Shown here one piece after another: positions 1 to 64,000 of a stretch of 64,000 nt of DNA. The stretch is from a virus. The stretch covers positions 1 through 64,000 of the IMG/VR virus record IMGVR_UViG_3300046694_000136. One strand, written 5' to 3'. The notes under the pieces are model-generated. The model was not told the DNA's origin. It was given only the letters and a program-made list of their open reading frames with translations, and did no database searches. Position 1 is the stretch's first letter. The number at the start of each line of letters is the position of its first letter. The position numbers were made by a program, and so were the translations under genes.

Positions 1-180
1 CACGTCAACATAATGAACGACTTGGCCCGACGGACCTTGGACCTTTCGGAAGTTGAAGAAGGTGGTGTTAGACAGTGTCAATGAAGACAGTTGGGCAACA
101 AACTCAGGGTTGGAGCTATACCGCCGTTTGTTGTATGCAATGAAGCGCTCCAGGAATAACTCGTCGTTTGGAAAGGCCAT
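1..180 (-). CDS. Hypothetical protein, N-terminal part only
   Basis: A leftward reading frame starts with ATG at 178-180 and stays open for 60 codons to the window edge. It begins MAFPNDELFLERFIAYN, with an aromatic-rich, mixed-charge N-terminus. No clear Shine-Dalgarno lies just upstream, which weakens the start choice. It is divergent from the early run that begins at 360. I do not recognise it, and the gene is cut by the window. Confidence 0.5.
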   Translation of the reverse strand, partial: MAFPNDELFLERFIAYNKRRYSSNPEFVAQLSSLTLSNTTFFNFRKVQGPSGQVVHYVDV

Positions 181-314
181 AAGAGAAGTATCCGTGGGTT
201 AGGACTGGGGTGGCGTTAGACCATAAAATCGTCAAAATAAAATTGTACTGTGTCTTCTATTTACTACCTGAGCAAACTACTAAAAAGGATTTAAGTTACA
301 GGTCATTTCAAACC

Positions 315-322
315 TATATTAC
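315..322 (+). promoter_or_regulatory. Early promoter motif (TATATTAC)
   Basis: The sequence CCTATATTACCAGTCTGTAT (313-332) holds the TATATTAC octamer known as the early, virion-RNAP promoter core in phiKZ relatives. It lies 38 bases upstream of the first ATG of the rightward run (360). The extension CAGTcTGtATAA is shared with the copies at 5428 and 49957. Transcription is inferred to start a few bases downstream and drive genes from 360 onward. Confidence 0.75.
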
Positions 323-359
323 CAGTCTGTATAACCAACACTTTATCAAAGGTGGTCTT

Positions 360-596
360 ATGACTAAGGTAGAAGAGCTCGCCAAAATGATTAGTTCTCG
401 AATCAACTCGCTTACGAAGTCGGCCGCACAGCTCTCCCGTATGGCGGGAGCTTCTACCTGTCCTCGTGAACGCCGTAATTTGAGAGATAAAAGTCGGGAA
501 GCCCGCAATAAAGCGGCCCTGATGCAAGCTCGTTTGGATAAGCTGAAGCCCTACGCTGACGATCAAGAATTAGATCTTCTTTCCAACGGGCAATGA
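360..596 (+). CDS. Small basic hypothetical early protein (78 aa)
   Basis: First gene after the early promoter at 315. I chose ATG 360, preceded by AAAGGTGG, over the upstream in-frame codons because those lie before the promoter. The product is helical and rich in Arg and Lys, with an Arg-rich centre (CPRERRNLRDKSREARNK) and an acidic C-terminal tail. The charge pattern would suit a nucleic-acid or protein-binding role, but that is inference only. Being first in an early phiKZ-type operon makes a host-takeover role plausible. No family recognised. Confidence 0.72.
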   Translation: MTKVEELAKMISSRINSLTKSAAQLSRMAGASTCPRERRNLRDKSREARNKAALMQARLDKLKPYADDQELDLLSNGQ

Positions 597-626
597 ACGT
601 AATGTACTTTGGGTAAGGAGCCCTTT

Positions 627-950
627 ATGAACGCGGTAGCAAGTTTTAATAAGAACCAACTGATGACAGTTCTGTTGGCTACAACGGTGCAGGTTAACCT
701 TGTAGACGAAAAACGAATTGTGATGGCGGCTGTCAGAAAGAAAGTTGGGAGTCGTCCTCGCTACCTCGTTGTTTTCGAAGAAGGACGTGACACCGAAAAG
801 ACCCGTTTCTTTTACACGAATAGCGGGGCTAAAAGTTATTACGAGTTCCTTACTGGCGCTCCTGGTGCGCGTCAGGGTAATCCTGACGTGTGGGGTCATA
901 AGTCCTTGGAGGAGCTCAAGCACATGATTGAAGGAGAAGGTCGTGGCTAA
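627..950 (+). CDS. Hypothetical early protein (107 aa)
   Basis: ATG 627 follows a strong TAAGGAG (614-620), so it is preferred over the in-frame TTG at 609. The sequence is mixed alpha/beta in character, with two probable beta strands (VQVNLVDEKRIVMAAV and RYLVVFEEG) followed by a YYEF segment. The 3' end overlaps the next gene by 8 bases. It belongs to the early run 360-5396. I do not recognise the family. Confidence 0.75.
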   Translation: MNAVASFNKNQLMTVLLATTVQVNLVDEKRIVMAAVRKKVGSRPRYLVVFEEGRDTEKTRFFYTNSGAKSYYEFLTGAPGARQGNPDVWGHKSLEELKHMIEGEGRG

Positions 951-1446
951 ACAACACATGCGCTTCACCACACTGGTACTTGACTATCTGGATGAAACCA
1001 GAATGAGTCCGGAAGAGTTCAGTGAGTTTCTGAAAGACTGGCGTCAAGGCGGTGTTTCGGTCAATGCCATTCTGGGCGGTCCCGAGACCATGGAGATGTT
1101 GTTGGCTATGATCTTCAGCGCTCGTCATACCCTTAAGAAAGAACTGTCTAATCCAGAGTTCGATCGGATGGGTTTCTTCGTGCAGTACCAGTTGAACCTT
1201 CCACTCGACGACTCTCCGTTGTTTGCAGAACTGTTCCGAGACCTCCCGACCGAACTCTACAGCGAGATTGCAGCGTCGTCGTTGAGTCTGGAGGCGATGT
1301 TTATTCCTCAACCTTCCCCTTGGACTCAACCAGCAATGATGGGTCCCGGTAAGGTTGAACTGGGTTACTTGCCTGAGCGTAGGGTTAAACCTAAGCCTAA
1401 GCCGTTACCTACCCCCACTCACAAAGCGCCATCAACTCTTCAATAA
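943..1446 (+). CDS. Hypothetical early protein with Pro/Lys-rich tail (167 aa)
   Basis: The start is most likely GTG 943, with GGAGAAGG 5-12 bases upstream; the frame opens at TTG 928 and also has an ATG at 958. Start and preceding stop share GTGGCTAA, typical translational coupling. The body is a helical domain, and the C-terminus is a flexible basic tail rich in proline and lysine (RRVKPKPKPLPTPTHK). Such tails often mediate contacts with nucleic acid or partner proteins. No known domain recognised. Confidence 0.72.
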   Translation: MAKQHMRFTTLVLDYLDETRMSPEEFSEFLKDWRQGGVSVNAILGGPETMEMLLAMIFSARHTLKKELSNPEFDRMGFFVQYQLNLPLDDSPLFAELFRDLPTELYSEIAASSLSLEAMFIPQPSPWTQPAMMGPGKVELGYLPERRVKPKPKPLPTPTHKAPSTLQ

Positions 1447-1457
1447 GGAATAAAGAC

Positions 1458-2225
1458 ATGAAAGGCAAGAAACCAGAAATTGTACAGAAACTCGTTAACT
1501 CAGCTATCCTCGACCCAATGCCGGGAACTTCCAAGACTCGGGAACTTGATACCATGGCGATGATTAAACGCAACAAGCTACGTGATCCAGAGGAACTCAC
1601 TGGGTGTTACGAGATCCGACCGATCATTACCAGCATTGATTTGAAGGGTGTGAAGAAGCCTCCATTCCCTGAAATCGAAAGCCGTTCCACTACCACGGAC
1701 CTGATCAAGACTACTCCGGAAAGCATTCGCAAGAGCTGGGGGATTGGTCAGGATTCGGTTCCTTCGGAATACATGGCTGGTCTCGAAAGGCTCTATGCGA
1801 TCCCTGGGACCATTGAGGACGAAATTCCTCCGGTATCCGAAGCATTTGCCCGGAAGGTTCACGAGTCCGGCGGCATGCTCACCATGATGGGAATCCTCTG
1901 CAACCCAGAGTTCCCTGTGACGGGTAAGCGTTACTGGCGCATTGCCAATGCTTTCTTCCGGACGCTGCACAGTGACCGGATGCGTACGGTAGCGGATGCC
2001 GAGTTCTTCATTCGTTCTCATCTCCAGCGTGACAAATCAAAACCGGACTGGGAAGGGATGTACACTTACTTCAGCAAGTGCATCAGCTTGGCTTTCAAAA
2101 TGCGTCACCGCCCGTACCGTCGCGCTGCTGTTCGTGCGAATCAGGAAGTGGTTATCAACAAGGATGCCTTGATCTTGTTGGAAAAACCTGATTTCCCAAT
2201 CGAGTCCCCTTTCAAGAAGGATTAG
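1458..2225 (+). CDS. Hypothetical early protein (255 aa)
   Basis: ATG 1458 follows TAAGGAATAAAGAC, a good Shine-Dalgarno. It is the longest gene of the early run. It has a basic N-terminus, a charged central stretch with many Pro and Ile, and a helical C-terminal half with aromatic and basic residues (about residues 130-230). No signal peptide, membrane segment or catalytic motif is evident. The next gene starts 4 bases after the stop. Function unknown. Confidence 0.78.
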   Translation: MKGKKPEIVQKLVNSAILDPMPGTSKTRELDTMAMIKRNKLRDPEELTGCYEIRPIITSIDLKGVKKPPFPEIESRSTTTDLIKTTPESIRKSWGIGQDSVPSEYMAGLERLYAIPGTIEDEIPPVSEAFARKVHESGGMLTMMGILCNPEFPVTGKRYWRIANAFFRTLHSDRMRTVADAEFFIRSHLQRDKSKPDWEGMYTYFSKCISLAFKMRHRPYRRAAVRANQEVVINKDALILLEKPDFPIESPFKKD

Positions 2226-2229
2226 TCCC

Positions 2230-2607
2230 ATGAAGAAACATCCTCGTATGTTGAAGCTGGTAGCTAAGCTTTTGGTTGGTCAGAACATGATGTTTGTGGA
2301 TAAGTTCGCAGATGACTTCGCTAACTACCGCAATGGGACGTCCGATCTGCACCCTACACTCCAAGCCGCGTTCCAGCGTTTCGAGAGTAAGTTCCGCATT
2401 GCCTTTAAGCATCGGCACTTGATCGAGCAGAACCACAAGCTCCACACCGGTATCTTTGGTGACACGCTGCTCGCTCTGCTGGACCAGTTCGAGAGGACCG
2501 GGTCTTTGGCTCAGTACATGGAAGCTCCCCTTCCGTTCCCTGAGCCGGCTATTAAAAGTATAAACCCGGGTCAGTTCTTTGCAACACCCTCTAAAACCCT
2601 GCACTAG
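2230..2607 (+). CDS. Hypothetical early protein (125 aa)
   Basis: ATG 2230 lies 4 bases after the previous stop, and the Shine-Dalgarno-like AAGAAGGATT lies inside the preceding gene's 3' end. The first 30 residues are basic (MKKHPRMLKLVAKLL), the middle is predicted mostly helical (FADDFANYR to FERTGSL), and the C-terminus is proline-rich. No membrane segment is long enough to call. No family recognised. Confidence 0.75.
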   Translation: MKKHPRMLKLVAKLLVGQNMMFVDKFADDFANYRNGTSDLHPTLQAAFQRFESKFRIAFKHRHLIEQNHKLHTGIFGDTLLALLDQFERTGSLAQYMEAPLPFPEPAIKSINPGQFFATPSKTLH

Positions 2608-2616
2608 GAATCAAAG

Positions 2617-2874
2617 ATGGAAAACAAGGTACAACAGGGTAAATGGTACGACGTACCAATGTCCAATCGAAACCCTTTCCAAGACGTCGAGCAGGTAACT
2701 AGCTACATGCAAGTTCCTGGTGGCGTGTTGGTAAGAAGCGTGACTTTTATCGGGGGTAACAAGTTCAGTAAGTTTGCTCCCGAGCAAAGCTCCGAGTCGA
2801 TGGCCTTTATTCCTCATGCCGTTCTTGGTATGGAGGGTGATCGCTGTATTTTCAATCGCGGACCTAACCGCTAG
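2617..2874 (+). CDS. Hypothetical early protein (85 aa)
   Basis: ATG 2617 follows TAGGAATCAAAG. It is a small protein with alternating hydrophobic residues (QVPGGVLVRSVTFIGGNKF), suggesting a beta-rich fold. The 3' end (CGCTAGGAGGG) also supplies the Shine-Dalgarno of the next gene, so the two are translationally linked. Function unknown. Confidence 0.72.
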   Translation: MENKVQQGKWYDVPMSNRNPFQDVEQVTSYMQVPGGVLVRSVTFIGGNKFSKFAPEQSSESMAFIPHAVLGMEGDRCIFNRGPNR

Positions 2875-2885
2875 GAGGGATTCTC

Positions 2886-3227
2886 ATGGGCGAAGTTGTC
2901 CGAATGGAAGATTGGCGTAAGCGCAAGCCTAAGCAAGATCCGCTTGGGCGTGGTAAGGCCTTTATCTACAACCCAAAGAAAGAGGACCCGGATGAGGACA
3001 AGACAGCGATCGTTGAACAGATTGCTATTTACCTTACCGAGTCGGTAGAAGCGGATCGTTCTATCCGTAGCCTTCCAACTGTTATCCAGCGTGAACAAGC
3101 TGCAATCAAGGCCTTGGAACTTCGCATGAAGGCAAGTAAATATGCGAAGGAACACGGATTCCGAATTGAACGGCTTGATCCGGAGGACGGTAACGGTTAT
3201 TTCAACATTATTCAAGTGACCAAGTAA
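2886..3227 (+). CDS. Hypothetical early protein (113 aa)
   Basis: ATG 2886 with a very strong AGGAGG (2873-2878). It is highly charged; the N-terminus MGEVVRMEDWRKRKPK resembles the start of the product at 3499 (MGTVTNLQEYRNKR). The rest is helical with a long charged helix (about residues 55-90) and a short C-terminal beta-like segment. The shared N-terminal peptide may be a docking element. No known family. Confidence 0.75.
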   Translation: MGEVVRMEDWRKRKPKQDPLGRGKAFIYNPKKEDPDEDKTAIVEQIAIYLTESVEADRSIRSLPTVIQREQAAIKALELRMKASKYAKEHGFRIERLDPEDGNGYFNIIQVTK

Positions 3228-3255
3228 GGTCGAACTGTAAATCAAGGAGAGTGTG

Positions 3256-3498
3256 ATGTCTGCAAGTGTACCTGACGTAAATGTAGCCCTCGAACGCGCC
3301 AGAATGACCGCTAAGATTAATCATCTGACTGCGGTAGGCACTGCACTGCTTTTGCAGAGTATCGCTGCCAGCGCACCTGTAGAGGCTAAGAGTCTGCAAG
3401 AGGAAGCCACTGCTTGCTTGAACCAGGCTGACCAAATTCGTGATTCCTTTGTTACACGTTTTCCTAAATCGCTTAACCTTTATCATCGAGGTGAGTAG
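3256..3498 (+). CDS. Hypothetical early protein (80 aa)
   Basis: ATG 3256, preceded by AAGGAGAGTG, is chosen over the overlapping GTG 3253. The product is largely alpha-helical with an alanine-rich hydrophobic stretch (LTAVGTALLLQSIAAS, about residues 24-40). That stretch is too weakly flanked to call a secure membrane segment. The stop TAG directly abuts the ATG of the next gene. Function unknown. Confidence 0.7.
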   Translation: MSASVPDVNVALERARMTAKINHLTAVGTALLLQSIAASAPVEAKSLQEEATACLNQADQIRDSFVTRFPKSLNLYHRGE

Positions 3499-3801
3499 AT
3501 GGGTACTGTTACTAATCTGCAAGAGTACCGTAATAAAAGGTCGCTGGATACTCAGCCTCGCCCGATGACTCATGAGGAGTGGATTGACTATCTAAACTCT
3601 CCTGATTACGAGGGGGTGGGCAAGGCAATCGGGCGGTGTCTCGAAATCAGAGACGAGTTGACGGGTCTGGGTATCGCAGCTTTGATCGGTGACAATAAGC
3701 ATTACCGCTTCTCGCACGCATTTCACCGTTGTACTCTTCGGGTGGAGCTTGCGGGACTGGTTGAAAAATATGACTTGGCCTTATTTAAGGCTTGGATTTA
3801 A
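3499..3801 (+). CDS. Hypothetical early protein (100 aa)
   Basis: ATG 3499 begins directly after the previous stop, with GAGGTGAG just upstream. The N-terminus MGTVTNLQEYRNKR resembles that of the product at 2886, suggesting a shared short motif. The C-terminal two thirds is helical with conserved-looking His, Cys and Arg (FSHAFHRCTLRVELAG). No domain recognised. Confidence 0.72.
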   Translation: MGTVTNLQEYRNKRSLDTQPRPMTHEEWIDYLNSPDYEGVGKAIGRCLEIRDELTGLGIAALIGDNKHYRFSHAFHRCTLRVELAGLVEKYDLALFKAWI

Positions 3802-3812
3802 AGGGGAGTTTC

Positions 3813-4010
3813 ATGGGTAATAGCAAATCGCTGCAAGACCGTATTCAAGAAATCCAGAAACACTGCATCGAGTATCACGTCGATCTGGATATGACATTTG
3901 ATCCGGTCAATGAAATGTGGACTGGTTACGACCAGGACCAAGAGCTGACCGAACCTTGCGATAGTTTCGAGGGTTTGGTAGAGGCGCTCGAGGCCACGTT
4001 CGAACTGTAA
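3813..4010 (+). CDS. Small acidic hypothetical early protein (65 aa)
   Basis: ATG 3813 follows AAAGGGGAGTTTC, so it is preferred over TTG 3792, which would overlap the upstream gene. The protein is strongly acidic (YDQDQELTEPCDSFEG). Small acidic early phage proteins are sometimes DNA mimics or inhibitors, but nothing here proves that. Function unknown. Confidence 0.7.
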   Translation: MGNSKSLQDRIQEIQKHCIEYHVDLDMTFDPVNEMWTGYDQDQELTEPCDSFEGLVEALEATFEL

Positions 4011-4055
4011 TTTCTCTTTTCGTTGTAAAACTTTGACCTATTAGGGGTATTAGTA

Positions 4056-4394
4056 ATGAGCAATGTAGCTGGTGGTACTGTAAAACGTCATGTAACTGCA
4101 ACAATGCAACGCGGTAAGTCCAAGGACGTAATCCTCGTTCGCCGCTTTAGCTATTTCGACACAGCAATGCCCCGTATGTTGCAGCTGGCTCTCAGCTACT
4201 GCAACGAGGGTGACTTCGTTGAGTTCGTTAGCGAAGAGTACGGCTTTCATCTTGGAACGTTGCACGTCCGTCGTGGCGGTCGTTTCGAGGTGGATATGAA
4301 CCCTCTGATCAAATCCGCTCCATCCCTGCTCAAACTGATGTCTGAGGATCAGAACTGGACTAGTCCATTGATTTCCTCGGCCATGAAACGCTAA
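4056..4394 (+). CDS. Hypothetical early protein (112 aa)
   Basis: ATG 4056 sits after a 45-base gap containing TTAGGGGTATTAGTA. The product has a basic N-terminal third and a mixed core with FVEFVSEEYGFHLGTLHVRRGG, suggestive of a small beta/alpha fold. The gap upstream is AT-rich and could hold a weak promoter, but no TATATTAC motif is present. No family recognised. Confidence 0.72.
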   Translation: MSNVAGGTVKRHVTATMQRGKSKDVILVRRFSYFDTAMPRMLQLALSYCNEGDFVEFVSEEYGFHLGTLHVRRGGRFEVDMNPLIKSAPSLLKLMSEDQNWTSPLISSAMKR

Positions 4395-4419
4395 CTCTTT
4401 GATTTATAAGGATATTTCC

Positions 4420-5040
4420 ATGCAACTTCATTCCCTAGCCCGTGCAGTAGGTCAGATCACTTTCCCTGAATTCTCCGGCGTCCATGTCTACATGGCACGC
4501 AATCTGGCAGGTCACCCGCTACAAGGCGTTCCTGAGTCTTATGAAACCCTGATTAACCAGATGCTCGCTGACGCCGGGATTCCTGAACACACTGGCTTCT
4601 ACGTGACCATCGATGAGCAACACCTGAAGAAAGATACCAAGCTCCGTCGTGGTGGCGTGCATATCGACGGCAACTACCTCTTCCCTCAGAGCGCTAGTAG
4701 CTGGGGTAGTAGTGGCGGTTGGCTGAATGGGGTTCCTGGTCGCATGTTGACCGCTGAACAGCAGGACCTCCAATACCACTCGGAAATGGGCGGTGTAATC
4801 ATGGCAAGCACCTTCGTTGCCTGTGAAGCCTTCATCGGGACTGTCAACGGCGTGGCTGGTCAAGGTGGTGACTGTGAACACTTGCGTGACCAGCTTAATG
4901 AGCTGGATCGTTTCTGGCTTCAGGAGAACGTTGTGTACCTCGGCAACTCCACATTTATCCACGAGGGACATATCGTCAGCAAAGACACTCCACGTCAGCT
5001 GGTTCGTCTTACCCTCGACACCACTTACAAATACCAGTAA
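4420..5040 (+). CDS. Putative cupin / 2OG-Fe(II) oxygenase-like protein (206 aa)
   Basis: ATG 4420 follows ATAAGGATATTTCC and is preferred over TTG 4399. In sequence order it shows H81-x-D83 (GVHIDGNY), then a distal His (H181 or H184 in FIHEGHI) and Arg (R192 or R196 in PRQLVRLTL). This is the spacing seen in double-stranded beta-helix Fe(II)/2-oxoglutarate oxygenases. The Gly/Ser/Trp-rich loop at about 91-105 is unusual. If correct, it would hydroxylate a protein or nucleotide substrate; the substrate cannot be inferred. A non-catalytic cupin fold is the main alternative. Confidence 0.7.
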   Translation: MQLHSLARAVGQITFPEFSGVHVYMARNLAGHPLQGVPESYETLINQMLADAGIPEHTGFYVTIDEQHLKKDTKLRRGGVHIDGNYLFPQSASSWGSSGGWLNGVPGRMLTAEQQDLQYHSEMGGVIMASTFVACEAFIGTVNGVAGQGGDCEHLRDQLNELDRFWLQENVVYLGNSTFIHEGHIVSKDTPRQLVRLTLDTTYKYQ

Positions 5041-5051
5041 GGAAACCGGTC

Positions 5052-5396
5052 ATGGCCAAGAGTAAACAACAAAAGCAAGAAGAAGCACTGGCTCGTAAGC
5101 GTCAGAACTACAACCTCCAACTGGAGCGTTGGAAAGACTGTCATCCAGGTGGGGAGAGCTACGAGAAATCTGTGTTGAAAGACGGTCTCGATAAAGCCCA
5201 TAAGCGTATGGACTGGGCTCACGTAAACTGGGTTCGTTACTTGATAGAAGCCAAACTAGATCCTCTTGGTAATCCGGTTACGATGTCCGAACTCGAACAC
5301 CTGAACTCATTCCTGAAAAGTTCTGCTGCTATCAATGCGGACAGCATTGGGCGAGCTGTCGCTAGCGGCCCGGTTATTTCCAGCTACTGGGGGTAA
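5052..5396 (+). CDS. Hypothetical early protein, Lys/Gln-rich N-terminus (114 aa)
   Basis: ATG 5052 with AAGGAAACCGGTC upstream. The N-terminal 35 residues form a highly charged probable helix (KSKQQKQEEALARKRQ), followed by a region with several Trp and Tyr and a small-residue C-terminus. It is the last gene of the first early run; the second early promoter begins about 30 bases after its stop. Function unknown. Confidence 0.73.
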   Translation: MAKSKQQKQEEALARKRQNYNLQLERWKDCHPGGESYEKSVLKDGLDKAHKRMDWAHVNWVRYLIEAKLDPLGNPVTMSELEHLNSFLKSSAAINADSIGRAVASGPVISSYWG

Positions 5397-5427
5397 GAGG
5401 TATTTAAGGTAAGGACCTTCTTGGGTC

Positions 5428-5435
5428 TATATTAC
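5428..5435 (+). promoter_or_regulatory. Early promoter motif (TATATTAC)
   Basis: TCTATATTACCAGTGTGAAT (5426-5445) followed by AAACAAC. It shares the TATATTAC core and the downstream extension CAGTGTGAATAAA with the copy at 49957. It lies 41 bases before ATG 5476 and should drive 5476-6406, up to the terminator at 6420. Confidence 0.78.
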
Positions 5436-5475
5436 CAGTGTGAATAAACAACATTGATTTTTCTGGAGTTTAGTT

Positions 5476-6129
5476 ATGCAACAGTACTTTGAACTCAGCA
5501 ACGCCCTCATCAAAAGCGGTGGGGTAATCTGGGACGACCATAACGGTGGTTCCGAAGGTAAGTTGTTCGGTTTGGCTGCATTGTTCACCGGCAAAGAAGT
5601 TATTCCGGTGGGTCTGCACAAAGCTGATTACTTCAGCCTGAACCGTGTTTACCTGAAAGACGGTAAGGTTCACCTGAGCGACGAGTCGGTCGCTGGTACG
5701 CTGTTCCCGGTTAACTTCGACGGGGATGTGTGGGACTGCATCAACGACTACAACGAGAAGCAAGCTGGTAACAAGTTCTCGTGCGGTACGCTGGAAAACC
5801 CGATGGGTCTGGAACCAATCCCGGTTACCGTTATCACGATGACCATTGACGACTTCTGCGCCAAGATGGGATTGCCCGCTCCTGTTCATCCGGTACCCGA
5901 CCTCGTTATCGAGTACCCTACCCCGGAGATGAAGGCTCGTGCGGAGGAACTACGTGCCGGCATGAACCTCGGTAACTCCGCCTTAGTCATTCCCGTTGCG
6001 GGCGGCTTCAAAGGCGGTACCGACGGCGGTCAGAATCACCAGTTTGAAGGCGGGCGAGTCAAATCGCTCAACGTCGACTTCCACCCAACCGATGGCATTG
6101 GGGATTTTCCCGACAAGCCTAACTCTTAA
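5476..6129 (+). CDS. Hypothetical early protein (217 aa)
   Basis: First gene after the promoter at 5428; ATG 5476 with CTGGAG at 5463-5468. It has an N-terminal alpha/beta part (residues 1-130) with many Gly, Asp and aromatic residues, a Pro-rich linker (about 135-155), and a Gly-rich C-terminal region (VAGGFKGGTDGGQ) that looks disordered. No catalytic motif recognised. Its promoter-proximal position implies strong early expression. Confidence 0.78.
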   Translation: MQQYFELSNALIKSGGVIWDDHNGGSEGKLFGLAALFTGKEVIPVGLHKADYFSLNRVYLKDGKVHLSDESVAGTLFPVNFDGDVWDCINDYNEKQAGNKFSCGTLENPMGLEPIPVTVITMTIDDFCAKMGLPAPVHPVPDLVIEYPTPEMKARAEELRAGMNLGNSALVIPVAGGFKGGTDGGQNHQFEGGRVKSLNVDFHPTDGIGDFPDKPNS

Positions 6130-6157
6130 TCACTTAACCTTATAGAGGTGTAATGTC

Positions 6158-6406
6158 ATGGCTAAGCGTACCTTCGCTCAGTGCTCGTTTGAATACAAAG
6201 ATCTGTGGGACAAGGAAACTCTGTTGCTGGAAGAGATCCTTGGTTTATCTTTGGATGTAGACTTCGCAGCTGCCGTTGGTACCGACCAGGAATTCGTGCA
6301 AGCGAAAGCCAAGTTGGCCGAGGCAGAGGCGCAGTTGGATGTGGTACTGAAAGCGCAGGAGGGTCTGAGCATAGACTTCGATGCCTACTTTCCAGTTGCC
6401 GCCTAA
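6158..6406 (+). CDS. Small acidic helical early protein (82 aa)
   Basis: ATG 6158, the second of two nearby ATGs, follows AGAGGTGTAATGTC. The product is acidic, with an alanine/glutamate-rich probable coiled coil (FVQAKAKLAEAEAQLDVVLKA, residues about 47-67, split here by length limits in description). It is the last gene before the intrinsic terminator at 6420. Function unknown. Confidence 0.72.
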   Translation: MAKRTFAQCSFEYKDLWDKETLLLEEILGLSLDVDFAAAVGTDQEFVQAKAKLAEAEAQLDVVLKAQEGLSIDFDAYFPVAA

Positions 6407-6419
6407 CCTTTAGGGTTAC

Positions 6420-6469
6420 TTACCTGCACCCTTAACTGGGTGCAGGTAATACTCTTTACTTTTTTTTTC
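6420..6469 (+). terminator. Rho-independent terminator
   Basis: A perfect 12-bp stem, TTACCTGCACCC / GGGTGCAGGTAA, with loop TTAACT (6420-6449), is followed by TACTCTTTAC and a run of T. It ends the early run 5476-6406. Confidence 0.92.
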
Positions 6470-6518
6470 ATTTTTGTTTCCATCTTAATAGTCAGACAAA
6501 AAACTATTAGGAAAGGGA

Positions 6519-6992
6519 ATGAAAGGGAAATATAGACCGAAGCCCATCAAGCGCTATGACCATACTGGTAAGTTGGTTAACTATGGGACTCTGGAAGTCG
6601 GTATTGTTGCGGGTATCCGCTGCCTAGCGAATAAAGAAACGTTGCTCTTGATTGGGGCTGGCTTGGCTAAGCAAAAAGTTCCTGACTACTTTTATACTCA
6701 GCATCATGTTCTGGTGCCGTTGTCAAGCCAACGTACGTTGAAGATCTATGCGATAAAAGCAACTGATATATCCTCGTTAGCAGGTCGCATCTCTGCACGA
6801 GTACAGCTTAAGAAAGCTGAGTTGATCAACGCTCATACCGGTACGCCGGAAACGACGTGGATTAATGGCGAGAAAGAACGAGTAACCCAGCCTCCAGAGA
6901 TTCAAATGGAGCAGGTACAAATTAAGTACAAGACCCCACGCGTCGGGAAGATCCGTAAGCTGTGGTTGCTGGTCAAACGTTTGTTCTCGTAA
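6519..6992 (+). CDS. Hypothetical basic protein (157 aa)
   Basis: ATG 6519 with AGGAAAGGGA directly upstream. It lies between the terminator at 6420 and the hairpin at 7008, so it is its own transcription unit; the AT-rich stretch 6470-6515 presumably holds its promoter. The product is basic (N-terminus MKGKYRPKPIKRYDHTGK), with beta-rich central segments and a basic hydrophobic C-terminus (GKIRKLWLLVKRLFS) that could bind membrane or nucleic acid. No family recognised. Confidence 0.73.
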   Translation: MKGKYRPKPIKRYDHTGKLVNYGTLEVGIVAGIRCLANKETLLLIGAGLAKQKVPDYFYTQHHVLVPLSSQRTLKIYAIKATDISSLAGRISARVQLKKAELINAHTGTPETTWINGEKERVTQPPEIQMEQVQIKYKTPRVGKIRKLWLLVKRLFS

Positions 6993-7007
6993 AAAGAAAC
7001 GCATGAA

Positions 7008-7040
7008 TAACCCTACCAGCCTTATGGGCTGGTAGGGTTA
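7008..7040. terminator. Bidirectional hairpin terminator
   Basis: A perfect 14-bp stem, TAACCCTACCAGCC / GGCTGGTAGGGTTA, with loop TTATG, lies between convergent genes ending at 6992 (+) and 7049 (-). It lacks a long T run. The same stem-loop design, with a TTATG loop, recurs at 23903. Confidence 0.85.
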
Positions 7041-7048
7041 ACTATCAC

Positions 7049-8035
7049 TTAGATGATCACGACACAAGCGTTACCGATCATTCGAGCAATGTCCATCATC
7101 CACTTGATGACGTCTTTGCACTGGTTAACGATGGTAGTGATCCCCACCAACGACTCTTTGAGAGCAGTAGTTGACTTACCGAGCTCTTCCTTACCTTTAC
7201 CGCTTTCGATTTCAGAGATCATCTCTTTGTAACGAGTCTCTTGGTTCTCGATAGTGGTCAGGTTGTTGATCATGGCTTCCTTGCAGCGATACGCTTTCTT
7301 GATGTAAGCGTCAGCGCTCTGGAGGTCGGTGATCTTCCCTGCTACTTCCGGAAGACCGATCAGGCCATTGAGTACGATCTGGATCTCGTCGGAGAGTTCG
7401 TACTTGTTGCCGCTGGCCTTCTCTTTGTCACGGAGCTCTTCAAGCGTCTTGATGCTCGCTTTGAACTTACCGTCAAAAGCAGTCAGGATCAGGTCGTTGA
7501 GACGCCACGCTTGAAACACTTCGCCTGGCATGGTGTCAGCCACCTGAGCTTTGTGCTTAGGATCATCGCTGTCCTGAGCCGCGTTGACCTTCTCCTTGAG
7601 CTTGGTCTTCTCAGGACCGTCCTTCAATTTGTTGATGGCGGCATCGGCCTTCTTGAGGGCTGCGTCAGCGTTCTCTGGAGTAACGTTAGCCTTCTCCATG
7701 GCCTCCAGATCCTTCTCCACCTTCTTGAGGGCCTCGTCTACTTTCTTCTCCAGCTCTTTCTTTTCGCTCTTGAAGAAGAAGTCCCAGATAGCGCGGAACA
7801 TTTTCTTGATGTACTCGAGAGCAGCCTTAGCCCCGTCACCGACTTTGGAGAGGATCCCTTCAGTACCGCCTACCTCGTGATGACGAATGATGCCGTTGGA
7901 GAACAGAACGCCTTCCAGGTAGTGCTGGGCTTTGGTGAACCCCTCATTACCCGATACAGTGTCGATAAAGCCATTCATGACCTCTTCAACGTGAGCTGGT
8001 TCTGGTACGGATTCCAATTCTTCTACGTATTCCAT
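7049..8035 (-). CDS. Coiled-coil protein, possible internal virion protein (328 aa)
   Basis: Leftward ATG at 8033-8035, directly downstream of the helicase gene (9-base gap), so co-transcribed. Residues about 90-165 are a very Lys/Glu/Ala-rich coiled coil, preceded by a short hydrophobic aromatic patch (MFRAIWDFFF). A second helical region ends in a hydrophobic C-terminus (MMDIARMIGNACVVII). The composition resembles internal head (inner body) proteins of phiKZ-like phages, which fits a structural role, but I see no signature motif. Function uncertain. Confidence 0.72.
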   Translation of the reverse strand: MEYVEELESVPEPAHVEEVMNGFIDTVSGNEGFTKAQHYLEGVLFSNGIIRHHEVGGTEGILSKVGDGAKAALEYIKKMFRAIWDFFFKSEKKELEKKVDEALKKVEKDLEAMEKANVTPENADAALKKADAAINKLKDGPEKTKLKEKVNAAQDSDDPKHKAQVADTMPGEVFQAWRLNDLILTAFDGKFKASIKTLEELRDKEKASGNKYELSDEIQIVLNGLIGLPEVAGKITDLQSADAYIKKAYRCKEAMINNLTTIENQETRYKEMISEIESGKGKEELGKSTTALKESLVGITTIVNQCKDVIKWMMDIARMIGNACVVII

Positions 8036-8044
8036 GATGCTTCC

Positions 8045-10873
8045 TTAACTGAAGATAGAAAAGACCCCAATAGGGGAACGTGGTTTGAGCGGAAAGGTGT
8101 ATTCTTCGTCCTGACTGATTTGATACATTTCAGTCCCGGCTACGTCACCGAAGATGTTGTGATCGTTCTCCTTGGTGAGGAGTGCATCCACTTGCTCTCT
8201 CGACCATTCCATGATGTTGATGCTTCGAGTGGTGATGTTGAGTTTATCTCCGGTATCCAAGTTCAGCAGTTTGAAGAAGCACGGCGAGTCTTGGCCGACC
8301 CGTACTGTACGAGCAACAATCTGTTTCATCTCATGTTCACGGAACGGAGAGTCAAGCAGAATGGTCAAGTTAGCCATGACCAACGGGTACCCTTCTTTGA
8401 GCGACTGAATCACTGCAACCAAAGGGTTAACACGAGGGTTATCCCGGAAGCGATCGATGTTAGCGTCTCGCTCTTTGGAGTTCTCTCCGTATACCGTGAT
8501 TGGGTCAAAGCCTTCCTTGATTAAGTACTCGTTACACATTGCCATCGATTCAACGTATGAAGTGAAGATCAATGTCTTCTTCTCCACACTATTGATCATC
8601 TCGGGAATACCGGCGTGAGCAATGAGATCTTTGATGGCGTTGATACGAGCACGACCCAAGACGTTACCGAGCGCTTCACCACGGAGTTTAAGGCCGAGGT
8701 ACTTCACAGCAGACTTCACGTTACGGAACTCTTTCAAAGCGTTGCCTTTCAGATCCGCTTCAATACGTTCTTCAACTTGCTTACAGAACATGCTGTCAGC
8801 AGAGTCAGTGAAGGTGCTATACCCAACAGTCCTGAACCGGTGCACGATCTCCTTATAACGCAAGAGATCTCCCATAGCGCGAGGGTCTTTACGGTTGGCT
8901 TGTTCGTACGACAGAATCACTTCGTTGTAGAACGCTAAGAACTCCGGCATGTGTCTGGTGTAGAAATCAATCCGCTCGCTGATATAGATCTGCATCTGCA
9001 AACGAATAGCGTCCAGCGTGTACTGATCGCCGTTAGGGATCTTCACGTTAACCAGTTCAACCGGCGGAGCGTCAGGTATTCCTACCAAGTCGCCAATGGT
9101 GAACTTACTTCGGCCAATACGCATAGCCAGCAGATCAGTCATTGCAGGACGGTTCTTACCGTACGACGCCAAGAAGGTATCACGAACTTTCCCTTTGAAG
9201 AAGCGGTCGATCAGACAGAGGACTGGATAGATCTCACTACCCATCGCTTTCAGCGGGGTGCCCGACATTGGCAAGTAGTGCCCGAAGCACTTGGTATCAG
9301 CCCAATCAATCAATCTCCTTGTTCGGGCAGCCTTCATCTCGTTGAAGTTGTGACACTCGTCGATGATGAGTTTACACTCTCCCTTATGCTTCTTGTTGAG
9401 CTCTATCAGGAACTTCTGAAGCTGAGCACCTGCACCGGACATCATGTAGTCATAATGCACGATGTAGTAGTCGTAACCTTCCGTAGGGAGAGTCCCTAGA
9501 AGACTCGTCCAGACCTTTGGAGCCTCTTTGTAGTGCAGAGGTAGTTCCGTTACCCAAACCTTGTTAACGATGTTCATAGGGCACAGGACGACCGTAGGTG
9601 CGTCGTTAAGCAGATGACTCCATGCAATCGACGTAAAGGTGTTGTGAGTAACGACGTAATCATCTACAACGTACAGACTGTCCTCACTGTCGATTGAGAT
9701 ACACAGGGTCTCTTCTGACTCACGTTGTTCATAGCTCACGATATCCAATCGCAGAGCTTTATTGTCAGGACCGTCCATATCCACGAAGTACTGCGCAAGC
9801 ACGTCTGAATCACGATGCTTGAAGCTAACCTCGTAACGGTTCCCGGTCTTAACCGGAGGATGGGCAATACCACCTGTGCTCCACATCAGTCGTCTGAAGT
9901 TCTCTGCGGCCACAGCGCAACCTGTGTAGAAATAGAGTCCCTCGTCATCAACCTTGAGCGATCCTTGCCAGATCATTTCCTTGATCAGGTCGAAACGGTT
10001 CTGGTATGAAAGTTCTAATACTGACTCATCAATACTTTGTCCACTCGTAAAGAGATCCTGTGCCAGTTGGACTATGTTTGAATATACAGAGCGGTGCGTA
10101 GCGCCATCAATCTTTGTAACCAGAGGGATGGAGTACTTGAAGTCGTCGAAGTGGTTGATGATGTCCTGAGTCGTAGTAACCTGAGGTCCCACAGCGTGAT
10201 CATCATGAGTCTCAACAACTTCCCACTGGTGATCTGGGTGAGAGTCAGCAGTCCGCCCATCGGCAAAGGTGAAGCGATAGACAGCAGTAACACCTTGCGG
10301 GTAGATTCCTACTATCGTTGCTATTCTACCGTTAGGAGTGATGACTTTCCCACCTTCCTTCAAATCCCCTAAACGGGTCCAGCCACCCGGTGTCTTCACT
10401 CGGGTACTAAGCGGCATGGCTTTACCGCTACCGGCCTTGGCATCCAACAGCAACCCATCCAAATGGTAACTGTAGGTAATGACTGGATACTGTTCGAGGA
10501 ATTCCAGTTGTTTAGGGAATGGGGTGGTCTTGAACGCCTTCAACCGTTTCATGTCGAATGGCTTGCCGGACATATTAATAGTGTCCTTAACCCAAGTGTT
10601 CAGCTCGATCTGTTCCTTGAGTTCGTTAAGCTTACGACGATTACTCCGGAGGTTCTTGATTTTCAAGAGTGCTATCAAGATATTCCGCAATTCCAGCAAG
10701 TAAAACTTCTGTAGTTTTACCGTGTCCCAAGTTTCTCGCTTTACCTGATGCTTTGTAATCAGAGAAGTGTTGTAGAACTTCTCAATGTCTTTGGCCAAAT
10801 CATAGTAGGACACCCCCATGATTTGAACCATCTCCCCTAGATCTTTAATGCTGACAGAAAACAAATTAAACAT
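8045..10873 (-). CDS. SF2/SNF2-like helicase interrupted by an intein (942 aa precursor)
   Basis: Leftward ATG 10871-10873 with AAAGGG upstream. The mature extein (682 aa after splicing) has superfamily 2 motifs: Walker A AGSGK-T split by the intein (K151 | T412), Walker B DECH (D505-H508), motif III MSGTP, and a motif VI-like QIVARTVRVGQ (R855). The DECH box and ending resemble SNF2/RAD54-type DNA translocases. It probably acts in phage DNA replication, recombination or transcription remodelling. Residues 152-411 are the intein, described separately, so the ATPase site is broken until splicing. The N-terminal 115 residues are helical and specific to the phage. Divergent from the gene at 10900, with only 26 bases between. 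Confidence 0.9.
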   Translation of the reverse strand: MFNLFSVSIKDLGEMVQIMGVSYYDLAKDIEKFYNTSLITKHQVKRETWDTVKLQKFYLLELRNILIALLKIKNLRSNRRKLNELKEQIELNTWVKDTINMSGKPFDMKRLKAFKTTPFPKQLEFLEQYPVITYSYHLDGLLLDAKAGSGKAMPLSTRVKTPGGWTRLGDLKEGGKVITPNGRIATIVGIYPQGVTAVYRFTFADGRTADSHPDHQWEVVETHDDHAVGPQVTTTQDIINHFDDFKYSIPLVTKIDGATHRSVYSNIVQLAQDLFTSGQSIDESVLELSYQNRFDLIKEMIWQGSLKVDDEGLYFYTGCAVAAENFRRLMWSTGGIAHPPVKTGNRYEVSFKHRDSDVLAQYFVDMDGPDNKALRLDIVSYEQRESEETLCISIDSEDSLYVVDDYVVTHNTFTSIAWSHLLNDAPTVVLCPMNIVNKVWVTELPLHYKEAPKVWTSLLGTLPTEGYDYYIVHYDYMMSGAGAQLQKFLIELNKKHKGECKLIIDECHNFNEMKAARTRRLIDWADTKCFGHYLPMSGTPLKAMGSEIYPVLCLIDRFFKGKVRDTFLASYGKNRPAMTDLLAMRIGRSKFTIGDLVGIPDAPPVELVNVKIPNGDQYTLDAIRLQMQIYISERIDFYTRHMPEFLAFYNEVILSYEQANRKDPRAMGDLLRYKEIVHRFRTVGYSTFTDSADSMFCKQVEERIEADLKGNALKEFRNVKSAVKYLGLKLRGEALGNVLGRARINAIKDLIAHAGIPEMINSVEKKTLIFTSYVESMAMCNEYLIKEGFDPITVYGENSKERDANIDRFRDNPRVNPLVAVIQSLKEGYPLVMANLTILLDSPFREHEMKQIVARTVRVGQDSPCFFKLLNLDTGDKLNITTRSINIMEWSREQVDALLTKENDHNIFGDVAGTEMYQISQDEEYTFPLKPRSPIGVFSIFS
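9641..10420 (-). mobile_element. Class 3-type intein in the helicase Walker A motif (260 aa)
   Basis: Precursor residues A152-N411 separate GSGK from T. Visible intein features: N-terminal block AMPLSTRVKTPGGWTRLGDL, then VYPQG-like GIYPQG, block B with H64 and W66 (intein numbering, SHPDHQW), block F with C240 (TLCISIDS), and the end VVTHN with T258, H259, N260 followed by Thr. Ala at position 1 cannot start the usual N-S shift. W66, C240 and T258 match the WCT set of class 3 inteins, where the block F Cys acts first. Precursor residues 290-337 look like a decayed second half of a LAGLIDADG endonuclease, with no catalytic Asp. Confidence 0.9.
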
Positions 10874-10899
10874 AACAGAAATCCCTTTAAGGAATAAAG

Positions 10900-12054
10900 A
10901 TGGAACTGATTAACCGAGATACCGCTGCTCACCTGAACCTGATGTTGATCCACGATCTGATCTGGGAGAAAGAAGAAGACGTTAAAATGCCCCAGATCTA
11001 CGTGTACTACAGTTGGTCCGATAAGGAGAACTGTGAGGTCGCTTGGGTGCGTTATGAGCGAGAAGACGGTCGTTCCACAAGCTTCAAGTTGAACAAGAAG
11101 CTGACCAATACGCTGGTGAAGTCTCCTATCGTTTGTATGGATATTCGTATCCGCCAAGAGCTGCAAGCGATGGAGTTGGCAAAGCACGAATTCCCCAAAG
11201 GATGGCTGACCGCTAACACCCCTCACCCTTTCGACGACTGCCGTCAGGAAGACCTGTGGAGCCTCGATCGTAATGCGTACGAGATCAACGTAAAGGTCGG
11301 TAAAGTTGTTAAGGAGATCCTGACTACCAGCCACCGTCTGCTTTCATTGACCACTGACCGGGTCTACGATCTGTACATGTCGTTGAACGTGGACTCACTG
11401 GATCTGACTCGCTTCAAGCTGCGTTTCGATCGCATCTATCCGAAACTGCCGGATCTGACCAACGAGAACGATGAGCTGGCTCCGATCATCATCGGTATTG
11501 GCGAAGACTTCGGTCTGGAACCAAACGACAACACTACTTATAACCAAGTGGTGGCTGAGCTCAAGCGTCATGAGCAAAACATCAATTCGATGATCCAGAA
11601 GCACCTCAAGAAGTCTCGCTTGAAAGGCGAACCGCTGGAGATGCTCAAGAAAGAGATCACCTCGATCTTGATGGCGACCAGTCACTACACCGGTAAGGTC
11701 TTCGGTTACGACGGGGTTCATGGCGCAGAGTTGTTGAACAAAGTGGCTAACGAGACTCTGGACACTCTGCACAAGTATCGTGATGGCGGTAAGCGTGATC
11801 TGCGTATGGACATCAGCAGCTGGTTCGTCTGGGAATATCCAGTAGACGGTGGTCAACCTCTTCGTGCGCCGGAACCTGAGCTGGACTTCCGTACGTTGAT
11901 CGTTGAAGGCTATACCGATACCTTCGTCGACCTGCTGGCTCCGATCCTGATGGACTCCGGTCACACTGACGTAATCAGTCCTTACAAGTTCCACGTTAAG
12001 GCTGACCTGTCTGACGGTCGTGCGATTGGTTCCATGACTCGTGTAACGAAGTAA
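10900..12054 (+). CDS. Hypothetical protein (384 aa)
   Basis: ATG 10900 with TTAAGGAATAAAG immediately upstream; divergent from the helicase gene. It is a soluble, charged, mostly helical protein. Residues 1-120 look beta-containing (YVYYSWSDKENCEVAWVRY), 150-310 helical with EPLEMLKKEITSIL, and the C-terminus returns to mixed structure. No P-loop, metal or membrane motif recognised. Its place beside the helicase and RecA-like genes makes a DNA-metabolism or virion role possible. Function unknown. Confidence 0.8.
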   Translation: MELINRDTAAHLNLMLIHDLIWEKEEDVKMPQIYVYYSWSDKENCEVAWVRYEREDGRSTSFKLNKKLTNTLVKSPIVCMDIRIRQELQAMELAKHEFPKGWLTANTPHPFDDCRQEDLWSLDRNAYEINVKVGKVVKEILTTSHRLLSLTTDRVYDLYMSLNVDSLDLTRFKLRFDRIYPKLPDLTNENDELAPIIIGIGEDFGLEPNDNTTYNQVVAELKRHEQNINSMIQKHLKKSRLKGEPLEMLKKEITSILMATSHYTGKVFGYDGVHGAELLNKVANETLDTLHKYRDGGKRDLRMDISSWFVWEYPVDGGQPLRAPEPELDFRTLIVEGYTDTFVDLLAPILMDSGHTDVISPYKFHVKADLSDGRAIGSMTRVTK

Positions 12055-12065
12055 TAGCGTTAATA

Positions 12066-12097
12066 CTACCTCTGAGAGCCTAGGCTCTCAGAGGTAG
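12066..12097. terminator. Bidirectional hairpin terminator
   Basis: A perfect 15-bp palindrome, CTACCTCTGAGAGCC / GGCTCTCAGAGGTAG, with a TA loop, lies between the convergent genes ending at 12054 (+) and 12112 (-). There is no T tract, as at the other convergent junctions of this genome. Confidence 0.85.
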
Positions 12098-12111
12098 GTC
12101 TATGCATGCAA

Positions 12112-12747
12112 TTAAGGTACTGCGCCCAATCGGAGTTCCAAATCTTTAACGTAAGCCTGTAGATCCGCAACCTGCTTTTCCAACGCCACGTTCTTAGCCA
12201 AGTCACTGGTGTTATCAGTGATACGGTTCTTACGGGCAGTCTCCATGGTTTCATGTTCAAACTGAGAGACGTAACCGATAACCGGAACAGTACCCAGCTT
12301 CACTGTACTGGTGATACCGTAGTGCATCTTGATCCAGTCTTGGAAGTGAGTCATCGCCTCATCCAAAGCAGGTTTCATATCACTGGACAGCGCACCCAGA
12401 TCAGCTACCAACACCATGCGCTCATAGAGGAACCCATCAACTAGTGGGAAGCTCTTCAGATAGGTGCTAGGTACATATATAGGTACACCTTTCCGAGGAA
12501 TGAGACTGATGATCACCCCACCAGCATTCACGATCTGATCGATCATGGTCAGGTAGGTAGCTTGATCTACTGCCACCGGCGCAAAGACTTGCTGGAAGAT
12601 GTTTACACCCAACCCCTGCATCTCACCCACTGTCCGCATTGCTTCGACAGTATAGGAGGCCATGGGATTGATCACTCGATCAAACGGCGCTAGTGCTTCG
12701 AACCGTCCCGTTACCTTGAGGGAGGGGATGATGGTATTCTCAGCCAT
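12112..12747 (-). CDS. Hypothetical protein with C-terminal coiled coil (211 aa)
   Basis: Leftward ATG 12745-12747, 4 bases after the stop of the 447-aa gene, so the two form an operon. It has a mixed alpha/beta body with IISLIPRKGVPIYVPSTYL and a C-terminal heptad-like segment (ALEKQVADLQAYVKDLELRL) likely to oligomerise. Position and composition suit a virion or head-associated protein of phiKZ-like phages. No signature motif seen. Confidence 0.76.
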   Translation of the reverse strand: MAENTIIPSLKVTGRFEALAPFDRVINPMASYTVEAMRTVGEMQGLGVNIFQQVFAPVAVDQATYLTMIDQIVNAGGVIISLIPRKGVPIYVPSTYLKSFPLVDGFLYERMVLVADLGALSSDMKPALDEAMTHFQDWIKMHYGITSTVKLGTVPVIGYVSQFEHETMETARKNRITDNTSDLAKNVALEKQVADLQAYVKDLELRLGAVP

Positions 12748-12751
12748 AGGG

Positions 12752-14095
12752 TTACTCCGCTACGATTCCGTCTTGAATCAATTGGTATTTGGTGAAGGCC
12801 ACGTACTTGACCCGGTTGATACGTTTGGTTACACACAGTTTACCCAAACGCTCGACACGTTGAACACCCGGCGGGAGCAGCGAGATAGGAGTTACGATCT
12901 CAGCAGCAGCCATCAGTTCGTCCATGCCGTATGCAAAGTCCATGGACTCCTGAGACATGGTTCCGAACTCAGGTTCTTTGGACGCGATCAACTGGTAATC
13001 TTTGACGATAGCGTAGATCTTCTTCATCCCGTCCCGGTTGTTAACCTTAGCAACAAACAATGCTTGCAAAGATTTGTACATCAGCGGAACGGTCTGGGCG
13101 GATTTTATGAGATGGTCCGCTGGCATAGTAGGACCAAGGTACGCAGTTGCAATGTCCATCATGGTTTCACGATCGACAATTGGCGAGTACGTACTGGATC
13201 CATTGGTACGGTTCACGACACCAATACGGCCAAACTCTGGGAGGACGTAGAACTCCAACGGGTTGAAGAGATCTGGGATCTTTTCTTCCCAACGAGAGAG
13301 AGGGTATTGACTATCCTTCAGAATCTCGTTACGGATCTGTTCAAACAACTGGTCTTCTGCGTCTTCACCATTACCCCAGTGCCAGATAACCCAAGTACCA
13401 ACGTTGAACTTGCCCAGGTTGATCAAATCCATGATCTGGAATTCGATAGGGTTACGCTCGGTACCCGGCCACTCATAACCATTCGTTGCAAGCGATTCCC
13501 GCTTAGCCACGACCACAGGCGTTTCCAAAGCCAACCGCGTTGCGATGTCCTGGTAGTTGGCATTCATCAACCAATCCATTTCCCCCAGAGGAAGCGGATG
13601 AATGACGGTAAACTTAACATTTGGGTATTGCAGACGAAAATAAGCGTCAGCCATCCACATGTAGAACGGTTGTTGTTCCGATCCAACAATATGGTACCCT
13701 TTAACAAAGCTCGGTAACCAGATGGCGTTGTTAGTTGCCATCTCACCAATATCTTCAATGACGATGTTGGTGGTGAACTGGGTCTTAAGGATTTGCAGAC
13801 AGTTGGGACGACTGGAAGTTACATTACCAGCCAACGCTTGCGCATAGAGCCAGTTGGCGATACCAATTTGTACCTCAGCAATTTCCTGAGGCATCTTGAT
13901 GTCTTCGCCGTCTTGTGTCGACAAGAAGTTGACAAGGGAAGCAGCACTTGCTACGTTAACAGCCAGAGAGAACTTCCCTGGGTCTTTAGCGTAACTTAGT
14001 GCTTTGCCGCTCAGCTCACCAATGGCTGAAACGGTATTTGCTGTGTTGTTGTACAGTTTGGTGATAGTAGCAAACGACAGATAGGACGTGCTCAT
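12752..14095 (-). CDS. Probable virion structural protein (447 aa)
   Basis: Leftward ATG 14093-14095 with TACTTCACGGTGAGAG upstream and only 38 bases to the divergent gene at 14134. It is a soluble protein with many aromatic residues, long loops and no catalytic motif. Segments such as YMWMADAYFRLQYPNVKFTV and GTWVIWHWGNGED look like structured beta/alpha core. It is paired with the 211-aa gene. The style resembles phiKZ-like structural proteins; assignment is by context only. Confidence 0.76.
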   Translation of the reverse strand: MSTSYLSFATITKLYNNTANTVSAIGELSGKALSYAKDPGKFSLAVNVASAASLVNFLSTQDGEDIKMPQEIAEVQIGIANWLYAQALAGNVTSSRPNCLQILKTQFTTNIVIEDIGEMATNNAIWLPSFVKGYHIVGSEQQPFYMWMADAYFRLQYPNVKFTVIHPLPLGEMDWLMNANYQDIATRLALETPVVVAKRESLATNGYEWPGTERNPIEFQIMDLINLGKFNVGTWVIWHWGNGEDAEDQLFEQIRNEILKDSQYPLSRWEEKIPDLFNPLEFYVLPEFGRIGVVNRTNGSSTYSPIVDRETMMDIATAYLGPTMPADHLIKSAQTVPLMYKSLQALFVAKVNNRDGMKKIYAIVKDYQLIASKEPEFGTMSQESMDFAYGMDELMAAAEIVTPISLLPPGVQRVERLGKLCVTKRINRVKYVAFTKYQLIQDGIVAE

Positions 14096-14133
14096 ATTAA
14101 AAAACTCTCACCGTGAAGTAAGGAAAAAGACCA

Positions 14134-14583
14134 ATGACGCTCGGTATAGCGAAGGAGATGGCCGACAGACTCATAGAATTCATAATAAAAATGTTTCAGG
14201 GAGAGTCTGTTGAAGATCAGTTAACGAAAGCAATTAAAGGCATTGGCCTAGTCTTGGCAGTGTCGTTATTTGTTAACTTTTCAATGTTCTTGGCTAACCT
14301 CAATCTGCGGATGGAACTGGACGCAACGCAGGGAAGCCTTGCTAAGGTTGGCGTGCTATTCGACGGAGGGGAAAGTTCTGCACTCAGTTCGTTCGTTCGG
14401 GTTAATAACCAGACGGGGAGTCAGATAGCACTTATACAAGAACAGAACAATTGGCTAGGGCGCTATGCAATTTCGTTGACGGTAGAGAACCTGTATCTCA
14501 AACGCTCTATTGTGGTTTTGGCAGCCACTAACCGTCGGATCATAACGAATAACAACATGCTTTTACAGATGTGTCAGCCTTAA
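14134..14583 (+). CDS. Single-pass membrane protein (149 aa)
   Basis: ATG 14134 with TAAGGAAAAAGACC upstream. It starts with an amphipathic helix (DRLIEFIIKMFQ), followed by one clear transmembrane segment at residues about 36-56 (IKGIGLVLAVSLFVNFSMFL) with Lys on its N side, so probably N-in. The C-terminal 90 residues would be periplasmic, polar, with LTVENLYLKRSIVVLAATNRR. No lipobox. It may act in the envelope during infection or lysis, but nothing more specific can be said. Confidence 0.76.
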   Translation: MTLGIAKEMADRLIEFIIKMFQGESVEDQLTKAIKGIGLVLAVSLFVNFSMFLANLNLRMELDATQGSLAKVGVLFDGGESSALSSFVRVNNQTGSQIALIQEQNNWLGRYAISLTVENLYLKRSIVVLAATNRRIITNNNMLLQMCQP

Positions 14584-14641
14584 CATTTATCTACTGGGAG
14601 GTGCATTGTAGGAATGCACCAACCTTAGAAGAGACCTTCAA

Positions 14642-16144
14642 ATGGAAGAGATTGTACCGACCATTAACTTGGTCATGTATTTCATGTTGGACTCGATCAA
14701 ACAGAAGTCCATCCACCATTTCTTCGGGGCTCACGGTTATACGTACGATGTAACCGAGACGGGGAAGAAAAAACTGGTTAAAGATGTCCCGACGTCTTCG
14801 GGGTATTACACCAACAACGTACAGAAAGCTAATACGGTGGTGGTGGTCAAGGATATCGTCTCTCTAGAGATCACTGACAAACGCACTAAAACAGAAGCGC
14901 TATTGCAAGGTTTCTTAACGACTCTGGATCTGTTCAAGACACGTCCAGAGATGAAGAACCTGTGTGTCATCACGGTTCAGAAAGAATTGGGAACGATCGG
15001 TCGTTATAAAGAAACCGATCTGAAGAACAAAGAAGACTTGAAGTTTGGCGGTGAGGTCGTTAGCAATAAAGAACGTGAGTTGCTGACTGATATCTTCCAC
15101 ACGTTGGAATGGTTCAAGGATACCGGCAGATCGGTTGTCTTTGACTTCACTGGTATGGCTGAAGGCGGTGCAGGTGTTCGTGAGTGTCAGAAACGTCTGG
15201 ACTTGGCTCAGGTTATTACAGTTTGGGACTTCGAGTCGAAGGATGAGTTGGTTATCGTCCCTCGTAAGGAGTACGAAGACCCTGAGGTGCACTTTAACAA
15301 GTTGGTCGATGCTACCCGTTGGTATTGCAGCAGCGGTGAAGGTAGCACGTTCTACGAGCTCCACGAAGGTTACCGCGTTTATGATTTCGGCAAGGTAGAA
15401 CCGGACAAGAACTACTACGGTAAGTTGACTCCGGACGTTACCTTCGCCAAGTTGTTCACCAAGAAGCCGTTGGAGCTGCTGGACAAGCTGTACGAGTTCT
15501 GTAACAAACGTATCGAGAACAAAGACGGTTATCTGCTGGCTGGTGATCTTAACAACATCGTCAGTAAAGACTTGGCTCGTTTGATCGATCAAGTTCCCGG
15601 CGTTCCTAACAAGAAAGGCAAAGTCTTCAGCCCGTTCACTAAGCAGAAGAGTAAACCTTTGTTGATGGAGCTGATCAGTCCAGTTCTGATGTCGTATCGT
15701 GTCAAAGATTATCTGGGTGCCCTGAACATCATCTTCGAAGCTTTCATGAAGAAGGATGAAGAAGGTAAGTCCGGTTACTCGACGTTCTACGACATTACCG
15801 ACATGATCTACGTTAAAGAAGTCAACGGTAAGGGTATTACCAAGCTCAAACTGAACCCTGACTTCAATCAGGATCGTAAGACACTGGTGGTGAAGATTCA
15901 TCATCCGTCGGCCAAGAAGCCTGTACCTATCAACCTGTCGGTTGGTTATGATCTTCCTGATCGTAACTCGTTTAACAGCGTGGAGGATCCCAACGTTAAA
16001 GTGTGGTGCGTTACTGACACCCGGAACGAGAAAGGCCTGCGTTACTCGACTGTTGTTGAGACGGAGGAATTCATCTACGTTCACACTTCAGCGGTGGCGA
16101 ACTTGCGAGTACTGACGTTGAACGAATTAGGTAAAGACGCGTAA
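14642..16144 (+). CDS. Hypothetical protein (500 aa)
   Basis: ATG 14642; the upstream AGAAGAGACC gives a modest Shine-Dalgarno. It is a soluble alpha/beta protein. Residues about 65-125 have a strand-helix-strand pattern (NTVVVVKDIVSLEI, EALLQGFLTTLDLF, NLCVITVQKELGTI) reminiscent of an RNase H fold, with Glu in the helix but without the expected Asp residues. A divergent, perhaps inactive, RNase H-like domain is therefore only a weak suggestion. It is followed by a terminator at 16157. Function unknown. Confidence 0.8.
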   Translation: MEEIVPTINLVMYFMLDSIKQKSIHHFFGAHGYTYDVTETGKKKLVKDVPTSSGYYTNNVQKANTVVVVKDIVSLEITDKRTKTEALLQGFLTTLDLFKTRPEMKNLCVITVQKELGTIGRYKETDLKNKEDLKFGGEVVSNKERELLTDIFHTLEWFKDTGRSVVFDFTGMAEGGAGVRECQKRLDLAQVITVWDFESKDELVIVPRKEYEDPEVHFNKLVDATRWYCSSGEGSTFYELHEGYRVYDFGKVEPDKNYYGKLTPDVTFAKLFTKKPLELLDKLYEFCNKRIENKDGYLLAGDLNNIVSKDLARLIDQVPGVPNKKGKVFSPFTKQKSKPLLMELISPVLMSYRVKDYLGALNIIFEAFMKKDEEGKSGYSTFYDITDMIYVKEVNGKGITKLKLNPDFNQDRKTLVVKIHHPSAKKPVPINLSVGYDLPDRNSFNSVEDPNVKVWCVTDTRNEKGLRYSTVVETEEFIYVHTSAVANLRVLTLNELGKDA

Positions 16145-16156
16145 ACACGCTATAGC

Positions 16157-16184
16157 CCCTACCGGCCCCACAAGGCCGGTAGGG
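16157..16184. terminator. Bidirectional hairpin terminator
   Basis: An 11-bp stem, CCCTACCGGCC / GGCCGGTAGGG, with loop CCACAA, lies between the convergent genes ending at 16144 (+) and 16198 (-). It is flanked by AGC and GCT, which could extend pairing. Confidence 0.85.
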
Positions 16185-16197
16185 TGCTTGATGCGCT

Positions 16198-17067
16198 TTA
16201 GCCTTTCAGTGCTACCACTTCTTTGATCTGCTCACGGAAAACAGCGCTCAGCTCGTTAAGGAGGGTCATCATAGCGCCACTGATGTCTACCAGACGAACA
16301 AAGTTGTTAATAGTGAGTTCCAGGTCAGTCAACACACTACGCTCGAAGGTCAGCTGGTTAGACTTGATCTTCTCGATCAGCAGTTCGCCCAAGTGATACG
16401 TCTTGGTCAGTTCACTGGCCACGATCTCGATGTCACGAGCGCTGAGGGTCTTGAGGGACGTGTTGTACGTGTCCATCACTTCCATCATCTCGTTGAAGTT
16501 GACGTACACCTCGGACAGCGGAACCTTGTTACGACGTTGTTCATCCGGCAACGACTTGACGAACGTGTCGGCATTAAGGATGGATTCGTCGAGGTTGTTG
16601 ATGGTCCACTTGAAACGCTTGTCGCTACGACCGGTCTTGATCATCTGCTTCAAGAAGTCGTAAAGACGAGTGGTTTCAGTACGCAGAGAGCCCAGCAGGT
16701 AAACCCCCTCAACTGCACCTTTAACGTGGGCCATCATATTGGCGATGCCCGGGGTGTAGTTGGTAGGGACCGTGATAGGGACGGCGCTGTGACGCACGAA
16801 GCTGATTTCTTTTCGTGCAACCATATTACGCAATTTATTGTTGTCTACCACGTGGACAGGACGGGAGAAGAGAGCAACCTTCTTGTCAACCATGGTACCG
16901 AATTCGGAAAAGAACAGGCCGATGCCCTCACCCAAACTCAAGGATTCAATCCCTGCGATCTCCAGGGGTTCGTAGTTCTTGACCGCATCAATGAACTTAA
17001 GCTCTTCCAGTTCTTTCTGGAAGACAGTGTACTGACTCTCGAAACTGGTGTCGTCAATATTTTCCAT
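16198..17067 (-). CDS. Helical protein, probably virion-associated (289 aa)
   Basis: The preferred start is the leftward ATG at 17065-17067, with AAGAGC 8-13 bases upstream; an in-frame GTG at 17116-17118 would add 17 residues. The C-terminal half is almost entirely helical (DLELTINNFVRLVDISGAMM, then LLNELSAVFREQIKEVVALKG). Size and helical C-terminus resemble the 328-aa protein at 7049, so both may belong to the phiKZ internal-head or structural group. Function unproven. Confidence 0.75.
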   Translation of the reverse strand: MENIDDTSFESQYTVFQKELEELKFIDAVKNYEPLEIAGIESLSLGEGIGLFFSEFGTMVDKKVALFSRPVHVVDNNKLRNMVARKEISFVRHSAVPITVPTNYTPGIANMMAHVKGAVEGVYLLGSLRTETTRLYDFLKQMIKTGRSDKRFKWTINNLDESILNADTFVKSLPDEQRRNKVPLSEVYVNFNEMMEVMDTYNTSLKTLSARDIEIVASELTKTYHLGELLIEKIKSNQLTFERSVLTDLELTINNFVRLVDISGAMMTLLNELSAVFREQIKEVVALKG

Positions 17068-17156
17068 AACTGTAGCTCTTATCAGTATAGTTGGGGAAGT
17101 GTGATTTAGAGTATCCACCTCATTAATTTCATAAAATGACCGGGATTTATTAGAAC

Positions 17157-18626
17157 ATGGCGAGTCCTCTCAAGTTCATTTCAACACTTGAATCCTCCAG
17201 CACCATTACGCTGGACCTTCCGTTTTCACCAGTATTCGATATGCTGAACACGGAAATCGTTTACGGGATCCACGGGGAAGCTCTTAACAACGGCGGGATC
17301 CCTCGTAACGAAGCTGTAACCGGTGGTAACAACACACAGAAAACTGGGGTGTGTGTTCTTTCTATCGCTCGCGTTCTGTACCGGGTCGATGGCAGTATCG
17401 CAATCGTTAACGACATCGAGGATAACTTTAAGGTTAGCAGGCTAGCCGATGCAGTTGACAAGGAATTCGGTATTCCTGGTTACTTCGAAGAACACATCAA
17501 CGGGAAACGCTTCTTCTACTTCTCGAAGAGCGATATCAAGAATCCGTGCGACGGTAACTTCGTTAAAGCTAAGTTCCGCGAGATCAATGCTGCTGTTCGT
17601 GAGCAGTTGGCAGCAGGTGAAGACATCTTCGTCAAGACTCCTGTTGTCGATGAAAAGAAACAACCGATCAAGATTATTGTTCCGATTCTTATTGTCACTG
17701 ACTCCATCTCCGAAATGCACTTCGGGAAAATCTCCCAGCACTTCCAGGAAGGCGATGTAGACGAGGGCGGCGAGAAGCGTACTCGTGACCTGTCCATCGG
17801 TAACGCCCGCCGTATCGTGCACGAGGACGCCGACGTTCTGGGTTCGGTTTGTGGTATCTACCAAATCTGGGTAGCTCAGATCACCGAGAAGATCAACCTG
17901 ACTGGTCGTCCGGAAGAGAAAGAGTCAGTGTTCATCCGTCCTGGTCGTAAACTGAAGGGTCCTCGCTCGCTGCTGCGTATCCCCCAGATCGCTCACGAGA
18001 TCATTAAAGGTAGTCTGCTCAAAGAAGGCAACGAGTGGCTCTACCCGAATCCGTTCGGTCGTGATGTGGAACTGAACTCGGATTCGAAAGAAGTACCGGA
18101 TCTGATGCACTACGCTAACCAGCCGTATCGTAACAAAGCTGGCATGTCCGGGATCATGTCGTTCTTCATCGGCAGTCAGTCCATGGGGATCCAGGAAGGC
18201 CTGACCATGTACCACGCCTTGAAGTCGTCGAAGTACTTCGGTTTGGACGGCAGCAAGATCAGCCACTGGTCCACTCTTTATCCTGAGTGCAAAGTGGGTC
18301 GTACCACTGTATGGGCGAAGACTTTGGAAGACCCTAAGTTCGTTCGCGCCCTGACCATTATCTACCACCTGTGGTTTATGCGGACCTTCTGGTTTAAGTT
18401 GCCGTTGCACTATCGTCTGACCCCTCAGGAATTGTACGACAAGATTAAAGCACGTGGATTGGACTGGAACGACATCCTCGAGAACACCGTGGACTACTGG
18501 TTTACCAACCCATCGATCAAGAAACACACAGTCACCACCTTTGAACTGGTGCGCATCGCCTTGGGCGAACGGGATCCTTACTGGATCAAAGACTACAAAG
18601 ATCCGGCTAAGAAAGCAGACAAATAA
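17157..18626 (+). CDS. RecA/UvsX-like ATPase with variant P-loop (489 aa)
   Basis: ATG 17157, without a strong Shine-Dalgarno. Residues 36-63 follow the RecA N-core pattern: YGIHG, GGIPRNEAV, then a P-loop GGNNTQKT (56-63), where Gln61 replaces the usual second Gly before Lys62-Thr63. Strand SIAIVNDIED follows as in RecA, and Walker B is PILIVTDS (176-183), with Asp182-Ser183 matching RecA's hhhDS. phiKZ-like phages are known to encode a RecA-like protein in a comparable genomic position. Expected role: homologous pairing or replication-linked repair of phage DNA. It is longer than bacterial RecA and has a unique C-terminal half, so other RecA-fold functions remain possible. Confidence 0.85.
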   Translation: MASPLKFISTLESSSTITLDLPFSPVFDMLNTEIVYGIHGEALNNGGIPRNEAVTGGNNTQKTGVCVLSIARVLYRVDGSIAIVNDIEDNFKVSRLADAVDKEFGIPGYFEEHINGKRFFYFSKSDIKNPCDGNFVKAKFREINAAVREQLAAGEDIFVKTPVVDEKKQPIKIIVPILIVTDSISEMHFGKISQHFQEGDVDEGGEKRTRDLSIGNARRIVHEDADVLGSVCGIYQIWVAQITEKINLTGRPEEKESVFIRPGRKLKGPRSLLRIPQIAHEIIKGSLLKEGNEWLYPNPFGRDVELNSDSKEVPDLMHYANQPYRNKAGMSGIMSFFIGSQSMGIQEGLTMYHALKSSKYFGLDGSKISHWSTLYPECKVGRTTVWAKTLEDPKFVRALTIIYHLWFMRTFWFKLPLHYRLTPQELYDKIKARGLDWNDILENTVDYWFTNPSIKKHTVTTFELVRIALGERDPYWIKDYKDPAKKADK

Positions 18627-18689
18627 ACTTTATTTAGAGGAAGGGTGACGGAGGTTGCCCTTACCTTTAGCTTTATAAGGAATGTGGAC

Positions 18690-19091
18690 ATGATGGACCC
18701 CGCCGAGCAACGTATCAACATCCTGGTGGTTGTAGAAAGTAATTTTGTTAACCTGTGTGAAAAGCCACAGGACTACATCAACAATTTCAAAGACAAAGTT
18801 TCTGCTAAGAACGACAATAAAGCGTCGCTCTTCACGGTGTCCGGTAAGTACGGTCTGACCAACGTTGATAGTACCATTCCTGCTATTGAAGTCATGGACA
18901 AGAACAAAACGATGTTCCGCCAGATGCTGGAGAACTCGTCGACTATGTTTGACGCGGTAGTCGTCATTACTTCTGTTCCTAACGATCCGTATATCGAATC
19001 GGCGCGTGAAGTAGCGACCAACACCAACAAGACCTTCACCCAGTACGGTTACCCAAGGAAAGAGAAAAATGGCCAATCGCAAAGCTTTTGA
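18690..19091 (+). CDS. Hypothetical protein (133 aa)
   Basis: ATG 18690 follows TAAGGAATGTGGAC, with a second in-frame ATG three bases on. The frame extends upstream to GTG 18645, but the Shine-Dalgarno favours 18690. It shows alternating strands and helices (INILVVVESNFVNLC, DAVVVITSVPNDPY), suggesting an alpha/beta three-layer fold without a visible P-loop. The end overlaps the next gene by 23 bases. Downstream of the RecA-like gene and probably co-expressed. Confidence 0.75.
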   Translation: MMDPAEQRINILVVVESNFVNLCEKPQDYINNFKDKVSAKNDNKASLFTVSGKYGLTNVDSTIPAIEVMDKNKTMFRQMLENSSTMFDAVVVITSVPNDPYIESAREVATNTNKTFTQYGYPRKEKNGQSQSF

Positions 19092-19749
19092 GAAGCTGGT
19101 GCTGGACCGGATGGCTCGGGTTACTGACGGTGGCGGTAACAAAGTCATTTACGAGCGCATCTTTAAAGAAGCGTCGAACGAAGACATCGAATCGATGGTG
19201 CAGTTCCTTGAGCGGGGTAACTCCCTACCTATCTGGTCTCCGGGTGGTATCAAGAAAGAAGAATTGCGTTACGAAAACCTGATGGCGCTGTGTGAACTCG
19301 ACAAGGTCAAGATCATGCAGCGGGTGATCTCGTACGACGAAGACACCAACATCATGTCGATGTCTCCCAACGAGGCTATCGTCGGCCGGTCTGAACTCCG
19401 GGCTCAGCGTCAGTTCTGGGCCAAGAAGTTCAACGCAGCGAAGAACGACTACAAGATCGACGACCTCACTGGTCAGGTTTCGATGGAGAGTCGTGCTACG
19501 GGCATCAGTATGCCGGAGATCACAGTACTCCGGGGTCTGGGTCTACCCACCATGGCGAACGAGCTGTACAACGTCAAGGGTGGCGACCAAGACGCACTGA
19601 AGGCTTACAAGAACGACCTACTGACTACCGGCAAGACCACAACGGATGGCAGCCTCCGTAAAGGTTCCGGTACCAAGGTACTGAGCACTGTTCACTTCCT
19701 GCTCCGCGGTCGTTTGATCGACAACAATATTCACAGTAAGGCTGCCTGA
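19069..19749 (+). CDS. Hypothetical protein (226 aa)
   Basis: ATG 19069 with AAGGAAAGAGAAAA upstream, inside the end of the preceding gene. Soluble, basic and helical; a segment FWAKKFNAAKNDYKIDDLTG precedes a Gly-rich region (VLRGLGLPTMANELYNVKGG). The next gene starts 2 bases after its stop, so 18690-21012 forms one operon. I do not recognise the family. Confidence 0.78.
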   Translation: MANRKAFEKLVLDRMARVTDGGGNKVIYERIFKEASNEDIESMVQFLERGNSLPIWSPGGIKKEELRYENLMALCELDKVKIMQRVISYDEDTNIMSMSPNEAIVGRSELRAQRQFWAKKFNAAKNDYKIDDLTGQVSMESRATGISMPEITVLRGLGLPTMANELYNVKGGDQDALKAYKNDLLTTGKTTTDGSLRKGSGTKVLSTVHFLLRGRLIDNNIHSKAA

Positions 19750-19750
19750 T

Positions 19751-20233
19751 ATGTCAACGGTGAAAATGGAAAACCTGCGGGACCTGAAGGACGTCATCAC
19801 GGTGGTTTATGCCAGGATGATTACTGAGAACCCGATGCGCAGTGATCTGGCCTCTTACTTGGTGGACATGACCAAGAAGTCGTTGCTGACCTTTACCAGC
19901 GGCTACGTTGATTTCGAGAAGCTTATTGGCGGGGAAACCGACCTTTACGCTCACTGGATGAACACCCAGCTTCAAGTCATGACCCTGCTGGATGGTGATG
20001 ATGCGCTGCTGGTGCGTCACACTCGAACGGTGTACGAGACCTTGCTAGGAACCACTGGTGGTCCTGCGGCTGACGTGTTCCCTAAAGACTTTGATTATGC
20101 CAAAAAGAGAGAGCTTCCTAACCCTTCTCGAAGTGTGATGATTGCTTTGGCTTTCCGGGTCTTTCTGGATAACATCGAGATTGTCGCCGCTCCTCCAGGG
20201 ACTCCGAATCCTCCACCTCAACCTAAGGCCTGA
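19751..20233 (+). CDS. Hypothetical protein (160 aa)
   Basis: ATG 19751, 1-2 bases after the previous stop, with AAGGCTGCCTGAT upstream. Mostly helical, with a proline-rich C-terminal tail (APPGTPNPPPQPKA) that is probably disordered. It lies in the operon 18690-21012. No known domain. Confidence 0.77.
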   Translation: MSTVKMENLRDLKDVITVVYARMITENPMRSDLASYLVDMTKKSLLTFTSGYVDFEKLIGGETDLYAHWMNTQLQVMTLLDGDDALLVRHTRTVYETLLGTTGGPAADVFPKDFDYAKKRELPNPSRSVMIALAFRVFLDNIEIVAAPPGTPNPPPQPKA

Positions 20234-20235
20234 AC

Positions 20236-21012
20236 ATGAACCGTATCATTCAGTGCTATACCGAGGTCGACTCCATCTACGATCCTCGTCGTGGCATTCA
20301 CCAGAAGTGGTTGGTTCGTGATCTGATCAACCCTAACGCTGACCAGTTGTCGGATGAAGAGTACGAAGCTTACGTAAAGATGTTGCGTTACGAAGGTGAT
20401 GCTCGCTGGGAGAAGTATGTCCAGACCAACTACAAAGAACGGCGGATGGACCGTTTCGAGTACCCGGGGTTAACCTTCGATCGGAAACAGTTCAGTGAGC
20501 TGTATAAAGAACGAAGCTTGGGTGATTTCAAGTTCGGGTACTACAAGACCAAGTTCACACAGAACTTCTTGAAGACCCTGATCGATCTAGAGCTGATGAC
20601 TGAAACGCCGAACATGTTCAGCAAGATCGTATTGCACGTCAACATCTACCCTTACGTAATGGATGAAGCCATGCGTCAGGATCTGGTGGACCACCTCCAG
20701 TTGCGCTTCGGGGGTAAGGTCGAGGTCAAGACGATCAACAGTCGCAGTACCAGCCATGATGTGGGGTTCTACAAACAGTTCGATTACGTGCTGAAGTACG
20801 ACCTGCTGATTGGTGAAGATAGCAAAACGTTGGCTGAAAGCGTCGGCAGTATTCCAATACCGGGGACTACATTTATTATCCCTGATATTTTAGTTAAAGA
20901 GTCCGACGAATTTACGGGAGAGATTGCTGATCGCATCTTCTCATCGACGCTGCAATTGGCGCCGGTGTTCAAGCTGATGCCTATCCATCACTCTTTCTAC
21001 GATTATGCGTAA
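20236..21012 (+). CDS. Hypothetical protein (258 aa)
   Basis: ATG 20236 follows AAGGCCTGAAC. It has a charged N-terminal half with many Tyr and Arg, then strands (SKIVLHVNIYPYVMD, VEVKTINSR) and a C-terminal region around GSIPIPGTTFIIPDILVK. Soluble, with no catalytic motif seen. It is the last gene of the operon, before the hairpin at 21022. The aromatic-rich character suits a virion or assembly protein, but this is only inference. Confidence 0.78.
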   Translation: MNRIIQCYTEVDSIYDPRRGIHQKWLVRDLINPNADQLSDEEYEAYVKMLRYEGDARWEKYVQTNYKERRMDRFEYPGLTFDRKQFSELYKERSLGDFKFGYYKTKFTQNFLKTLIDLELMTETPNMFSKIVLHVNIYPYVMDEAMRQDLVDHLQLRFGGKVEVKTINSRSTSHDVGFYKQFDYVLKYDLLIGEDSKTLAESVGSIPIPGTTFIIPDILVKESDEFTGEIADRIFSSTLQLAPVFKLMPIHHSFYDYA

Positions 21013-21021
21013 TGGACTTAC

Positions 21022-21052
21022 TAACCAGGCAGGGGACTCCCCTGCCTGGTTA
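21022..21052. terminator. Bidirectional hairpin terminator
   Basis: A perfect 14-bp stem, TAACCAGGCAGGGG / CCCCTGCCTGGTTA, with a 3-base loop, lies between the convergent genes ending at 21012 (+) and 21065 (-). Confidence 0.88.
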
Positions 21053-21064
21053 TGTTTGCAATCG

Positions 21065-21589
21065 TCAAATTTTGTTGCCATCAAAGTCCAGTTGCTGGAT
21101 ACCTTGATCGAGCTCGTATTCGTTAATAGGGTTGAAGAAGACCTTATCACCCATGATCGGTTTGCTTGGATCGAGGATGTAATCACCGAAGTCGAACACT
21201 GGCATCTTGATACTGCCGTTGTTGATATTGGTGAGGGCTTCCATCATCTGGTTGAAGGTTATCGCGTTGTCTTCCTTCTCTTTCTTCTTAGCTCGTTCTT
21301 TACGGTCCTCACGGATCGTTCTTTCCAGAGCATCGATGATGGACTTCACGCTACCCAGCAGCTCACCGTTCTTCGGGTTGTCGAGGTAAGCACCCATGGC
21401 GTATTCCAACAGGAAGGCACGGTTCTTCTGAATCATCTTGACCATTTCGGTTTGGTCAATGTCTTCATCGTTCCCGACCATCACTGCACGCAGCTCCTCG
21501 ATAACGACTTTCATTTTGTCGGAATCGTAAGGATCTGCCTTCTTTGCTTCTTTTAGCTCTTTTGGTTTGTCGTTCGCAGGACTGTCCAT
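21065..21589 (-). CDS. Charged helical protein (174 aa)
   Basis: Leftward ATG 21587-21589, divergent from the early gene at 21643. The N-terminal 110 residues are highly charged and helical, with a very basic/acidic coiled-coil segment (TIREDRKERAKKKEKEDN). The C-terminal 60 residues are beta-like (MPVFDFGDYILDP). An assembly chaperone, scaffold or DNA-binding adaptor would fit, but no family is recognised. Confidence 0.74.
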   Translation of the reverse strand: MDSPANDKPKELKEAKKADPYDSDKMKVVIEELRAVMVGNDEDIDQTEMVKMIQKNRAFLLEYAMGAYLDNPKNGELLGSVKSIIDALERTIREDRKERAKKKEKEDNAITFNQMMEALTNINNGSIKMPVFDFGDYILDPSKPIMGDKVFFNPINEYELDQGIQQLDFDGNKI

Positions 21590-21602
21590 TGGATTATAAA
21601 CC

Positions 21603-21610
21603 TATATTAC
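21603..21610 (+). promoter_or_regulatory. Early promoter motif (TATATTAC)
   Basis: CCTATATTACTTGGGTAGAT (21601-21620) carries the exact TATATTAC core, 33 bases before ATG 21643. Downstream it has TTGGGT rather than CAGTGTG, like the copy at 45291 (TAGGGT). It sits in the 53-base gap between divergent genes and drives 21643-22680. Confidence 0.78.
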
Positions 21611-21642
21611 TTGGGTAGATTAGGATAAGGAGAGCTTTATCG

Positions 21643-22224
21643 ATGGGCCTAACACGTAAGCAAAAATATGGCATGCTAGGCACACTCCCCTTTGTTGGGA
21701 AGTACGTGCGCATGCAAGTGGATAAAGCAACACTCAAAGAACTGTTGTTGATCGAAAAGAAGTTTACTTCGTCGACAATAAGGTTTGATACGCTGATTCA
21801 CGATCTATACGATTGCCTCAAGGACCTAGAACGGCCCTTGCTGGTTAATCCGCATAAATTCCATAACTATGGGTGTCTTATCCATACTCGCAGCTCTAAA
21901 ACGATTGCAATCTACTTAGAGCGTATCTATAACAACGAAAATTTAAACATTGATACTTACTTCAGTGTGTACGCTAATTCAAAGCAAGTTGCTTTCTTGG
22001 ATTGGTTCAGCACTGAGGAAAGCGTAGAGCAGTTCGTAGATCAGATGATGGGTCTGCTGGTGTTGTCGTGTATACGGTTCAAGTGTGACGGTTATGAAAC
22101 TTTGGAAGCACCTAAGAGTAACGTAGCACTGGATCAATTGGTATCCAGTCGTTGGCTGAAACTGTTGGTTATGGACCTCATACAGGTTTTGGTCACGGTA
22201 CTCGAAGAGCGCATTGGAGGGTAG
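21643..22224 (+). CDS. Hypothetical early protein (193 aa)
   Basis: ATG 21643 with AAGGAGAGCTTTATCG upstream, first gene after the promoter at 21603. A mixed helical/strand protein with several Cys (CLKDLERP, GCLIHTR, LSCIRFKCDG) and a hydrophobic helical C-terminus (WLKLLVMDLIQVLVTVLEER) that could pack in a dimer or at membrane. Base composition is a little more AT-rich than the neighbouring late genes. Function unknown. Confidence 0.77.
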   Translation: MGLTRKQKYGMLGTLPFVGKYVRMQVDKATLKELLLIEKKFTSSTIRFDTLIHDLYDCLKDLERPLLVNPHKFHNYGCLIHTRSSKTIAIYLERIYNNENLNIDTYFSVYANSKQVAFLDWFSTEESVEQFVDQMMGLLVLSCIRFKCDGYETLEAPKSNVALDQLVSSRWLKLLVMDLIQVLVTVLEERIGG

Positions 22225-22680
22225 ATGGATAAAGGAGAACGCAAGCTTCGGTCAAGAGAGCTGAGCAGCATTTCTCAAAAGTTTATACCCGATGATTTAC
22301 TTAGAGATACTCCGGCTATACTTTTCCGAAAGATACTCCGTAAACTGGATATGGATCCACAAAAATGGGTTCGTTACTTAAGAGATTACCTAGATAGGGT
22401 TATTGATGAATCAGATCCCGCAGAGGCCAAGAAAGATCGCTTGACCAAAACGGGGAACATTAAAGATACCTACTTTCAAAAACCGGGACTGACGTTCAGT
22501 AAATTGTTGGAAGGCCTGACAATTGTACGGATGCGTTCAGTGAAGATCATCATTGAAGTTACAGACGAAGATGGTAATGTGCATGTAGTGGACGACACTG
22601 TTCGGCTTTTGAGTAAAGAGCAGATGAAGAACCCACCGCCCAAAGACCCATCCCCATCCACTGACCCGGGTTCAGATTGA
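22225..22680 (+). CDS. Hypothetical early protein (151 aa)
   Basis: ATG 22225 directly abuts the previous stop, with GGAGGGTAG as overlapping Shine-Dalgarno. Basic N-terminus (MDKGERKLRSRELSS), a helical middle (KWVRYLRDYLDRVIDES), two strands, and a proline-rich disordered C-terminus (NPPPKDPSPSTDPG). Second and last gene of this early cassette, before the terminator at 22710. Function unknown. Confidence 0.76.
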   Translation: MDKGERKLRSRELSSISQKFIPDDLLRDTPAILFRKILRKLDMDPQKWVRYLRDYLDRVIDESDPAEAKKDRLTKTGNIKDTYFQKPGLTFSKLLEGLTIVRMRSVKIIIEVTDEDGNVHVVDDTVRLLSKEQMKNPPPKDPSPSTDPGSD

Positions 22681-22709
22681 TTGAACCTATAGCCCAGAAT
22701 AGCAATACG

Positions 22710-22755
22710 GAGTAGCTGGGTATACCCAGCTACTCTAGACTGTCTTTTTTTTTCG
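22710..22755 (+). terminator. Rho-independent terminator
   Basis: A perfect 26-base palindrome GAGTAGCTGGGTA / TACCCAGCTACTC (22710-22735) is followed by TAGACTGTC and a run of T (to about 22753). It ends the early cassette 21643-22680, just before the structural gene at 22768. Confidence 0.9.
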
Positions 22756-22767
22756 GAGATTTTGGAC

Positions 22768-23889
22768 ATGGCAGGTTTATTGGAAGGACTTGACCTAGGT
22801 AAAGACGTAAAGGCCTTTAAGACCAGTACCAACACTTCAATGCGTTCGGTGCGAGGCAGTACCCTTACGCCTATCAATACCACCACTGCACGTTTGGATG
22901 AAGGCGTTGCACTGGTTAACCCTAACGATACCACGCTTAAAGATCGGATCACCAACTACCGCGGTCAGTACATTGAGCAGCTGGACGGTGTAATCGGCGC
23001 TCTCTCTGGCGGGTTCCTGAATACCAAGGACATTACCAAGGCGATCAAAGTTGGTCGTGACGGTGTAGTGTTCGACACAAACAATATCCTTAGCGCTGTC
23101 AGTACTAAGCTGGGTTTCCCGGTGAGTAGTGAAGCAGGTGCTATGCGTAAGCTGGCGAGCGGACTCAATAAAGAGTTCAACCGCTTGACTGGCTTGAACA
23201 TCGATCAGCTCTTGACAGTTGACGGTGAAAAGATTCGTATGGACGGCAACTGGCGTGGGCAGATCGGCGAGAGCTTGCTGGACACGTTGGTGGATTACGC
23301 AGGGATCGATGAGTTCGTCGACGTATCGCTGAAGACCTCCCTGTACAACAACGTGATCTACAACAGCTCGATCTTTGGCATGGCTGACATGTACCAGAGC
23401 CTCTGGGATAACTACCCGTACGCGGCTACTCGTCAGGATGCGTTTATCGAAGCCATCAACATCATGATCAAGAAAGGCGACGTTATCAGCATCGATAAGG
23501 TCATGGGGATGTTGGATGAGCAGGGTAAGAACAGCCTGTTGAACAAGTACCCTGATTTCATTGAGAAGCTGTTCACTGGCTTTACCTTTGATCAGGGTGC
23601 CCTGCCTGAAGAATACCCGGCTTTGAAAGCCAAGCTCATTGCCATTCTGGAACGGGTAGCGGGTACTCGCTGGATGTATCGTGACACTCAGTTCGGTGAG
23701 GCTTATAACCTAGGTCTGGTTTCCTCTATCAGTCCTGACATGATCACCCTGTTGAGTCCAGTTACCGTTGAAGAAGCAACCAACGAGTACATTCCTCTGC
23801 TTGCCTGTAACGGGATGTTCAAAGAAGAAAGTGCGTTGGAAGTACTGGATAAATCTTTTGAGAATCCACCGATCGTTTTGATGGGATAA
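22768..23889 (+). CDS. Probable virion structural protein (373 aa)
   Basis: ATG 22768 follows CGGAGATTTTGGAC. Soluble, mostly helical, with conserved-looking aromatic clusters (MADMYQSLWDNYPYAATRQD) and no enzyme motif. It faces the leftward 721-aa and tape-measure genes, and by gene order corresponds to the phiKZ 183/184 region that encodes virion proteins. Assignment is by synteny and style, not by a motif. Confidence 0.78.
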   Translation: MAGLLEGLDLGKDVKAFKTSTNTSMRSVRGSTLTPINTTTARLDEGVALVNPNDTTLKDRITNYRGQYIEQLDGVIGALSGGFLNTKDITKAIKVGRDGVVFDTNNILSAVSTKLGFPVSSEAGAMRKLASGLNKEFNRLTGLNIDQLLTVDGEKIRMDGNWRGQIGESLLDTLVDYAGIDEFVDVSLKTSLYNNVIYNSSIFGMADMYQSLWDNYPYAATRQDAFIEAINIMIKKGDVISIDKVMGMLDEQGKNSLLNKYPDFIEKLFTGFTFDQGALPEEYPALKAKLIAILERVAGTRWMYRDTQFGEAYNLGLVSSISPDMITLLSPVTVEEATNEYIPLLACNGMFKEESALEVLDKSFENPPIVLMG

Positions 23890-23902
23890 CAAACCTTTAG
23901 TA

Positions 23903-23935
23903 AACCCTACCTAGCCTTATGGGCTAGGTAGGGTT
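23903..23935. terminator. Bidirectional hairpin terminator
   Basis: Stem AACCCTACCTAGCC / GGCTAGGTAGGGTT with loop TTATG lies between convergent genes ending at 23889 (+) and 23955 (-). It is nearly the same stem-loop as at 7008. Confidence 0.88.
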
Positions 23936-23954
23936 ATTAATGCAACTTTATTTT

Positions 23955-26120
23955 TCAGCGTGCAAGAGGACGGATGAACAGACGAGACAAGTCACCGATC
24001 ACACTGTCGTTCAGCTTAGCTGCAATGTTGTCAGCACGGAAGCTCTGCTCAACACCCAAGATAGCTTGAGAGATCTGACGATTCAAACGAGCGTACTTCA
24101 GAACAGTGTCCAGGTAATCCAAACCGCCGATACGAGAAGCCATGTTAGTCCAAGGACTGTCATCGTTCAGGATGGTGTTAACAACTGCCGCCGGGTTGGT
24201 CAAATCCGCAATACCGATCGAACGGTCAATTGGAATGGTAACCAACGACTCCAAGTCTACCCAGTTAGCAGTAACCGACAAGTTCAATGGCTTACGGTCA
24301 CGTGTCCAACCAGCAGGACCTTCACCAAAGGTAAACTGCATGCTTTCACACATTGCAGTCCGCATGATCTGACGAGACTTGCAGAACACCCTGTGGTAGA
24401 AAGGTGTGGTGTAAGTGGAACCACCTGTGGTGAAACCAGCAACCATGGTTACCAAGATGGAGAACGGAACAAAGATCTTGGTAATGATCTCGAACGGGTG
24501 AGCGTAGTTGCAACGGAAGTTGAACTGGTAGCTTTCCCGGTGAAGACTAGCCGAAGACTCAGCCCAGTGGTTAGGGATCTTGACGTAAGCGTTACCCGCC
24601 AATGCCAGAGGAATGTTCCCGATCACTGTACCGGACAAGGCACCAATAGCACCTTCTTTGATCGTGTTGATAATCCCATCGATCAGAACGTTACCGATGT
24701 TACCGCCGGCTACGTCGAAACGGAAGTCGTTGGCAGAACGAACCAAGTTGTTGAACTTATCAGCCAATGGCGATGGAGCACTGCTGCTACTGAAGCTGTC
24801 AGTAACCGGACCACTACCACCTTCACAACGGATAGTAATGGCGTCCATACCACCATGTACCGCCGTGTTAACCAAGTCGAAGATGTCACCCATCCATGTA
24901 CGGTTGTCTGGGTTGTCCTCGTAATAGATCTGCTGACCCCCCGCCACGTTAGGATCTGCTCCGGTGGTAGTTCCGGGACGACCTTGTGTTTCATTGGGGT
25001 TAGTGCTCGTAGTGGGCTGAGTGAACTGGTTAGCGGCATCCATGCCGGCGTTACCGCCAGTCGTACCGCCACCTGCCCCCATTGAAGTACCTAGACCACC
25101 CAAGCCAGTTTCAGCGTTGTTGATGTTCTGGTAAGCTTTCTGGTCGAGGTAAGCACTGTCCTGCTCAACGTACAGGCCTTCATCATCACCGCGGTACTTA
25201 CCAACGGTGTTCATCTCTTTCTCGATGTAGTCCTGAGAAGGATTGCCAGAGATAACCCCTTGGTCAAAGGTTACTTCTTCAAGGATCTGTCTTGCTCGGT
25301 TAAGCTTCTGATCTACTGTCTGGATACTTGGGTCGTTATCCATCTCAGCCAAACGGTTCAGCAGTACCCGATGCTTACGAGCACCTTTACCCAAGAAGCG
25401 CATCAGGTCGAACGTACCATCACTGTTAAACGTATCAGGCGCCAGCTTGTTAAGACTAGCCACACTGTTAGCAGCGTTGTAATCAGGCTTGAGACCGTGC
25501 AGCGGGTCTGTCTGTTCCTGAGTGCGCTTAGGGAGCACTGGGTCGATATAACCCGACTTAACCATCAGGTCGTTCAGTACGCCTGTGGCCGCCATGGTAA
25601 ACGCACCCATCGCAGGCTTAGCAGTCCAGAACTGGTGACGAGGTGATTCAGCCAAGAAAGCAATAAACTGTGTACTGATACTAATCAACTGCATCGGCCA
25701 GAATGCAATGGAACCCAATGCCTGACCCATGTAGAACGCTGGCCCCGGTGCCCGACCTTTGTTAGCAATGATCGCAGCTGTCGGGGAGAACATATTCGTA
25801 ACGAAGCTGAGTACCCCTGCAAACTGAGCGGTACACGGAGTAATGGTTACCGTAGTAACGTTGTTCTCGAAGATCTCTTTGTACATGCCACCGAATGAAC
25901 CCTCTTCACTCACCATCAACCGTCCATAACGAGGATCAGTTGCGGGGTCCCATTGAGAAATGGGGTTGAAGTAACGGTTGTCGCCCATGGCACTACTGAA
26001 TACGTTGAAGTACTTATCCCAATCCAATATTTCCAAAATCTGGGTAGGTGCTACACCTCCCGTCAAAAGCCTGAAAGACTTTGTGACAATATCCCGGTCT
26101 CTCGTAGATACCTTCGCCAT
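23955..26120 (-). CDS. Probable virion structural protein, tail-associated (721 aa)
   Basis: Leftward ATG 26118-26120, with AAGGATTTC upstream. It lies directly downstream of the tape-measure-like gene but behind the terminator at 26150. Residues about 95-185 hold hydrophobic helices (LSFVTNMFSPTAAIIANK and following). A Gly/Thr/Asn-rich disordered linker covers about 340-410, and the C-terminal 250 residues look compact. There is also a hydrophobic segment FVPFSILVTMVAGFTTGG. By gene order it corresponds to the phiKZ 182 region, whose products are virion proteins. No catalytic motif seen. Confidence 0.8.
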   Translation of the reverse strand: MAKVSTRDRDIVTKSFRLLTGGVAPTQILEILDWDKYFNVFSSAMGDNRYFNPISQWDPATDPRYGRLMVSEEGSFGGMYKEIFENNVTTVTITPCTAQFAGVLSFVTNMFSPTAAIIANKGRAPGPAFYMGQALGSIAFWPMQLISISTQFIAFLAESPRHQFWTAKPAMGAFTMAATGVLNDLMVKSGYIDPVLPKRTQEQTDPLHGLKPDYNAANSVASLNKLAPDTFNSDGTFDLMRFLGKGARKHRVLLNRLAEMDNDPSIQTVDQKLNRARQILEEVTFDQGVISGNPSQDYIEKEMNTVGKYRGDDEGLYVEQDSAYLDQKAYQNINNAETGLGGLGTSMGAGGGTTGGNAGMDAANQFTQPTTSTNPNETQGRPGTTTGADPNVAGGQQIYYEDNPDNRTWMGDIFDLVNTAVHGGMDAITIRCEGGSGPVTDSFSSSSAPSPLADKFNNLVRSANDFRFDVAGGNIGNVLIDGIINTIKEGAIGALSGTVIGNIPLALAGNAYVKIPNHWAESSASLHRESYQFNFRCNYAHPFEIITKIFVPFSILVTMVAGFTTGGSTYTTPFYHRVFCKSRQIMRTAMCESMQFTFGEGPAGWTRDRKPLNLSVTANWVDLESLVTIPIDRSIGIADLTNPAAVVNTILNDDSPWTNMASRIGGLDYLDTVLKYARLNRQISQAILGVEQSFRADNIAAKLNDSVIGDLSRLFIRPLAR

Positions 26121-26149
26121 AAAAAGAAATCCTTCAGAATGAAAAAGAA

Positions 26150-26173
26150 AAGAGGGGACGTTACTCCCCTCTT
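26150..26173 (-). terminator. Rho-independent terminator of the tape-measure gene
   Basis: An 8-bp stem, AAGAGGGG / CCCCTCTT, is followed, on the minus strand, by TTTCTTTTTC. It ends leftward transcription of the 2682-aa gene 14 bases after its stop codon and separates it from the 721-aa gene. Confidence 0.82.
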
Positions 26174-26186
26174 AACACTTACAGCT

Positions 26187-29100
26187 TTAGTTCATCGACA
26201 CGTACCCATCCTTGTCACCACCGCCACTACTGCTCTTAGCGATAGTGTTACCTTCTTGAGCTGTCTTGACCAAGATCGCGAGCAACTGTTTAACCTCGTC
26301 GTCCGATTTCTTGTTCTGACCCACTATGTCCTTCAACCCAGACAACAGATCATTAACGACAGAACCGTCATGACCAGCCGCAGCGTTCCGTCGCTGGTTG
26401 GCATCGTATCCTTCCGGAGTCGCCTGAGGTTGCGGACCACGAGGGTCTTTAGGCAGAGGAAGGCCGGTGAGGTTAGGCTTACCTTGGAACTCGTCGTCAG
26501 GTTCACCCACACCTTCAGGCGCTTTAGGTTCACCCACTGGAGGAGGCGGAGGAGTAGGCATGGTCCTAGGTTGCTGTGGTACCTGTGGCTGTGCAGCTGG
26601 TGCTTCTGCCGCAGGCTCGCCAGTAGGAGCAGAACCACCCGGTTGCTGAGTAGGCTGTACCATCCCGCCACCTGCACCCGTTGTATCCTGTCCATTAGGT
26701 TGAGTCCCACCACTGGCTTGCAAGAACTTCTCAGCAGCCCCAGGTGTTTTAAACCCAGCGTGGATGTGACCACCCGTACCAATCGCAGTCTTCACCATGT
26801 ACTCGTTAATAACCGAATACTCCGACGGCGACAACCCAGCGCCGCGCATGATCTCAGTAACAATAGCTACAGCACGCTGACTTCCTTGAGCGCCCATTGT
26901 TAACGTAAAATCGGCAGCCAACCCTTTAGGGTGCAATCCCTTAGACCCTTTCTCAACATGGTAGCGGTCATTCAGTGCAGTAAATCGATTGAATCCAGGG
27001 ACTCGAGACTGAATGATTTTGCACAACGCTTCCAAGCCAGGGTGATGCGCTCCGCCACCAGTAGTTTCTTCACTCTTGAGAATGAGTCCGCTACCAGCAC
27101 CTGTGTTGGTGTAGTTGCCCTCGGTACCGTAGTTGGCAAAGTCACTGCCACCTTGAGGAGTACCTGAGTAAGCCCCACCTCCACCACCAGCAGGACCACC
27201 AGTATAAGCAGGCGCTCCTGTTGCTCCACCACCGTAGCTAGCCGGGGTCTTCATTTCAGAAGGACCAGTGCTCCCGTACATCTCAGTAGGAGTCTGGCTA
27301 CCCGAGTTCTCGGCCAAGAACTTATCGTCAGCACCCAAGGTTTTCTCTTGGATCTGTTTCAGATAGTCCATGTACAAGGCGTAACGCTTCTGCATATCCG
27401 GGAGTGCATTACCTCCGTTCAACCCAGCAGCAGCCTTACCGAAGTCACCGTCCTCAGAGATACCCCGCAACAGCTTGGAGTTCTTAAAGAAGGCAACTGC
27501 TACTTGTGCCATTACGTTTGGATCGGTACTCAGTAGTTCTGGCTTGTTGACCAGATCAATCCCCAGCTCCTTACCGTACTTCTCGTAGTTGGCTCGGCCA
27601 GTGAGTTGTACCATCCCTCGACCCCGGTACTTGTAACCATCACCCGGATCTTTGTTACCAAGGGACGCACCTTTACCACCACCGTAAACAGTGTTGGCAA
27701 TCTCGACCTCACCCATCGCGATCAGTTGCTTGGCTTGATCAATGGAGCGCACTTCCTTAAACACTTTCATCAGCTGTTCAGGAGTGGAGTACTTCATATT
27801 CTCCACAGTACGTTTGTAGCCACCCGTTTCGTAGTTAGTCAAAGCCAACATCTCAGCGATTGCTCGCGGATCTGTAAAGCCCTGCTTCATCATCTCACGG
27901 ATAACCAACTGTTCCGCCAGTTTCTTCGGAACAGATACACCACTGTCCTTACCTTGTTGGGCTGTTACACCCGACATGTCCAAGTGATCCGTACTACTAT
28001 CACCCGACATTGGTTGGAAGCCAAACTGGTTCTCAGGTGTTTTGAACGCGCCATTCAAACCGGAGATGTTGCCAGCTGGAGAACCGTTGGTACTGAACTG
28101 CCCACCTCGCATTGCATCGGCTCCAGTCTTGAACTGGGACGCATCTTGAGTGTTGGCGTACTTCTCGGTAAACCCACCGCCGGTCTTGTGAGGACTGATG
28201 GCATTAGCCCATGTTTGTGCGTTCGTTTTCCCTGCTTCCATTTCAGGGTCTTTCAAACGAGCGGTCACAGAGGCTTCGCTCAGGATCTGCAACATCTTGT
28301 CGACTTTATCCGAGCGATCAGGAGACGATCCGTCTTTAAACGGAGCAGCTCTGACATACCAGATACTGGTGATCAAACCAGCACCTACTTCTACCTTCGA
28401 ATCTACCAGCGCTTTAGCAATCTCATACCGTGCAGTGACCGAGAGTGATTTCCATACCACACCTGGACGACCTTTACGGTACTTGGCGACTTGGATCATG
28501 TAGTTCGTCAATACCGGAAGGAAACGGTCTTTGAACCACAGACACCAAGTTGGCGCATAGCCGGGCTCAGTTCGGAATGCATCTTTGAACTGAGGGAAGA
28601 GATCACCAATCTGACCAGTGAACTCTGCGGTATCCCCGTTAACTTTGAAATACTGTTCGCAATAGCGTTCGAGCTTAAGCACAGCCTCTACACGCCAAGG
28701 GATGTTCTCATCGTTACCATAGGCCGCCAAACGGATAGCCGTGAGCATGTCGATCGGACGACCGTCAGGGAGCATGTCCTTGACGAAGATCTCAGCAATG
28801 GCAGTACCCGCTTTGTACGCTTCGTTAAGCTTACCGATTTCACCCTGAACCTCATTCAACCTAGACTCAGCTTTGCTTCTACCAAACCAACCCTCAAATT
28901 CAGCATTAGGGTCACGCAGTTTGGTTTCCAGTCGAACCTTCTCCTGTTGCAGGGCTTCAACGCTAGCCCCTTTAACAGTCTCAACCGCAGCAAGTGGTTC
29001 AACACCAGCCAAACGGTCAGCGGTATCCGAGTTCTCCTTCAACTCAGTCAGATAGTTGTTAACCCGGATGATCGTAGTTTCACGTTCCAGGATTGGGTTT

Positions 29101-32100
29101 TCAGGATCTACCTTAGCAGTAATGGTGTACGGGAAAGGAACCAACAGACTGATAGCTTCATGAGTCTGCTTAGCCACTCGGTAGACATCACCGTTGCGCA
29201 GCTTGTCGTAGTCTTTGAGAGACTTGATCTTGACGACGTCCAAGCAGGCCATATACGTCATGAATACTGGCTTGAATCGACCGTTAAACCAAGACAGGGC
29301 ATCACTCACCCCTTTCTTGTCCGGAATAGTCCCAGTGAGCATTTGAACAACTTTGTCAATGGGAGCACTCTGCGACAGACTAGCCTTACCGTTACCTATC
29401 ACTACATACTCGGTCAACATCTCCTCAATTTGCAGAAGCTTCTCAGCCAGATCACCGTTAGGGTCAGAAAGACCGTACTGGGTCATGCGAATCAGGAACT
29501 GTCTAGGCTGCATGGCTTTAACCAACTGCCAACTCTTGTACATAGTCCCGCCAACAATCGCGGCACCAACAGCAACAGGAGCTGACAACAACCCACCGAT
29601 CACAGCAGGCAATGCACGGAGACCAGCCATCGCCATGGAACCAACCGTTCCACCGCCACCGATACCCATCCACTTGAGTGCAGTCAAGCCCATCTGACCA
29701 ACGCCAATAGCAGTAACTGCGTTACCGGCGTAATCCAGAGTCTGACCCATCCCGCTGTCTTTATCGATGTAACCAGCTTCCATCGCTGCGTTAGCCGCGG
29801 AGCTGATCCCTAGACCCAGACCAACCTTACCGAGACCACCGCCCAGACCACCCAGTACCCCACCAGGACCACCACCAATACCACCGGCTTTAATCAAGGC
29901 AACGATACCACTACCGATAGCACCAATCCCTGTCAGTAGTTTAGGGAACGTCCGTAGACCGAAGGACGCAAAGCTGAACAGAGTGCTCAAGCCTCTCCAG
30001 AGGATCCCGCTGGTGAAGAAGCTAGTCAGTTGCCCAATACCAGTAGCAATGCCACCGATCATGGAGCCTATCATCGCAAAGAGACCTTTAGGACGTTCCT
30101 TCTGCTCCTGACCTCTTTGTTCACCGAAGCCAAAGTTCTTGGCGATCTCGATGATAGCGTCTTGAACTTCTTCCTCCTTCTTCATGTACTCTTTGTTCTT
30201 CTTGTCCGCCAGCGAGTTCAAACGATCAGGGTCGTTGGTATCAGCCGGTTTATCAGCCTCTTCCCCGTTCATCTCTTTCTGACGGTCTTCATAACGCTTA
30301 CGGTACTTCTCCACCTCATCAGCCATGAGCGGGAAGCGCTTCTTCATATCGTCGTAATCCCGCTTGAAGATCCACGTCCGAGGAGGTGCATCATCAGGAG
30401 CGTCAGCAGGAGTGATGATAGGCTTAGGCGGTTCTGCTTCAGGACCCCCTTCCGGAGTAGGAGTCTTGAACGGCATCGGTCCTACGAAATCAGGAGCAGG
30501 GGTTTGACGACGCAACTTAAGAAGCTTACGACGTGCTACCAGATCTTCTTCCGACTCTTTAGGCGTTCCGTCCATTGCCTCTGGGTTAACAGGAACCGTG
30601 ATATCACTTTCCGGTGTAGGGAAAGGACCCGGTGCAGGAGGACCCATGACTGGAGCAGGGATAGGTGCATCAGGATCCGTTGGAGGAACATACCCCTCGT
30701 AACCCCAGTGACTCAGCAGCAAGTTGTAGATGCGGTCAACCGCACTCACGATAGGGGTGTAGTCAGCCTTCAAGGCTCCCTTCCCTTTGTCCATCGCTTT
30801 CTTGGCCCAAGGCATTGCGTGTTCCTTAGCCTTGTTGAAAAGATCGAGACCCCACTTCTTAGCTACCTGAGCGCCTTTACCCAGTTTGTTGATGTTCAAA
30901 CCCATCGAGGTCTTCAGGCCAGCGTCGTACTCTTCTTCCGTAATGAGCACACTGCCATTCTTGTCGTAGACTGCACCAGTGATCTCGTTCCAACCACTGA
31001 TCGAGACGAAGTTACCGTCACTGTCTTTGACGTAGTAATGACCTTTACTGAAACGGTTACCGTAGAGGGCAGGTTCACTCTCACCTTCCACGTACACATC
31101 CATTTGGTAGAACCGCTCAGCGACCTTACCCATCATCCCTTTAATACGACCAACTGGATCAAACCACTTGAAGGCTTTAACCATCAGGTCACGGACTTTA
31201 CTTAACCCAGCCAAGAAGACTTCCTTGTTGTCTTCAGTGAAGAGTTTGTTAGCCAAACGTTTAGCACCAATAACGGTGTTGTTCGACAAGTCCATCACAG
31301 CGCCTGTGATGGCATCCCACGTATCAATCGCCTTACCGGTAAGCTGATCGTAGTAATCGCCACGACGGAGCTTCCAGGCCTCCAGGATCGGTATATCAGA
31401 CCCTTCCTCGTAAAGGTCTTGGTCATCCATTGCTTTACGAGCCAATGCCATGGAACGGAACTTCCCGTAAGCCATTGCCACTGCAATACCGCCACCTGCA
31501 ATAGCCGCTGCTTTAGGGTTGTAGATCGCCATACCAGCCAAACCACCCAACAGTCCACCCAGTACCAGCGGTTCGTGTTTGAGGAGGGTATCCATGCCCT
31601 TGTTGAAGATGTCCTTGAAGCTGGTTTGTTTCAGGCGATCCAGAATCGAGAGCTTCTCAGCCTTGACTTCAGCACTTTCTGTTTCGTCCAACTTATCTTC
31701 AGCCGCTACAGTCTTGGCTTCCAAGATCTTCAACAACGTACCGTTCCGGTCAGTTGCCAAAGTCACCAAGGTTTCCAGCTGAGCGTTAGTACGGTCAATC
31801 CGCTCACCCAGCTTATCGACGTAAGAGCCGATGTTGGTAGAACGGCCGTCCAACAGAGTCGACTTGGTGTTCTCAGCTACCTGATCCATCGAAGCTTTCA
31901 TAGCCTTCATGGTTTCCTGGAACTCATCCGGAGCATCAGGACCTGTTACGTCAGGGGTAGGTTTAGGACCTATAGGAGCGACGTCAGCATCAGGGGTAGG
32001 GAAAGGGTTGCCAAAGGAACGCGTGCGGCGGTACGGCTCTGCCTGAGGGTCAGGACGGGTGATACGCTTGTTCGGGTCGTTAACGAACTGTTGGAACAGC

Positions 32101-34235
32101 TCCCAGACCTTATCCTCGTCCATCCGATCACGACCATACTCAGTCTTGGTCATTCCCCATTCTTTCATCAGGTCATGATAGCCGCTGTTCCGTGCGACAT
32201 CGATGTTACCTGCCAAGTCAGGAGCGAAGTTACCCAAACGGATCGCTTCATCAATGATCTTAGCCGCCAGTTCCCGACCAGACTCAGTTGGGAGGTAGGT
32301 AAGCTTGGCTTTACGCTGAACGTGGTCACCTTCCTTGAACTCATCGAAGATCTCATCCGTGATCCCGAAGTTACGTTGCATCAATCCACGGATCTCAGCA
32401 GCGTCGTTAGGGTTAAGGTGAGGAAGCTCCATGTAGTTGTACGGACTGAACCCTTTCTTACGGTCTGCCTGCTTAGCCATTTCCATAGCCAAAGCGTTAG
32501 CAGCCGATTCAGTCAGCTCCTTATTGGGATCCAACTGCTTAGAAGTACGCAATGCCATGTCAGCATAGTTACGGAAGTCGTTCTGCTGAAAGGTACGGTT
32601 AAACGCATCCGATACCTTTTGACGATGGTCGATCAACTTACCCCGAACATAGTCGTAAGACCGTGCTTTAAGGGTGTCATCACCAGTACGGATCTTTTCC
32701 AGACTCAGTTCAATCGCGCCCAGCAAAGCAGGGATTGCTTCGTTAAGGGTACGGGAGTCCTGACGACGCCAGACCTCAGCCTCAAAGTTATCCTTCAAGG
32801 TACGACGTTGCAGGTTGTACTGAGTAGCGGTGCTGGAGTACATGTCGTCCAACACAGCAGATGTACCCTTGTTGACCGCATTGCGGGCAAAGGTCTTCAT
32901 CTTCCACTCGTACTTACCCATTGGTTTACCTTCGCCAGTGTGCTGGTCCAGGTAATCCTCGTACGTCATGTCGTCGTCTTGATAGAAATCATTCTTGTTG
33001 AAATCCACCAAGGTGTTAGCCATACCTTCAAGGTTAGCCAACCCGTAGTTCGTCACGTTACCCAAGTCTTCCAGACGAATGTAAGCATCTTCTGCTTTCT
33101 TCGCTGCTTCAGGGAAACGTTTCTTAAGCTTGTCCAGCGCAGCTTTCGCTTTACCGGTACGGAGCAGTCTAGGAAGGCTGCTAATGAACATACCAGCGGC
33201 AGCGTTACCCATCATGCTACCGAAGTTGAAGTCCATCCCCTCGGTCATCTCAAGGGCCATGCGGAGGCTGCTGGCAATCTCACCAACACTACCTACTGCA
33301 TCACTGCGAGCTGATTTACCAAAACGCTCACTGAAGTAATCCGCAACGCCACCGAACTGTCCTTTAACAGTAGTGAACACCGAGTCACGAATGCTCTTCT
33401 TAGCCGCTTGACTGTGAGTGGTCTTCTCGTAATCAGACTTAGCCGAGTTAGTCGCAATAGCTTTCAACTCACGGATGATGCGGTGGTTGGAAGCTTCTTG
33501 GAACTTGTAGTACTTGCTATCGGTCAAGAACGAACGAGCAGCCAGAGTCAAACGCATGGCATCGTTACGAGCCTGTACCTTGCGCTGGTAATCCAGGATC
33601 CCTTCCAAGAGCATGTTGCTCCGGACGAGTTGCTGGTTCATGACGGTCAGGCCACCGATGGTACGACCACCAATCTCTGCCATCATACCAATCTGTGCAT
33701 TACCAACATCTACTGCTGTTTCACGCTCAGCGATAGAGTTAGCGCCCGCTTGGTCGACGACGTCATTAACTTCGCCTTCCTCAACGGTTTGCATGGAGTC
33801 AGGGGTGTCGCTACGGTTACCTCCAGTGTTCTCCCAGCTGCTGTAATCGTTCTTACTGAACTCGATTAAACCGCCGGCGATTTTATTAGGAAAGGATTTC
33901 TGAAGCCTTTCACCCGCACGTCTGGCCAGATACTGAAGGTCGTCCATCGACCCGTGGATCTCGCCCTGTAACTCTCGGGTCAGTTCACGACGCTTACGGT
34001 TCAGTTGGTCCAGTGTATTGAAGGCACGGGTCCAAGTTTTTGGAAGCACCATCTTCAGGGTATCGATACGAGCATCCGTATCCCCAACGGTCTTTTCTAC
34101 GACGCCAGACAGAAAGCCAGTAGCAAAAGATCGGATGAAACCATGCTTCTCTGCTTTATCAAAATCTGAATCGAAGTCAATATCCCCATCAAAGGGATCA
34201 TTGCCCCAATCATAGTTGCCAACGTCATCAGCCAT
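26187..34235 (-). CDS. Tape-measure-like virion protein with two cell-wall-degrading domains (2682 aa)
   Basis: Leftward ATG 34233-34235 with AAAGAGAATAACC upstream. This is the largest gene in the window. It has long helical regions (1-900), Pro-rich linkers, and two Gly/Ala-rich hydrophobic stretches (one near residues 870-930, one near 1380-1600), typical of tail tape-measure proteins. Residues about 2100-2300 resemble GH19 chitinase-like muramidases (ALTNYETGGYKRT, YKYRGRGMVQLTGRANYEKYG). Residues about 2420-2495 have an M15-like Zn peptidase pattern, HPKGLAADF and GGHIHAGF. phiKZ gp181-like proteins in this position are virion-associated lytic proteins. Expected role: local cell-wall opening during DNA ejection. 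Confidence 0.88.
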   Translation of the reverse strand: MADDVGNYDWGNDPFDGDIDFDSDFDKAEKHGFIRSFATGFLSGVVEKTVGDTDARIDTLKMVLPKTWTRAFNTLDQLNRKRRELTRELQGEIHGSMDDLQYLARRAGERLQKSFPNKIAGGLIEFSKNDYSSWENTGGNRSDTPDSMQTVEEGEVNDVVDQAGANSIAERETAVDVGNAQIGMMAEIGGRTIGGLTVMNQQLVRSNMLLEGILDYQRKVQARNDAMRLTLAARSFLTDSKYYKFQEASNHRIIRELKAIATNSAKSDYEKTTHSQAAKKSIRDSVFTTVKGQFGGVADYFSERFGKSARSDAVGSVGEIASSLRMALEMTEGMDFNFGSMMGNAAAGMFISSLPRLLRTGKAKAALDKLKKRFPEAAKKAEDAYIRLEDLGNVTNYGLANLEGMANTLVDFNKNDFYQDDDMTYEDYLDQHTGEGKPMGKYEWKMKTFARNAVNKGTSAVLDDMYSSTATQYNLQRRTLKDNFEAEVWRRQDSRTLNEAIPALLGAIELSLEKIRTGDDTLKARSYDYVRGKLIDHRQKVSDAFNRTFQQNDFRNYADMALRTSKQLDPNKELTESAANALAMEMAKQADRKKGFSPYNYMELPHLNPNDAAEIRGLMQRNFGITDEIFDEFKEGDHVQRKAKLTYLPTESGRELAAKIIDEAIRLGNFAPDLAGNIDVARNSGYHDLMKEWGMTKTEYGRDRMDEDKVWELFQQFVNDPNKRITRPDPQAEPYRRTRSFGNPFPTPDADVAPIGPKPTPDVTGPDAPDEFQETMKAMKASMDQVAENTKSTLLDGRSTNIGSYVDKLGERIDRTNAQLETLVTLATDRNGTLLKILEAKTVAAEDKLDETESAEVKAEKLSILDRLKQTSFKDIFNKGMDTLLKHEPLVLGGLLGGLAGMAIYNPKAAAIAGGGIAVAMAYGKFRSMALARKAMDDQDLYEEGSDIPILEAWKLRRGDYYDQLTGKAIDTWDAITGAVMDLSNNTVIGAKRLANKLFTEDNKEVFLAGLSKVRDLMVKAFKWFDPVGRIKGMMGKVAERFYQMDVYVEGESEPALYGNRFSKGHYYVKDSDGNFVSISGWNEITGAVYDKNGSVLITEEEYDAGLKTSMGLNINKLGKGAQVAKKWGLDLFNKAKEHAMPWAKKAMDKGKGALKADYTPIVSAVDRIYNLLLSHWGYEGYVPPTDPDAPIPAPVMGPPAPGPFPTPESDITVPVNPEAMDGTPKESEEDLVARRKLLKLRRQTPAPDFVGPMPFKTPTPEGGPEAEPPKPIITPADAPDDAPPRTWIFKRDYDDMKKRFPLMADEVEKYRKRYEDRQKEMNGEEADKPADTNDPDRLNSLADKKNKEYMKKEEEVQDAIIEIAKNFGFGEQRGQEQKERPKGLFAMIGSMIGGIATGIGQLTSFFTSGILWRGLSTLFSFASFGLRTFPKLLTGIGAIGSGIVALIKAGGIGGGPGGVLGGLGGGLGKVGLGLGISSAANAAMEAGYIDKDSGMGQTLDYAGNAVTAIGVGQMGLTALKWMGIGGGGTVGSMAMAGLRALPAVIGGLLSAPVAVGAAIVGGTMYKSWQLVKAMQPRQFLIRMTQYGLSDPNGDLAEKLLQIEEMLTEYVVIGNGKASLSQSAPIDKVVQMLTGTIPDKKGVSDALSWFNGRFKPVFMTYMACLDVVKIKSLKDYDKLRNGDVYRVAKQTHEAISLLVPFPYTITAKVDPENPILERETTIIRVNNYLTELKENSDTADRLAGVEPLAAVETVKGASVEALQQEKVRLETKLRDPNAEFEGWFGRSKAESRLNEVQGEIGKLNEAYKAGTAIAEIFVKDMLPDGRPIDMLTAIRLAAYGNDENIPWRVEAVLKLERYCEQYFKVNGDTAEFTGQIGDLFPQFKDAFRTEPGYAPTWCLWFKDRFLPVLTNYMIQVAKYRKGRPGVVWKSLSVTARYEIAKALVDSKVEVGAGLITSIWYVRAAPFKDGSSPDRSDKVDKMLQILSEASVTARLKDPEMEAGKTNAQTWANAISPHKTGGGFTEKYANTQDASQFKTGADAMRGGQFSTNGSPAGNISGLNGAFKTPENQFGFQPMSGDSSTDHLDMSGVTAQQGKDSGVSVPKKLAEQLVIREMMKQGFTDPRAIAEMLALTNYETGGYKRTVENMKYSTPEQLMKVFKEVRSIDQAKQLIAMGEVEIANTVYGGGKGASLGNKDPGDGYKYRGRGMVQLTGRANYEKYGKELGIDLVNKPELLSTDPNVMAQVAVAFFKNSKLLRGISEDGDFGKAAAGLNGGNALPDMQKRYALYMDYLKQIQEKTLGADDKFLAENSGSQTPTEMYGSTGPSEMKTPASYGGGATGAPAYTGGPAGGGGGAYSGTPQGGSDFANYGTEGNYTNTGAGSGLILKSEETTGGGAHHPGLEALCKIIQSRVPGFNRFTALNDRYHVEKGSKGLHPKGLAADFTLTMGAQGSQRAVAIVTEIMRGAGLSPSEYSVINEYMVKTAIGTGGHIHAGFKTPGAAEKFLQASGGTQPNGQDTTGAGGGMVQPTQQPGGSAPTGEPAAEAPAAQPQVPQQPRTMPTPPPPPVGEPKAPEGVGEPDDEFQGKPNLTGLPLPKDPRGPQPQATPEGYDANQRRNAAAGHDGSVVNDLLSGLKDIVGQNKKSDDEVKQLLAILVKTAQEGNTIAKSSSGGGDKDGYVSMN

Positions 34236-34264
34236 GTTGGTTATTCTCTTTAAAGGATAAAGTA

Positions 34265-35890
34265 ATGAAGCCCACTAACTTAACACTCTTAGACCCCCGG
34301 ACGATTGTCCCGGGTGTCTTTAAACCTATTACGTCCACTGACGCGTTCGAAGGGATGACCCAGAACCTCAACGACGACGGTTTGTATTCCATTGAAATCT
34401 TTGGGAAAGTAGGGAGTAAGGAGCGGGATAAGACTGAAGCTTACATTGACGTAAAGCTCCCTATCTTCAACCCTACTTACCTCAAAGCCCTCATTTTGGT
34501 GAAAGCACTTTACCAAGGAATTTTGAGAGGTGCGGAATACGCCGTCTTCGACGAGGAGAAGGGTGATTTCATAAAATCGAACATCCTCGAAGGGGAGTCC
34601 GGTTTTTCTTTCTTTGTCCGTAAATTAAAGGAGATTGTTTTCAGCACGACTGCTTCGTATAAGCGTGGTCAGCGTGTAAAACTCTTGATTGATTTCCGTG
34701 ACATTGCGATGACTGACAAGGTGTTGGTTATCCCTGCTGGTCTGCGTGATATTCAGTTCGGGGCTAACGGTGCTCCTACTGAACCGGAGATCACAGAGCT
34801 CTATCGCGCACTGATCTTCCGTACTCGGGTAATCCTCGGTGGTAAGGGTGATTCCGAGAACCCTCTCTACGACAGCGTCCGGTGGGGTGTGCAGACTGCG
34901 TTCAACGATATCGACCAATACCTCTTCGACCTGTTACAAGGCAAGGGCGGTATTCTCCAGCGTCGTATGTCGACACGTGGTGTGGTAGGCGGTACTCGTA
35001 ACGTTATTACTGCTCGTAAAGTCAGCCGTAAGAACCTGAAGGCTCCAATGCTGGTTTCACCTAACTCGGTGGACATGGGCCTCTTCCAAGGCTTGCTGAA
35101 CTATCAGTACGTCTGTGCTCACGGTGTCATGAACGAATACCTAACGAACGTCTTCACTATTGGTAACCAAAGCGCCAAGTTGGTGAACAAGAAGACATTG
35201 GAGTTTGAATACGTTGAAGTAGCCCCGGCTATCGTGGACAAGTGGACCACCTTTACTGGGATCAACAAACTCTTCAACGGTTTCGCTGACGCTTCGATTC
35301 GTAACAAAGAGATTGTTATTGACCATCGGTTCCTCATGCTGGTTTACGATGACGGTACTGATGTGTGTGTTCTGCATGACATCAACGATCTCCCTGAAGG
35401 TAAGGACAAGAAGTTCGTTAAACCTATTACCTACATGGAGTTCTTCTACCTCAGCTGCTACAAAGCGATTGGGGATCAGGTGAGTCAGCAGACACGTTAC
35501 CCGATTATTGGTATTGGTTCGATCTTCCCTGCTGCGGTGAACCTTATCACAACCGAAGGTGCTGGCTCCCGGACTATCCGTGATCCGTACGACTGGTCTG
35601 AGCGTGATGTGTGTCACTCGTACCCGTCTCGTCGTGATAAGCAGGACTTCTTCGACGCAATGTCGGTTGACCCGTCTCGTGAAGCCGGCCTCGACTCTGA
35701 CCACGACGGCGACCAATTGAACAGTAACTCGGTCTGTGCAGAAGACAGTAAGGAACAAGTTAAGGAGTTGTTCGGTAAGCGTTCATACTACATCAGCGGG
35801 ACTGGACGTTTCCTGTACGACCCTATTAACGAACCCATTCAATTCATGTTTAAATCTGCTACCAGTGGGTTAGAAGGACTTGAGCAATGA
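34265..35890 (+). CDS. RNA polymerase beta-prime-like subunit, N-terminal half (541 aa)
   Basis: ATG 34265 with AAAGGATAAAGTA upstream. The catalytic Mg-binding motif is clear: GLDSDHDGDQLN with D479, D481 and D483, the counterpart of bacterial NADFDGDQMA, followed by the expected EDSKEQVKELF helix. The protein ends soon after, so the beta-prime C-terminal half must be a separate gene, as in phiKZ. The location next to the tape-measure gene matches phiKZ gp180 of the virion-packaged RNAP, which transcribes early genes. The stop overlaps the next start (ATGA). Confidence 0.9.
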   Translation: MKPTNLTLLDPRTIVPGVFKPITSTDAFEGMTQNLNDDGLYSIEIFGKVGSKERDKTEAYIDVKLPIFNPTYLKALILVKALYQGILRGAEYAVFDEEKGDFIKSNILEGESGFSFFVRKLKEIVFSTTASYKRGQRVKLLIDFRDIAMTDKVLVIPAGLRDIQFGANGAPTEPEITELYRALIFRTRVILGGKGDSENPLYDSVRWGVQTAFNDIDQYLFDLLQGKGGILQRRMSTRGVVGGTRNVITARKVSRKNLKAPMLVSPNSVDMGLFQGLLNYQYVCAHGVMNEYLTNVFTIGNQSAKLVNKKTLEFEYVEVAPAIVDKWTTFTGINKLFNGFADASIRNKEIVIDHRFLMLVYDDGTDVCVLHDINDLPEGKDKKFVKPITYMEFFYLSCYKAIGDQVSQQTRYPIIGIGSIFPAAVNLITTEGAGSRTIRDPYDWSERDVCHSYPSRRDKQDFFDAMSVDPSREAGLDSDHDGDQLNSNSVCAEDSKEQVKELFGKRSYYISGTGRFLYDPINEPIQFMFKSATSGLEGLEQ

Positions 35891-38800
35891 CGCCTATTCT
35901 TTATAACGACTTCTTCCGGACTATGGTCCTACGGAAGAAGCAGGATCTGGTTAATCCAGTTTTCCATGGCATCAGTGAAGTCAACTTACCGAAAAACAGC
36001 TTGCTGCAATTCGTTCCTAAGAACCCAGCTGATTACGGCCCAAGTAACAGTGAAGCGTTCATCAGCAACTATCCGGCGGAGATCTACATTGACTTCGTGC
36101 AGGACCTGCTGCATCCAGTAATGGGTAATGGTCGGGTCGCTACCTTCGATCTGAAGAAAGCGATCAGTAACTATCGTGCCGGTCATTACAACTACAACTG
36201 GACTCGTGACATCACCACGGTGTACGAGAAGGAACGTGTACTGGTTGTCCGTAACTACGGCCTGATTCCTCATCGGTTCATTTATCGTGCAAGTCTGTAC
36301 GTGAACTATGAGAAGTACTACAACCAGATGGCGATGGTTATTGAGGGGATCAACAAGGAAGCCGAACGTGGGAACCGTCACCAGTTCCTGCGCATTGAGC
36401 TTCCACTGAACCTGCCTAGTTTTACGGAGTTGTTCGACGACTACCGTTTGCTGATTAAGAGTTTTAAAGACGGGTTGCCAGTATTGAGCCCGCAAGTGAT
36501 CGGCGCTACTAAAGCCGAGAACACTTATTGGTTACTAGACCTGTTGGGTTGGTTGTTGGGTCAGTCTGAGTTTACCCTGTTTGGGAAAATCAGCGAGAAG
36601 GCCTTGGGGGATCTGCACTTCATCTTCACTTACCAAAGCAAGGCGCTGGTGTTGAAAGCCAGTCTTGTGAAGGAGTGGCTGGATGAGGTTGGTTTGAAAC
36701 CCGGTCAAGAGTTTAAAACTCCCCTGCTGGAGCTGGAAGGACTGAAGAGTACCAAGCGGATGAACGTTGTGAAACGTTTCTACTTGGTCTTCCTTACCTT
36801 AACGAGAGACCTGGTTCCTGAGAAAGAAATTGCTAAAGAGGAACAAGGAAATGTCGGAATTGGAGGAGCCGGTGAAACCGGTAACCCGTCGGATTCCAAA
36901 GTGGATCCAGGAACGGCGGGAGAAACGTCGACAGGGCAACGGCAAGGCAACGGAAAAGACGGGAAGCTTCCTGGCTCGGGCCAGCCCCCTGACGCTGGTA
37001 ATGATTCTGGTAATATCCTTGACATTTTCGCTAATGATGCGAAGAACGATCGAGGACTTCCTGAAGCCGAAGGAAGTGCGGGAACGGGAAGTATTGATGA
37101 AGGTGCTGCGGAATGGTCAGCCGAAGTAGCTGACGAGCTGCTGGAGGTTGAAGCTGCCGGCGGTGAGATCAATACCAGCAAGGTGGCTTTCCCTACTCCT
37201 GAGAGCGGCGTGAAGCTGTTGCTGGCTGAACGGGCTCGTGACGGTAAAGTGACTGTTAACGAGCAAGAGTTCTTCATGCGCAAAGGAACGCGCTACCAGC
37301 ACATCGAGATGCCTAACGGTCAAACCTTCTGGGAGTACATTCAAGTCTCTCAAGAAGAACTCGATGGCTTGGCGAAGGAATCGAAGATCGAGGCTAACAT
37401 CGCCACGGTTACCGACGAGAGCATGATGTACAGTCGGGCGACTGAACTCAAGAACGGTTACGCCGCTAAGTTCTTGCAGAAAGATATCGGCTCCATGGCA
37501 CTGGCTTTCCAGAACGCCGGCTTTGCAATGAACGACTACCGAGTTGAAAACCACAGCAGTGTGGAAGGTAGTTACAACGTTCACAGCATTCAGTTCCACC
37601 ACGTTAACGGTGATCAGACAACTATCCATCCACGCTTCCCTGTGGTGAATGACGATGGCAGTTTCATCATTGACAGCGTTAAGCAGCACTTCCAGTTGCA
37701 GCGTAAGGAACGAGTCTTCCGCAAGATCTCCTCGTGGGAAGTAGCACTGACTACCTACTACGACCGTAAGCTGATGATTACCAGAAGTCGAAAGGTTGTC
37801 GACGATCTGGAGAAGTTCATGGTTAAACAGATTGCCCTGCAAAGCAAGGTTAAGAAGTACACCTTCAGTAAGGGCGGTAAGTTTGACCGTAGTTACAAAG
37901 CCCCTCGTATCTACTCCATGTTGGCTAAGCAGTACAAGTCCATCACGGTTGGTGATACGGTTCTGGATTTCAACGTAGCTGCACTGCTGGAGAAACATCC
38001 AGACTTCAAGAAGTACACCAAGGAGGATCGCTTCCTGATTGGTGTGAGTGGTGATGAACCACTGACCATCGATGACTACGGCAACCTCTACAAAGGGGAT
38101 ACCAGCACTGGTACCGTAGAAAGCCTGTTGGGTGTAGACCTGACCAAGGCTCCGTTGGAACATGCACTTATCAACATCAGTGGGTATCAATTCCCGTTGG
38201 GCGTTGTACTGTGCTACTACTTCGGCATTGATGAACTGTTGAAGGTTATTAAGGCCACGACTCGTAGCGTTCCTATCACTACCCGTCTGAAACTGGAAAG
38301 CGATGAGTTCGCGATCAAGTTCAACGACCAGTATCTGGTAATGAGTCGTCGTGAGAAACTGACCACCATGATTTTTGGTGGCATGCCTAAACTAACCAAC
38401 ATTAGTAACTTCAGTAAGTCGGACTTGAACAACAACACCATCTGGACCGCATTGATGGGCGATGCTCGGGTACGTCCTGCTCAGTTCCAAGAGATGAACA
38501 ACCTTTATAAGCTGTTCCTTGACCCGATCGCTCGGGAAGAGTTGCGGAAGTACAAGTTGCCTGACTCGTTCCACTATCTGCTGATCGAGGCTGCTAAGGT
38601 CCTAGGGACTGACTACAGCCGTCATGAGGTGGAGATTGAGGAACAACGCTTCGTGGGCTATGAGCGTTTCGCAGGGCTGTTCTATCGGGAGTTGTGTAAG
38701 GCTAACCGTCAGTTCCAGAACAAGGGTACTGGCCGTCGTCACAAACTGGACTTCAACCCGGATGCCGTTATCATCGCTATTGGTGAAGACAACTCCGGTC

Positions 38801-40221
38801 AACAGGTGGAAGAGGTTAACCCTGTTCACCAAGTGAAGGATCAGGAGGAGGTTACCTTTGGTGGTACTGGTGGTCGTAACGAGATTACAGTGGTTAAGCG
38901 AGCTCGTACCCAACTGGTCAGCTATCAGGGTCGTATCTCTGAGGCGAACAAGGACAGTGGCAAAGTTGGCTTCGTAACGTACACCAGTTCTGATCCAGCG
39001 GTTATCGACTACCGTGGGAACATGGACCTGAACAAGCCACGGACTCCTTGTGGTGATGGTTCGGTTACAATGAACCTGATGTACGGCGGTCGTCACGATG
39101 ATGCAAAACGTGCGGTGTTTACTTCGACGCAGTGGAGTCAGGCGATCAGTGCTAGCAACTATGGCATTGTGTCTCTCCGTACCGGTTATGAAAACGTTCT
39201 CCCTCACCGGACTTCTGAGCTGTACAGTAAGGTTGCGAAAGCTAACGGTACTGTTACTGAAGTCAAAGACGACGAGTTGGTAATTACCTACGACGATAAG
39301 TCTGTGGACCGTTACCCGCTGGGCTTGTACGTCGGCGAAGCAAGTGGTGAATACCATCGACACACTCGTGTTACCGATATGAAAGTCGGTGATAGCTTCA
39401 AGAAGGGTGACGTTGTTGGTTGGAACGACAACTGGTTCATGCGCGATCACTTCTGCCCGGGTCAAGTGGGTCTGAAAGGTGGGTTCATGGTTCGCGTAGG
39501 TCTGTTCGAGGACCAAGACACCTATGAAGACTCCATCGCAATCAGCAGTCGGATTGCGAATGAAACACTGATCCCGTATATCAAACCTACCCCCTTCACG
39601 ATGAACATTGGGTTTAACCTGGTCATGAGGGCTAAAGTAGGGGACGAGATCGAGCAAGACTCGATTTTATGCGATATTGAAGAACCGCATTTGGTGGAGG
39701 GAAATCATGATGCTTCGTTTGTTGCTGAAGTGAACAAGCTGGGCATCAAGCAAGTCAGAGCGACACACCACGGGAAGATTGTGGATATCCGGGTACAGTA
39801 CAACGGTGCTCTGGAAACCATGTCGGAATCGGTACGTCAGTTCGTTGCTAAAGCGAACAAGTTGACTAAGCGTCAGAACCAGATCGTCGGGAAGAATGTT
39901 GAAACTAACGCTGTGTCTGGTGTCTTTAACGTTAACCGTCCGAGCATCCAGCCCGATACCCTCTTGGTGATTTTCTTCGTAGAGTCCCTTGATGGTCGTA
40001 CCCGTGCTGACAAGTTCGTATTCGGTAACCAGCTCAAAGCCACGGCAGGTCGAATCATGACCAAGAAGATGTTCACCGAGGACAAGCAAGAGATCGATGC
40101 GAAAACGAGCTTTAAGGCACCTTTCAACCGGATGGTGATTTCCTTCCGCAACCGACTCATTGTGAACGAATGGTCTTTCCAATTCACGAAGCGAGCGATC
40201 GCCGTTTATCGAGGTAATTAA
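35887..40221 (+). CDS. RNA polymerase beta-like subunit (1444 aa)
   Basis: ATG 35887 overlaps the previous stop. The C-terminal part has the bacterial beta hallmarks: YEDSIAIS (Y1213-S1220; compare NYEDSILVSE) and ADKFVFGNQLKATAGRI (from A1374; compare GDKMAGRHGNKGVIS). It is phiKZ gp178-like by position and size. Residues about 316-426 are a low-complexity Gly/Ser/Asp/Glu/Pro linker that interrupts the N-terminal part; the same DNA encodes a separate out-of-frame gene (36851-37129). Together with the 541-aa subunit it should form the virion RNAP core. The canonical RHG of the beta motif is not conserved. Confidence 0.9.
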   Translation: MTPILYNDFFRTMVLRKKQDLVNPVFHGISEVNLPKNSLLQFVPKNPADYGPSNSEAFISNYPAEIYIDFVQDLLHPVMGNGRVATFDLKKAISNYRAGHYNYNWTRDITTVYEKERVLVVRNYGLIPHRFIYRASLYVNYEKYYNQMAMVIEGINKEAERGNRHQFLRIELPLNLPSFTELFDDYRLLIKSFKDGLPVLSPQVIGATKAENTYWLLDLLGWLLGQSEFTLFGKISEKALGDLHFIFTYQSKALVLKASLVKEWLDEVGLKPGQEFKTPLLELEGLKSTKRMNVVKRFYLVFLTLTRDLVPEKEIAKEEQGNVGIGGAGETGNPSDSKVDPGTAGETSTGQRQGNGKDGKLPGSGQPPDAGNDSGNILDIFANDAKNDRGLPEAEGSAGTGSIDEGAAEWSAEVADELLEVEAAGGEINTSKVAFPTPESGVKLLLAERARDGKVTVNEQEFFMRKGTRYQHIEMPNGQTFWEYIQVSQEELDGLAKESKIEANIATVTDESMMYSRATELKNGYAAKFLQKDIGSMALAFQNAGFAMNDYRVENHSSVEGSYNVHSIQFHHVNGDQTTIHPRFPVVNDDGSFIIDSVKQHFQLQRKERVFRKISSWEVALTTYYDRKLMITRSRKVVDDLEKFMVKQIALQSKVKKYTFSKGGKFDRSYKAPRIYSMLAKQYKSITVGDTVLDFNVAALLEKHPDFKKYTKEDRFLIGVSGDEPLTIDDYGNLYKGDTSTGTVESLLGVDLTKAPLEHALINISGYQFPLGVVLCYYFGIDELLKVIKATTRSVPITTRLKLESDEFAIKFNDQYLVMSRREKLTTMIFGGMPKLTNISNFSKSDLNNNTIWTALMGDARVRPAQFQEMNNLYKLFLDPIAREELRKYKLPDSFHYLLIEAAKVLGTDYSRHEVEIEEQRFVGYERFAGLFYRELCKANRQFQNKGTGRRHKLDFNPDAVIIAIGEDNSGQQVEEVNPVHQVKDQEEVTFGGTGGRNEITVVKRARTQLVSYQGRISEANKDSGKVGFVTYTSSDPAVIDYRGNMDLNKPRTPCGDGSVTMNLMYGGRHDDAKRAVFTSTQWSQAISASNYGIVSLRTGYENVLPHRTSELYSKVAKANGTVTEVKDDELVITYDDKSVDRYPLGLYVGEASGEYHRHTRVTDMKVGDSFKKGDVVGWNDNWFMRDHFCPGQVGLKGGFMVRVGLFEDQDTYEDSIAISSRIANETLIPYIKPTPFTMNIGFNLVMRAKVGDEIEQDSILCDIEEPHLVEGNHDASFVAEVNKLGIKQVRATHHGKIVDIRVQYNGALETMSESVRQFVAKANKLTKRQNQIVGKNVETNAVSGVFNVNRPSIQPDTLLVIFFVESLDGRTRADKFVFGNQLKATAGRIMTKKMFTEDKQEIDAKTSFKAPFNRMVISFRNRLIVNEWSFQFTKRAIAVYRGN
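36851..37129 (+). CDS. Candidate embedded out-of-frame membrane protein (92 aa)
   Basis: Within the RNAP beta gene, in another forward frame, ATG 36851 follows AGAGGAACAAGGAA (SD AGAGGA, 8-base spacing). The frame encodes 92 residues to a stop at 37127-37129. It has a very basic N-terminus (RRIPKWIQERREKRRQ), one clear transmembrane helix at about 45-63 (ASPLTLVMILVISLTFSLMM), and a charged C-terminus of about 29 residues. The host frame here is disordered linker, which tolerates overprinting. Lying 3 kb before the endolysin, a lysis role (holin, antiholin or spanin-like) or an envelope role are guesses. A chance open frame is possible. Confidence 0.58.
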   Translation: MSELEEPVKPVTRRIPKWIQERREKRRQGNGKATEKTGSFLARASPLTLVMILVISLTFSLMMRRTIEDFLKPKEVREREVLMKVLRNGQPK

Positions 40222-40224
40222 GTT

Positions 40225-41139
40225 ATGGACTTCCGTACTCAGAACGGTTTCAAGGACACTCAGGTGATCCTCAAGGAACTGAACCTGTACGGCGGTGATA
40301 TCGACGGCATCTGGGGGTCTAAGTCGGCCTCCGGTGTTGTTGAACTCATGCGCACGTATGCCTCATTCATTGGTCGTGGTATTTTCACTGCGGCCAGCAT
40401 GCCAACCAAAGCCTCGGCTGATGGCAAGAACATTGTTGAACAGCTCCAGCTGTACATGAAAGACCTGGGTGTTTACCTGACCAGTGTTGACGGTACTTGG
40501 GGTAAGGGATCGTTGGGTGGCCTTGAGCTGCTTGCTTCACATTACCGCCGGACCAACAAACTCCCAACCTACGACATGGCTTGGAGCAAGAAGGTCTCGA
40601 AGGAATTCCGTGCAAAGATTTACGCATGGTGTTCTAAGCAGGGTTACGACCCGATCGTTGCCAGTTGGTTGATGGCTTGCATGCACTTCGAGTCGGGCGG
40701 TACTTTCAGTCCGAGCAAACAGAACAACGGTGGGTCTAACTTCTTCGGTCTTATCCAGTTCGGTGAAGATGCTGCTAAAGATCTGGGCACTACCTTGTCT
40801 AAGTTGATTGCCATGTCTCAACTGGAACAGCTCGACTACGTGTTCAAGTACTTCGAGATGTGGGCGAAGCGTGGCAAGAAGTCCACTCAGTTGGAAGACT
40901 TCTACTTGACAATCTTCTACCCGGCTGCTGTTGGTAAGAAGGCTGATACGGCACTGTTCCGTGAACGTACCGCTGAAAACCAAAAGCTCGTCGGTGACTT
41001 CGAAGCCAAAGCGTTCATCCAGAACAAGGGCTTCGATCGGGACAAGGATCGCATCATCACCATTGGTGAGATCTGCACCACTATCTACAACACTTATTAC
41101 ACAGGCATGGATCCAGTCAACCGCCTGCAACTTTCTTAA
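40225..41139 (+). CDS. Modular endolysin, OBP gp279-like (304 aa)
   Basis: ATG 40225, 3 bases after the RNAP beta stop, with GAGGTAATTAAG upstream. Two N-terminal peptidoglycan-binding repeats (about residues 8-45, GGDIDGIWGSKSASG, and 73-112, LTSVDGTWGKGSLGG) precede a lytic domain. That domain has the catalytic glutamate E156 in MHFESGG and a downstream NFFGLIQFG, as in phiKZ gp144/OBP gp279 endolysins. These are lytic transglycosylase or muramidase-type enzymes acting on peptidoglycan at the end of infection. No signal peptide, so release needs a holin, which is not obvious nearby unless the embedded membrane protein serves. Confidence 0.92.
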   Translation: MDFRTQNGFKDTQVILKELNLYGGDIDGIWGSKSASGVVELMRTYASFIGRGIFTAASMPTKASADGKNIVEQLQLYMKDLGVYLTSVDGTWGKGSLGGLELLASHYRRTNKLPTYDMAWSKKVSKEFRAKIYAWCSKQGYDPIVASWLMACMHFESGGTFSPSKQNNGGSNFFGLIQFGEDAAKDLGTTLSKLIAMSQLEQLDYVFKYFEMWAKRGKKSTQLEDFYLTIFYPAAVGKKADTALFRERTAENQKLVGDFEAKAFIQNKGFDRDKDRIITIGEICTTIYNTYYTGMDPVNRLQLS

Positions 41140-41151
41140 GGACGTCTCCTC

Positions 41152-41334
41152 ATGACCCCTACCCAGATCAACAACGTGATCACGATCGCCAACTCCGTGG
41201 CCTTCATCCGCAAGACCATCGAAAAGGTCGGGCTGGAATACATCGCGCCGCTGGATCCTGCTGAGCAATCGGAAAAGATCAGCAAAGCCCTCAACCATAA
41301 GGTTCAATCCTCCCTGATTAAGGATCCTCAATAA
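41152..41334 (+). CDS. Small hypothetical protein (60 aa)
   Basis: ATG 41152 with AAGGACGTCTCCTC upstream. Its stop TAA overlaps the ATG of the 525-aa gene (TAATG). A short amphipathic helical protein (NNVITIANSVAFIRKTIEK) without membrane segment. It lies between the endolysin and a probable virion gene. The tight overlap supports that it is translated. Function unknown. Confidence 0.68.
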   Translation: MTPTQINNVITIANSVAFIRKTIEKVGLEYIAPLDPAEQSEKISKALNHKVQSSLIKDPQ

Positions 41335-42911
41335 TGCTCAGTAAAGACGATTTGATTCTCGCGCAACTGATCTCTAGCGGTCTGCCCGAGAACATTGAGG
41401 TGAAAGCCTCCGGCATCATTGCAGGGTTGAACGAAGTCAGTTACGCAGTTAGCCCGTACGCACCGACTGCTTTGATTGACCAAGCGATGGAAGTCACCCG
41501 CAACCTGACGCCCCACAACGACGTCATGGAACTGGCCACCACTGAAATGGCGAAAGTCGTTCGTGGTGCTTTCGACATGGTCAAGACCTACGGCGTTCCG
41601 ATGGCTCTGGCTATCGCTGACGGCGTGAGCTGTCTGTACTCGATGGAATCGGTTCTCCGCACCATTCGTTCGGAACTGGACATCAAGTACATCAATGTTG
41701 ACGATCCACTGTTCAACTTGGGTATCTACCCGGTACAAGTGGCCAACAAGTCACTGTCTTTCGAGTCGGTCAACTTCGGCATGCTGGAACGCCTGAAGTT
41801 CGGTTACGTCTCGGACTCCGACCTGGTCGAGTGGGTCAACAGCAAACACCCTGAGATCGTTGCTGTGCTGGAAGACAAATCCACCAGTACCTACACCGCT
41901 CTCTGGAACATGACCAGTCCTGACGGCATGCGCGGCGTCTTCAAGGTAATGGAAAACGGCCAGATCAACTTCGCCGACATCCGTACCATCGACGTTCCGT
42001 TGCTGATGAAGATGTTCGTCATCGCTTCGAAGATGTTCATGACCGACAAGCCAGTGCCTTGGCTGGAAGAAGGTTCGCTGGAAGACTACCGTGAGTTCAC
42101 CAGTTTGATCTGGAACGGTATCTCCCGCTACCTGATCGGTCTGAAGCATATCACCGGCCTGTACCGTGCCCGTGAGATGGTGATCACTGACGTTACTCCG
42201 GTACGTTACAAAGAGATCACTCCTCACGAAGCGCTGGGCGTTAAAGTGAATGTGGTTGAAGGCAAGGTACTGGTGTTCTACACCGGTGCAATCATGCGCG
42301 CTATCACCGAGAGCGGTACTGCCATCAGCGACGTAACGGTGGCTTACCTGTACTCCCGTGTTAAAGGCAAGAGCTTCAGCCTGAGCGAGCTGGCCAACAA
42401 CAAGCTGCGTGTAAGCGAACTGATGTCCCAGTACGTTGACGAAGTTTCGGGCGTTATCCACAACCGCGCCAAGGATGTCTTCTGTGAAAGTGCAGCGATC
42501 GCTATCGCTCAGTTCATTGATGGCAACCAAGCCGCCAAGGAAGCGCTGTACACCTCGATCGGCGAGAAGGGTAGCATGACTGCCACTGTCGTCCGTCAAC
42601 GTCTGGGAGCGGCTATCAGCAAGCTCTACAGCATCTACAGTTCCCGTGTCGGTAAGAACGACGAACTGGTTGCTGAAGCCGACGGCGGCAGTACTCAGAC
42701 TCTGATCGGTGAACGTAAGAAAGAGTGCATCAACATCATTCTTTCCACTGACATCGTTCCGGTGTTCCTGAACCTGCTGGGTTGCAACATGGCTGCTGCG
42801 ATCATCGCCGCTACCTACGTGACTCAGGACAAGGTCTTCACTGCCGTGGATGAGCGTAAGCAACTCCACTGCGCCTTGATTCAGGTAATGGCAAACCTTT
42901 CCCTGGAGTAA
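41334..42911 (+). CDS. Probable virion protein, phiKZ 177-like by order (525 aa)
   Basis: ATG 41334 overlaps the previous stop, with AAGGATCCTCAATA upstream. Soluble and helical, with many Ala, Val and Ser and long amphipathic helices; no catalytic motif seen. Codon use looks like a well-expressed late gene. The run RNAP beta, endolysin, this gene, 241-aa gene, protease parallels phiKZ 178 to 175, so a virion or head role is likely. Not confirmed by a signature. Confidence 0.8.
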   Translation: MLSKDDLILAQLISSGLPENIEVKASGIIAGLNEVSYAVSPYAPTALIDQAMEVTRNLTPHNDVMELATTEMAKVVRGAFDMVKTYGVPMALAIADGVSCLYSMESVLRTIRSELDIKYINVDDPLFNLGIYPVQVANKSLSFESVNFGMLERLKFGYVSDSDLVEWVNSKHPEIVAVLEDKSTSTYTALWNMTSPDGMRGVFKVMENGQINFADIRTIDVPLLMKMFVIASKMFMTDKPVPWLEEGSLEDYREFTSLIWNGISRYLIGLKHITGLYRAREMVITDVTPVRYKEITPHEALGVKVNVVEGKVLVFYTGAIMRAITESGTAISDVTVAYLYSRVKGKSFSLSELANNKLRVSELMSQYVDEVSGVIHNRAKDVFCESAAIAIAQFIDGNQAAKEALYTSIGEKGSMTATVVRQRLGAAISKLYSIYSSRVGKNDELVAEADGGSTQTLIGERKKECINIILSTDIVPVFLNLLGCNMAAAIIAATYVTQDKVFTAVDERKQLHCALIQVMANLSLE

Positions 42912-42914
42912 GGT

Positions 42915-43640
42915 ATGGACGTTGGCTCTCTGGTCAGGGACCGAGCCAAGATCAAGAAAGCTTATACGGTTCAAGATGACTTCTCAGTTATTGCGAACCG
43001 TACGCTCGAAGTACACATTCCTCGACGGTTTGTGGAGAACGGGTTTACTACTCTCGATAACCATGTGTCGTCTACAGTGGTAATGGGCATTGTGATACCG
43101 GGGGAGTGCTACACTCCTCTGATTGCTTTGGCTGACTTGATTCTGGCTCCGTCTGGTATTCGTGATGTAATGATTAATGGAGTGCCGTACGTTATTCTGG
43201 AGTTTGAAGAAGGGGACACGTTGTTCGAAACCCTTCACTACATTCAAGACCCCAACAAGAACTACGGTTACTTCATGGAGTTTAACTTCTACGCTAAACT
43301 CCCTTGGTACATGAGCGATGATGATTTCACGTCCTTGTATGACCATGCAGCCCAGCAGTGTGGTGCTGAAATGGGGGGTACTCCTGAGCATATGCGCGTT
43401 TATGCGTCGTTGCAGATGCGAGACCCTGACAACTTGGACAACCAGTACCGTAACAGTAAAGCAATGTTGGAAGGACGCCCTGCGGTTATTGTAGGGCTTA
43501 ATAACGGTGCCATGTTGATTGATGGTACTATTCCGAAGTTGACGGGTGGTTATCTGCAAGACAACACCATTGCAGCGATCGTTAATCCGGATACCAAAGT
43601 CACTGACCTCGAGAAGATTCTCAAAGGAGTTCCGGGATGA
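42915..43640 (+). CDS. Probable virion protein, phiKZ 176-like by order (241 aa)
   Basis: ATG 42915, 3 bases after the previous stop, with GGAGTAAGGT upstream. Mixed alpha/beta, with hydrophobic strands (TVVMGIVIPGECYTPLIALADLI) and aromatic-rich YGYFMEFNFYAKLPWYM. The stop overlaps the ATG of the next gene (ATGA), a strong sign of coupled expression with the putative prohead protease. Function unproven. Confidence 0.78.
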   Translation: MDVGSLVRDRAKIKKAYTVQDDFSVIANRTLEVHIPRRFVENGFTTLDNHVSSTVVMGIVIPGECYTPLIALADLILAPSGIRDVMINGVPYVILEFEEGDTLFETLHYIQDPNKNYGYFMEFNFYAKLPWYMSDDDFTSLYDHAAQQCGAEMGGTPEHMRVYASLQMRDPDNLDNQYRNSKAMLEGRPAVIVGLNNGAMLIDGTIPKLTGGYLQDNTIAAIVNPDTKVTDLEKILKGVPG

Positions 43641-44494
43641 GTCAAATTATTACACTGGGGAACACTATCCTCGGTCCGGGTAAACGGGGGATGCTCAAGC
43701 CTCTCTCCGATGGCTCGGGTTACTATCGCATGCCAGGTGGTGGGTTCAACATTCCTAACCGTCACGGGGTCACGTATCCCATGAACGATTACCTGAAGGA
43801 GTGCATGGGGCAGGATAGCGATTTCGAACGCCGTATTAAAGACGGTCAGATGTTCTCGGAATTGGATCACCCTAAGCCTTACTACAACTTGGTTATTGGC
43901 GGGCAGATTGTCCGTAAAGAGATCACCGAGCTGTGGGAGTGGGTGAACCGTCTGAAGATGATCGACATGGACAACATTGCCGGTCACATCCGCAAGATCA
44001 TCTGGGATACCACCAAAGGTATGTCGGGTGCTGTACTGTGGGACGTCGAGATCTGCCCATTCGGCGATAAGAAGTGGTTCCTGGAAGAAAGCCTGCCAAA
44101 CCCTGACATCAACACCGCTCTGAGTGTTCGTACAGTAACCACGCCAATGAAAACGGGTGATACTACTCGTAACGTGGAATACTGGAGCACTGTGGACGTT
44201 GTTCCTGAGCAAGGCGTGCTGCGTGCCTGCAAACACCTCAGTGCCGGCATGGAAAGCTTCCTCACCTCGTTCCGCCCAAGCGATATCGCTCAGGACGTCT
44301 ACGAGACCACTGTGGACGAGCTGATCTACATCTGCGACAAGAAGATCAACAACCCGGCAGTTAAAGAGCAGTACGCCGGTAACGAGAGCTTCAACCAAGT
44401 CGTCAAAATGGTTGAGCACTTCAAGAACACCGTTGGTCGCGGTCGTGCTCCTGCTGTACTGGTTAACGCCAACAGCCTGGGTGCTTTCCGTTAA
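43637..44494 (+). CDS. Putative prohead core protease, S80 / T4 gp21-like (285 aa)
   Basis: ATG 43637 overlaps the previous stop. It contains GQMFSELDHPKP (His78), matching the conserved GELxHP-type His motif of phage prohead proteases of the gp21/S80 group, preceded by YPMNDYLKEC as in that family. A later ALSVRTVTTP (Ser163) could hold the catalytic serine. By order (protease, 176-like, 177-like, RNAP beta) it is the phiKZ gp175 equivalent, which cleaves head proteins after [SAG]-x-E during maturation. The serine position is the least certain part. Confidence 0.82.
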   Translation: MSQIITLGNTILGPGKRGMLKPLSDGSGYYRMPGGGFNIPNRHGVTYPMNDYLKECMGQDSDFERRIKDGQMFSELDHPKPYYNLVIGGQIVRKEITELWEWVNRLKMIDMDNIAGHIRKIIWDTTKGMSGAVLWDVEICPFGDKKWFLEESLPNPDINTALSVRTVTTPMKTGDTTRNVEYWSTVDVVPEQGVLRACKHLSAGMESFLTSFRPSDIAQDVYETTVDELIYICDKKINNPAVKEQYAGNESFNQVVKMVEHFKNTVGRGRAPAVLVNANSLGAFR

Positions 44495-44507
44495 GTAACC
44501 TACTTAC

Positions 44508-44537
44508 CTCCTAGAGTCGGTCACCCGACTCTAGGGG
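44508..44537 (+). terminator. Hairpin terminator
   Basis: An 11-bp stem, CCTAGAGTCGG / CCGACTCTAGG, with a 4-base loop, is followed by GGTTGAGTGTTCTTTTG. It ends the rightward late run 34265-44494. Confidence 0.8.
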
Positions 44538-44564
44538 TTGAGTGTTCTTTTGCTGCAATTTCAT

Positions 44565-44572
44565 TATATTGC
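44565..44572 (+). promoter_or_regulatory. Possible promoter (variant TATATTGC)
   Basis: TCATTATATTGCGAATAATC (44561-44580) contains TATATTGC followed by GAATAAT, resembling TATATTAC...GAATAA of the clear early promoters. It lies just after a terminator and 28 bases before ATG 44600, so some promoter must be here. The variation makes the class uncertain. Confidence 0.4.
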
Positions 44573-44599
44573 GAATAATCACATTTAAAGGATTTCTTC

Positions 44600-45277
44600 A
44601 TGTCTCCAGCTATCAGCAAGCGTCTCAACTTCATCTCTGGTGTTATGCGTCTTCGTGGTGCTTTCCACGCCGTTAACACTGTAGCGGCGTTGCATGAAGC
44701 CTCGAAGCAGGAATGGTTGCGCTGCATCAATCCCGATGACGACACCAACTACATCACTGAATTCCAACTGGATGGTCGTAAGACTGACGCGGTCATCAAT
44801 TACACCACCAAGCTGGCTGCGATCTACATGAACGCTACCGGCGCTCTCCCGGGCACTCTGTCGAAAGAAACGCTGGCCTCCGACAACGTTATCACCATGG
44901 CCATCATTCGTCGTCTGACTGGTATCCAGATCAAGAACAACGAAGAAATGTTCACGCACGTCGCTACCCGTCTGCTGGGCATCGACAGTGCGCTGGTGAA
45001 AGCCGGTATGACCACTGACGAAGTGCGTTACTCGTTGCTGGTTACTTATCTGGTGGACGCACTGGGTGAAGAGTTCACCGAAGACAGTCTGGCAACCCTG
45101 AGCGGTTACATCGTGAAGTTCGGTGTCAACGGTCAGCTCACCGACAAGTTCTTCACCCGCCTCCTCGAAGAAGGCGAGCAGTTCTACGCCGATCAGCCGG
45201 ACAGCATCAGCGACGCTATCGACGTTATCGATCTGCTGGTTGACCGTATTGCCGGTGACAGCAAGTTCGTAGGCTAA
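44600..45277 (+). CDS. Hypothetical helical protein (225 aa)
   Basis: ATG 44600 with AAAGGATTTCTTC upstream; single-gene unit between a terminator and the promoter at 45291. It is helical and acidic in its C-terminal half (FYADQPDSISDAIDVIDLLVD). Codon use (many GCC, CTG, AAG) resembles highly expressed genes, suggesting an abundant product. No catalytic motif or membrane segment. Function unknown; a virion or abundant intracellular protein is possible. Confidence 0.8.
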   Translation: MSPAISKRLNFISGVMRLRGAFHAVNTVAALHEASKQEWLRCINPDDDTNYITEFQLDGRKTDAVINYTTKLAAIYMNATGALPGTLSKETLASDNVITMAIIRRLTGIQIKNNEEMFTHVATRLLGIDSALVKAGMTTDEVRYSLLVTYLVDALGEEFTEDSLATLSGYIVKFGVNGQLTDKFFTRLLEEGEQFYADQPDSISDAIDVIDLLVDRIAGDSKFVG

Positions 45278-45290
45278 ATATTTTCAAGCC

Positions 45291-45298
45291 TACATTAC
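45291..45298 (+). promoter_or_regulatory. Early promoter-like motif (TACATTAC)
   Basis: CCTACATTACTAGGGTGACC (45289-45308) differs from the early core by one base and shares the downstream TTACTnGGGT pattern with the promoter at 21603. It precedes the gene at 45432 with a long leader of about 130 bases, which holds a hairpin at 45327. Confidence 0.55.
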
Positions 45299-45326
45299 TA
45301 GGGTGACCAAGATCGGAGCCATCCGA

Positions 45327-45349
45327 CAAGGGAATACACCAATCCCTTG
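45327..45349 (+). other. Leader hairpin
   Basis: Inverted repeat CAAGGGA / TCCCTTG with a 9-base loop, inside the 155-base gap 45278-45431 between a promoter-like motif and ATG 45432. No T tract follows, so it may stabilise or regulate the leader rather than terminate. No riboswitch family is recognised. Confidence 0.4.
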
Positions 45350-45431
45350 GCTTACGCTTTAGGTCATCCTTTGTTACTCGCGGAATTCTCAAAGAAGAAT
45401 AACCGTTACATTTACCTTATGGAGTTTCACA

Positions 45432-45887
45432 ATGACTACCAAGAAAAACCTGAACAAAGAATTCGGCGAATCGATGGACCTGGGTATCAAGAACCTGGTG
45501 GACAACCACAAGTTCCACAAGGCCACCAACCACGTCGAATTCGACACCAGCAAACTGGAAATGCCAGAAGGCGTCACTCTCGAATCCATTGGTGTTGTCA
45601 GCGACTACATCAATAACCTGGCCCTGCAAGCTGAATCGGCCACCAGCCAGATCGCCCGTACCCTGCACGGCGAGAACAAAGATCTGACCACTCTGGACAG
45701 TACCCTGAAACTGGGCAATGCTCTGGACATCAACTCCACCCACCATCTGCGTCAACAAGTGGGCGAAGAGTTCATCTACGGCGGTCACACCACCGCGGTC
45801 GATTTCCACCACAACCAAGTGCAGGCTGATTGGTTGAGCAGCAACCGTGCTGCCGATCAAGACCTGGCCGCTAAGCTGTTTGGTTAA
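45432..45887 (+). CDS. Abundant-type hypothetical protein (151 aa)
   Basis: ATG 45432 with ATGGAGTTTCACA upstream. Single gene between the promoter-like motif at 45291 and the terminator at 45904. It is soluble, rich in His, Asn, Gln and Leu, and probably helical (IGVVSDYINNLALQAESATSQ is near the middle). Strong biased codon use (CTG, GGC, ACC, AAC) suggests very high expression. No domain recognised; a decoration or other small abundant protein is conceivable. Confidence 0.8.
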   Translation: MTTKKNLNKEFGESMDLGIKNLVDNHKFHKATNHVEFDTSKLEMPEGVTLESIGVVSDYINNLALQAESATSQIARTLHGENKDLTTLDSTLKLGNALDINSTHHLRQQVGEEFIYGGHTTAVDFHHNQVQADWLSSNRAADQDLAAKLFG

Positions 45888-45903
45888 GTCTTTTTGAGTA
45901 ATG

Positions 45904-45927
45904 GGTAGTCAGGGGGACCTGGCTACC
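45904..45927 (+). terminator. Rho-independent terminator
   Basis: A 10-bp stem, GGTAGTCAGG / CCTGGCTACC (one G-T pair), with loop GGGA, is followed by TCTTATTCCGCATTTTTATTTTT. It ends the single-gene unit at 45432. Confidence 0.82.
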
Positions 45928-45962
45928 TCTTATTCCGCATTTTTATTTTTGGAGTAGTTGTT

Positions 45963-46268
45963 ATGGCTCGTGTAATCTCGTTTGAAATGGCCCTGGATAA
46001 AGAACCTGAACGGGTTCGTAACTGGGAGTACAAAGCGCTTTCTTTGAAGATCTCTAAGAAGGCTGCTGCCAAAGGTAAACGTCCTACCTTCCTCGTTGTT
46101 GAGAAAGGTGTAGGGGTTACTCAGATGACTGTCAAGCAGGATGCTGAGGGTACTCACTTTATTCTGTCTGAGAACTCCGAGTTCAGCCAAGCTGACTGCC
46201 AGCGCGCAGTAGGCCTGATCAGCACAGCAATGTTCCAGATCATGAGCGAACGTGGCGTCATCAACTAA
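45963..46268 (+). CDS. Hypothetical protein (101 aa)
   Basis: ATG 45963 with TTTGGAGTAGTT upstream. Basic N-terminal half (LKISKKAAAKGKRP) followed by strands (TFLVVEKGVGVTQMTVKQ) and a C-terminal helix. It starts the rightward run that leads into the Nudix pair. No family recognised. Confidence 0.74.
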   Translation: MARVISFEMALDKEPERVRNWEYKALSLKISKKAAAKGKRPTFLVVEKGVGVTQMTVKQDAEGTHFILSENSEFSQADCQRAVGLISTAMFQIMSERGVIN

Positions 46269-46282
46269 GTAGTGAGGGTGGT

Positions 46283-46960
46283 ATGTCTAATAACTTTGTT
46301 TTGGGATGCACTCGTGAGTTCTTAGAAGCTCAGCTCGGTAACATTCCGCTGAGGCTCATGGGGGAACAGACTCGAGAGATTCTGGATCTGGCGTCTTGCG
46401 GCGCCATGATCGTTAATACCGAGCGCTTGGAACACCATGTTGACCACAGTCTTCGTCTGACAGCGTTCAGTGTCATCATGAAACGTTATCAGGACCAACG
46501 CATTGCGTTCATGGTACTGGGGAGGGAGAACGGTCATTTCAGCATCGGGTTAACGCAAGAGGTTCCTCTTAACCAGATTGTCACTACTCCTCTGGGCGGT
46601 TCCAATATTAACATTTCGGAATCCCTACTCCGTGCTGATTCCACGAATCGTTGCAAGGTAGTCATTAAAGACGAAGGGAAGGAAATCATCATCCCTACAG
46701 TTTACCCTGTTGGGTTTGTACGGGGTGGTTTCGAGTTGACTAAGAAATACACCAGAAACATCGGTGTATTGTTTCCTCACGTTATTGAGTTCAATAGTTT
46801 CATGCTTCACCAGGAAGATGGCGAGGACTTCAACGGCATTAACTGGATGAGTTTGGAGCAGTTGGAGGAGTTTCGTAAAGAACACACTTTCGATCCTTGG
46901 TCCGAAGAGCTTATCAAGGCTATCGATAAGTTTGTAATTTTCGTTAATAAAACACCTTAA
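46283..46960 (+). CDS. Nudix-fold-like protein lacking the catalytic box (225 aa)
   Basis: ATG 46283 with GAGGGTGGT upstream. It aligns by eye with the next product: a matching N-terminal strand region, FSIGLTQEV where the neighbour has LSLGVGGHV, and a common C-terminal layout (GFVRGGFELTKKYTRNIGVLF, then W-x-x-x-E-L-x-E and FDPWSEELIKAIDKF versus FEPWSKLIIVKIEEL). The REx2xE Nudix helix is missing and the region in between is rearranged. It is probably a diverged paralogue, possibly a regulatory or inactive subunit. Function unproven. Confidence 0.75.
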   Translation: MSNNFVLGCTREFLEAQLGNIPLRLMGEQTREILDLASCGAMIVNTERLEHHVDHSLRLTAFSVIMKRYQDQRIAFMVLGRENGHFSIGLTQEVPLNQIVTTPLGGSNINISESLLRADSTNRCKVVIKDEGKEIIIPTVYPVGFVRGGFELTKKYTRNIGVLFPHVIEFNSFMLHQEDGEDFNGINWMSLEQLEEFRKEHTFDPWSEELIKAIDKFVIFVNKTP

Positions 46961-46988
46961 CCCACCCAGCCAATCAAAGGAATACTTG

Positions 46989-47783
46989 ATGTTCAACTAT
47001 ATCACCGAAGCAATGGAAAACGCTCGTGCGCAAGAAAAGAACGCTGAGTTCACTTTCGGCGTTCATGCACCGTCTCTGCTGGAACAGGTTCCTGATAACC
47101 AGGCTACCATTCTCGAACCACTCGCCGCTGAAACCATTCTCCACAACCTCGGCGGTGCGGTCATGGGTTCCGTGCGTTCCCTGAACGAGAAGTACGGTCT
47201 GCTGCGCCAAGCGATCATGTACGGTCTCATCTGGCGGGTGCACCCTGAGAAGGGCATCCAGTTCTTCGTATACCGTCGTACCAAGCGGAACAACGTCGGT
47301 CAGCTGGCTCAGCGTCTCAGCTTGGGTGTCGGCGGTCACGTCGATCTAGGCGATGTGCATATCTACGATCACGAGAAAGACGACGGCTCGGGTCAGGTCA
47401 TTGATCTCCCTCAAACCCTGGCTGAGAACTATCATCGTGAACGCGGTCAAGAAGTTGATGGTGATGACCGTACTGTTGCTGCGTACGAAGCACCGACCAT
47501 TAATGGCTTCGTGATGGACAGTCAACCGGTTGAAGGTTATGTGGGTAACATCCACTTCGGCGTGCTGACTGCGGTTAAGGTTCATAACACCAACATCGAA
47601 CTGAAGATGAAAGAGTCTCACAATGACGCAGAAGGCTGGTTCACTCCCGCTGAGCTGGTCTCGATTGTCGACGGTAAAACCAAGATCGCCCACGACGAGC
47701 AAGACGTCAACTTCGAACCGTGGTCTAAGCTCATCATCGTCAAGATCGAAGAGCTGGTCGCTACTCTGGATGTAGCAGCTTAA
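46989..47783 (+). CDS. Nudix-like (MutT-type) phosphohydrolase (264 aa)
   Basis: ATG 46989 with AAAGGAATACTTG upstream; preferred over TTG 46986. It has RLSLGVGGHVDLGD followed by a Nudix-helix-like LAENYHRERGQEV, where RERGQE matches REUxEE with one Glu replaced by Gln. The GVGGH pattern is typical of the phosphoesterase-type Nudix group. The C-terminal half has the expected strands and GWFTPAEL. Likely activity: hydrolysis of a nucleoside diphosphate-linked compound; substrate unknown. It lies in a nucleotide-metabolism context with thymidylate kinase. Confidence 0.8.
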   Translation: MFNYITEAMENARAQEKNAEFTFGVHAPSLLEQVPDNQATILEPLAAETILHNLGGAVMGSVRSLNEKYGLLRQAIMYGLIWRVHPEKGIQFFVYRRTKRNNVGQLAQRLSLGVGGHVDLGDVHIYDHEKDDGSGQVIDLPQTLAENYHRERGQEVDGDDRTVAAYEAPTINGFVMDSQPVEGYVGNIHFGVLTAVKVHNTNIELKMKESHNDAEGWFTPAELVSIVDGKTKIAHDEQDVNFEPWSKLIIVKIEELVATLDVAA

Positions 47784-47790
47784 TTGTTCT

Positions 47791-47814
47791 GGTGGTGGGC
47801 TTCGGCTCACCATC
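47791..47814 (+). terminator. Rho-independent terminator with TTCG loop
   Basis: A 10-bp stem, GGTGGTGGGC / GCTCACCATC (with two G-T pairs), is closed by a TTCG tetraloop and followed by GTTTCTTTATTTTTG. It ends the Nudix pair. Confidence 0.88.
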
Positions 47815-47867
47815 GTTTCTTTATTTTTGACCCAATACTACGATACCAATCAATTGAGGGTCTAGTC

Positions 47868-48050
47868 ATGGGTGATGTAAAGTTTGATCCGGAACTGCTC
47901 AATAGTCTGGGTGTAGTACAAAAGGGGTTCCCTGAGGAGCCTATTCCTTATAACCCCCGTAACCCTAAGCCGTTCAATATTCAACGGGCTAACGAAGCCC
48001 CTAAACACTTTGATTTTGGCATGGATCTTAGCCTGCCTAAAAAGGATTGA
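47868..48050 (+). CDS. Small hypothetical protein (60 aa)
   Basis: ATG 47868, with TTGAGGGTCTAGTC upstream, is preferred because the frame extends 5' through the terminator at 47791. It is rich in Pro, Asn and Lys (EEPIPYNPRNPKPFNIQ) and looks largely unstructured. It is followed after 3 bases by thymidylate kinase, so it is likely co-translated. Function unknown. Confidence 0.68.
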   Translation: MGDVKFDPELLNSLGVVQKGFPEEPIPYNPRNPKPFNIQRANEAPKHFDFGMDLSLPKKD

Positions 48051-48053
48051 TTA

Positions 48054-48716
48054 ATGTTTATTGCACTTGAAGGGATTGGTGGTACAGGAAAGGGTACTCT
48101 GAAAACTCAGCTGTTCGAGTTGATGGAGAAGAAAGGTATTCCTCATATCAAAACCCGCGAGCCCGGCGGTACTCCCATTGCGGAGCATTTGCGAGAACTG
48201 ACCCGTAGCGGGTTCAGGATTGATGGCGGGGTAGAGTTCGCTACTCCAATGGCTACTGCACTGTTGTTCAACGCGGCTCGTAGCGAGCATTGGGCGACAC
48301 TCATCGAACCTGCTCTGAAAGACGATTACTTGGTACTGACTGATCGCTTCTGCGACTCGACCTTCACGTATCAAAGCGTGTTCATGGGTATCGACATCGA
48401 GAAGCTGAAACAGTTACACGACATGGTGATCGGTGTTTACCCAACAATGACTTTCTTGCTGGACTGTCCTGCTGAGATCGCAATGGCTCGGGTAACTGAC
48501 TTTGAAAAGAGTCGTGACCAGTTCGACCGCATTGGGGTGGAGAAGCAGGAGCGTATGCGGGAAGTCTATCTGGAGCTCGCTGCCGCGGAACCGCACCGTT
48601 ACTACGTAATTGATGCGTCCGGTACCCCTGAACATGTTTGGGCTCAAGTAGAACCTCTTTTCCTCAAGACAGTACTTCCAAGCGCTGCATTCGCCGAGTA
48701 CGTCTATAGCAGTTAA
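48054..48716 (+). CDS. tmk: Thymidylate kinase (220 aa)
   Basis: ATG 48054, directly after the previous stop, with AAAAGGATTGATTA upstream. All main motifs of dTMP kinase are present: P-loop EGIGGTGKGT (6-15), REPGGT (35-40), the DRF motif with D97-R98 (LTDRFCDSTFTYQ), and a LID-like FDRIGVEKQERMREVY near the C-terminus. Length fits the bacterial enzyme. It phosphorylates dTMP to dTDP, raising dTTP for phage DNA synthesis. The P-loop form GTGKGT differs from the usual DGAGKTT but keeps the needed Lys and Thr. Confidence 0.94.
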   Translation: MFIALEGIGGTGKGTLKTQLFELMEKKGIPHIKTREPGGTPIAEHLRELTRSGFRIDGGVEFATPMATALLFNAARSEHWATLIEPALKDDYLVLTDRFCDSTFTYQSVFMGIDIEKLKQLHDMVIGVYPTMTFLLDCPAEIAMARVTDFEKSRDQFDRIGVEKQERMREVYLELAAAEPHRYYVIDASGTPEHVWAQVEPLFLKTVLPSAAFAEYVYSS

Positions 48717-48729
48717 CAAGGAGTAAATC

Positions 48730-48999
48730 ATGGACAATATCTTCAGACCGTCTACCGCCTTCCCAGCAGTAGAAGATAACCTGTCAGTCTTTCATGATCT
48801 GATCGGTAATCAGATTGCCAAAGATATCGAGAAGATCGCTGCGGAAGCTTGGGGTAAGTTTGCTGGAACACGGGCTACCCCTGAAGAAGAGCAGTCGTAC
48901 TTCCGTAAAGTCTACGAGGCTAAAGCGGTAGAACTCGGTCTTACCCCGGTACGGATTACTCAAACCTTTGATGTCATTGCTACAAGGACGGAAGAGTGA
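48730..48999 (+). CDS. Hypothetical protein (89 aa)
   Basis: ATG 48730 with AAGGAGTAAATC upstream. A small helical, acidic protein (IAKDIEKIAAEAWGKFAGT). The stop TGA overlaps the start ATG of the next gene (TGATG). Function unknown; in the tmk operon. Confidence 0.74.
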   Translation: MDNIFRPSTAFPAVEDNLSVFHDLIGNQIAKDIEKIAAEAWGKFAGTRATPEEEQSYFRKVYEAKAVELGLTPVRITQTFDVIATRTEE

Positions 49000-49364
49000 T
49001 GGAAAATAAGAACCTGAAACAGGAACTGGAATGGATCGATAAGAATCCCCAGTACTACAAGAACGCTCAGCATCAGGAAGATGTGAAACACAACATCACG
49101 GTTAACTACGAGATCCGTGAACTTGAGAGTCAGTTGAATATTGTGGCTATCCATGAGCGAGCTGCGCTGGAGCTGCGCATTGGCGATCTCAAGGATTCTC
49201 GTCGTGAAGTCGATCTGAAGTACTGCTCGATCAAGTGTCCTCCTATTCCGAAAACCAAGGATGAGTTGAAAAATAAAGTAGACTCCAGTAAGCATCTGTC
49301 CAACCCACGTCGATCACCTATCTCGACTAAGTACCCGGTTGAAAACAAAAAGATTCCTCTCTAG
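48999..49364 (+). CDS. Hypothetical charged helical protein (121 aa)
   Basis: ATG 48999 with AAGGACGGAAGAGTG upstream, preferred over GTG 48996; overlaps the previous stop. Residues 1-70 form a highly charged probable coiled coil, ending in a short Cys-containing loop (YCSIKCPPIP) and a basic tail. The CxxxCPP motif could bind metal or be structural, but is too short to call. Function unknown. Confidence 0.73.
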   Translation: MENKNLKQELEWIDKNPQYYKNAQHQEDVKHNITVNYEIRELESQLNIVAIHERAALELRIGDLKDSRREVDLKYCSIKCPPIPKTKDELKNKVDSSKHLSNPRRSPISTKYPVENKKIPL

Positions 49365-49373
49365 GAGTATTTC

Positions 49374-49871
49374 GTGGAAAAGACTGAACTGCAATACCAG
49401 CTGAATGTTAAGACACTTCGTCAGTTCGAAGAAACGTTCCAAAAGATCCAAACCGAAGTAGCACTGGAAGATCCATGGCAAGGCATGAGTTCTGCTATGG
49501 ATGTGCTGGCCAAGAACTTGAAGCCTGGGCAAGTCGTTAAAGCAGTTACTCGGGCTTGGCGTGGTAACAACAGCAGTGACAGTAAGCTGATCGTCATTGG
49601 TACTCCTGCCGGTCCGCTGTGTCTCTATCAGGTTACTCAAGGGAGCAGTACGGGTAAACCGACTATTGAAGAGCGGACGTTCATTCAGCCGCATATTCCC
49701 GGTGGTATTTACGGGCTGCTTTTCAAGCGGTTGAATAACCCAATGGATCCGGAAGATCTTGCTTGGCTCCTTAATCCGGATGAGCCTGACACCAAGAACA
49801 TCGGGATCGACCTGACTTACTTTACCTGTAACCTCGCGCCGGGGTTCAAGTTCAAAGAAGTTGAAGACTAA
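49374..49871 (+). CDS. Hypothetical protein, paralogue of the 50011 product (165 aa)
   Basis: GTG start 49374 with TAGGAG at 49362-49367. It aligns by eye with the product at 50011: RQFEETFQKI / KRFENVFAAT, NLKPGQVVKAVTR / ILKPGEVARTTDL, LIVIGTPAGPLCLYQVTQGSS / MILIGTDLDTVVVYERVTGSS, and TKNIGIDLTYF / KENIGTSLANL. The pair seems to be an old tandem duplication with a promoter inserted between. A small alpha/beta fold is likely. Function unknown. Confidence 0.77.
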   Translation: MEKTELQYQLNVKTLRQFEETFQKIQTEVALEDPWQGMSSAMDVLAKNLKPGQVVKAVTRAWRGNNSSDSKLIVIGTPAGPLCLYQVTQGSSTGKPTIEERTFIQPHIPGGIYGLLFKRLNNPMDPEDLAWLLNPDEPDTKNIGIDLTYFTCNLAPGFKFKEVED

Positions 49872-49880
49872 TCGTAATTA

Positions 49881-49908
49881 CCAGTACTTGCCCAAGGGCA
49901 AGTACTGG
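49881..49908 (+). terminator. Rho-independent-type hairpin
   Basis: A perfect 13-bp stem, CCAGTACTTGCCC / GGGCAAGTACTGG, with AA loop, is followed by GGTTATGTATGCTCCTGTTTATTTTTC. It ends the tmk operon before the early promoter at 49957. Confidence 0.85.
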
Positions 49909-49956
49909 GGTTATGTATGCTCCTGTTTATTTTTCACTTATAGGGCTTCTCAGGCC

Positions 49957-49964
49957 TATATCAT
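49957..49964 (+). promoter_or_regulatory. Early promoter variant (TATATCAT)
   Basis: CCTATATCATCAGTGTGAAT (49955-49974) has a two-base change in the core but keeps the downstream CAGTGTGAATAAA exactly as at 5428, and the upstream GGGCTTCTCAGG-like block. It lies 47 bases before ATG 50011. Confidence 0.68.
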
Positions 49965-50010
49965 CAGTGTGAATAAAGACCAACCTTTATTTAACCATTA
50001 GGAGTTTGTC

Positions 50011-50475
50011 ATGAGTCTTAAAGCACTTGATGAAAGCATCGAATTGGCTAAACGTTTCGAGAACGTTTTCGCCGCCACCACTCGCGTGTTGGCTTTCCAG
50101 GATAACTGGAGAAGTTCGGTAGGTCCTGGCTATGATGGCGCAGTGAACCTGATCCTCAAACCGGGTGAAGTGGCTCGTACCACTGACCTCGAAAACAAAG
50201 TTCGGATGATCCTCATTGGGACCGATCTGGACACCGTGGTAGTTTATGAGCGAGTTACTGGTTCCAGTTTCTCTCTTGTGTACAACGCCAACGCTGCACT
50301 GGACTTTCTGCTGGGCGGCAGTTACCTGTCCATTGCACAATTCAGCTTGGTCATCACTGACTACGATATCAAAGAAAATATCGGGACCAGTCTGGCTAAT
50401 CTGTACAACCGTATCGGTCGCCGCAAGGCTCACGCTGCCGATAAGCCACGGGAGCTTAATGCTGTCCCAAAGTGA
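50011..50475 (+). CDS. Hypothetical early protein, paralogue of the 49374 product (154 aa)
   Basis: ATG 50011 with TAGGAGTTTGTC upstream, first gene after the early promoter variant at 49957. It shares the FE-x2-F, LKPGE, IGT and IG-x2-L segments with the product at 49374. The C-terminal 25 residues are basic and replace the acidic tail of its paralogue. Separate promoters suggest the two copies are expressed at different times. Function unknown. Confidence 0.77.
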   Translation: MSLKALDESIELAKRFENVFAATTRVLAFQDNWRSSVGPGYDGAVNLILKPGEVARTTDLENKVRMILIGTDLDTVVVYERVTGSSFSLVYNANAALDFLLGGSYLSIAQFSLVITDYDIKENIGTSLANLYNRIGRRKAHAADKPRELNAVPK

Positions 50476-50557
50476 ATGCCCAGGTAGAAGGGTTCTTTAA
50501 CCGTTTTCTTTCCTGGGCTTCGTAGTACTTAGGATCAATCCTCAACAGGAGTTGCAC

Positions 50558-51001
50558 ATGAAGAAGTTGCTGTTGGCTGCGCTCATGGCGTTTGCAGCTA
50601 TCACCCCCACCGCCCAAGCACAAGACGAGGTGATACTGTTCTGTCGGTTGGACGTTCCCGGAGATGTGTTACTCATTCTCCAGAATGATCCGGATACAGA
50701 CCTCTGGACTGTGCAAGAAGTTTCCGATACGTATCGCAAGAAAGAATCCCACCCCGCTATTAGTGTAGCTATCTCGGTCAGCGGGGCGGAGCCTAATGAT
50801 GCAACGATCGAATTGAGTTTCCCTCAATCTAAAGGCATGTTAGTAGTAACGGCCAGCAAGAAGGACTGGGAACTTAGCGGTCATGTAAAAGAGCTCGATC
50901 ATGGAAAGGAAACAAACTATAGGGAATGTAAGCCCAACGGCATGCGTTTCTACATTAATCATAAAGCGCTTCAATCGGAGAACCTCACCCACGTTGACTG
51001 A
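50558..51001 (+). CDS. Secreted (periplasmic) hypothetical protein (147 aa)
   Basis: ATG 50558 with CAGGAG 6-11 bases upstream; preferred over TTG 50552. It has a textbook Sec signal peptide: MKK, hydrophobic core LLLAALMAFAAI, and cleavage site TPTAQA|QDE after residue 21. The mature part is a beta-rich acidic domain with two Cys (C29 and C124), likely forming a disulfide in the periplasm. It is not a lipoprotein (no Cys at +1). A phage protein sent to the periplasm may act in superinfection exclusion or envelope modification, but this is inference. Confidence 0.82.
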   Translation: MKKLLLAALMAFAAITPTAQAQDEVILFCRLDVPGDVLLILQNDPDTDLWTVQEVSDTYRKKESHPAISVAISVSGAEPNDATIELSFPQSKGMLVVTASKKDWELSGHVKELDHGKETNYRECKPNGMRFYINHKALQSENLTHVD

Positions 51002-51007
51002 CCGAAG

Positions 51008-51031
51008 TAGGGAGTGATAATTCACTCCCTA
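51008..51031 (+). terminator. Rho-independent terminator
   Basis: A perfect 10-bp stem, TAGGGAGTGA / TCACTCCCTA, with loop TAAT, is followed by CTCTCTTA and a run of T to 51049. It ends the unit with the secreted protein. Confidence 0.92.
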
Positions 51032-51061
51032 ACTCTCTTATTTTTTTTTGTCGGAGTTTGT

Positions 51062-51736
51062 ATGGCAAGTAGGCCCGATACGTTAAAGGACATGACGGTC
51101 TTGAAGGATATTCACGGGATACTGTCCGCTTATTTCCCTGACCGATTCATTTCGGCGGTCTATGACCACATGCGGGGTAACGATGAGGACAGTTTCAATC
51201 ACGAGTACCTGAGAGACAGTCTGTTTGTCATGCGTCGGTTGATTGAGAGTACAGATGATCTGGAACCGGATGATCCTAAGCTCCTGTACGGCATTATGGC
51301 GTTGATGGAGGCAGGTCACCCCTACACTAGGGATAAACCCTACGAACTGTCTCCAGGGATCTCTTGGGTCTTCCTGAGGCTATATGCACCGGAGGTCTTC
51401 AGTAGAGATGACCTTGCGTTCATTAGTAAGACCTGTAAACCCCTCATGCCTCAATCCTTGCGTCCTTCCCACCGCGTTAAGTTGCAGCTTATGGTCCACA
51501 ATACCAAGCACTTGACTAACGTTGTCCATTTTAAGTACCAAAGACTTTACGACAACTTCACAGGAGGTAAAACACGAAGAAACCCTGATGACAATATGCA
51601 CGAGCTTTTCTTAGAGTACTACGGCCCCAATGGGAATGTATGGAGTGCCATTTCAGATTCTGCTAAACGGATTTTCAGCACTGAGGTTGGCAAATTTAAA
51701 CGAGAAGTAGAGGCCGCAGTCAAACGTATCCGCTAG
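51062..51736 (+). CDS. Hypothetical helical protein (224 aa)
   Basis: ATG 51062 with CGGAGTTTGT upstream; earlier in-frame codons lie within the terminator tail. The protein is helical, with FPDRFISAVYDHMRGNDEDS early on and a basic C-terminal helix (KFKREVEAAVKRIR). It contains several Asp-rich loops (STDDLEPDDPKL). No signal or membrane segment. It is followed after 12 bases by a membrane protein gene. Function unknown. Confidence 0.77.
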   Translation: MASRPDTLKDMTVLKDIHGILSAYFPDRFISAVYDHMRGNDEDSFNHEYLRDSLFVMRRLIESTDDLEPDDPKLLYGIMALMEAGHPYTRDKPYELSPGISWVFLRLYAPEVFSRDDLAFISKTCKPLMPQSLRPSHRVKLQLMVHNTKHLTNVVHFKYQRLYDNFTGGKTRRNPDDNMHELFLEYYGPNGNVWSAISDSAKRIFSTEVGKFKREVEAAVKRIR

Positions 51737-51748
51737 GAGAGAACCCTC

Positions 51749-52165
51749 ATGTACGACAGTTTGTATGAAATCGCCATGAACCTTATCTTTTTAGCCGTGT
51801 ACGCCGCGCTTGGTCTAGTGTTGCTGTACAGGTACTTAGCTTCCAAGGATTTGGACTATACACTTGTAAAGATCACGAGCGGCTACGTCTTCAGCTTTAA
51901 AGTAGGAATATTCGCAGGGAAGCTCAAGCTTATTCGACAACGTGGCTGTGCAGTACCGCGTTTCGTTAAGCACCTCGACGGTTGGGAAATAGTCTTTCCC
52001 GTCTTCTACACCGACAACCAGATCAATTCTTTCATAATGCGAAATAACCCACCCGGAAGTAAGACAGCGTCTCACGCTAAAGACTTAGAAGTCTACCGGG
52101 AAGTCGTTATCAAGCGGAATGAAAACCTTGTCTGTAAGGCAGGGACGATCTGCAAATTACGCTGA
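51749..52165 (+). CDS. Single-pass membrane protein (138 aa)
   Basis: ATG 51749 with TAGGAGAGAACCCTC upstream. An N-terminal transmembrane segment (residues about 10-28, MNLIFLAVYAALGLVLLYRYL) is followed by basic residues and a soluble domain of about 105 residues with two or three Cys (RQRGCAVPRF, LVCKAGTICKLR). The positive residues after the helix suggest N-out, C-in, so the domain would be cytoplasmic. Function unknown; possibly acts at the inner membrane with the preceding product. Confidence 0.76.
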   Translation: MYDSLYEIAMNLIFLAVYAALGLVLLYRYLASKDLDYTLVKITSGYVFSFKVGIFAGKLKLIRQRGCAVPRFVKHLDGWEIVFPVFYTDNQINSFIMRNNPPGSKTASHAKDLEVYREVVIKRNENLVCKAGTICKLR

Positions 52166-52174
52166 TGCATAATA

Positions 52175-52206
52175 ACCCCTCCCAGCCTTACGGGCTGGGA
52201 GGGGGT
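52175..52206. terminator. Bidirectional hairpin terminator
   Basis: A 12-bp stem, CCCCTCCCAGCC / GGCTGGGAGGGG, with loop TTACG, lies between the convergent genes ending at 52165 (+) and 52231 (-). Same design as the hairpins at 7008 and 23903. Confidence 0.88.
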
Positions 52207-52230
52207 ACACTGCTTTGCTTCTTTTACAAC

Positions 52231-53187
52231 TTAACCCAGGTAACCAACGTCGTCCGCCGAGATCGCACCAGGCATGGCCGCAGCTTCCGCAGCGATACCA
52301 GCACCCGCAGCAACCTGCGCCTTCTCAACGGTCATCTGAGGAATGGTACCGCCCTTCGCAGCGTTGACAGTTGCCGATGGATTAATGAACCCAGCCGGTG
52401 CTGCTACTGCATCAGGGTTGTACAACGGCAGACGCTTGAGGAAGGTCCTGGCGATTTGTTTCACCGCCAGGGTATCCCACTCGAGCAGACCGGTGAACTC
52501 CATCTGGATGGAACGCATTTCACGCTCAGAGCTCTTGTCACGCTTGATCTCGATCGGAACCAAGGAGCGTGGCATCATCCCGAGGTTCAGAGCAGCGTGA
52601 GCAATGTCGCGCATGTTCCGAGTCGGAGTGAGGTAGATGTTCGAGCAGGACTGGTCATCCAGCAGCATCGGACCTGGATCGTCGAGGATCACGATCTTGG
52701 CGTTCTGGAGTTCCGGGTCCATGATCAACCAACGGCCCCAAACGTCGAACAGCTTGGTGAAGACTTCACCCTCGACGTCGATGGCGGTGTGGGTAACCGA
52801 ACCCTGGCTACGAGTAGCGCCAGAAGGAATGGACATGATGTGACCAGTCCACTCAACCGATTGGAAGCTGAAGTCCACGGTCAGACGGAGACCGTCGAAG
52901 CTCTGGGAACGGTTCTCGAAGAACGCCTTGCAGAGCGACGCGAAGGTCTTACCAGCTGGAAGCCGCGCGAACGCGGCAGGACCGGTAAGCTGGAAGCACC
53001 AGCCCATCTGTTCCAGGTGAGGTTGTTGGTTCAGGTAGTTGTACACCAGACCTGCCCAACCGTAAACACCGTGCAACTCGCCCTTAATAACCGGACGGTT
53101 ATCCAGGCCCAACGCCGTGACGAACTCATCACTCGCCGAGTACAGCGTGTCCGCATTACGATGCGGATAGTTAGTGTTGTTAGCCAT
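52231..53187 (-). CDS. Probable tail tube protein (318 aa)
   Basis: Leftward ATG 53185-53187 with TGAGGATTGATAC upstream, directly downstream of the sheath gene (10-base gap). A beta-rich protein with LHGVYGWAGLVYNYL, SFDGLRLTVDFSFQSVEW and an Ala-rich C-terminal tail (AAGAGIAAEAAAMPGA). Order and codon bias match the phiKZ tube gene (gp30), which always follows the sheath gene (gp29). It should form the inner tube of the contractile tail. Identified mainly by position. Confidence 0.82.
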   Translation of the reverse strand: MANNTNYPHRNADTLYSASDEFVTALGLDNRPVIKGELHGVYGWAGLVYNYLNQQPHLEQMGWCFQLTGPAAFARLPAGKTFASLCKAFFENRSQSFDGLRLTVDFSFQSVEWTGHIMSIPSGATRSQGSVTHTAIDVEGEVFTKLFDVWGRWLIMDPELQNAKIVILDDPGPMLLDDQSCSNIYLTPTRNMRDIAHAALNLGMMPRSLVPIEIKRDKSSEREMRSIQMEFTGLLEWDTLAVKQIARTFLKRLPLYNPDAVAAPAGFINPSATVNAAKGGTIPQMTVEKAQVAAGAGIAAEAAAMPGAISADDVGYLG

Positions 53188-53197
53188 GTATCAATCC

Positions 53198-55366
53198 TCA
53201 GTTCGAACTGTTCAGTTCGTTGCTGTTGTGGGCATAGAGGTCGAACTCCATCATGTACTTCGCCTTGTTGAAGTAGCCGTGAACCACTACGTTCAAAATA
53301 GCGAGGTCGCCGACCTGACCGGAGTCGTACGAGGTTTCAGCCACGATACCTTGAACAGCGCCGCCCAGACCATCACGGCATTGCTCTTCGATCGAGTCCT
53401 TCATGATGGCCTCGTAGGAATCCTGGTCGAGGCTGCGGTCACCCACAACACGCTTCCATTGATCCGCCGAGATCTTCTCGATGCACACGCAGTTGAATAC
53501 GTTGATCTCGTCTTTCAAGACCGAGTCAGGGCTTGGGTGAACAGTCGGGAGACCCGGACGATACACCTGACCATTCCAATCCCAAGGGATGAGAGTGGTG
53601 TGGCCTTTGGAGAACCCGTCCGCTTGGATCTCAGGGGATTCGAACTCGATGGTCGAACCGTAGCCGATGGTCAGACGACGGTTGTCACCGGTATCTGGAG
53701 CCTTGGCAACGTTGACGCGACCGTTATCAGCACCGGCGTAGCCCGCATACTTCTGAGCCTTGTCGATGTTGGCCGAGAAGTACCAGCCGGTAGTTTCACC
53801 GGTCAGCTTAACTTCAGCCTTGTTGATCGACGCACGGCACGCAGGAGTACCCCACTTCTCGGATTCCGGAGTCATCCGCAGGTTGGTGGTCTGCATGTCA
53901 GCACGTGCATACACCTCATCCAGAGGGTTCGCTTCACCTGGAGTCCAGATGGTGGCGTCCTGTTGGACGAAGATGTCTTTACGAGCGCCCAGGAACTGGA
54001 CAGCAACGTCCTTAACTTCTTGGGAGAAGCCAACGTCCCACCAGATCGACTGACGGTTACGGGTAACGTCCTTCTGAGCCGAGCTGTTCACGTAAGTGGT
54101 CAAGTCAGCAACCATCAGGCTGTTGGTGATTTCCCAACCCTGCTTGATGGTAGTCGGCGTTTTCAGGCCAACCAGAAGACCGAACGGATCCGGTACGTTA
54201 TCCGGAGTGGTACCAGCAGGAAGCTGACCGGTGTTGTCGAGGAACGGGGACAGGCCACCGCTTACCTTAACAGCGCCGCTGAGGTCCCACTTGATCACGC
54301 CAGAGCTGGTGCACGCGTAGTACGGAGCGCCGGTGTGGTCTTGGCAGGTGAACGGGTTCATCTGCTTGTACTGCTCACCAGGACGACCGGAGTCAACCAG
54401 GTTGTCGTTCACCGGGCTTTCCAGGTGGTACATCAGCTGGCAGAGCGCAGCGATGTTCTCGTGGTAAACCACGGTACCGTTGATCGGAGCCGGGATTGCG
54501 CGCTGAGGACGGTTGACGTTGGTACCAGTGAAGGTACGGAACGCGTTGTCCAGACCGTACTTGACGTTCTTGACAGTCACGTCGAACAGAGTCGCCGGAA
54601 CGACTTCGTTGCTGCTGGACGGCGCTTTAACGAACGAGCGAACGCCAGCCTTGGTGTCAGTGAACTCACGCAGCTGGTACGGGAACACGCCGTTCTTACG
54701 AACGAAGTCCGAAGTCGCGCGCCATGCAGCGGTGGTGTTCTGAACGCCGAACTGGAAGCCGTTGCGGTTGTAATCTTCGCCGACGCCAGCCAGAGCTTCG
54801 TACAGTGGGTAAACCACGGTTTCCGGCGCACCGCCAACAGCAGCGATGGTACGCACTTCCAGCTCACCTGGGAGTTTACCGGTGATGTCGTCCAGTTTGA
54901 TCTGGATGTCGATACCCGGAATCGTAGCGCCTTGACCTACGATCGGGATGCGAGCACCGCTGGTGTCGTATTTGAAACGACCGGAAACATCGCGTTCAAA
55001 TTGCGGTACTTCAAGCTGGTAGACGAACGCCGACACTGCCGCACGGGCTTTGACGTTGTTTGCCGACAGACGACGGAAACCGATGGTGCCTTGGGCGCCG
55101 TCAGCCAACGCTGCGATCAGACGACCGATTGGGCCGTAGTACGGAGTTTCTGGGTCCAGAATGTCACCGAACGTTTTGGCGAAATCTTTGATGGCAACCC
55201 ATTGGGTACCAACTTCCGAGGCCAAACCGCCGATAGGAGACGTACCGGAAATAACAGGAAGGTGAAGCGGAGCCGTGGCAATAGTGACGTCATACTCAGG
55301 GACCGATACATCATTGATCCCGTTGTTGATCACCGAGCCAGGTACGATCTGGTTGAAAATACTCAT
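53198..55366 (-). CDS. Tail sheath protein, phiKZ gp29-like (722 aa)
   Basis: Leftward ATG 55364-55366. A large beta-rich protein typical of contractile sheath subunits: N-terminal PGSVINNGINDVSV, GPIGRLIAALADGAQGTIGF in the first 120 residues, and a long variable middle. The codon use is extreme (CTG, ACC, GGT, AAC), as expected for one of the most abundant virion proteins. The length and its place beside the tube gene match phiKZ gp29. It contracts during DNA injection. It also shows a long antisense reading frame that is only a codon-bias shadow. Confidence 0.85.
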   Translation of the reverse strand: MSIFNQIVPGSVINNGINDVSVPEYDVTIATAPLHLPVISGTSPIGGLASEVGTQWVAIKDFAKTFGDILDPETPYYGPIGRLIAALADGAQGTIGFRRLSANNVKARAAVSAFVYQLEVPQFERDVSGRFKYDTSGARIPIVGQGATIPGIDIQIKLDDITGKLPGELEVRTIAAVGGAPETVVYPLYEALAGVGEDYNRNGFQFGVQNTTAAWRATSDFVRKNGVFPYQLREFTDTKAGVRSFVKAPSSSNEVVPATLFDVTVKNVKYGLDNAFRTFTGTNVNRPQRAIPAPINGTVVYHENIAALCQLMYHLESPVNDNLVDSGRPGEQYKQMNPFTCQDHTGAPYYACTSSGVIKWDLSGAVKVSGGLSPFLDNTGQLPAGTTPDNVPDPFGLLVGLKTPTTIKQGWEITNSLMVADLTTYVNSSAQKDVTRNRQSIWWDVGFSQEVKDVAVQFLGARKDIFVQQDATIWTPGEANPLDEVYARADMQTTNLRMTPESEKWGTPACRASINKAEVKLTGETTGWYFSANIDKAQKYAGYAGADNGRVNVAKAPDTGDNRRLTIGYGSTIEFESPEIQADGFSKGHTTLIPWDWNGQVYRPGLPTVHPSPDSVLKDEINVFNCVCIEKISADQWKRVVGDRSLDQDSYEAIMKDSIEEQCRDGLGGAVQGIVAETSYDSGQVGDLAILNVVVHGYFNKAKYMMEFDLYAHNSNELNSSN

Positions 55367-55431
55367 ATCGAGTCAGCCTCGTGATGAAATTTGATGGGTG
55401 GAGCAATCGTATGCACCCAATTTTTAGGGCC

Positions 55432-55460
55432 TTAATGTGTCATTTACACTTAACACATAA
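55432..55460. promoter_or_regulatory. Possible operator-like inverted repeat between divergent genes
   Basis: TTAATGTGT (55432-55440) and ACACATAA (55453-55460) form an imperfect inverted repeat in the 119-base gap between the sheath gene (-) and the gene at 55486 (+). The surrounding AT-rich stretch presumably holds divergent late promoters. Function of the repeat is unproven. Confidence 0.35.
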
Positions 55461-55485
55461 CATGTTATTTAAGGAAATACCGCCC

Positions 55486-56367
55486 ATGCTCATTAATGCT
55501 TACGATTCCTCAGCCGGCAGGGTCTTGCGGTCTCTCCATAAGGTGGATGAAATCATCAAGCTTCTGCACCTAAAGCAGAACCTGACCCCCACCAGTAAGA
55601 AAGATGTGTTTGTTCTGACGTTCGCCAATAACGTTCCGTTTGATACACTTGCATTCCCGATTACGCTGGAAACACATACTCGCGAAACCATCACGGTTTA
55701 CGACGAGCGCCCTTACCGAGATAGTCAGAACCGCCCAGTCAATACCAACGACATCACCATCATGAAGCTTTGCGCTTTCCTACAGCAGGACTGTGCGAAC
55801 AAGAAGTTGGGTACGTTGAAGAACATGCGGGCTATGACAGCTCGTGGTTTTGCTGAAGGCTTCTCTGCCCGTATCAGCAGCCGGGCTACTCTAACGACTG
55901 ATGAGACCAAAGTGTTCAAAGCTTTGGCTGTCTACTACGTCACTTGCTTGATGGAGCTCCAGGGTACCGATCTGACCTTCGTCGGCGTCAACACCATCCG
56001 CACCGTTTATAACTGGCAGCAGGACTTCAGTCTTGGTGTTATCGAGGACCTTCCTCACATGAAGACTTTGGAGGATCTGCTCAAAGCAATCCACAAAGAG
56101 CCAATCCTTTATAAGCTGAAGGGTACGGACCTCAAGGACTTCATGGCGTTGGGTTCCTCGATCGTATCGACTGCACTGAAAGGTCCGGTTATCGGTGCTG
56201 CTCTGGAATCCCCTTGCCTGCTGGCAGCTTTTGCCTACGGCGCCTCTAAGTTCAAGTTGTTGAATAAAAGCCCTATGGGTATGGCGTTCGATCCTAAGTA
56301 CGCAGGCCAAGCCGCTTTGGAAGCGTTCTGGAAGAACATTGATTACACGTACGACCTGAATCGGTAA
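55486..56367 (+). CDS. Probable virion structural protein, phiKZ 28-like by order (293 aa)
   Basis: ATG 55486 follows AAGGAAATACCGCCC; the frame stays open upstream through the intergenic AT-rich stretch, so the longer forms are not preferred. Helical, soluble, with LRSLHKVDEIIKLLHLKQN and a late-gene codon pattern. It sits between the sheath gene and the 871-aa gene, the position of phiKZ gene 28. No motif recognised. Confidence 0.8.
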   Translation: MLINAYDSSAGRVLRSLHKVDEIIKLLHLKQNLTPTSKKDVFVLTFANNVPFDTLAFPITLETHTRETITVYDERPYRDSQNRPVNTNDITIMKLCAFLQQDCANKKLGTLKNMRAMTARGFAEGFSARISSRATLTTDETKVFKALAVYYVTCLMELQGTDLTFVGVNTIRTVYNWQQDFSLGVIEDLPHMKTLEDLLKAIHKEPILYKLKGTDLKDFMALGSSIVSTALKGPVIGAALESPCLLAAFAYGASKFKLLNKSPMGMAFDPKYAGQAALEAFWKNIDYTYDLNR

Positions 56368-56373
56368 TCGCCT

Positions 56374-58989
56374 ATGAGCATTATTGGCTTCGAGTCCAAC
56401 AATCCGTTGTTGGACTATGCCATCGGTAATCTCTGGGGTAATCCTGAGGAGAATCACCAGCGTCAAGTAGACATGGTACGGATCTCGGATTACTACGGAA
56501 GCATCGATAACTTCGGTTACATGGAAGCGTGGAGAAGTCTACCTAAGAAGGGTAAGTTCTTCCACGTATTTAGTGTGGGTGGTCTGGATCCAGGTTTCTG
56601 GAACTTCAGGACTGGTCATAGTCGACGCAATCCGCTGGACCGCTGGGTTAACCTCGGCGATCTGTGTACACGTCGCGGTTCCATGATTAACATCTATAAC
56701 ACGTTCGGTTTCAACTACACCAAAGCTAAAGCGTGGGTGATGTGTACTTATGACGGGCTGGTCTTCGTTGCACTGGAGAAGCTTAAGTCATACCCGGTTC
56801 CGATCAACATGGAAATGTTCTTCCGGGTCTACACCCCGACCGTACCGGTGCCTCGTAATGAAACGGTAGACGTACCGGGGATCAACTCCTTCATCTACGA
56901 GACCATGGTCTACGAGTACGCTACAGAGCTGAACCAGTTCATCGTTAGGTACGCGTTCCTGAAGACCTTGCCGGGGTTCACCTTCGTTTACCATAATGGG
57001 GCTTACTTCCACGGAGCTCCTAACCAGATCCCTAACTTGGTGATCGGTGATGTGGTAGAGATCATCCACGACCCAACCGTTATCCGAGCTGAGCTGTATC
57101 GGTACGACCAACTCCCTGCGTTCTACAGTGAGCTGGACAAGGTTCGTAAGCTGATCATCCACCCACCTAAAGTGGAAGGTGATTTCAAGTTACGTTATTT
57201 CGATGACAACGATTACTTCTTGGTAGGTCCAAAGAACTACGGCCTGTACTTCCACCGGAACAACGAGCGTTCGGTTCGGCAGATGACTCACCAGGACGTG
57301 GCCATCTCTGACTACGACATTCAAATGGCCAGCGGTCATCACCCTGATCTGGGTAACTTGGCGAGTAACCGTATCTTGGTGCTGGTCCGGAAGACTGATT
57401 GGGAATACCAGTGGCCGTGGGAGCACAACCGGGTTCGTTACCTATACCGTTTGCCTGATGCAGATATCCTGCGGGCTATGACGGGTGCTCGGGCTACTGT
57501 TCCTGAATGGGCAGCATCCAACCTCGAGCAAGGGCCGGTTATGTCCTTCACTCGTAGTCAGTGGAAGAACCTCTCCAGAGAAAGTGCGAAGAAGGCATTT
57601 GGTTACAACGCTTCTACTTTGATCCTGAGTAATACTCCGGTTAAGGTTGACCACATTCCCGGTACATTGGGTCTGGAGATACCGGTTACCTACCGTGCTG
57701 CGTGCAGTGCTTGGGAGTACGACGCTGAAGGCAAACTGCTGGGTTGGTGGAACATGACCAACCGTCTGTACTTCATTCCGAAGTACGCAGATTGCAAGAT
57801 GGTCGAGTTCACTCTGGGTACCGCTGGACGTAACGTGGACTACAAGGTGGTTAACACAACTACTGAAGTGGATCCATTGAACAACGTTCGGGTCTATGTT
57901 TCTTCGTGGAGCATTGATTCGCAGAAGCTGGTCGGTGAGATGGTGGACGTGACCGGTGATGATTCGATCTACTACATCGAGAACGGTCTTCTCTTCTGGA
58001 AGGAGCTGGATCCGGTTAACCAACGTGGGGTGTTGCTGTTTAACACCAAGTGCTTGGGGTATAGCTTTGAGCTGGATCACATTGACCACAGCCTGAGCTT
58101 TGCACAAACCCACATGTACGACGGTGGCGGCCTGATCTTCCCGACGGCGTTCGCTAACTACTCGATCTGGTTGAACGGTCATCCTTTGATCGACAATGTG
58201 GACTGGTTCTTTGATGGGGACTACTTCTACATCGTTAACAAACAGTTCATTGTGGAAGGGCCGCAACAGATCACCTTCCGAGCTGACCAATTCCATCCCG
58301 ATCAGAAGTTGCCTGTTCGTAAGACGGAGTTGGGTTTTGTAGACGGTGGGGTGATTGGTCGTTTCCCTCGTTATAACCTGCGAGATGATCGGGTAACCCG
58401 TTGTGTGATCGGTGGTCGACTGTTCCGCACTGCTGATGTTCCTAGTGCTGAGAAGCGTTCCCCTGATGATCTGTGGGACACCCTGAACGGGTTGCCTTAC
58501 ATGGTCAAGTACACCTACACCCCGATGTGGTACGTTGAGGAGTATAACAACTTCCCAGGGTACGAACTGGCTCAAGAGGTTGACAAGCGGATCAGTGACT
58601 ATATGACACTGTACGCTGTTAAGCCGAACCAACAACCGGTGATCCATAACCAGCAAGACAAGTATCGTCTGTTCAGTCCGTTCTTGAGCGTGATTGTCAA
58701 TGCTCTCCTGAACCGGCTGCTGGTACTTCCTGCATTGGAAGATATGGAAGAGGGTTACACCGATCGGTTCGTCCGGGATCAGGTTGCCAGTTATATGTGG
58801 TGGCTGAAGTACGACCCTGTTCCTCTCAAGTTCGACCTGCGTTATTTCGCAGTGATGCCTTACGCAAACTACGGGATCCAGACGATCACTTCTGACGAGA
58901 TGGTCTTCATTCGTCAGGTCAATGATTTGTTCCTGAACTCCGTGTGTCAGATTGAAGGACACTTCCAAGTAAACGATAACGTTCGCTAG
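56374..58989 (+). CDS. Virion structural protein, phiKZ 27-like by order (871 aa)
   Basis: ATG 56374, 6 bases after the previous stop; weak Shine-Dalgarno (CGGTAATCG). A large soluble protein with unusually many Tyr, Trp, Phe and Asn and many short strands (FFHVFSVGGLDPGFWNFRTG, WVMCTYDGLVFVALEKL). This is typical of baseplate or tail structural proteins. It lies between the 293-aa and 575-aa structural genes, as phiKZ gene 27. No catalytic motif seen. Likely a tail or baseplate component. Confidence 0.82.
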   Translation: MSIIGFESNNPLLDYAIGNLWGNPEENHQRQVDMVRISDYYGSIDNFGYMEAWRSLPKKGKFFHVFSVGGLDPGFWNFRTGHSRRNPLDRWVNLGDLCTRRGSMINIYNTFGFNYTKAKAWVMCTYDGLVFVALEKLKSYPVPINMEMFFRVYTPTVPVPRNETVDVPGINSFIYETMVYEYATELNQFIVRYAFLKTLPGFTFVYHNGAYFHGAPNQIPNLVIGDVVEIIHDPTVIRAELYRYDQLPAFYSELDKVRKLIIHPPKVEGDFKLRYFDDNDYFLVGPKNYGLYFHRNNERSVRQMTHQDVAISDYDIQMASGHHPDLGNLASNRILVLVRKTDWEYQWPWEHNRVRYLYRLPDADILRAMTGARATVPEWAASNLEQGPVMSFTRSQWKNLSRESAKKAFGYNASTLILSNTPVKVDHIPGTLGLEIPVTYRAACSAWEYDAEGKLLGWWNMTNRLYFIPKYADCKMVEFTLGTAGRNVDYKVVNTTTEVDPLNNVRVYVSSWSIDSQKLVGEMVDVTGDDSIYYIENGLLFWKELDPVNQRGVLLFNTKCLGYSFELDHIDHSLSFAQTHMYDGGGLIFPTAFANYSIWLNGHPLIDNVDWFFDGDYFYIVNKQFIVEGPQQITFRADQFHPDQKLPVRKTELGFVDGGVIGRFPRYNLRDDRVTRCVIGGRLFRTADVPSAEKRSPDDLWDTLNGLPYMVKYTYTPMWYVEEYNNFPGYELAQEVDKRISDYMTLYAVKPNQQPVIHNQQDKYRLFSPFLSVIVNALLNRLLVLPALEDMEEGYTDRFVRDQVASYMWWLKYDPVPLKFDLRYFAVMPYANYGIQTITSDEMVFIRQVNDLFLNSVCQIEGHFQVNDNVR

Positions 58990-59009
58990 AACTTATCCGA
59001 GGACTAAAT

Positions 59010-60737
59010 ATGTTCAGTGATACTCCCAGTACGTCCGCTGAACGGGCAGTAGCCGCAACCAACCTGGCTGTAGCCAACGTAGGTGAACGCTTCCAGCCCT
59101 TCATGCTCCACCTTCAAGATATTTATGATCCGGACATCCATCCGGTCGATGACATCAAGCGTTACGTGGTTCCTAAAGAAGACTGGCTGGTCTTCAACGT
59201 TCCAGGTGGGGTGATCCTTCGGGTTGCTCACGTGGATACTGAAGCTACCAACAAGTCGACTCTGGTTCCATGGGCGATGATCAACGGCGATGCTTCGCAG
59301 ACCACTGAGCAGGATTGGATCTTCGGTCTGAAAGGTGGTCCAATGATCGGTGAGGCTCTGCTCTCTATCGATTACACCCAGCGCCCTAACGTGGCCAAGA
59401 TCGACAGTACCATCATGCGTCCGGGTGCTGCTTACGCCAAGGTCTTCAAAGGCAACGCGGCTATTGAGTCGTTGAACATCGGGGTTCAGTACAACTCGAA
59501 CCTGGTGATCACCAGCAAGCAAGTACCGGTTAAGTTGGCAGAGATCATTGACCGGACTAACGTCAGTATCATGACGACGGGTTCGTTCTCTGTAACTGAA
59601 AACGAAGAAGCTCTGCCTAACGGCGAACGTTGCTACTTGGCGTTCTACGATGAAGGCGATAACTTCATTCCTCCAGCGGCACTGTTGCGGGTTCAGCACT
59701 CGTCCTACATGAAGGACCACCAGCTGGGTACCAAGTACCTCGAGTCGGTCGAACTGCTTAGCCCATGGTTTACCAACACGATGGATCCGAAGCTGTTGGT
59801 GGTTCCGATCAACGTGGTGATCCCTGCGGTAGAGTTGCGTGCTATTGCGCATTACTCTGACGGCAGCAGTTCTGTACCTTCGCCAGTTAACGCGCCACCA
59901 TGGAACCTGATCGGGTTGTCGGAATACCGCCCTACCTATCCTGGTAATGGCGGTGAGCTGGTTCTGACTCGTAAGCTGTTGGATAACGAACAGCATGCGG
60001 TAGCGGAGCCGGGTAACCCTGACTTCAAGAAGCAGATCTACCGTATCGAAGCAGGTGCTGTTAAAGGTGCATGGTCGCCGAAGCTTTACACCTTCCCTGT
60101 TTGGGATCCGGCCATCAGTGGTTACAGCCTGCGTCATTGGTTGTACGACTTGGATCGGAAGTACGTGATCGACGTTACTCAGTTCGTCACGTTCAACCAG
60201 CAGAGTCAGCCATGGCGTCCAACAGCGTACGGTGTGTCTCAGTCGTTGGTGTTCAACTTGAACCTGCGGGATGTTTCGATTCTGAACGCATCCATCACGT
60301 TCTTCCAATACACCACGATTATCTTGCGCGCTCCGATCAGTGGGACTGGGAAACGTTGGGAAGTGTCTTTCGCCCCAACCACTCCGTTCTTCGGTGGTAT
60401 GTTCGCTCAGGTAACCAACGCTGGGGTTAACACTCGCTTCAACGTTAAGAACGGCTTCGCTAACCAGAAGGCGTGGTTGGAAGGGATGTACCGGGCAGTC
60501 TCCCCAAGCTACAACCGTTGGGATGAAGAGAAAGCTCCGGAACCAACTCACTTCTACCTGACTCATCCAACCGATGGACGGAAGTGGTTGTTCTCCATCG
60601 CTTTGTGGGATCAGGACAACGGCATGCCGATCGAACTGCAACACGGTCAAACCTGGGTACTTCAGTGGGTTAACCGTAGCAGTGCGGGCGTTGAGCTTCA
60701 GTTGGCTGCGTCGGGTATTACCATTAACGCTGGTTGA
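59010..60737 (+). CDS. Virion structural protein, phiKZ 26-like by order (575 aa)
   Basis: ATG 59010 with CCGAGGACTAAAT upstream. Beta-rich, with IYDPDIHPVDDIKRYVVPKED near the N-terminus and repeated strands (AELRAIAHYSDGSSSVPSPV region). The C-terminal part ends in strands with RSSAGVELQLAASGITINAG. Between the 871-aa gene and the large terminase, in the position of phiKZ gene 26. Probably a tail or neck component. No enzyme motif recognised. Confidence 0.82.
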   Translation: MFSDTPSTSAERAVAATNLAVANVGERFQPFMLHLQDIYDPDIHPVDDIKRYVVPKEDWLVFNVPGGVILRVAHVDTEATNKSTLVPWAMINGDASQTTEQDWIFGLKGGPMIGEALLSIDYTQRPNVAKIDSTIMRPGAAYAKVFKGNAAIESLNIGVQYNSNLVITSKQVPVKLAEIIDRTNVSIMTTGSFSVTENEEALPNGERCYLAFYDEGDNFIPPAALLRVQHSSYMKDHQLGTKYLESVELLSPWFTNTMDPKLLVVPINVVIPAVELRAIAHYSDGSSSVPSPVNAPPWNLIGLSEYRPTYPGNGGELVLTRKLLDNEQHAVAEPGNPDFKKQIYRIEAGAVKGAWSPKLYTFPVWDPAISGYSLRHWLYDLDRKYVIDVTQFVTFNQQSQPWRPTAYGVSQSLVFNLNLRDVSILNASITFFQYTTIILRAPISGTGKRWEVSFAPTTPFFGGMFAQVTNAGVNTRFNVKNGFANQKAWLEGMYRAVSPSYNRWDEEKAPEPTHFYLTHPTDGRKWLFSIALWDQDNGMPIELQHGQTWVLQWVNRSSAGVELQLAASGITINAG

Positions 60738-60755
60738 TGTGGATTGTATGTTCAA

Positions 60756-60786
60756 CTAACCCTCCGCCCTTAGGGCGGAGGGTTAG
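60756..60786 (+). terminator. Hairpin terminator
   Basis: A perfect 14-bp stem, CTAACCCTCCGCCC / GGGCGGAGGGTTAG, with TTA loop, lies between the 575-aa gene and terminase. GATACCTTTTC follows, giving only a short T run. Confidence 0.85.
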
Positions 60787-60810
60787 GATACCTTTTCAAG
60801 GAATTCGTAT

Positions 60811-63800
60811 ATGTCTACTGAAACAGATGAAGACTATAATCGGTTATTAGAGTTTGCTACCAAAGTCAAGAATTACCTTGGGGTTACCAATCTCACCAAG
60901 AAGTTAGTAGACGACAAGCGCCTCCGTATCGACTCGGAAGCGCGCAGTGAAGAAGAAACCTTGATGGCGCATTTCAAGGAAGACAGTTTGTGGGGTATCA
61001 AAACCGCACGCTTCCTGAAAGACTTCCATCTGTACAAAGCTGCGCCGGACATGGACACGAAGAACGAGTCCTTTCTGCGTACAGCAGAGATCTTCCGGTT
61101 ACAGGGGATCAAGAACTATTACTTTATCCTTCAGCTGAATAACCCGATGTTGAAAGGGGTGGATCCTCACGCTCCTGATTTGACAGATCTTCAGAAGACC
61201 ATGATCGCTAAGGAGTCCAAAGAGAACTTCTGGTATTTCCTGCGAGAAGTGTGTCGGATTAAAGGCGGTATGCCGTTCTTGGCTAACCGCGGTAACGTCA
61301 GTTTCATGTGGTCTTATCTGAACCACGTTACCACGCACATGATCATGCCTCGTCAGCAAGGCAAGCCGCAACCTGACAGCAGCGAGATCCGTGTTATCCC
61401 TGATGACCCAGCAACCGCCAAGTCTGCTGACTTCTGGAAGAAGATGGGTCACATGAAGGTCGGTGACGTGGTCATGGATCAGAAGGGTGAACCTGCCAAC
61501 GTGATTGGTGTTCACCCTCAGGGTAAGATCCGGGTCTACCGTATTACTGGTAGTGACGGTCGTTCTACTGATGCAGGGGTTGGTCACCTGTGGACCATGA
61601 AGAACTCGCTGGACAGCATCAATGATCGTGGCCTGTGGAGTGAGTACACCACGGCTGACATGATTCACTTGTTGAAGCAGAAAGCTGTTCTGCAATTCCC
61701 ACTGGTAGAACCAGAACTGGGTGTTAAGCGAGATCATGCAATCGATCCATACGTCATGGGTTTGATGGCTACGGCCAGAAACACCAACGGTGGTCTTCAG
61801 TTCAATGTCCTCAACGATGCGCAAGCTAACTACGTTGAAGCTAACCTGCCTAAGTACACCCGTCTGACTAAAGGTAAGGGTGAATGGACCTTTGCTCGTG
61901 ATGACGGTAACCCGATTACGTTCGATAAAGAAGTAGGACTTCCCGCTGCCTACTTGGAAGGGGCTCTGGAAGACCGTATAAGCCTCCTGCAAGCGTTCTG
62001 TGACAACCGGGGTATCATTGGCGATAAGAACGTCTACATCGCTGTAAACCGTGCTATCGGAGCTCAGCTGAAATATCTGGTACGTGGGTTGGGCGGTACT
62101 GCTGCTAACAAAGGCAACGGTATCGTCATTACACTGCCGGAAACCATCCCTTACTTCAAGACCCGTGAACAGGAACGTCCGGTTAATGAGGTGAATGCTC
62201 TGTTCGTTAAGTCGATCAAGTATCTGTGGGAAGAGAAGTCTACCTGCATTGAGATTGACTCTTCGGAACACTTGTACGTTACCGATGACTTCATGGTGAC
62301 CCACAACACGGTGTCGGTTCAGGTCATTAACTTCTGGCTGACCTACATCATGGGTCGAGGGTATACATCTCACCTCATTACCCTGAAGAGTGATAACCGG
62401 GCTCAGTTCGTCAACGCCATTAAGACGATCCGTAGCAGTATTCCTAAGTTCTTGGTTAACTCGACCTATAAGGACAAGGACGCTGGTACATCGTTAACGT
62501 ATAAAGCGTTTGGTGAGGATCAGGTTAATACCCTGTACATCAACGTTCCGCAACAAGGGGCTGACGCAGCAGGCGACTTGGCACGTGGTCTGACAGTAGG
62601 TTCTGGTTGGTACGACGAATCAGCGTACATCAAGTACATCGACTTGATCATCGACGGTTCTGGTCCTTCCATGCTAACCGAGATGGCTGTATGTCGTTCT
62701 AAAGGCCTGCCACACGGGATCAGTCACATCACAACACCGAACACAACGCTGCACCCAAGTGGTCAGTTCATGTTCAAACGTTTGATGGACTCTACCGAAT
62801 GGCGAGAGAAGTTCTTTGACTGCTTCAGCGAGTCCGATCTGCATGACAAGCTGATTAAAGCGTCTCCAGTCGAAACCACGTCTCCTAAACTGGCGATGGT
62901 GTATAACTACCTCCAGCTGGGTAAAGACAAGGACTGGGTGAAGTGGGTTATCGACGACCTTAACTTGAGTAAAGCTAAGGCCAAGATCGACTTGCTGTTG
63001 ATGTGGGTGGAAGACGGGGAGAACCGGTTGTTTGATGACCAGACCCGTGAAGCCATTAACAACATGAAGCGGGACGTAGTGTGGAGCAAAGAGTACAAGG
63101 ACTTTAACCTTTACATGGACTTCTTTGTTACACAGAACGAACTGGCTGAAATGTGCGCGAAGTCTTACAACGACTTCTTCTTGATCGGTTGCGATACTTC
63201 CTCCGCTATCAACAAGGACGCCTGCACCATCGTAATCCGCAGTATGAAGACTGGTAAGGTCGTTGGGGTAGGTCGATACGCTCTTACCTATCTGGACCAC
63301 GTAGCGAGCATCTTGGTGGACTTGCTGGAATGCATTCAGAACAGTATCCTGATCCCTGAACGCAACTATGCTCACCACATGATCGATACGCTCCTGATCA
63401 CGCTGCCTGCTAAGGGTATGGATCCATTCACCCGGATCTACAACACGGTCTACAACGACACGGTTGGTCACGAGAAGGAGTACGAAGAAGTTAGACGTAC
63501 TGGGTTCGCTACTCGTAGCAAGAACTTCTACCTGAAGTTCAAGCAGCACTTTGGGTTCCTCACCACAGGTACTTCTCGTAAGACACTTTACGGGTTGATC
63601 ATCGAAGCGGTAGGGAACACGGGTTATGGGTTGGCGTACAGCAAGCTTGCGGATGAACTGATTAACCTGCGGCTTAAGGCAGACCGGATTGACCACGACT
63701 CTAAGCAACACGATGACTTGGTTATTTCGTGGCTGTTGAGTTACTGGTTCATTAAGCTGGGGATGAACAAATCGCTATACGGGATTCCTCCTGGACTGGC

Positions 63801-64000
63801 ATTGACTGAAACCCGTAACTTGATGAACGAAGCAGCAGGTGTGAAGACTCCAGAAACGGAACCTCACATTATCCACTTGCTCCAGAAAGTCAGAGCGAAG
63901 ATCACTACACTTACGGATGAGTTGTTGTCTACGAACGATAACCTGCTGGCCTTGCGTCTGGAAGCAGAGATTCGGAAGCTGACGAAGTACCTCCCACCTG
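60811..64000 (+). CDS. terL: Large terminase subunit interrupted by an intein (partial, 1063 codons in window)
   Basis: ATG 60811 with TCAAGGAATTCGTAT upstream; the frame is open to the window end, so the C-terminus is missing. Motor motifs: Walker A PRQQGK-T split by the intein (K185 | T500) and Walker B GWYDE (D602-E603). Nuclease motifs: GCDTSS (D795) and HDD (D968-D969), in the RNase H-like order of packaging nucleases. It packages phage DNA into proheads and cuts the concatemer. Equivalent to phiKZ gp25. Residues 186-499 are intein, so the packaging ATPase needs splicing. The remaining extein in view is about 749 residues. Confidence 0.93.
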   Translation, partial: MSTETDEDYNRLLEFATKVKNYLGVTNLTKKLVDDKRLRIDSEARSEEETLMAHFKEDSLWGIKTARFLKDFHLYKAAPDMDTKNESFLRTAEIFRLQGIKNYYFILQLNNPMLKGVDPHAPDLTDLQKTMIAKESKENFWYFLREVCRIKGGMPFLANRGNVSFMWSYLNHVTTHMIMPRQQGKPQPDSSEIRVIPDDPATAKSADFWKKMGHMKVGDVVMDQKGEPANVIGVHPQGKIRVYRITGSDGRSTDAGVGHLWTMKNSLDSINDRGLWSEYTTADMIHLLKQKAVLQFPLVEPELGVKRDHAIDPYVMGLMATARNTNGGLQFNVLNDAQANYVEANLPKYTRLTKGKGEWTFARDDGNPITFDKEVGLPAAYLEGALEDRISLLQAFCDNRGIIGDKNVYIAVNRAIGAQLKYLVRGLGGTAANKGNGIVITLPETIPYFKTREQERPVNEVNALFVKSIKYLWEEKSTCIEIDSSEHLYVTDDFMVTHNTVSVQVINFWLTYIMGRGYTSHLITLKSDNRAQFVNAIKTIRSSIPKFLVNSTYKDKDAGTSLTYKAFGEDQVNTLYINVPQQGADAAGDLARGLTVGSGWYDESAYIKYIDLIIDGSGPSMLTEMAVCRSKGLPHGISHITTPNTTLHPSGQFMFKRLMDSTEWREKFFDCFSESDLHDKLIKASPVETTSPKLAMVYNYLQLGKDKDWVKWVIDDLNLSKAKAKIDLLLMWVEDGENRLFDDQTREAINNMKRDVVWSKEYKDFNLYMDFFVTQNELAEMCAKSYNDFFLIGCDTSSAINKDACTIVIRSMKTGKVVGVGRYALTYLDHVASILVDLLECIQNSILIPERNYAHHMIDTLLITLPAKGMDPFTRIYNTVYNDTVGHEKEYEEVRRTGFATRSKNFYLKFKQHFGFLTTGTSRKTLYGLIIEAVGNTGYGLAYSKLADELINLRLKADRIDHDSKQHDDLVISWLLSYWFIKLGMNKSLYGIPPGLALTETRNLMNEAAGVKTPETEPHIIHLLQKVRAKITTLTDELLSTNDNLLALRLEAEIRKLTKYLPP
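61366..62307 (+). mobile_element. Class 3-type intein in the terminase Walker A motif (314 aa)
   Basis: Precursor residues P186-N499. Position 1 would be proline if insertion is exactly at GK|T, so no standard first nucleophile exists. Block B has H74 and W76 (VGHLW), block F C294 (STCIEIDS), and the end MVTHN gives T312-H313-N314 followed by Thr. This again is the W-C-T set of class 3 inteins. The middle has two degenerate LAGLIDADG-like segments, IDPYVMGLMATARNTNGG and LLQAFCDNRG, where the catalytic Asp positions are Thr/Asn and Arg. The endonuclease is therefore probably inactive. Confidence 0.9.

Follow-up and report, generated by a model that had tools for sequence, protein, structure and literature searches.

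Class 3 inteins carry Trp at B:12, Cys at F:4 and Thr at G:5, and both this signature and the mechanism that goes with it have been defined (PMC5222942). Splicing is proven for the DnaB-1 intein of M. smegmatis (PMC5222942, PMC6195587), in which Asp at B:7 lies close to Ala1 and the scissile bond (PMC6195587). For the Snf2 intein of Deinococcus radiodurans, a branched F-block intermediate has been demonstrated (Brace et al. 2010), according to the passage of PMC3196547 that cites this work. Class 3 inteins in DnaB P-loops (PMC6195587) and various inteins in terminase P-loops (PMC5050341) are already known, and a catalogue from 2020 lists 1701 class 3 inteins, 82.5% of them with LAGLIDADG motifs (PMC7891396).

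In this work, we describe an insert in a helicase gene that lies within the first 64,000 nucleotides (the window) of a virus record of 234.5 kb, IMGVR_UViG_3300046694_000136. We assign a probability of about 0.93 to the reading that it is a cis-splicing class 3 intein in the Walker A motif of a conserved jumbo-phage SF2/SNF2 helicase, once mobile and now inherited vertically. It represents a well-resolved class 3 case in jumbo phages, in which empty, endonuclease-bearing and endonuclease-dead alleles are found at one orthologous site. The helicase site is already occupied in related phages; no description of it was found in the open-access literature, where a search for inteins in phage EL or phiKZ-like phages returned nothing specific. 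A paper by Tori and Perler in 2011 is reportedly the key one on the phage origin of class 3 inteins.

Host gene and class 3 signature of the insert

The helicase gene (8045-10873, minus strand) matches Helicase_C in Pfam (E 4.6e-10) and the DNA helicase family phrog_62 in PHROG (E 2e-102), and a putative ribosome binding site, AAAGGGA, lies 8 nt upstream of its ATG. The helicase is an orthologue of gp166 of Pseudomonas phage EL, and its closest cultured relatives are EL and near kin. Since the gene neighbourhood also resembles that in phage EL, and a phage RNA polymerase beta subunit gene is present elsewhere in the window, the source is a jumbo phage of the phiKZ/EL type. The features of the locus are as follows:

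8045..10873, minus strand: intein-containing SF2/SNF2-type phage helicase precursor gene, 942 aa (Helicase_C and phrog_62 matches)
10421..10873, minus strand: N-extein, helicase residues 1-151, with Walker A GSGK as its last residues
10421..10432, minus strand: Walker A GSGK codons, immediately 5' of the N splice junction (from the sequence and empty-site orthologues)
9641..10420, minus strand: class 3 intein, 260 aa, A1...THN260 (from signature residues, relatives and model)
10223..10240, minus strand: block B with H61 (B:7), H64 (B:10) and W66 (B:12)
9785..10084, minus strand: homing endonuclease remnant, one LAGLIDADG half, residues 113-212 (from model helices and strands and a degenerate motif)
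9701..9703, minus strand: block F Cys240 (F:4), predicted initiating nucleophile
9641..9649, minus strand: block G T258-H259-N260 (G:5-G:7)
9638..9640, minus strand: +1 Thr codon; its Thr would act as nucleophile for the second branched intermediate and become the P-loop Thr once the helicase is spliced (from the sequence and the definition in PMC5222942)
8045..9640, minus strand: C-extein, 531 aa, opening with the +1 Thr of Walker A

The first-pass annotation had proposed that a 260-residue insert of class 3 type, with A1, W66, C240 and T258-H259-N260, splits GSGK^T of an SF2 helicase. The insert is indeed in frame and exactly delimited, each of these residues is found at its numbered position, and the class 3 type is borne out by a complete signature and a class 3-like predicted fold. 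The intein begins AMPLS and ends VVTHN, and the C-extein continues TFTS; the helicase minus the insert, that is, the predicted spliced product, has 682 aa.

Position 1, which in class 3 inteins is not Cys, Ser or Thr, is Ala in this intein and in all 15 members of the clade that contains it and phage EL (the EL clade). The class 3 residues W66 (B:12), C240 (F:4) and T258 (G:5) and the general intein residues H64 (B:10), H259 (G:6) and N260 (G:7) are invariant over 19 jumbo-phage inteins and over 15/15 of the clade, and the F:4 Cys is found in 188 of 188 inteins in the survey described below. The +1 residue, which is Ser or Thr in class 3 inteins, is Thr.

In the empty-site orthologue of phage Joad, the sequence ...LLLDAKAGSGK^TFLSLIWS... 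runs without a gap exactly at the proposed junction. The intein-free GSGK^T is found at this exact position also in RisingSun, pTD1 and others, related Erwinia phages being among the empty ones, and inteins occupy the same site in the helicases of EL, VP4B, FishSpeaker, CF8 and SL2. The whole insert can be aligned to the EL intein (41% amino acid identity, E 9e-55); such alignment with inteins at the same site in EL and others argues that it is an intein and not a chance insertion.

NCBIfam and Pfam searches did not name the intein; in particular, Pfam scores for Hint and LAGLIDADG domains in the helicase-intein sequence stayed below the cut-off. The best single-sequence match in the PDB was 6bs8 (E 3e-6), and class 3 DnaB inteins came first among the PDB sequence matches, with the class 1 intein gp41-1 also near. 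In a tree built without class 1 or 2 inteins, the helicase intein is nested among 128 inteins with the class 3 signature. A recent horizontal origin was considered on the basis of composition and is unsupported, the GC content being 0.494 in the intein and 0.476 in the extein. As judged from its sequence and predicted fold, the insert is a genuine class 3 intein; this identification is secure but ordinary, the chemical class being already known.

Endonuclease remnant, distribution and selection

The intein was modelled with AlphaFold2 from an alignment of 21 helicase-site inteins (pLDDT 93, pTM 0.90). In comparisons by VIA-align, the splicing core of the model matches the class 3 M. smegmatis DnaB intein 6bs8 with Z 19.9 and rmsd 1.6 over 123 residues at 28% identity, and the whole model matches PI-SceI with Z 20.2, where 256 of the 260 residues are aligned. 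The two marks of an intein, a Hint fold (here a predicted one) and a precise intein-free allele, are both found at this site.

Residues 113-212 are confidently predicted to form one alpha/beta LAGLIDADG half. The first half is missing, and the motif of the remaining half reads IKEMIWQGS, as against LQGLMDTDG in active-looking relatives, so that the catalytic acid is gone. A mobile LAGLIDADG element has two motifs with catalytic acids, which this intein does not have, and a mini-intein is a core of about 130-150 aa with no endonuclease domain, whereas this one comprises 260 aa with a folded half remnant. Its motifs and model indicate that the helicase intein is endonuclease-dead but not minimal. 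No match to LAGLIDADG_3 (PF14528) or HNH (PF01844) was found in the whole 234.5-kb record. At the same site, the FishSpeaker intein has both LAGLIDADG motifs intact (LMGVLLGDG and LLQGLLDTDG), and the VP4B intein lacks the motifs seen in FishSpeaker. The DTDG sequence is kept in loci L164, L176, L166 and L187, of which L164 resembles FishSpeaker in having its endonuclease motifs intact, and in none of the 15 EL clade members.

A tree of 63 helicases, 26 with an intein and 37 empty, requires about 10 changes of state, at least 9 of which are forced by well-supported branches. The EL clade is uniform, in that all 15 helicases are occupied, each with a dead endonuclease motif, and its nearest outgroup is the empty Risingsunvirus pair (SH-aLRT 90 for the join). 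Together with the three kinds of allele at the helicase site, a dead element fixed in a clade of 15 makes the homing cycle and the persistence of non-mobile inteins accessible to splicing assays. In each of the other 14 clade records, one or more additional class 3 intein matches are present, and nearly all of these records have such a match in an ORF that, at about 1.1 kaa, is as long as the terminase ORF. The Vibrio phages pTD1 (L138, empty) and VP4B (L003, occupied) have close helicases, and a recent gain or loss lies between them. The union of all helicase-site inteins into one clade was rejected at a borderline level (AU p=0.044), and the helicase site may accordingly have been invaded once or several times.

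Selection was estimated by the pairwise Nei-Gojobori method inside the clade, separately for the splicing domain, the remnant and the exteins. The dN/dS values range from 0.05 to 0.12 in the exteins, from 0.03 to 0.12 in the splicing domain and from 0.09 to 0.33 in the remnant, all of them rough because several dS values approach or exceed 1; extein dS between the window and L122 is saturated. Among pairs with an estimate of dS for exteins and splicing domain alike, the ranges are 0.05-0.12 and 0.03-0.10, respectively. Low ratios in the exteins and the splicing domain are expected if both must function. Amino acid change is fastest in the remnant, yet far below neutrality. The dead remnant is under purifying selection, where the ratios indicate constraint and not its cause.

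Position B:7 is His (H61) in all 15 clade inteins, giving HPxHxW, and in none of the 173 others, which have mostly Cys, Gly, Asp or Thr; Cys is the commonest in the survey. This His is a departure from the characterised M. smegmatis DnaB-1 intein with its Asp, and it counts against the main reading insofar as it may affect splicing. A conserved redox pair C168-C240, corresponding to Cys48-Cys118 of M. smegmatis DnaB-1, was also considered and rejected, since C168 varies even among the clade members. The added interest of the locus is fixation without an endonuclease, together with the clade-specific HxxH; any function of either would be a candidate one.

The terminase intein and the wider class 3 family

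A second class 3 intein lies in the terminase large subunit gene of the window:

61366..62307, plus strand: terminase class 3 intein, 314 aa, GK^PQPDSS...VTHN^T

A start at 61327 was rejected as 13 residues too early; note that some record searches with the terminase intein used the longer stretch from 61327. The intein starts with Pro (QQGK^PQPD), as do 3 of the 188 surveyed inteins, which would make Lys-Pro its N-terminal scissile bond.

The helicase and terminase inteins are homologous (24% identity and E 1e-16 by tblastn). The first-pass annotation had described their C-terminal segments as nearly the same and concluded that the two share ancestry. The quoted segments are present, but only 14 of 23 positions are shared, so that the likeness was overstated: 14/23 is the median for the helicase intein against the 173 class 3 inteins outside the clade, 94 of which match its C-terminus as well or better. 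In trees of the splicing domain, the helicase intein falls among inteins of the helicase site (99/96 for 2 rows, 100/99 for 10 rows), within a wider group of 14 rows, one from another gene (95/96), and the terminase intein groups with the terminase-site inteins of EL, L111, Joad and FishSpeaker. Forcing the two window inteins to be sisters costs 74.8 log-likelihood units (AU p=1.9e-9). Common ancestry was to be given up if a tree placed the two in unrelated groups; the groups are different but related, and what stands is homology at the depth of the class 3 family, whereas sisterhood is rejected. Because each intein clusters by site and the C-terminal similarity is a median one, the ancestry that the two have in common is the one uniting the entire class 3 family, and the sequences speak weakly for any common origin with the terminase intein beyond that large family.

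Loci from three collection scans, together with phage records, yielded the 188 distinct inteins of the survey, all of which have the class 3 Cys and Thr. Of these, 181 follow immediately on a GK dipeptide, a count slightly biased toward GK by the snapping of starts to GK within six residues where present; all 188 end in THN followed by T or S, an end motif biased by the scan pattern (VTHN and similar). The host proteins, assigned by motif only, include DnaB, SbcC-like, Clp-like, SNF2-like and terminase proteins, and class 3 inteins of the present type are thus found repeatedly in GK^T/S of many unrelated P-loop ATPases. When IMG/VR was scanned with the window intein as the sole sequence, no relative was confirmed, the back-translated patterns being too specific, and this was remedied by an alignment-based scan.

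Several other loci of the survey have features of their own. For example, L073, L075 and L078 (near locus position 4001) contain P-loop inteins of the form GAGK^CQPLTC... with Cys1 as well as the class 3 residues, and these may represent intermediates between classes 1 and 3 or inteins with a dual mechanism. L100 and L103 each consist of one ORF, about 1.2 kaa long, that holds a class 3 intein in a P-loop (GCGK or GSGK) and a second one at a non-P-loop site after GFLPG. Phage EL has four class 3 inteins (L019, L036, L027 and L032), in the helicase, the terminase, a 1037-aa ORF and a 776-aa helicase-like ORF, and the one in the 1037-aa ORF has intact-looking LAGLIDADG motifs. Such phage inteins often go without annotation or are masked by the label 'DarB-like antirestriction', which RefSeq gives to diverse intein-bearing phage proteins, namely helicases, terminases, a primase-helicase and 'gyrA' (NC_007623.1 gp166, NC_070650.1, NC_042100.1, NC_070936.1, NC_048709.1 and NC_071007.1). 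Since what these proteins have in common is a class 3 intein, the label looks like an annotation error spread via the intein.

Proposed mechanism, alternatives and known systems

We infer that the intein splices, that it does so in the order of steps given here and that the helicase depends on it. Cys240 (F:4), activated by His64 and Thr258, would attack the Lys151-Ala1 bond to form a first branched thioester; a triad matching C240, H64 and T258 has been seen in M. chimaera DnaB1 (PMC7664689). The +1 Thr of the helicase would then take over the N-extein to form a second branched intermediate, and cyclisation of Asn260 with the help of His259 would release the intein. An acyl shift would finally join GSGK to T, restoring the P-loop in a 682-aa helicase. 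Since the insert parts the catalytic Lys from the Walker A Thr, the precursor is expected to have no ATPase activity until it is spliced. The element would formerly have been mobile through LAGLIDADG homing, and in this lineage the first endonuclease half would have been deleted and the second would have lost its catalytic acid. With the endonuclease lost, homing of its own would no longer be possible and transmission would be vertical.

Recent mutual copying of the helicase and terminase inteins, by intragenomic transposition between P-loops, could account for their common class, their common GK^T target, the 24% identity and the similar C-terminal segment; given that each falls among inteins from the corresponding site in other phages, and given the AU test against sisterhood under the model used, we find this scarcely credible. 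It is also very improbable that the insert is a splicing-dead intein pseudogene in a helicase that either functions with the insert in place or is not needed. A precedent is Arth_1007, described as a class 3 intein pseudogene (PMC3196547), but it lacks Cys F:4 and His B:10, whereas here every catalytic residue is present and none varies among the 15 divergent clade members, and the exteins are under strong purifying selection although an unspliced insert breaks Walker A.

A domesticated switch is another explanation to be weighed: the endonuclease-dead intein would be kept because conditional P-loop splicing delays or gates helicase activation in infection, and the folded remnant and/or the H61-x-x-H64 pair would sense the condition. 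We regard this explanation as unlikely, even though the intein is retained in 15/15 clade members without a functional endonuclease, the dead remnant is both constrained (dN/dS 0.09-0.33) and confidently folded in the model, and the B:7 His is unique to the clade and invariant in it. In mycobacteria, class 3 P-loop DnaB inteins are redox-responsive (PMC6195587), and zinc inhibits DnaB splicing (PMC7360933). However, the constraint on the remnant can be explained by the need to fold and not to poison splicing, exact intein loss is rare anyway, and no conserved redox pair was seen, Cys168 not being conserved. The corresponding evolutionary claim, that a phage lineage has recruited a homing intein as a permanent regulatory component, with the half-domain and HxxH selected to time the activation of a P-loop helicase, seems to us decidedly unlikely as well. 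We retain the reading of a cis-splicing, formerly mobile and now vertically inherited class 3 intein.

Among known systems, the intein of Pseudomonas phage EL gp166 (NC_007623, 169186-169971, 262 aa) occupies the same GSGK^T site of the same helicase, with A1 and the Trp-Cys-Thr triplet, and it likewise has no first LAGLIDADG half and a dead second half. The EL intein has 41-44% amino acid identity to the helicase intein of the window, and EL differs in having two further class 3 inteins that are absent from the window's record, and the EL record carries no intein annotation for gp166. The helicase inteins of Shewanella phage FishSpeaker and Aeromonas phage CF8 share the helicase, the site and the class 3 signature, but they are longer (355-358 aa) and B:7 is not His; CF8 keeps at least the second LAGLIDADG motif.

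The M. smegmatis DnaB-1 mini-intein (6bs8) and M. chimaera DnaB1 (6rix) have the class 3 residues, a helicase host and the same Hint fold (Z 19.9 and 18.9), and the former, like the phage helicase intein, is located in a P-loop. In contrast to the 260-aa phage intein, they have 139-145 aa, no endonuclease domain and a DnaB-family host, and the B:7 motif is DxxH in M. smegmatis and HxxH in the phage intein. The class 3 intein of D. radiodurans Snf2, likened here by description, is also hosted by an SNF2-family helicase, although by a bacterial gene. The Hint plus LAGLIDADG architecture of the phage intein is shared with PI-SceI, which has class 1 chemistry (Cys1), two LAGLIDADG motifs and an active nuclease.

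Follow-up and report, generated by a model that had tools for sequence, protein, structure and literature searches.

Class 3 protein splicing is an established mechanism for which structures have been solved, and the inteins that use it are defined by Trp B:12, Cys F:4 and Thr G:5 and by the lack of an N-terminal nucleophile (PMC3196547), with the first branched intermediate arising when Cys F:4 attacks the upstream peptide bond (PMC4031507). Terminase inteins of this class have been described in mycobacteriophages, namely TerL1-c (Bethlehem gp10) and TerL1-e (Gaia gp2) (PMC5050341). The intein presented here likewise resides in a terminase, but TerL1-c and TerL1-e both lie outside the P-loop. 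The inteins of Violet and Gaia furthermore carry the LAGLIDADG motifs GDG and DSDG/DTDG, unlike the MATA and CDNRG found here, and that of Bethlehem differs in that it cuts the intein-free allele (PMC5050341). An insertion at GK|T is known from mycobacteriophage terminases as TerL1-a (PMC5050341), a likeness of site. The class 3 inteins of mycobacterial DnaB (6bs8, 6rix, 6riy) resemble the present one in the fold of the splicing domain and in the sequence around block B, but they are mini-inteins without an endonuclease and their host protein is a helicase. Finally, the VMA intein of P. horikoshii (PhoVMA, 7qst) has also retained a LAGLIDADG domain without the active-site acids, but it is an archaeal class 1 intein (Cys1) and can splice without its dead domain (PMC8966425).

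The closest relatives are the inteins in the terminases of Pseudomonas phage EL (gp11, YP_418044), the Erwinia phages RisingSun and Joad and the Shewanella phage FishSpeaker, which share the insertion site, the class 3 residues and dead LAGLIDADG motifs and are orthologous by tree. The EL intein is only 45% identical to the one presented here, and position 1 is Q in EL, L in RisingSun and M in FishSpeaker as opposed to P. In the public records of this EL lineage, the products are named terminase or helicase with the intein unmentioned, and inteins are mentioned nowhere in the RisingSun paper.

The window, i.e. the whole stretch of 64,000 nucleotides that was analysed, represents bases 1-64000 of a viral contig of 234,503 bp. 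Judged by terminase identities, this contig is related to Pseudomonas phage EL: its terminase shares 65% identity with EL gp11 across the full length, 55% with the proteins of RisingSun and Joad and 54% with that of FishSpeaker. The terminase is encoded by a single, unbroken frame, which is still open at the window end and comprises 1101 aa in the full contig (Table 1). Its assignment as large subunit is based on the match of the N-extein to the phrog_2 terminase large subunit (E 2.3e-33), on TerL homology to EL, RisingSun and VP4B, and on the Walker A motif at the junction. The insert corresponds to terminase residues 186-499 and separates ...PRQQGK from TVSV..., as had been proposed in the preliminary description. 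Intein-free terminases (Vibrio phages VP4B and pTD1, the Kc263 group and the loci L054-L059) read PRQQGKTV or PRQSGKTV without a gap, and hence fix both boundaries; none of them differs at GK|T. A second, intein-free terminase was not found in the contig, in which the gene is single-copy.

Table 1. Positions of the terminase gene, its intein and the residues and domains discussed in the text, numbered from the first base of the window.
Feature	Position	Strand	Basis
Terminase large subunit precursor (EL-like jumbo phage)	60811..63999	+	ORF; runs beyond window end
N-extein, ending in Walker A ...PRQQGK	60811..61365	+	Intein-free homologues
Class 3 intein, 314 aa (P1 ... T312-H313-N314)	61366..62307	+	Homologue boundaries, invariant residues, AlphaFold, PDB fold matches
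Block B, H74-L75-W76: putative catalytic His and WCT Trp	61585..61593	+	H and W invariant 42/42; codons counted from 61366
LAGLIDADG homing-endonuclease domain (residues ~120-270), both catalytic acids lost: motif C MATA, motif E CDNRG	61723..62175	+	
C294, predicted block F nucleophile (WCT Cys)	62245..62247	+	Invariant 42/42; codon coordinates computed
Block G, T312-H313-N314: WCT Thr, penultimate His, terminal Asn	62299..62307	+	Invariant 42/42
T+1 of C-extein: predicted second nucleophile and Walker A Thr	62308..62310	+	Invariant 42/42
C-extein (remaining ATPase and nuclease domains)	62308..63999	+	Homology to EL terminase, intein-free homologues

For comparison, viral contigs were scanned with the peptide patterns TEWREx[FY]F and IDLL[LM]MW, and since both lie in the C-extein, the scan is blind to the insert. 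It returned 46 terminase loci, and the scan loci and phage records together provided 42 distinct intein-bearing terminases for alignment. The insert has P at residue 1, H at 74, W at 76, C at 294, T at 312, H at 313 and N at 314. Apart from the first, all of these, namely the WCT residues W76, C294 and T312, the block B His and the terminal His-Asn, are invariant in 42/42 sequences, as is T+1, and Cys, Ser or Thr never occurs at position 1. The seven invariant residues (six in the insert plus T+1) and the alignment of the whole insert with that of EL (E = 5e-81) are far beyond chance. Invariant H, W, C, T, H, N and T+1 combined with a free position 1 represent the class 3 signature, so that the preliminary description had been correct in placing the six insert residues at class 3 positions and in reading the element as a class 3 intein with a block F Cys in the terminase P-loop. 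The predicted structure (AlphaFold, 25 aligned inteins; mean pLDDT 92.6) has a HINT fold, for which Foldseek ranks the class 3 DnaB inteins 6riy, 6rix and 6bs8 above other mini-inteins, and a phmmer search against PDB sequences returned, in this order, 6riz (gp41-1 engineered with WCT), 6bs8, 6qaz, 6rix and 6riy. In Pfam and NCBIfam, no family scored above cut-off for the window intein.

The preliminary description had further singled out Pro1 as a distinguishing oddity, and this part did not hold. Among the 42 aligned sequences, only the window copy and the closely related L027 have Pro1, yet ten different residues occupy position 1 (Y 11, A 7, M 6, F 5, L 4, E 4, P 2, Q 1, N 1, D 1), and Pro1 is not special because the class 3 nucleophile is not position 1; we therefore rejected it as a mechanistic novelty. 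The term "non-standard splicing element" is accurate with respect to the class-wide absence of a position-1 nucleophile, but does not stem from Pro as such. A non-nucleophilic first residue, reportedly Pro, is also ascribed to the class 3 prototype of Tori et al. 2010. Another intein starting with Pro (PLALNTEV...) is that of Mycobacterium phage Violet gp10, whose site reads SQDQ-TKNT in empty homologues and appears to be the TerL1-c site of Bethlehem, the intein of which spliced quickly in a reporter (PMC5050341).

By analogy with characterised class 3 inteins, C294, helped by H74 and T312, would directly attack the K185-P1 peptide bond and accept the N-extein in thioester linkage, forming the block F branch. 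After transfer of the N-extein to T+1, N314 would cyclise with the assistance of H313, and the exteins would join, thereby restoring PRQQGKT. Splicing very probably takes place in the native terminase, since the contig holds a single terminase and since its exteins are strongly constrained.

What the preliminary description had missed is the LAGLIDADG domain and its catalytic loss. In the predicted structure, blocks B and F are separated by a LAGLIDADG fold formed by the central ~150 residues (about 120-270), and full LAGLIDADG-bearing inteins (PI-SceI, TliVMA and PhoVMA) are matched by Foldseek, with I-DmoI being weaker. The outgroup terminase inteins of Miami, PS1, N1M2 and AerS_266 show the motifs GDG and DTDG and score above the cut-off for Pfam LAGLIDADG_3, a family that the same search did not detect in the inteins of the window, EL, RisingSun and L020. 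Within the EL lineage, the motif E acid is absent in 33/33 copies and the motif C acid in 32/33, and an intact acid pair, as expected for an active endonuclease, occurs in none. The sole copy with a motif C acid is the shortened L043. In the part of the literature covered, no published description of such a lineage-wide endonuclease loss was found.

The intein is present in every EL-lineage terminase found by the extein-based scan. Viral contigs were also searched for an intein-free allele from the lineage by means of an empty-site DNA pattern, and none of the 23 stretches recovered belongs to the lineage, the nearest being that of pTD1 with 60% identity in the N-flank. The 33 EL-lineage copies, 28 of which entered the trees once near-identical ones had been removed, form a clade with 100/100 support in the extein tree as well as in the intein tree. 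The subclades of the two trees match, except for poorly supported deep branching and the arrangement inside small groups, and across the lineage intein identity correlates with extein identity (Spearman 0.86). As the trees agree on the supported groups, independent acquisition inside the lineage was rejected. Extein identity within the lineage falls to 60%, which implies that the dead-endonuclease state is old. From these data we infer that the intein no longer homes and is vertically inherited and fixed. Overall, we consider it highly probable that the terminase contains a splicing-competent class 3 intein that is fixed and immobile, and whose former endonuclease probably acts as a splicing scaffold.

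The question arises why a dead domain would be kept. Across residues 120-270, dN/dS was below 1 in 10/10 close pairs, and the upper bootstrap limit on pN/pS did not exceed 0.66, although the dN/dS values are approximate because several pairs are close to saturation in dS. The exteins of these pairs are under strong purifying selection. The dead endonuclease hence evolves under purifying selection, and its predicted fold is retained. Endonuclease degeneration and a mutualism of splicing and endonuclease domains are published concepts, and the constraint is in line with the latter (PMC8966425). It suggests that the domain is kept because it aids the folding or the work of the splicing domain; the constraint could also have its source in protein stability or in a dead domain that binds DNA or protein.

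One could alternatively imagine that the intein splices while the dead endonuclease has no scaffold role and is baggage in slow decay towards a mini-intein, as predicted by the homing-cycle model. The dead-domain dN/dS is usually above that of the C-terminal splicing block and the exteins in the close pairs (about 0.37 for L040/L047), one copy has suffered a partial deletion, and PhoVMA provides a precedent for a dead domain that splicing can do without (PMC8966425). Yet the ratio stays well below 1 in all ten pairs, the intein measures 301-319 aa in 32/33 copies despite the extein divergence, and the predicted fold is confident throughout, so that we regard decay without a role as somewhat unlikely. 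The deletion itself (L043:4056-4871, 272 aa) is the only one in a dead endonuclease of the lineage and possibly represents a natural step towards a mini-intein. At the other end, the whole jumbo-phage lineage could have become dependent on the immobile class 3 intein, with the dead endonuclease recruited and essential to splicing or its regulation, i.e. a domesticated element and not a decaying parasite; in this far-reaching form, the proposal appears doubtful to us.

It could also be speculated that the intein is a conditional switch that keeps the motor inactive until a signal such as redox at C294, a metal or infection timing arrives. The insertion breaks up the ATP-binding loop, and a response to stress is reported for DnaB inteins of mycobacteria (PMC6195587), among which 6bs8 is class 3 by its PDB title. 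Moreover, 24/33 EL-lineage copies have an extra Cys two residues ahead of C294, and the resulting CxC at residues 292-294 is a possible redox element. The window copy, however, has Ser at this position (residue 292, 62239-62241), and 5/5 reporter-tested mycobacteriophage terminase inteins spliced quickly (PMC5050341), which makes a switch improbable. That the intein does not splice at all, with a terminase that is non-functional or works as an unspliced precursor or in cleaved pieces, is very unlikely, as the failure to splice of Arth_1007, a class 3-type intein without the block F Cys (PMC3196547), is set against fully intact class 3 residues in the window intein, a sole terminase in the contig and strong purifying selection on the exteins.

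The window holds one further class 3-type intein (260 aa; 9641-10420, minus strand) within an ORF for a SNF2-like helicase (8045-10873, minus strand). It also occupies a P-loop site (GSGK|A...THN|T) and has H64, W66 and C239, with Ala at position 1. The EL homologue of this helicase aligns over its full length, insert included, whereas the RisingSun helicase lacks the insert, as indicated by a two-piece match covering 70% and a CDS of 2049 bp. Several intein-bearing terminases and helicases bear the RefSeq label 'DarB-like antirestriction' (NC_070950, NC_048821, NC_070998 and NC_007623 (gp166)), which is possibly an annotation error that spread via shared intein sequence. In addition, an antisense ORF of 424 aa (61099-62373, minus strand) covers the entire terminase intein; it is probably due to chance since the open frame is not conserved in relatives.

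Overall, the finding is incremental in that the mechanism class and the host-protein site were already known. The lineage-wide retention of a 'dead' endonuclease nevertheless represents useful comparative material for intein biology, as it provides about 33 vertically inherited class 3 inteins at the same site, with endonucleases that are inactivated yet constrained, beside outgroups with apparently intact endonucleases or empty sites. Such a set permits tests of whether dead homing endonucleases persist through splicing dependence and of whether an essential phage enzyme can come to include an intein permanently.
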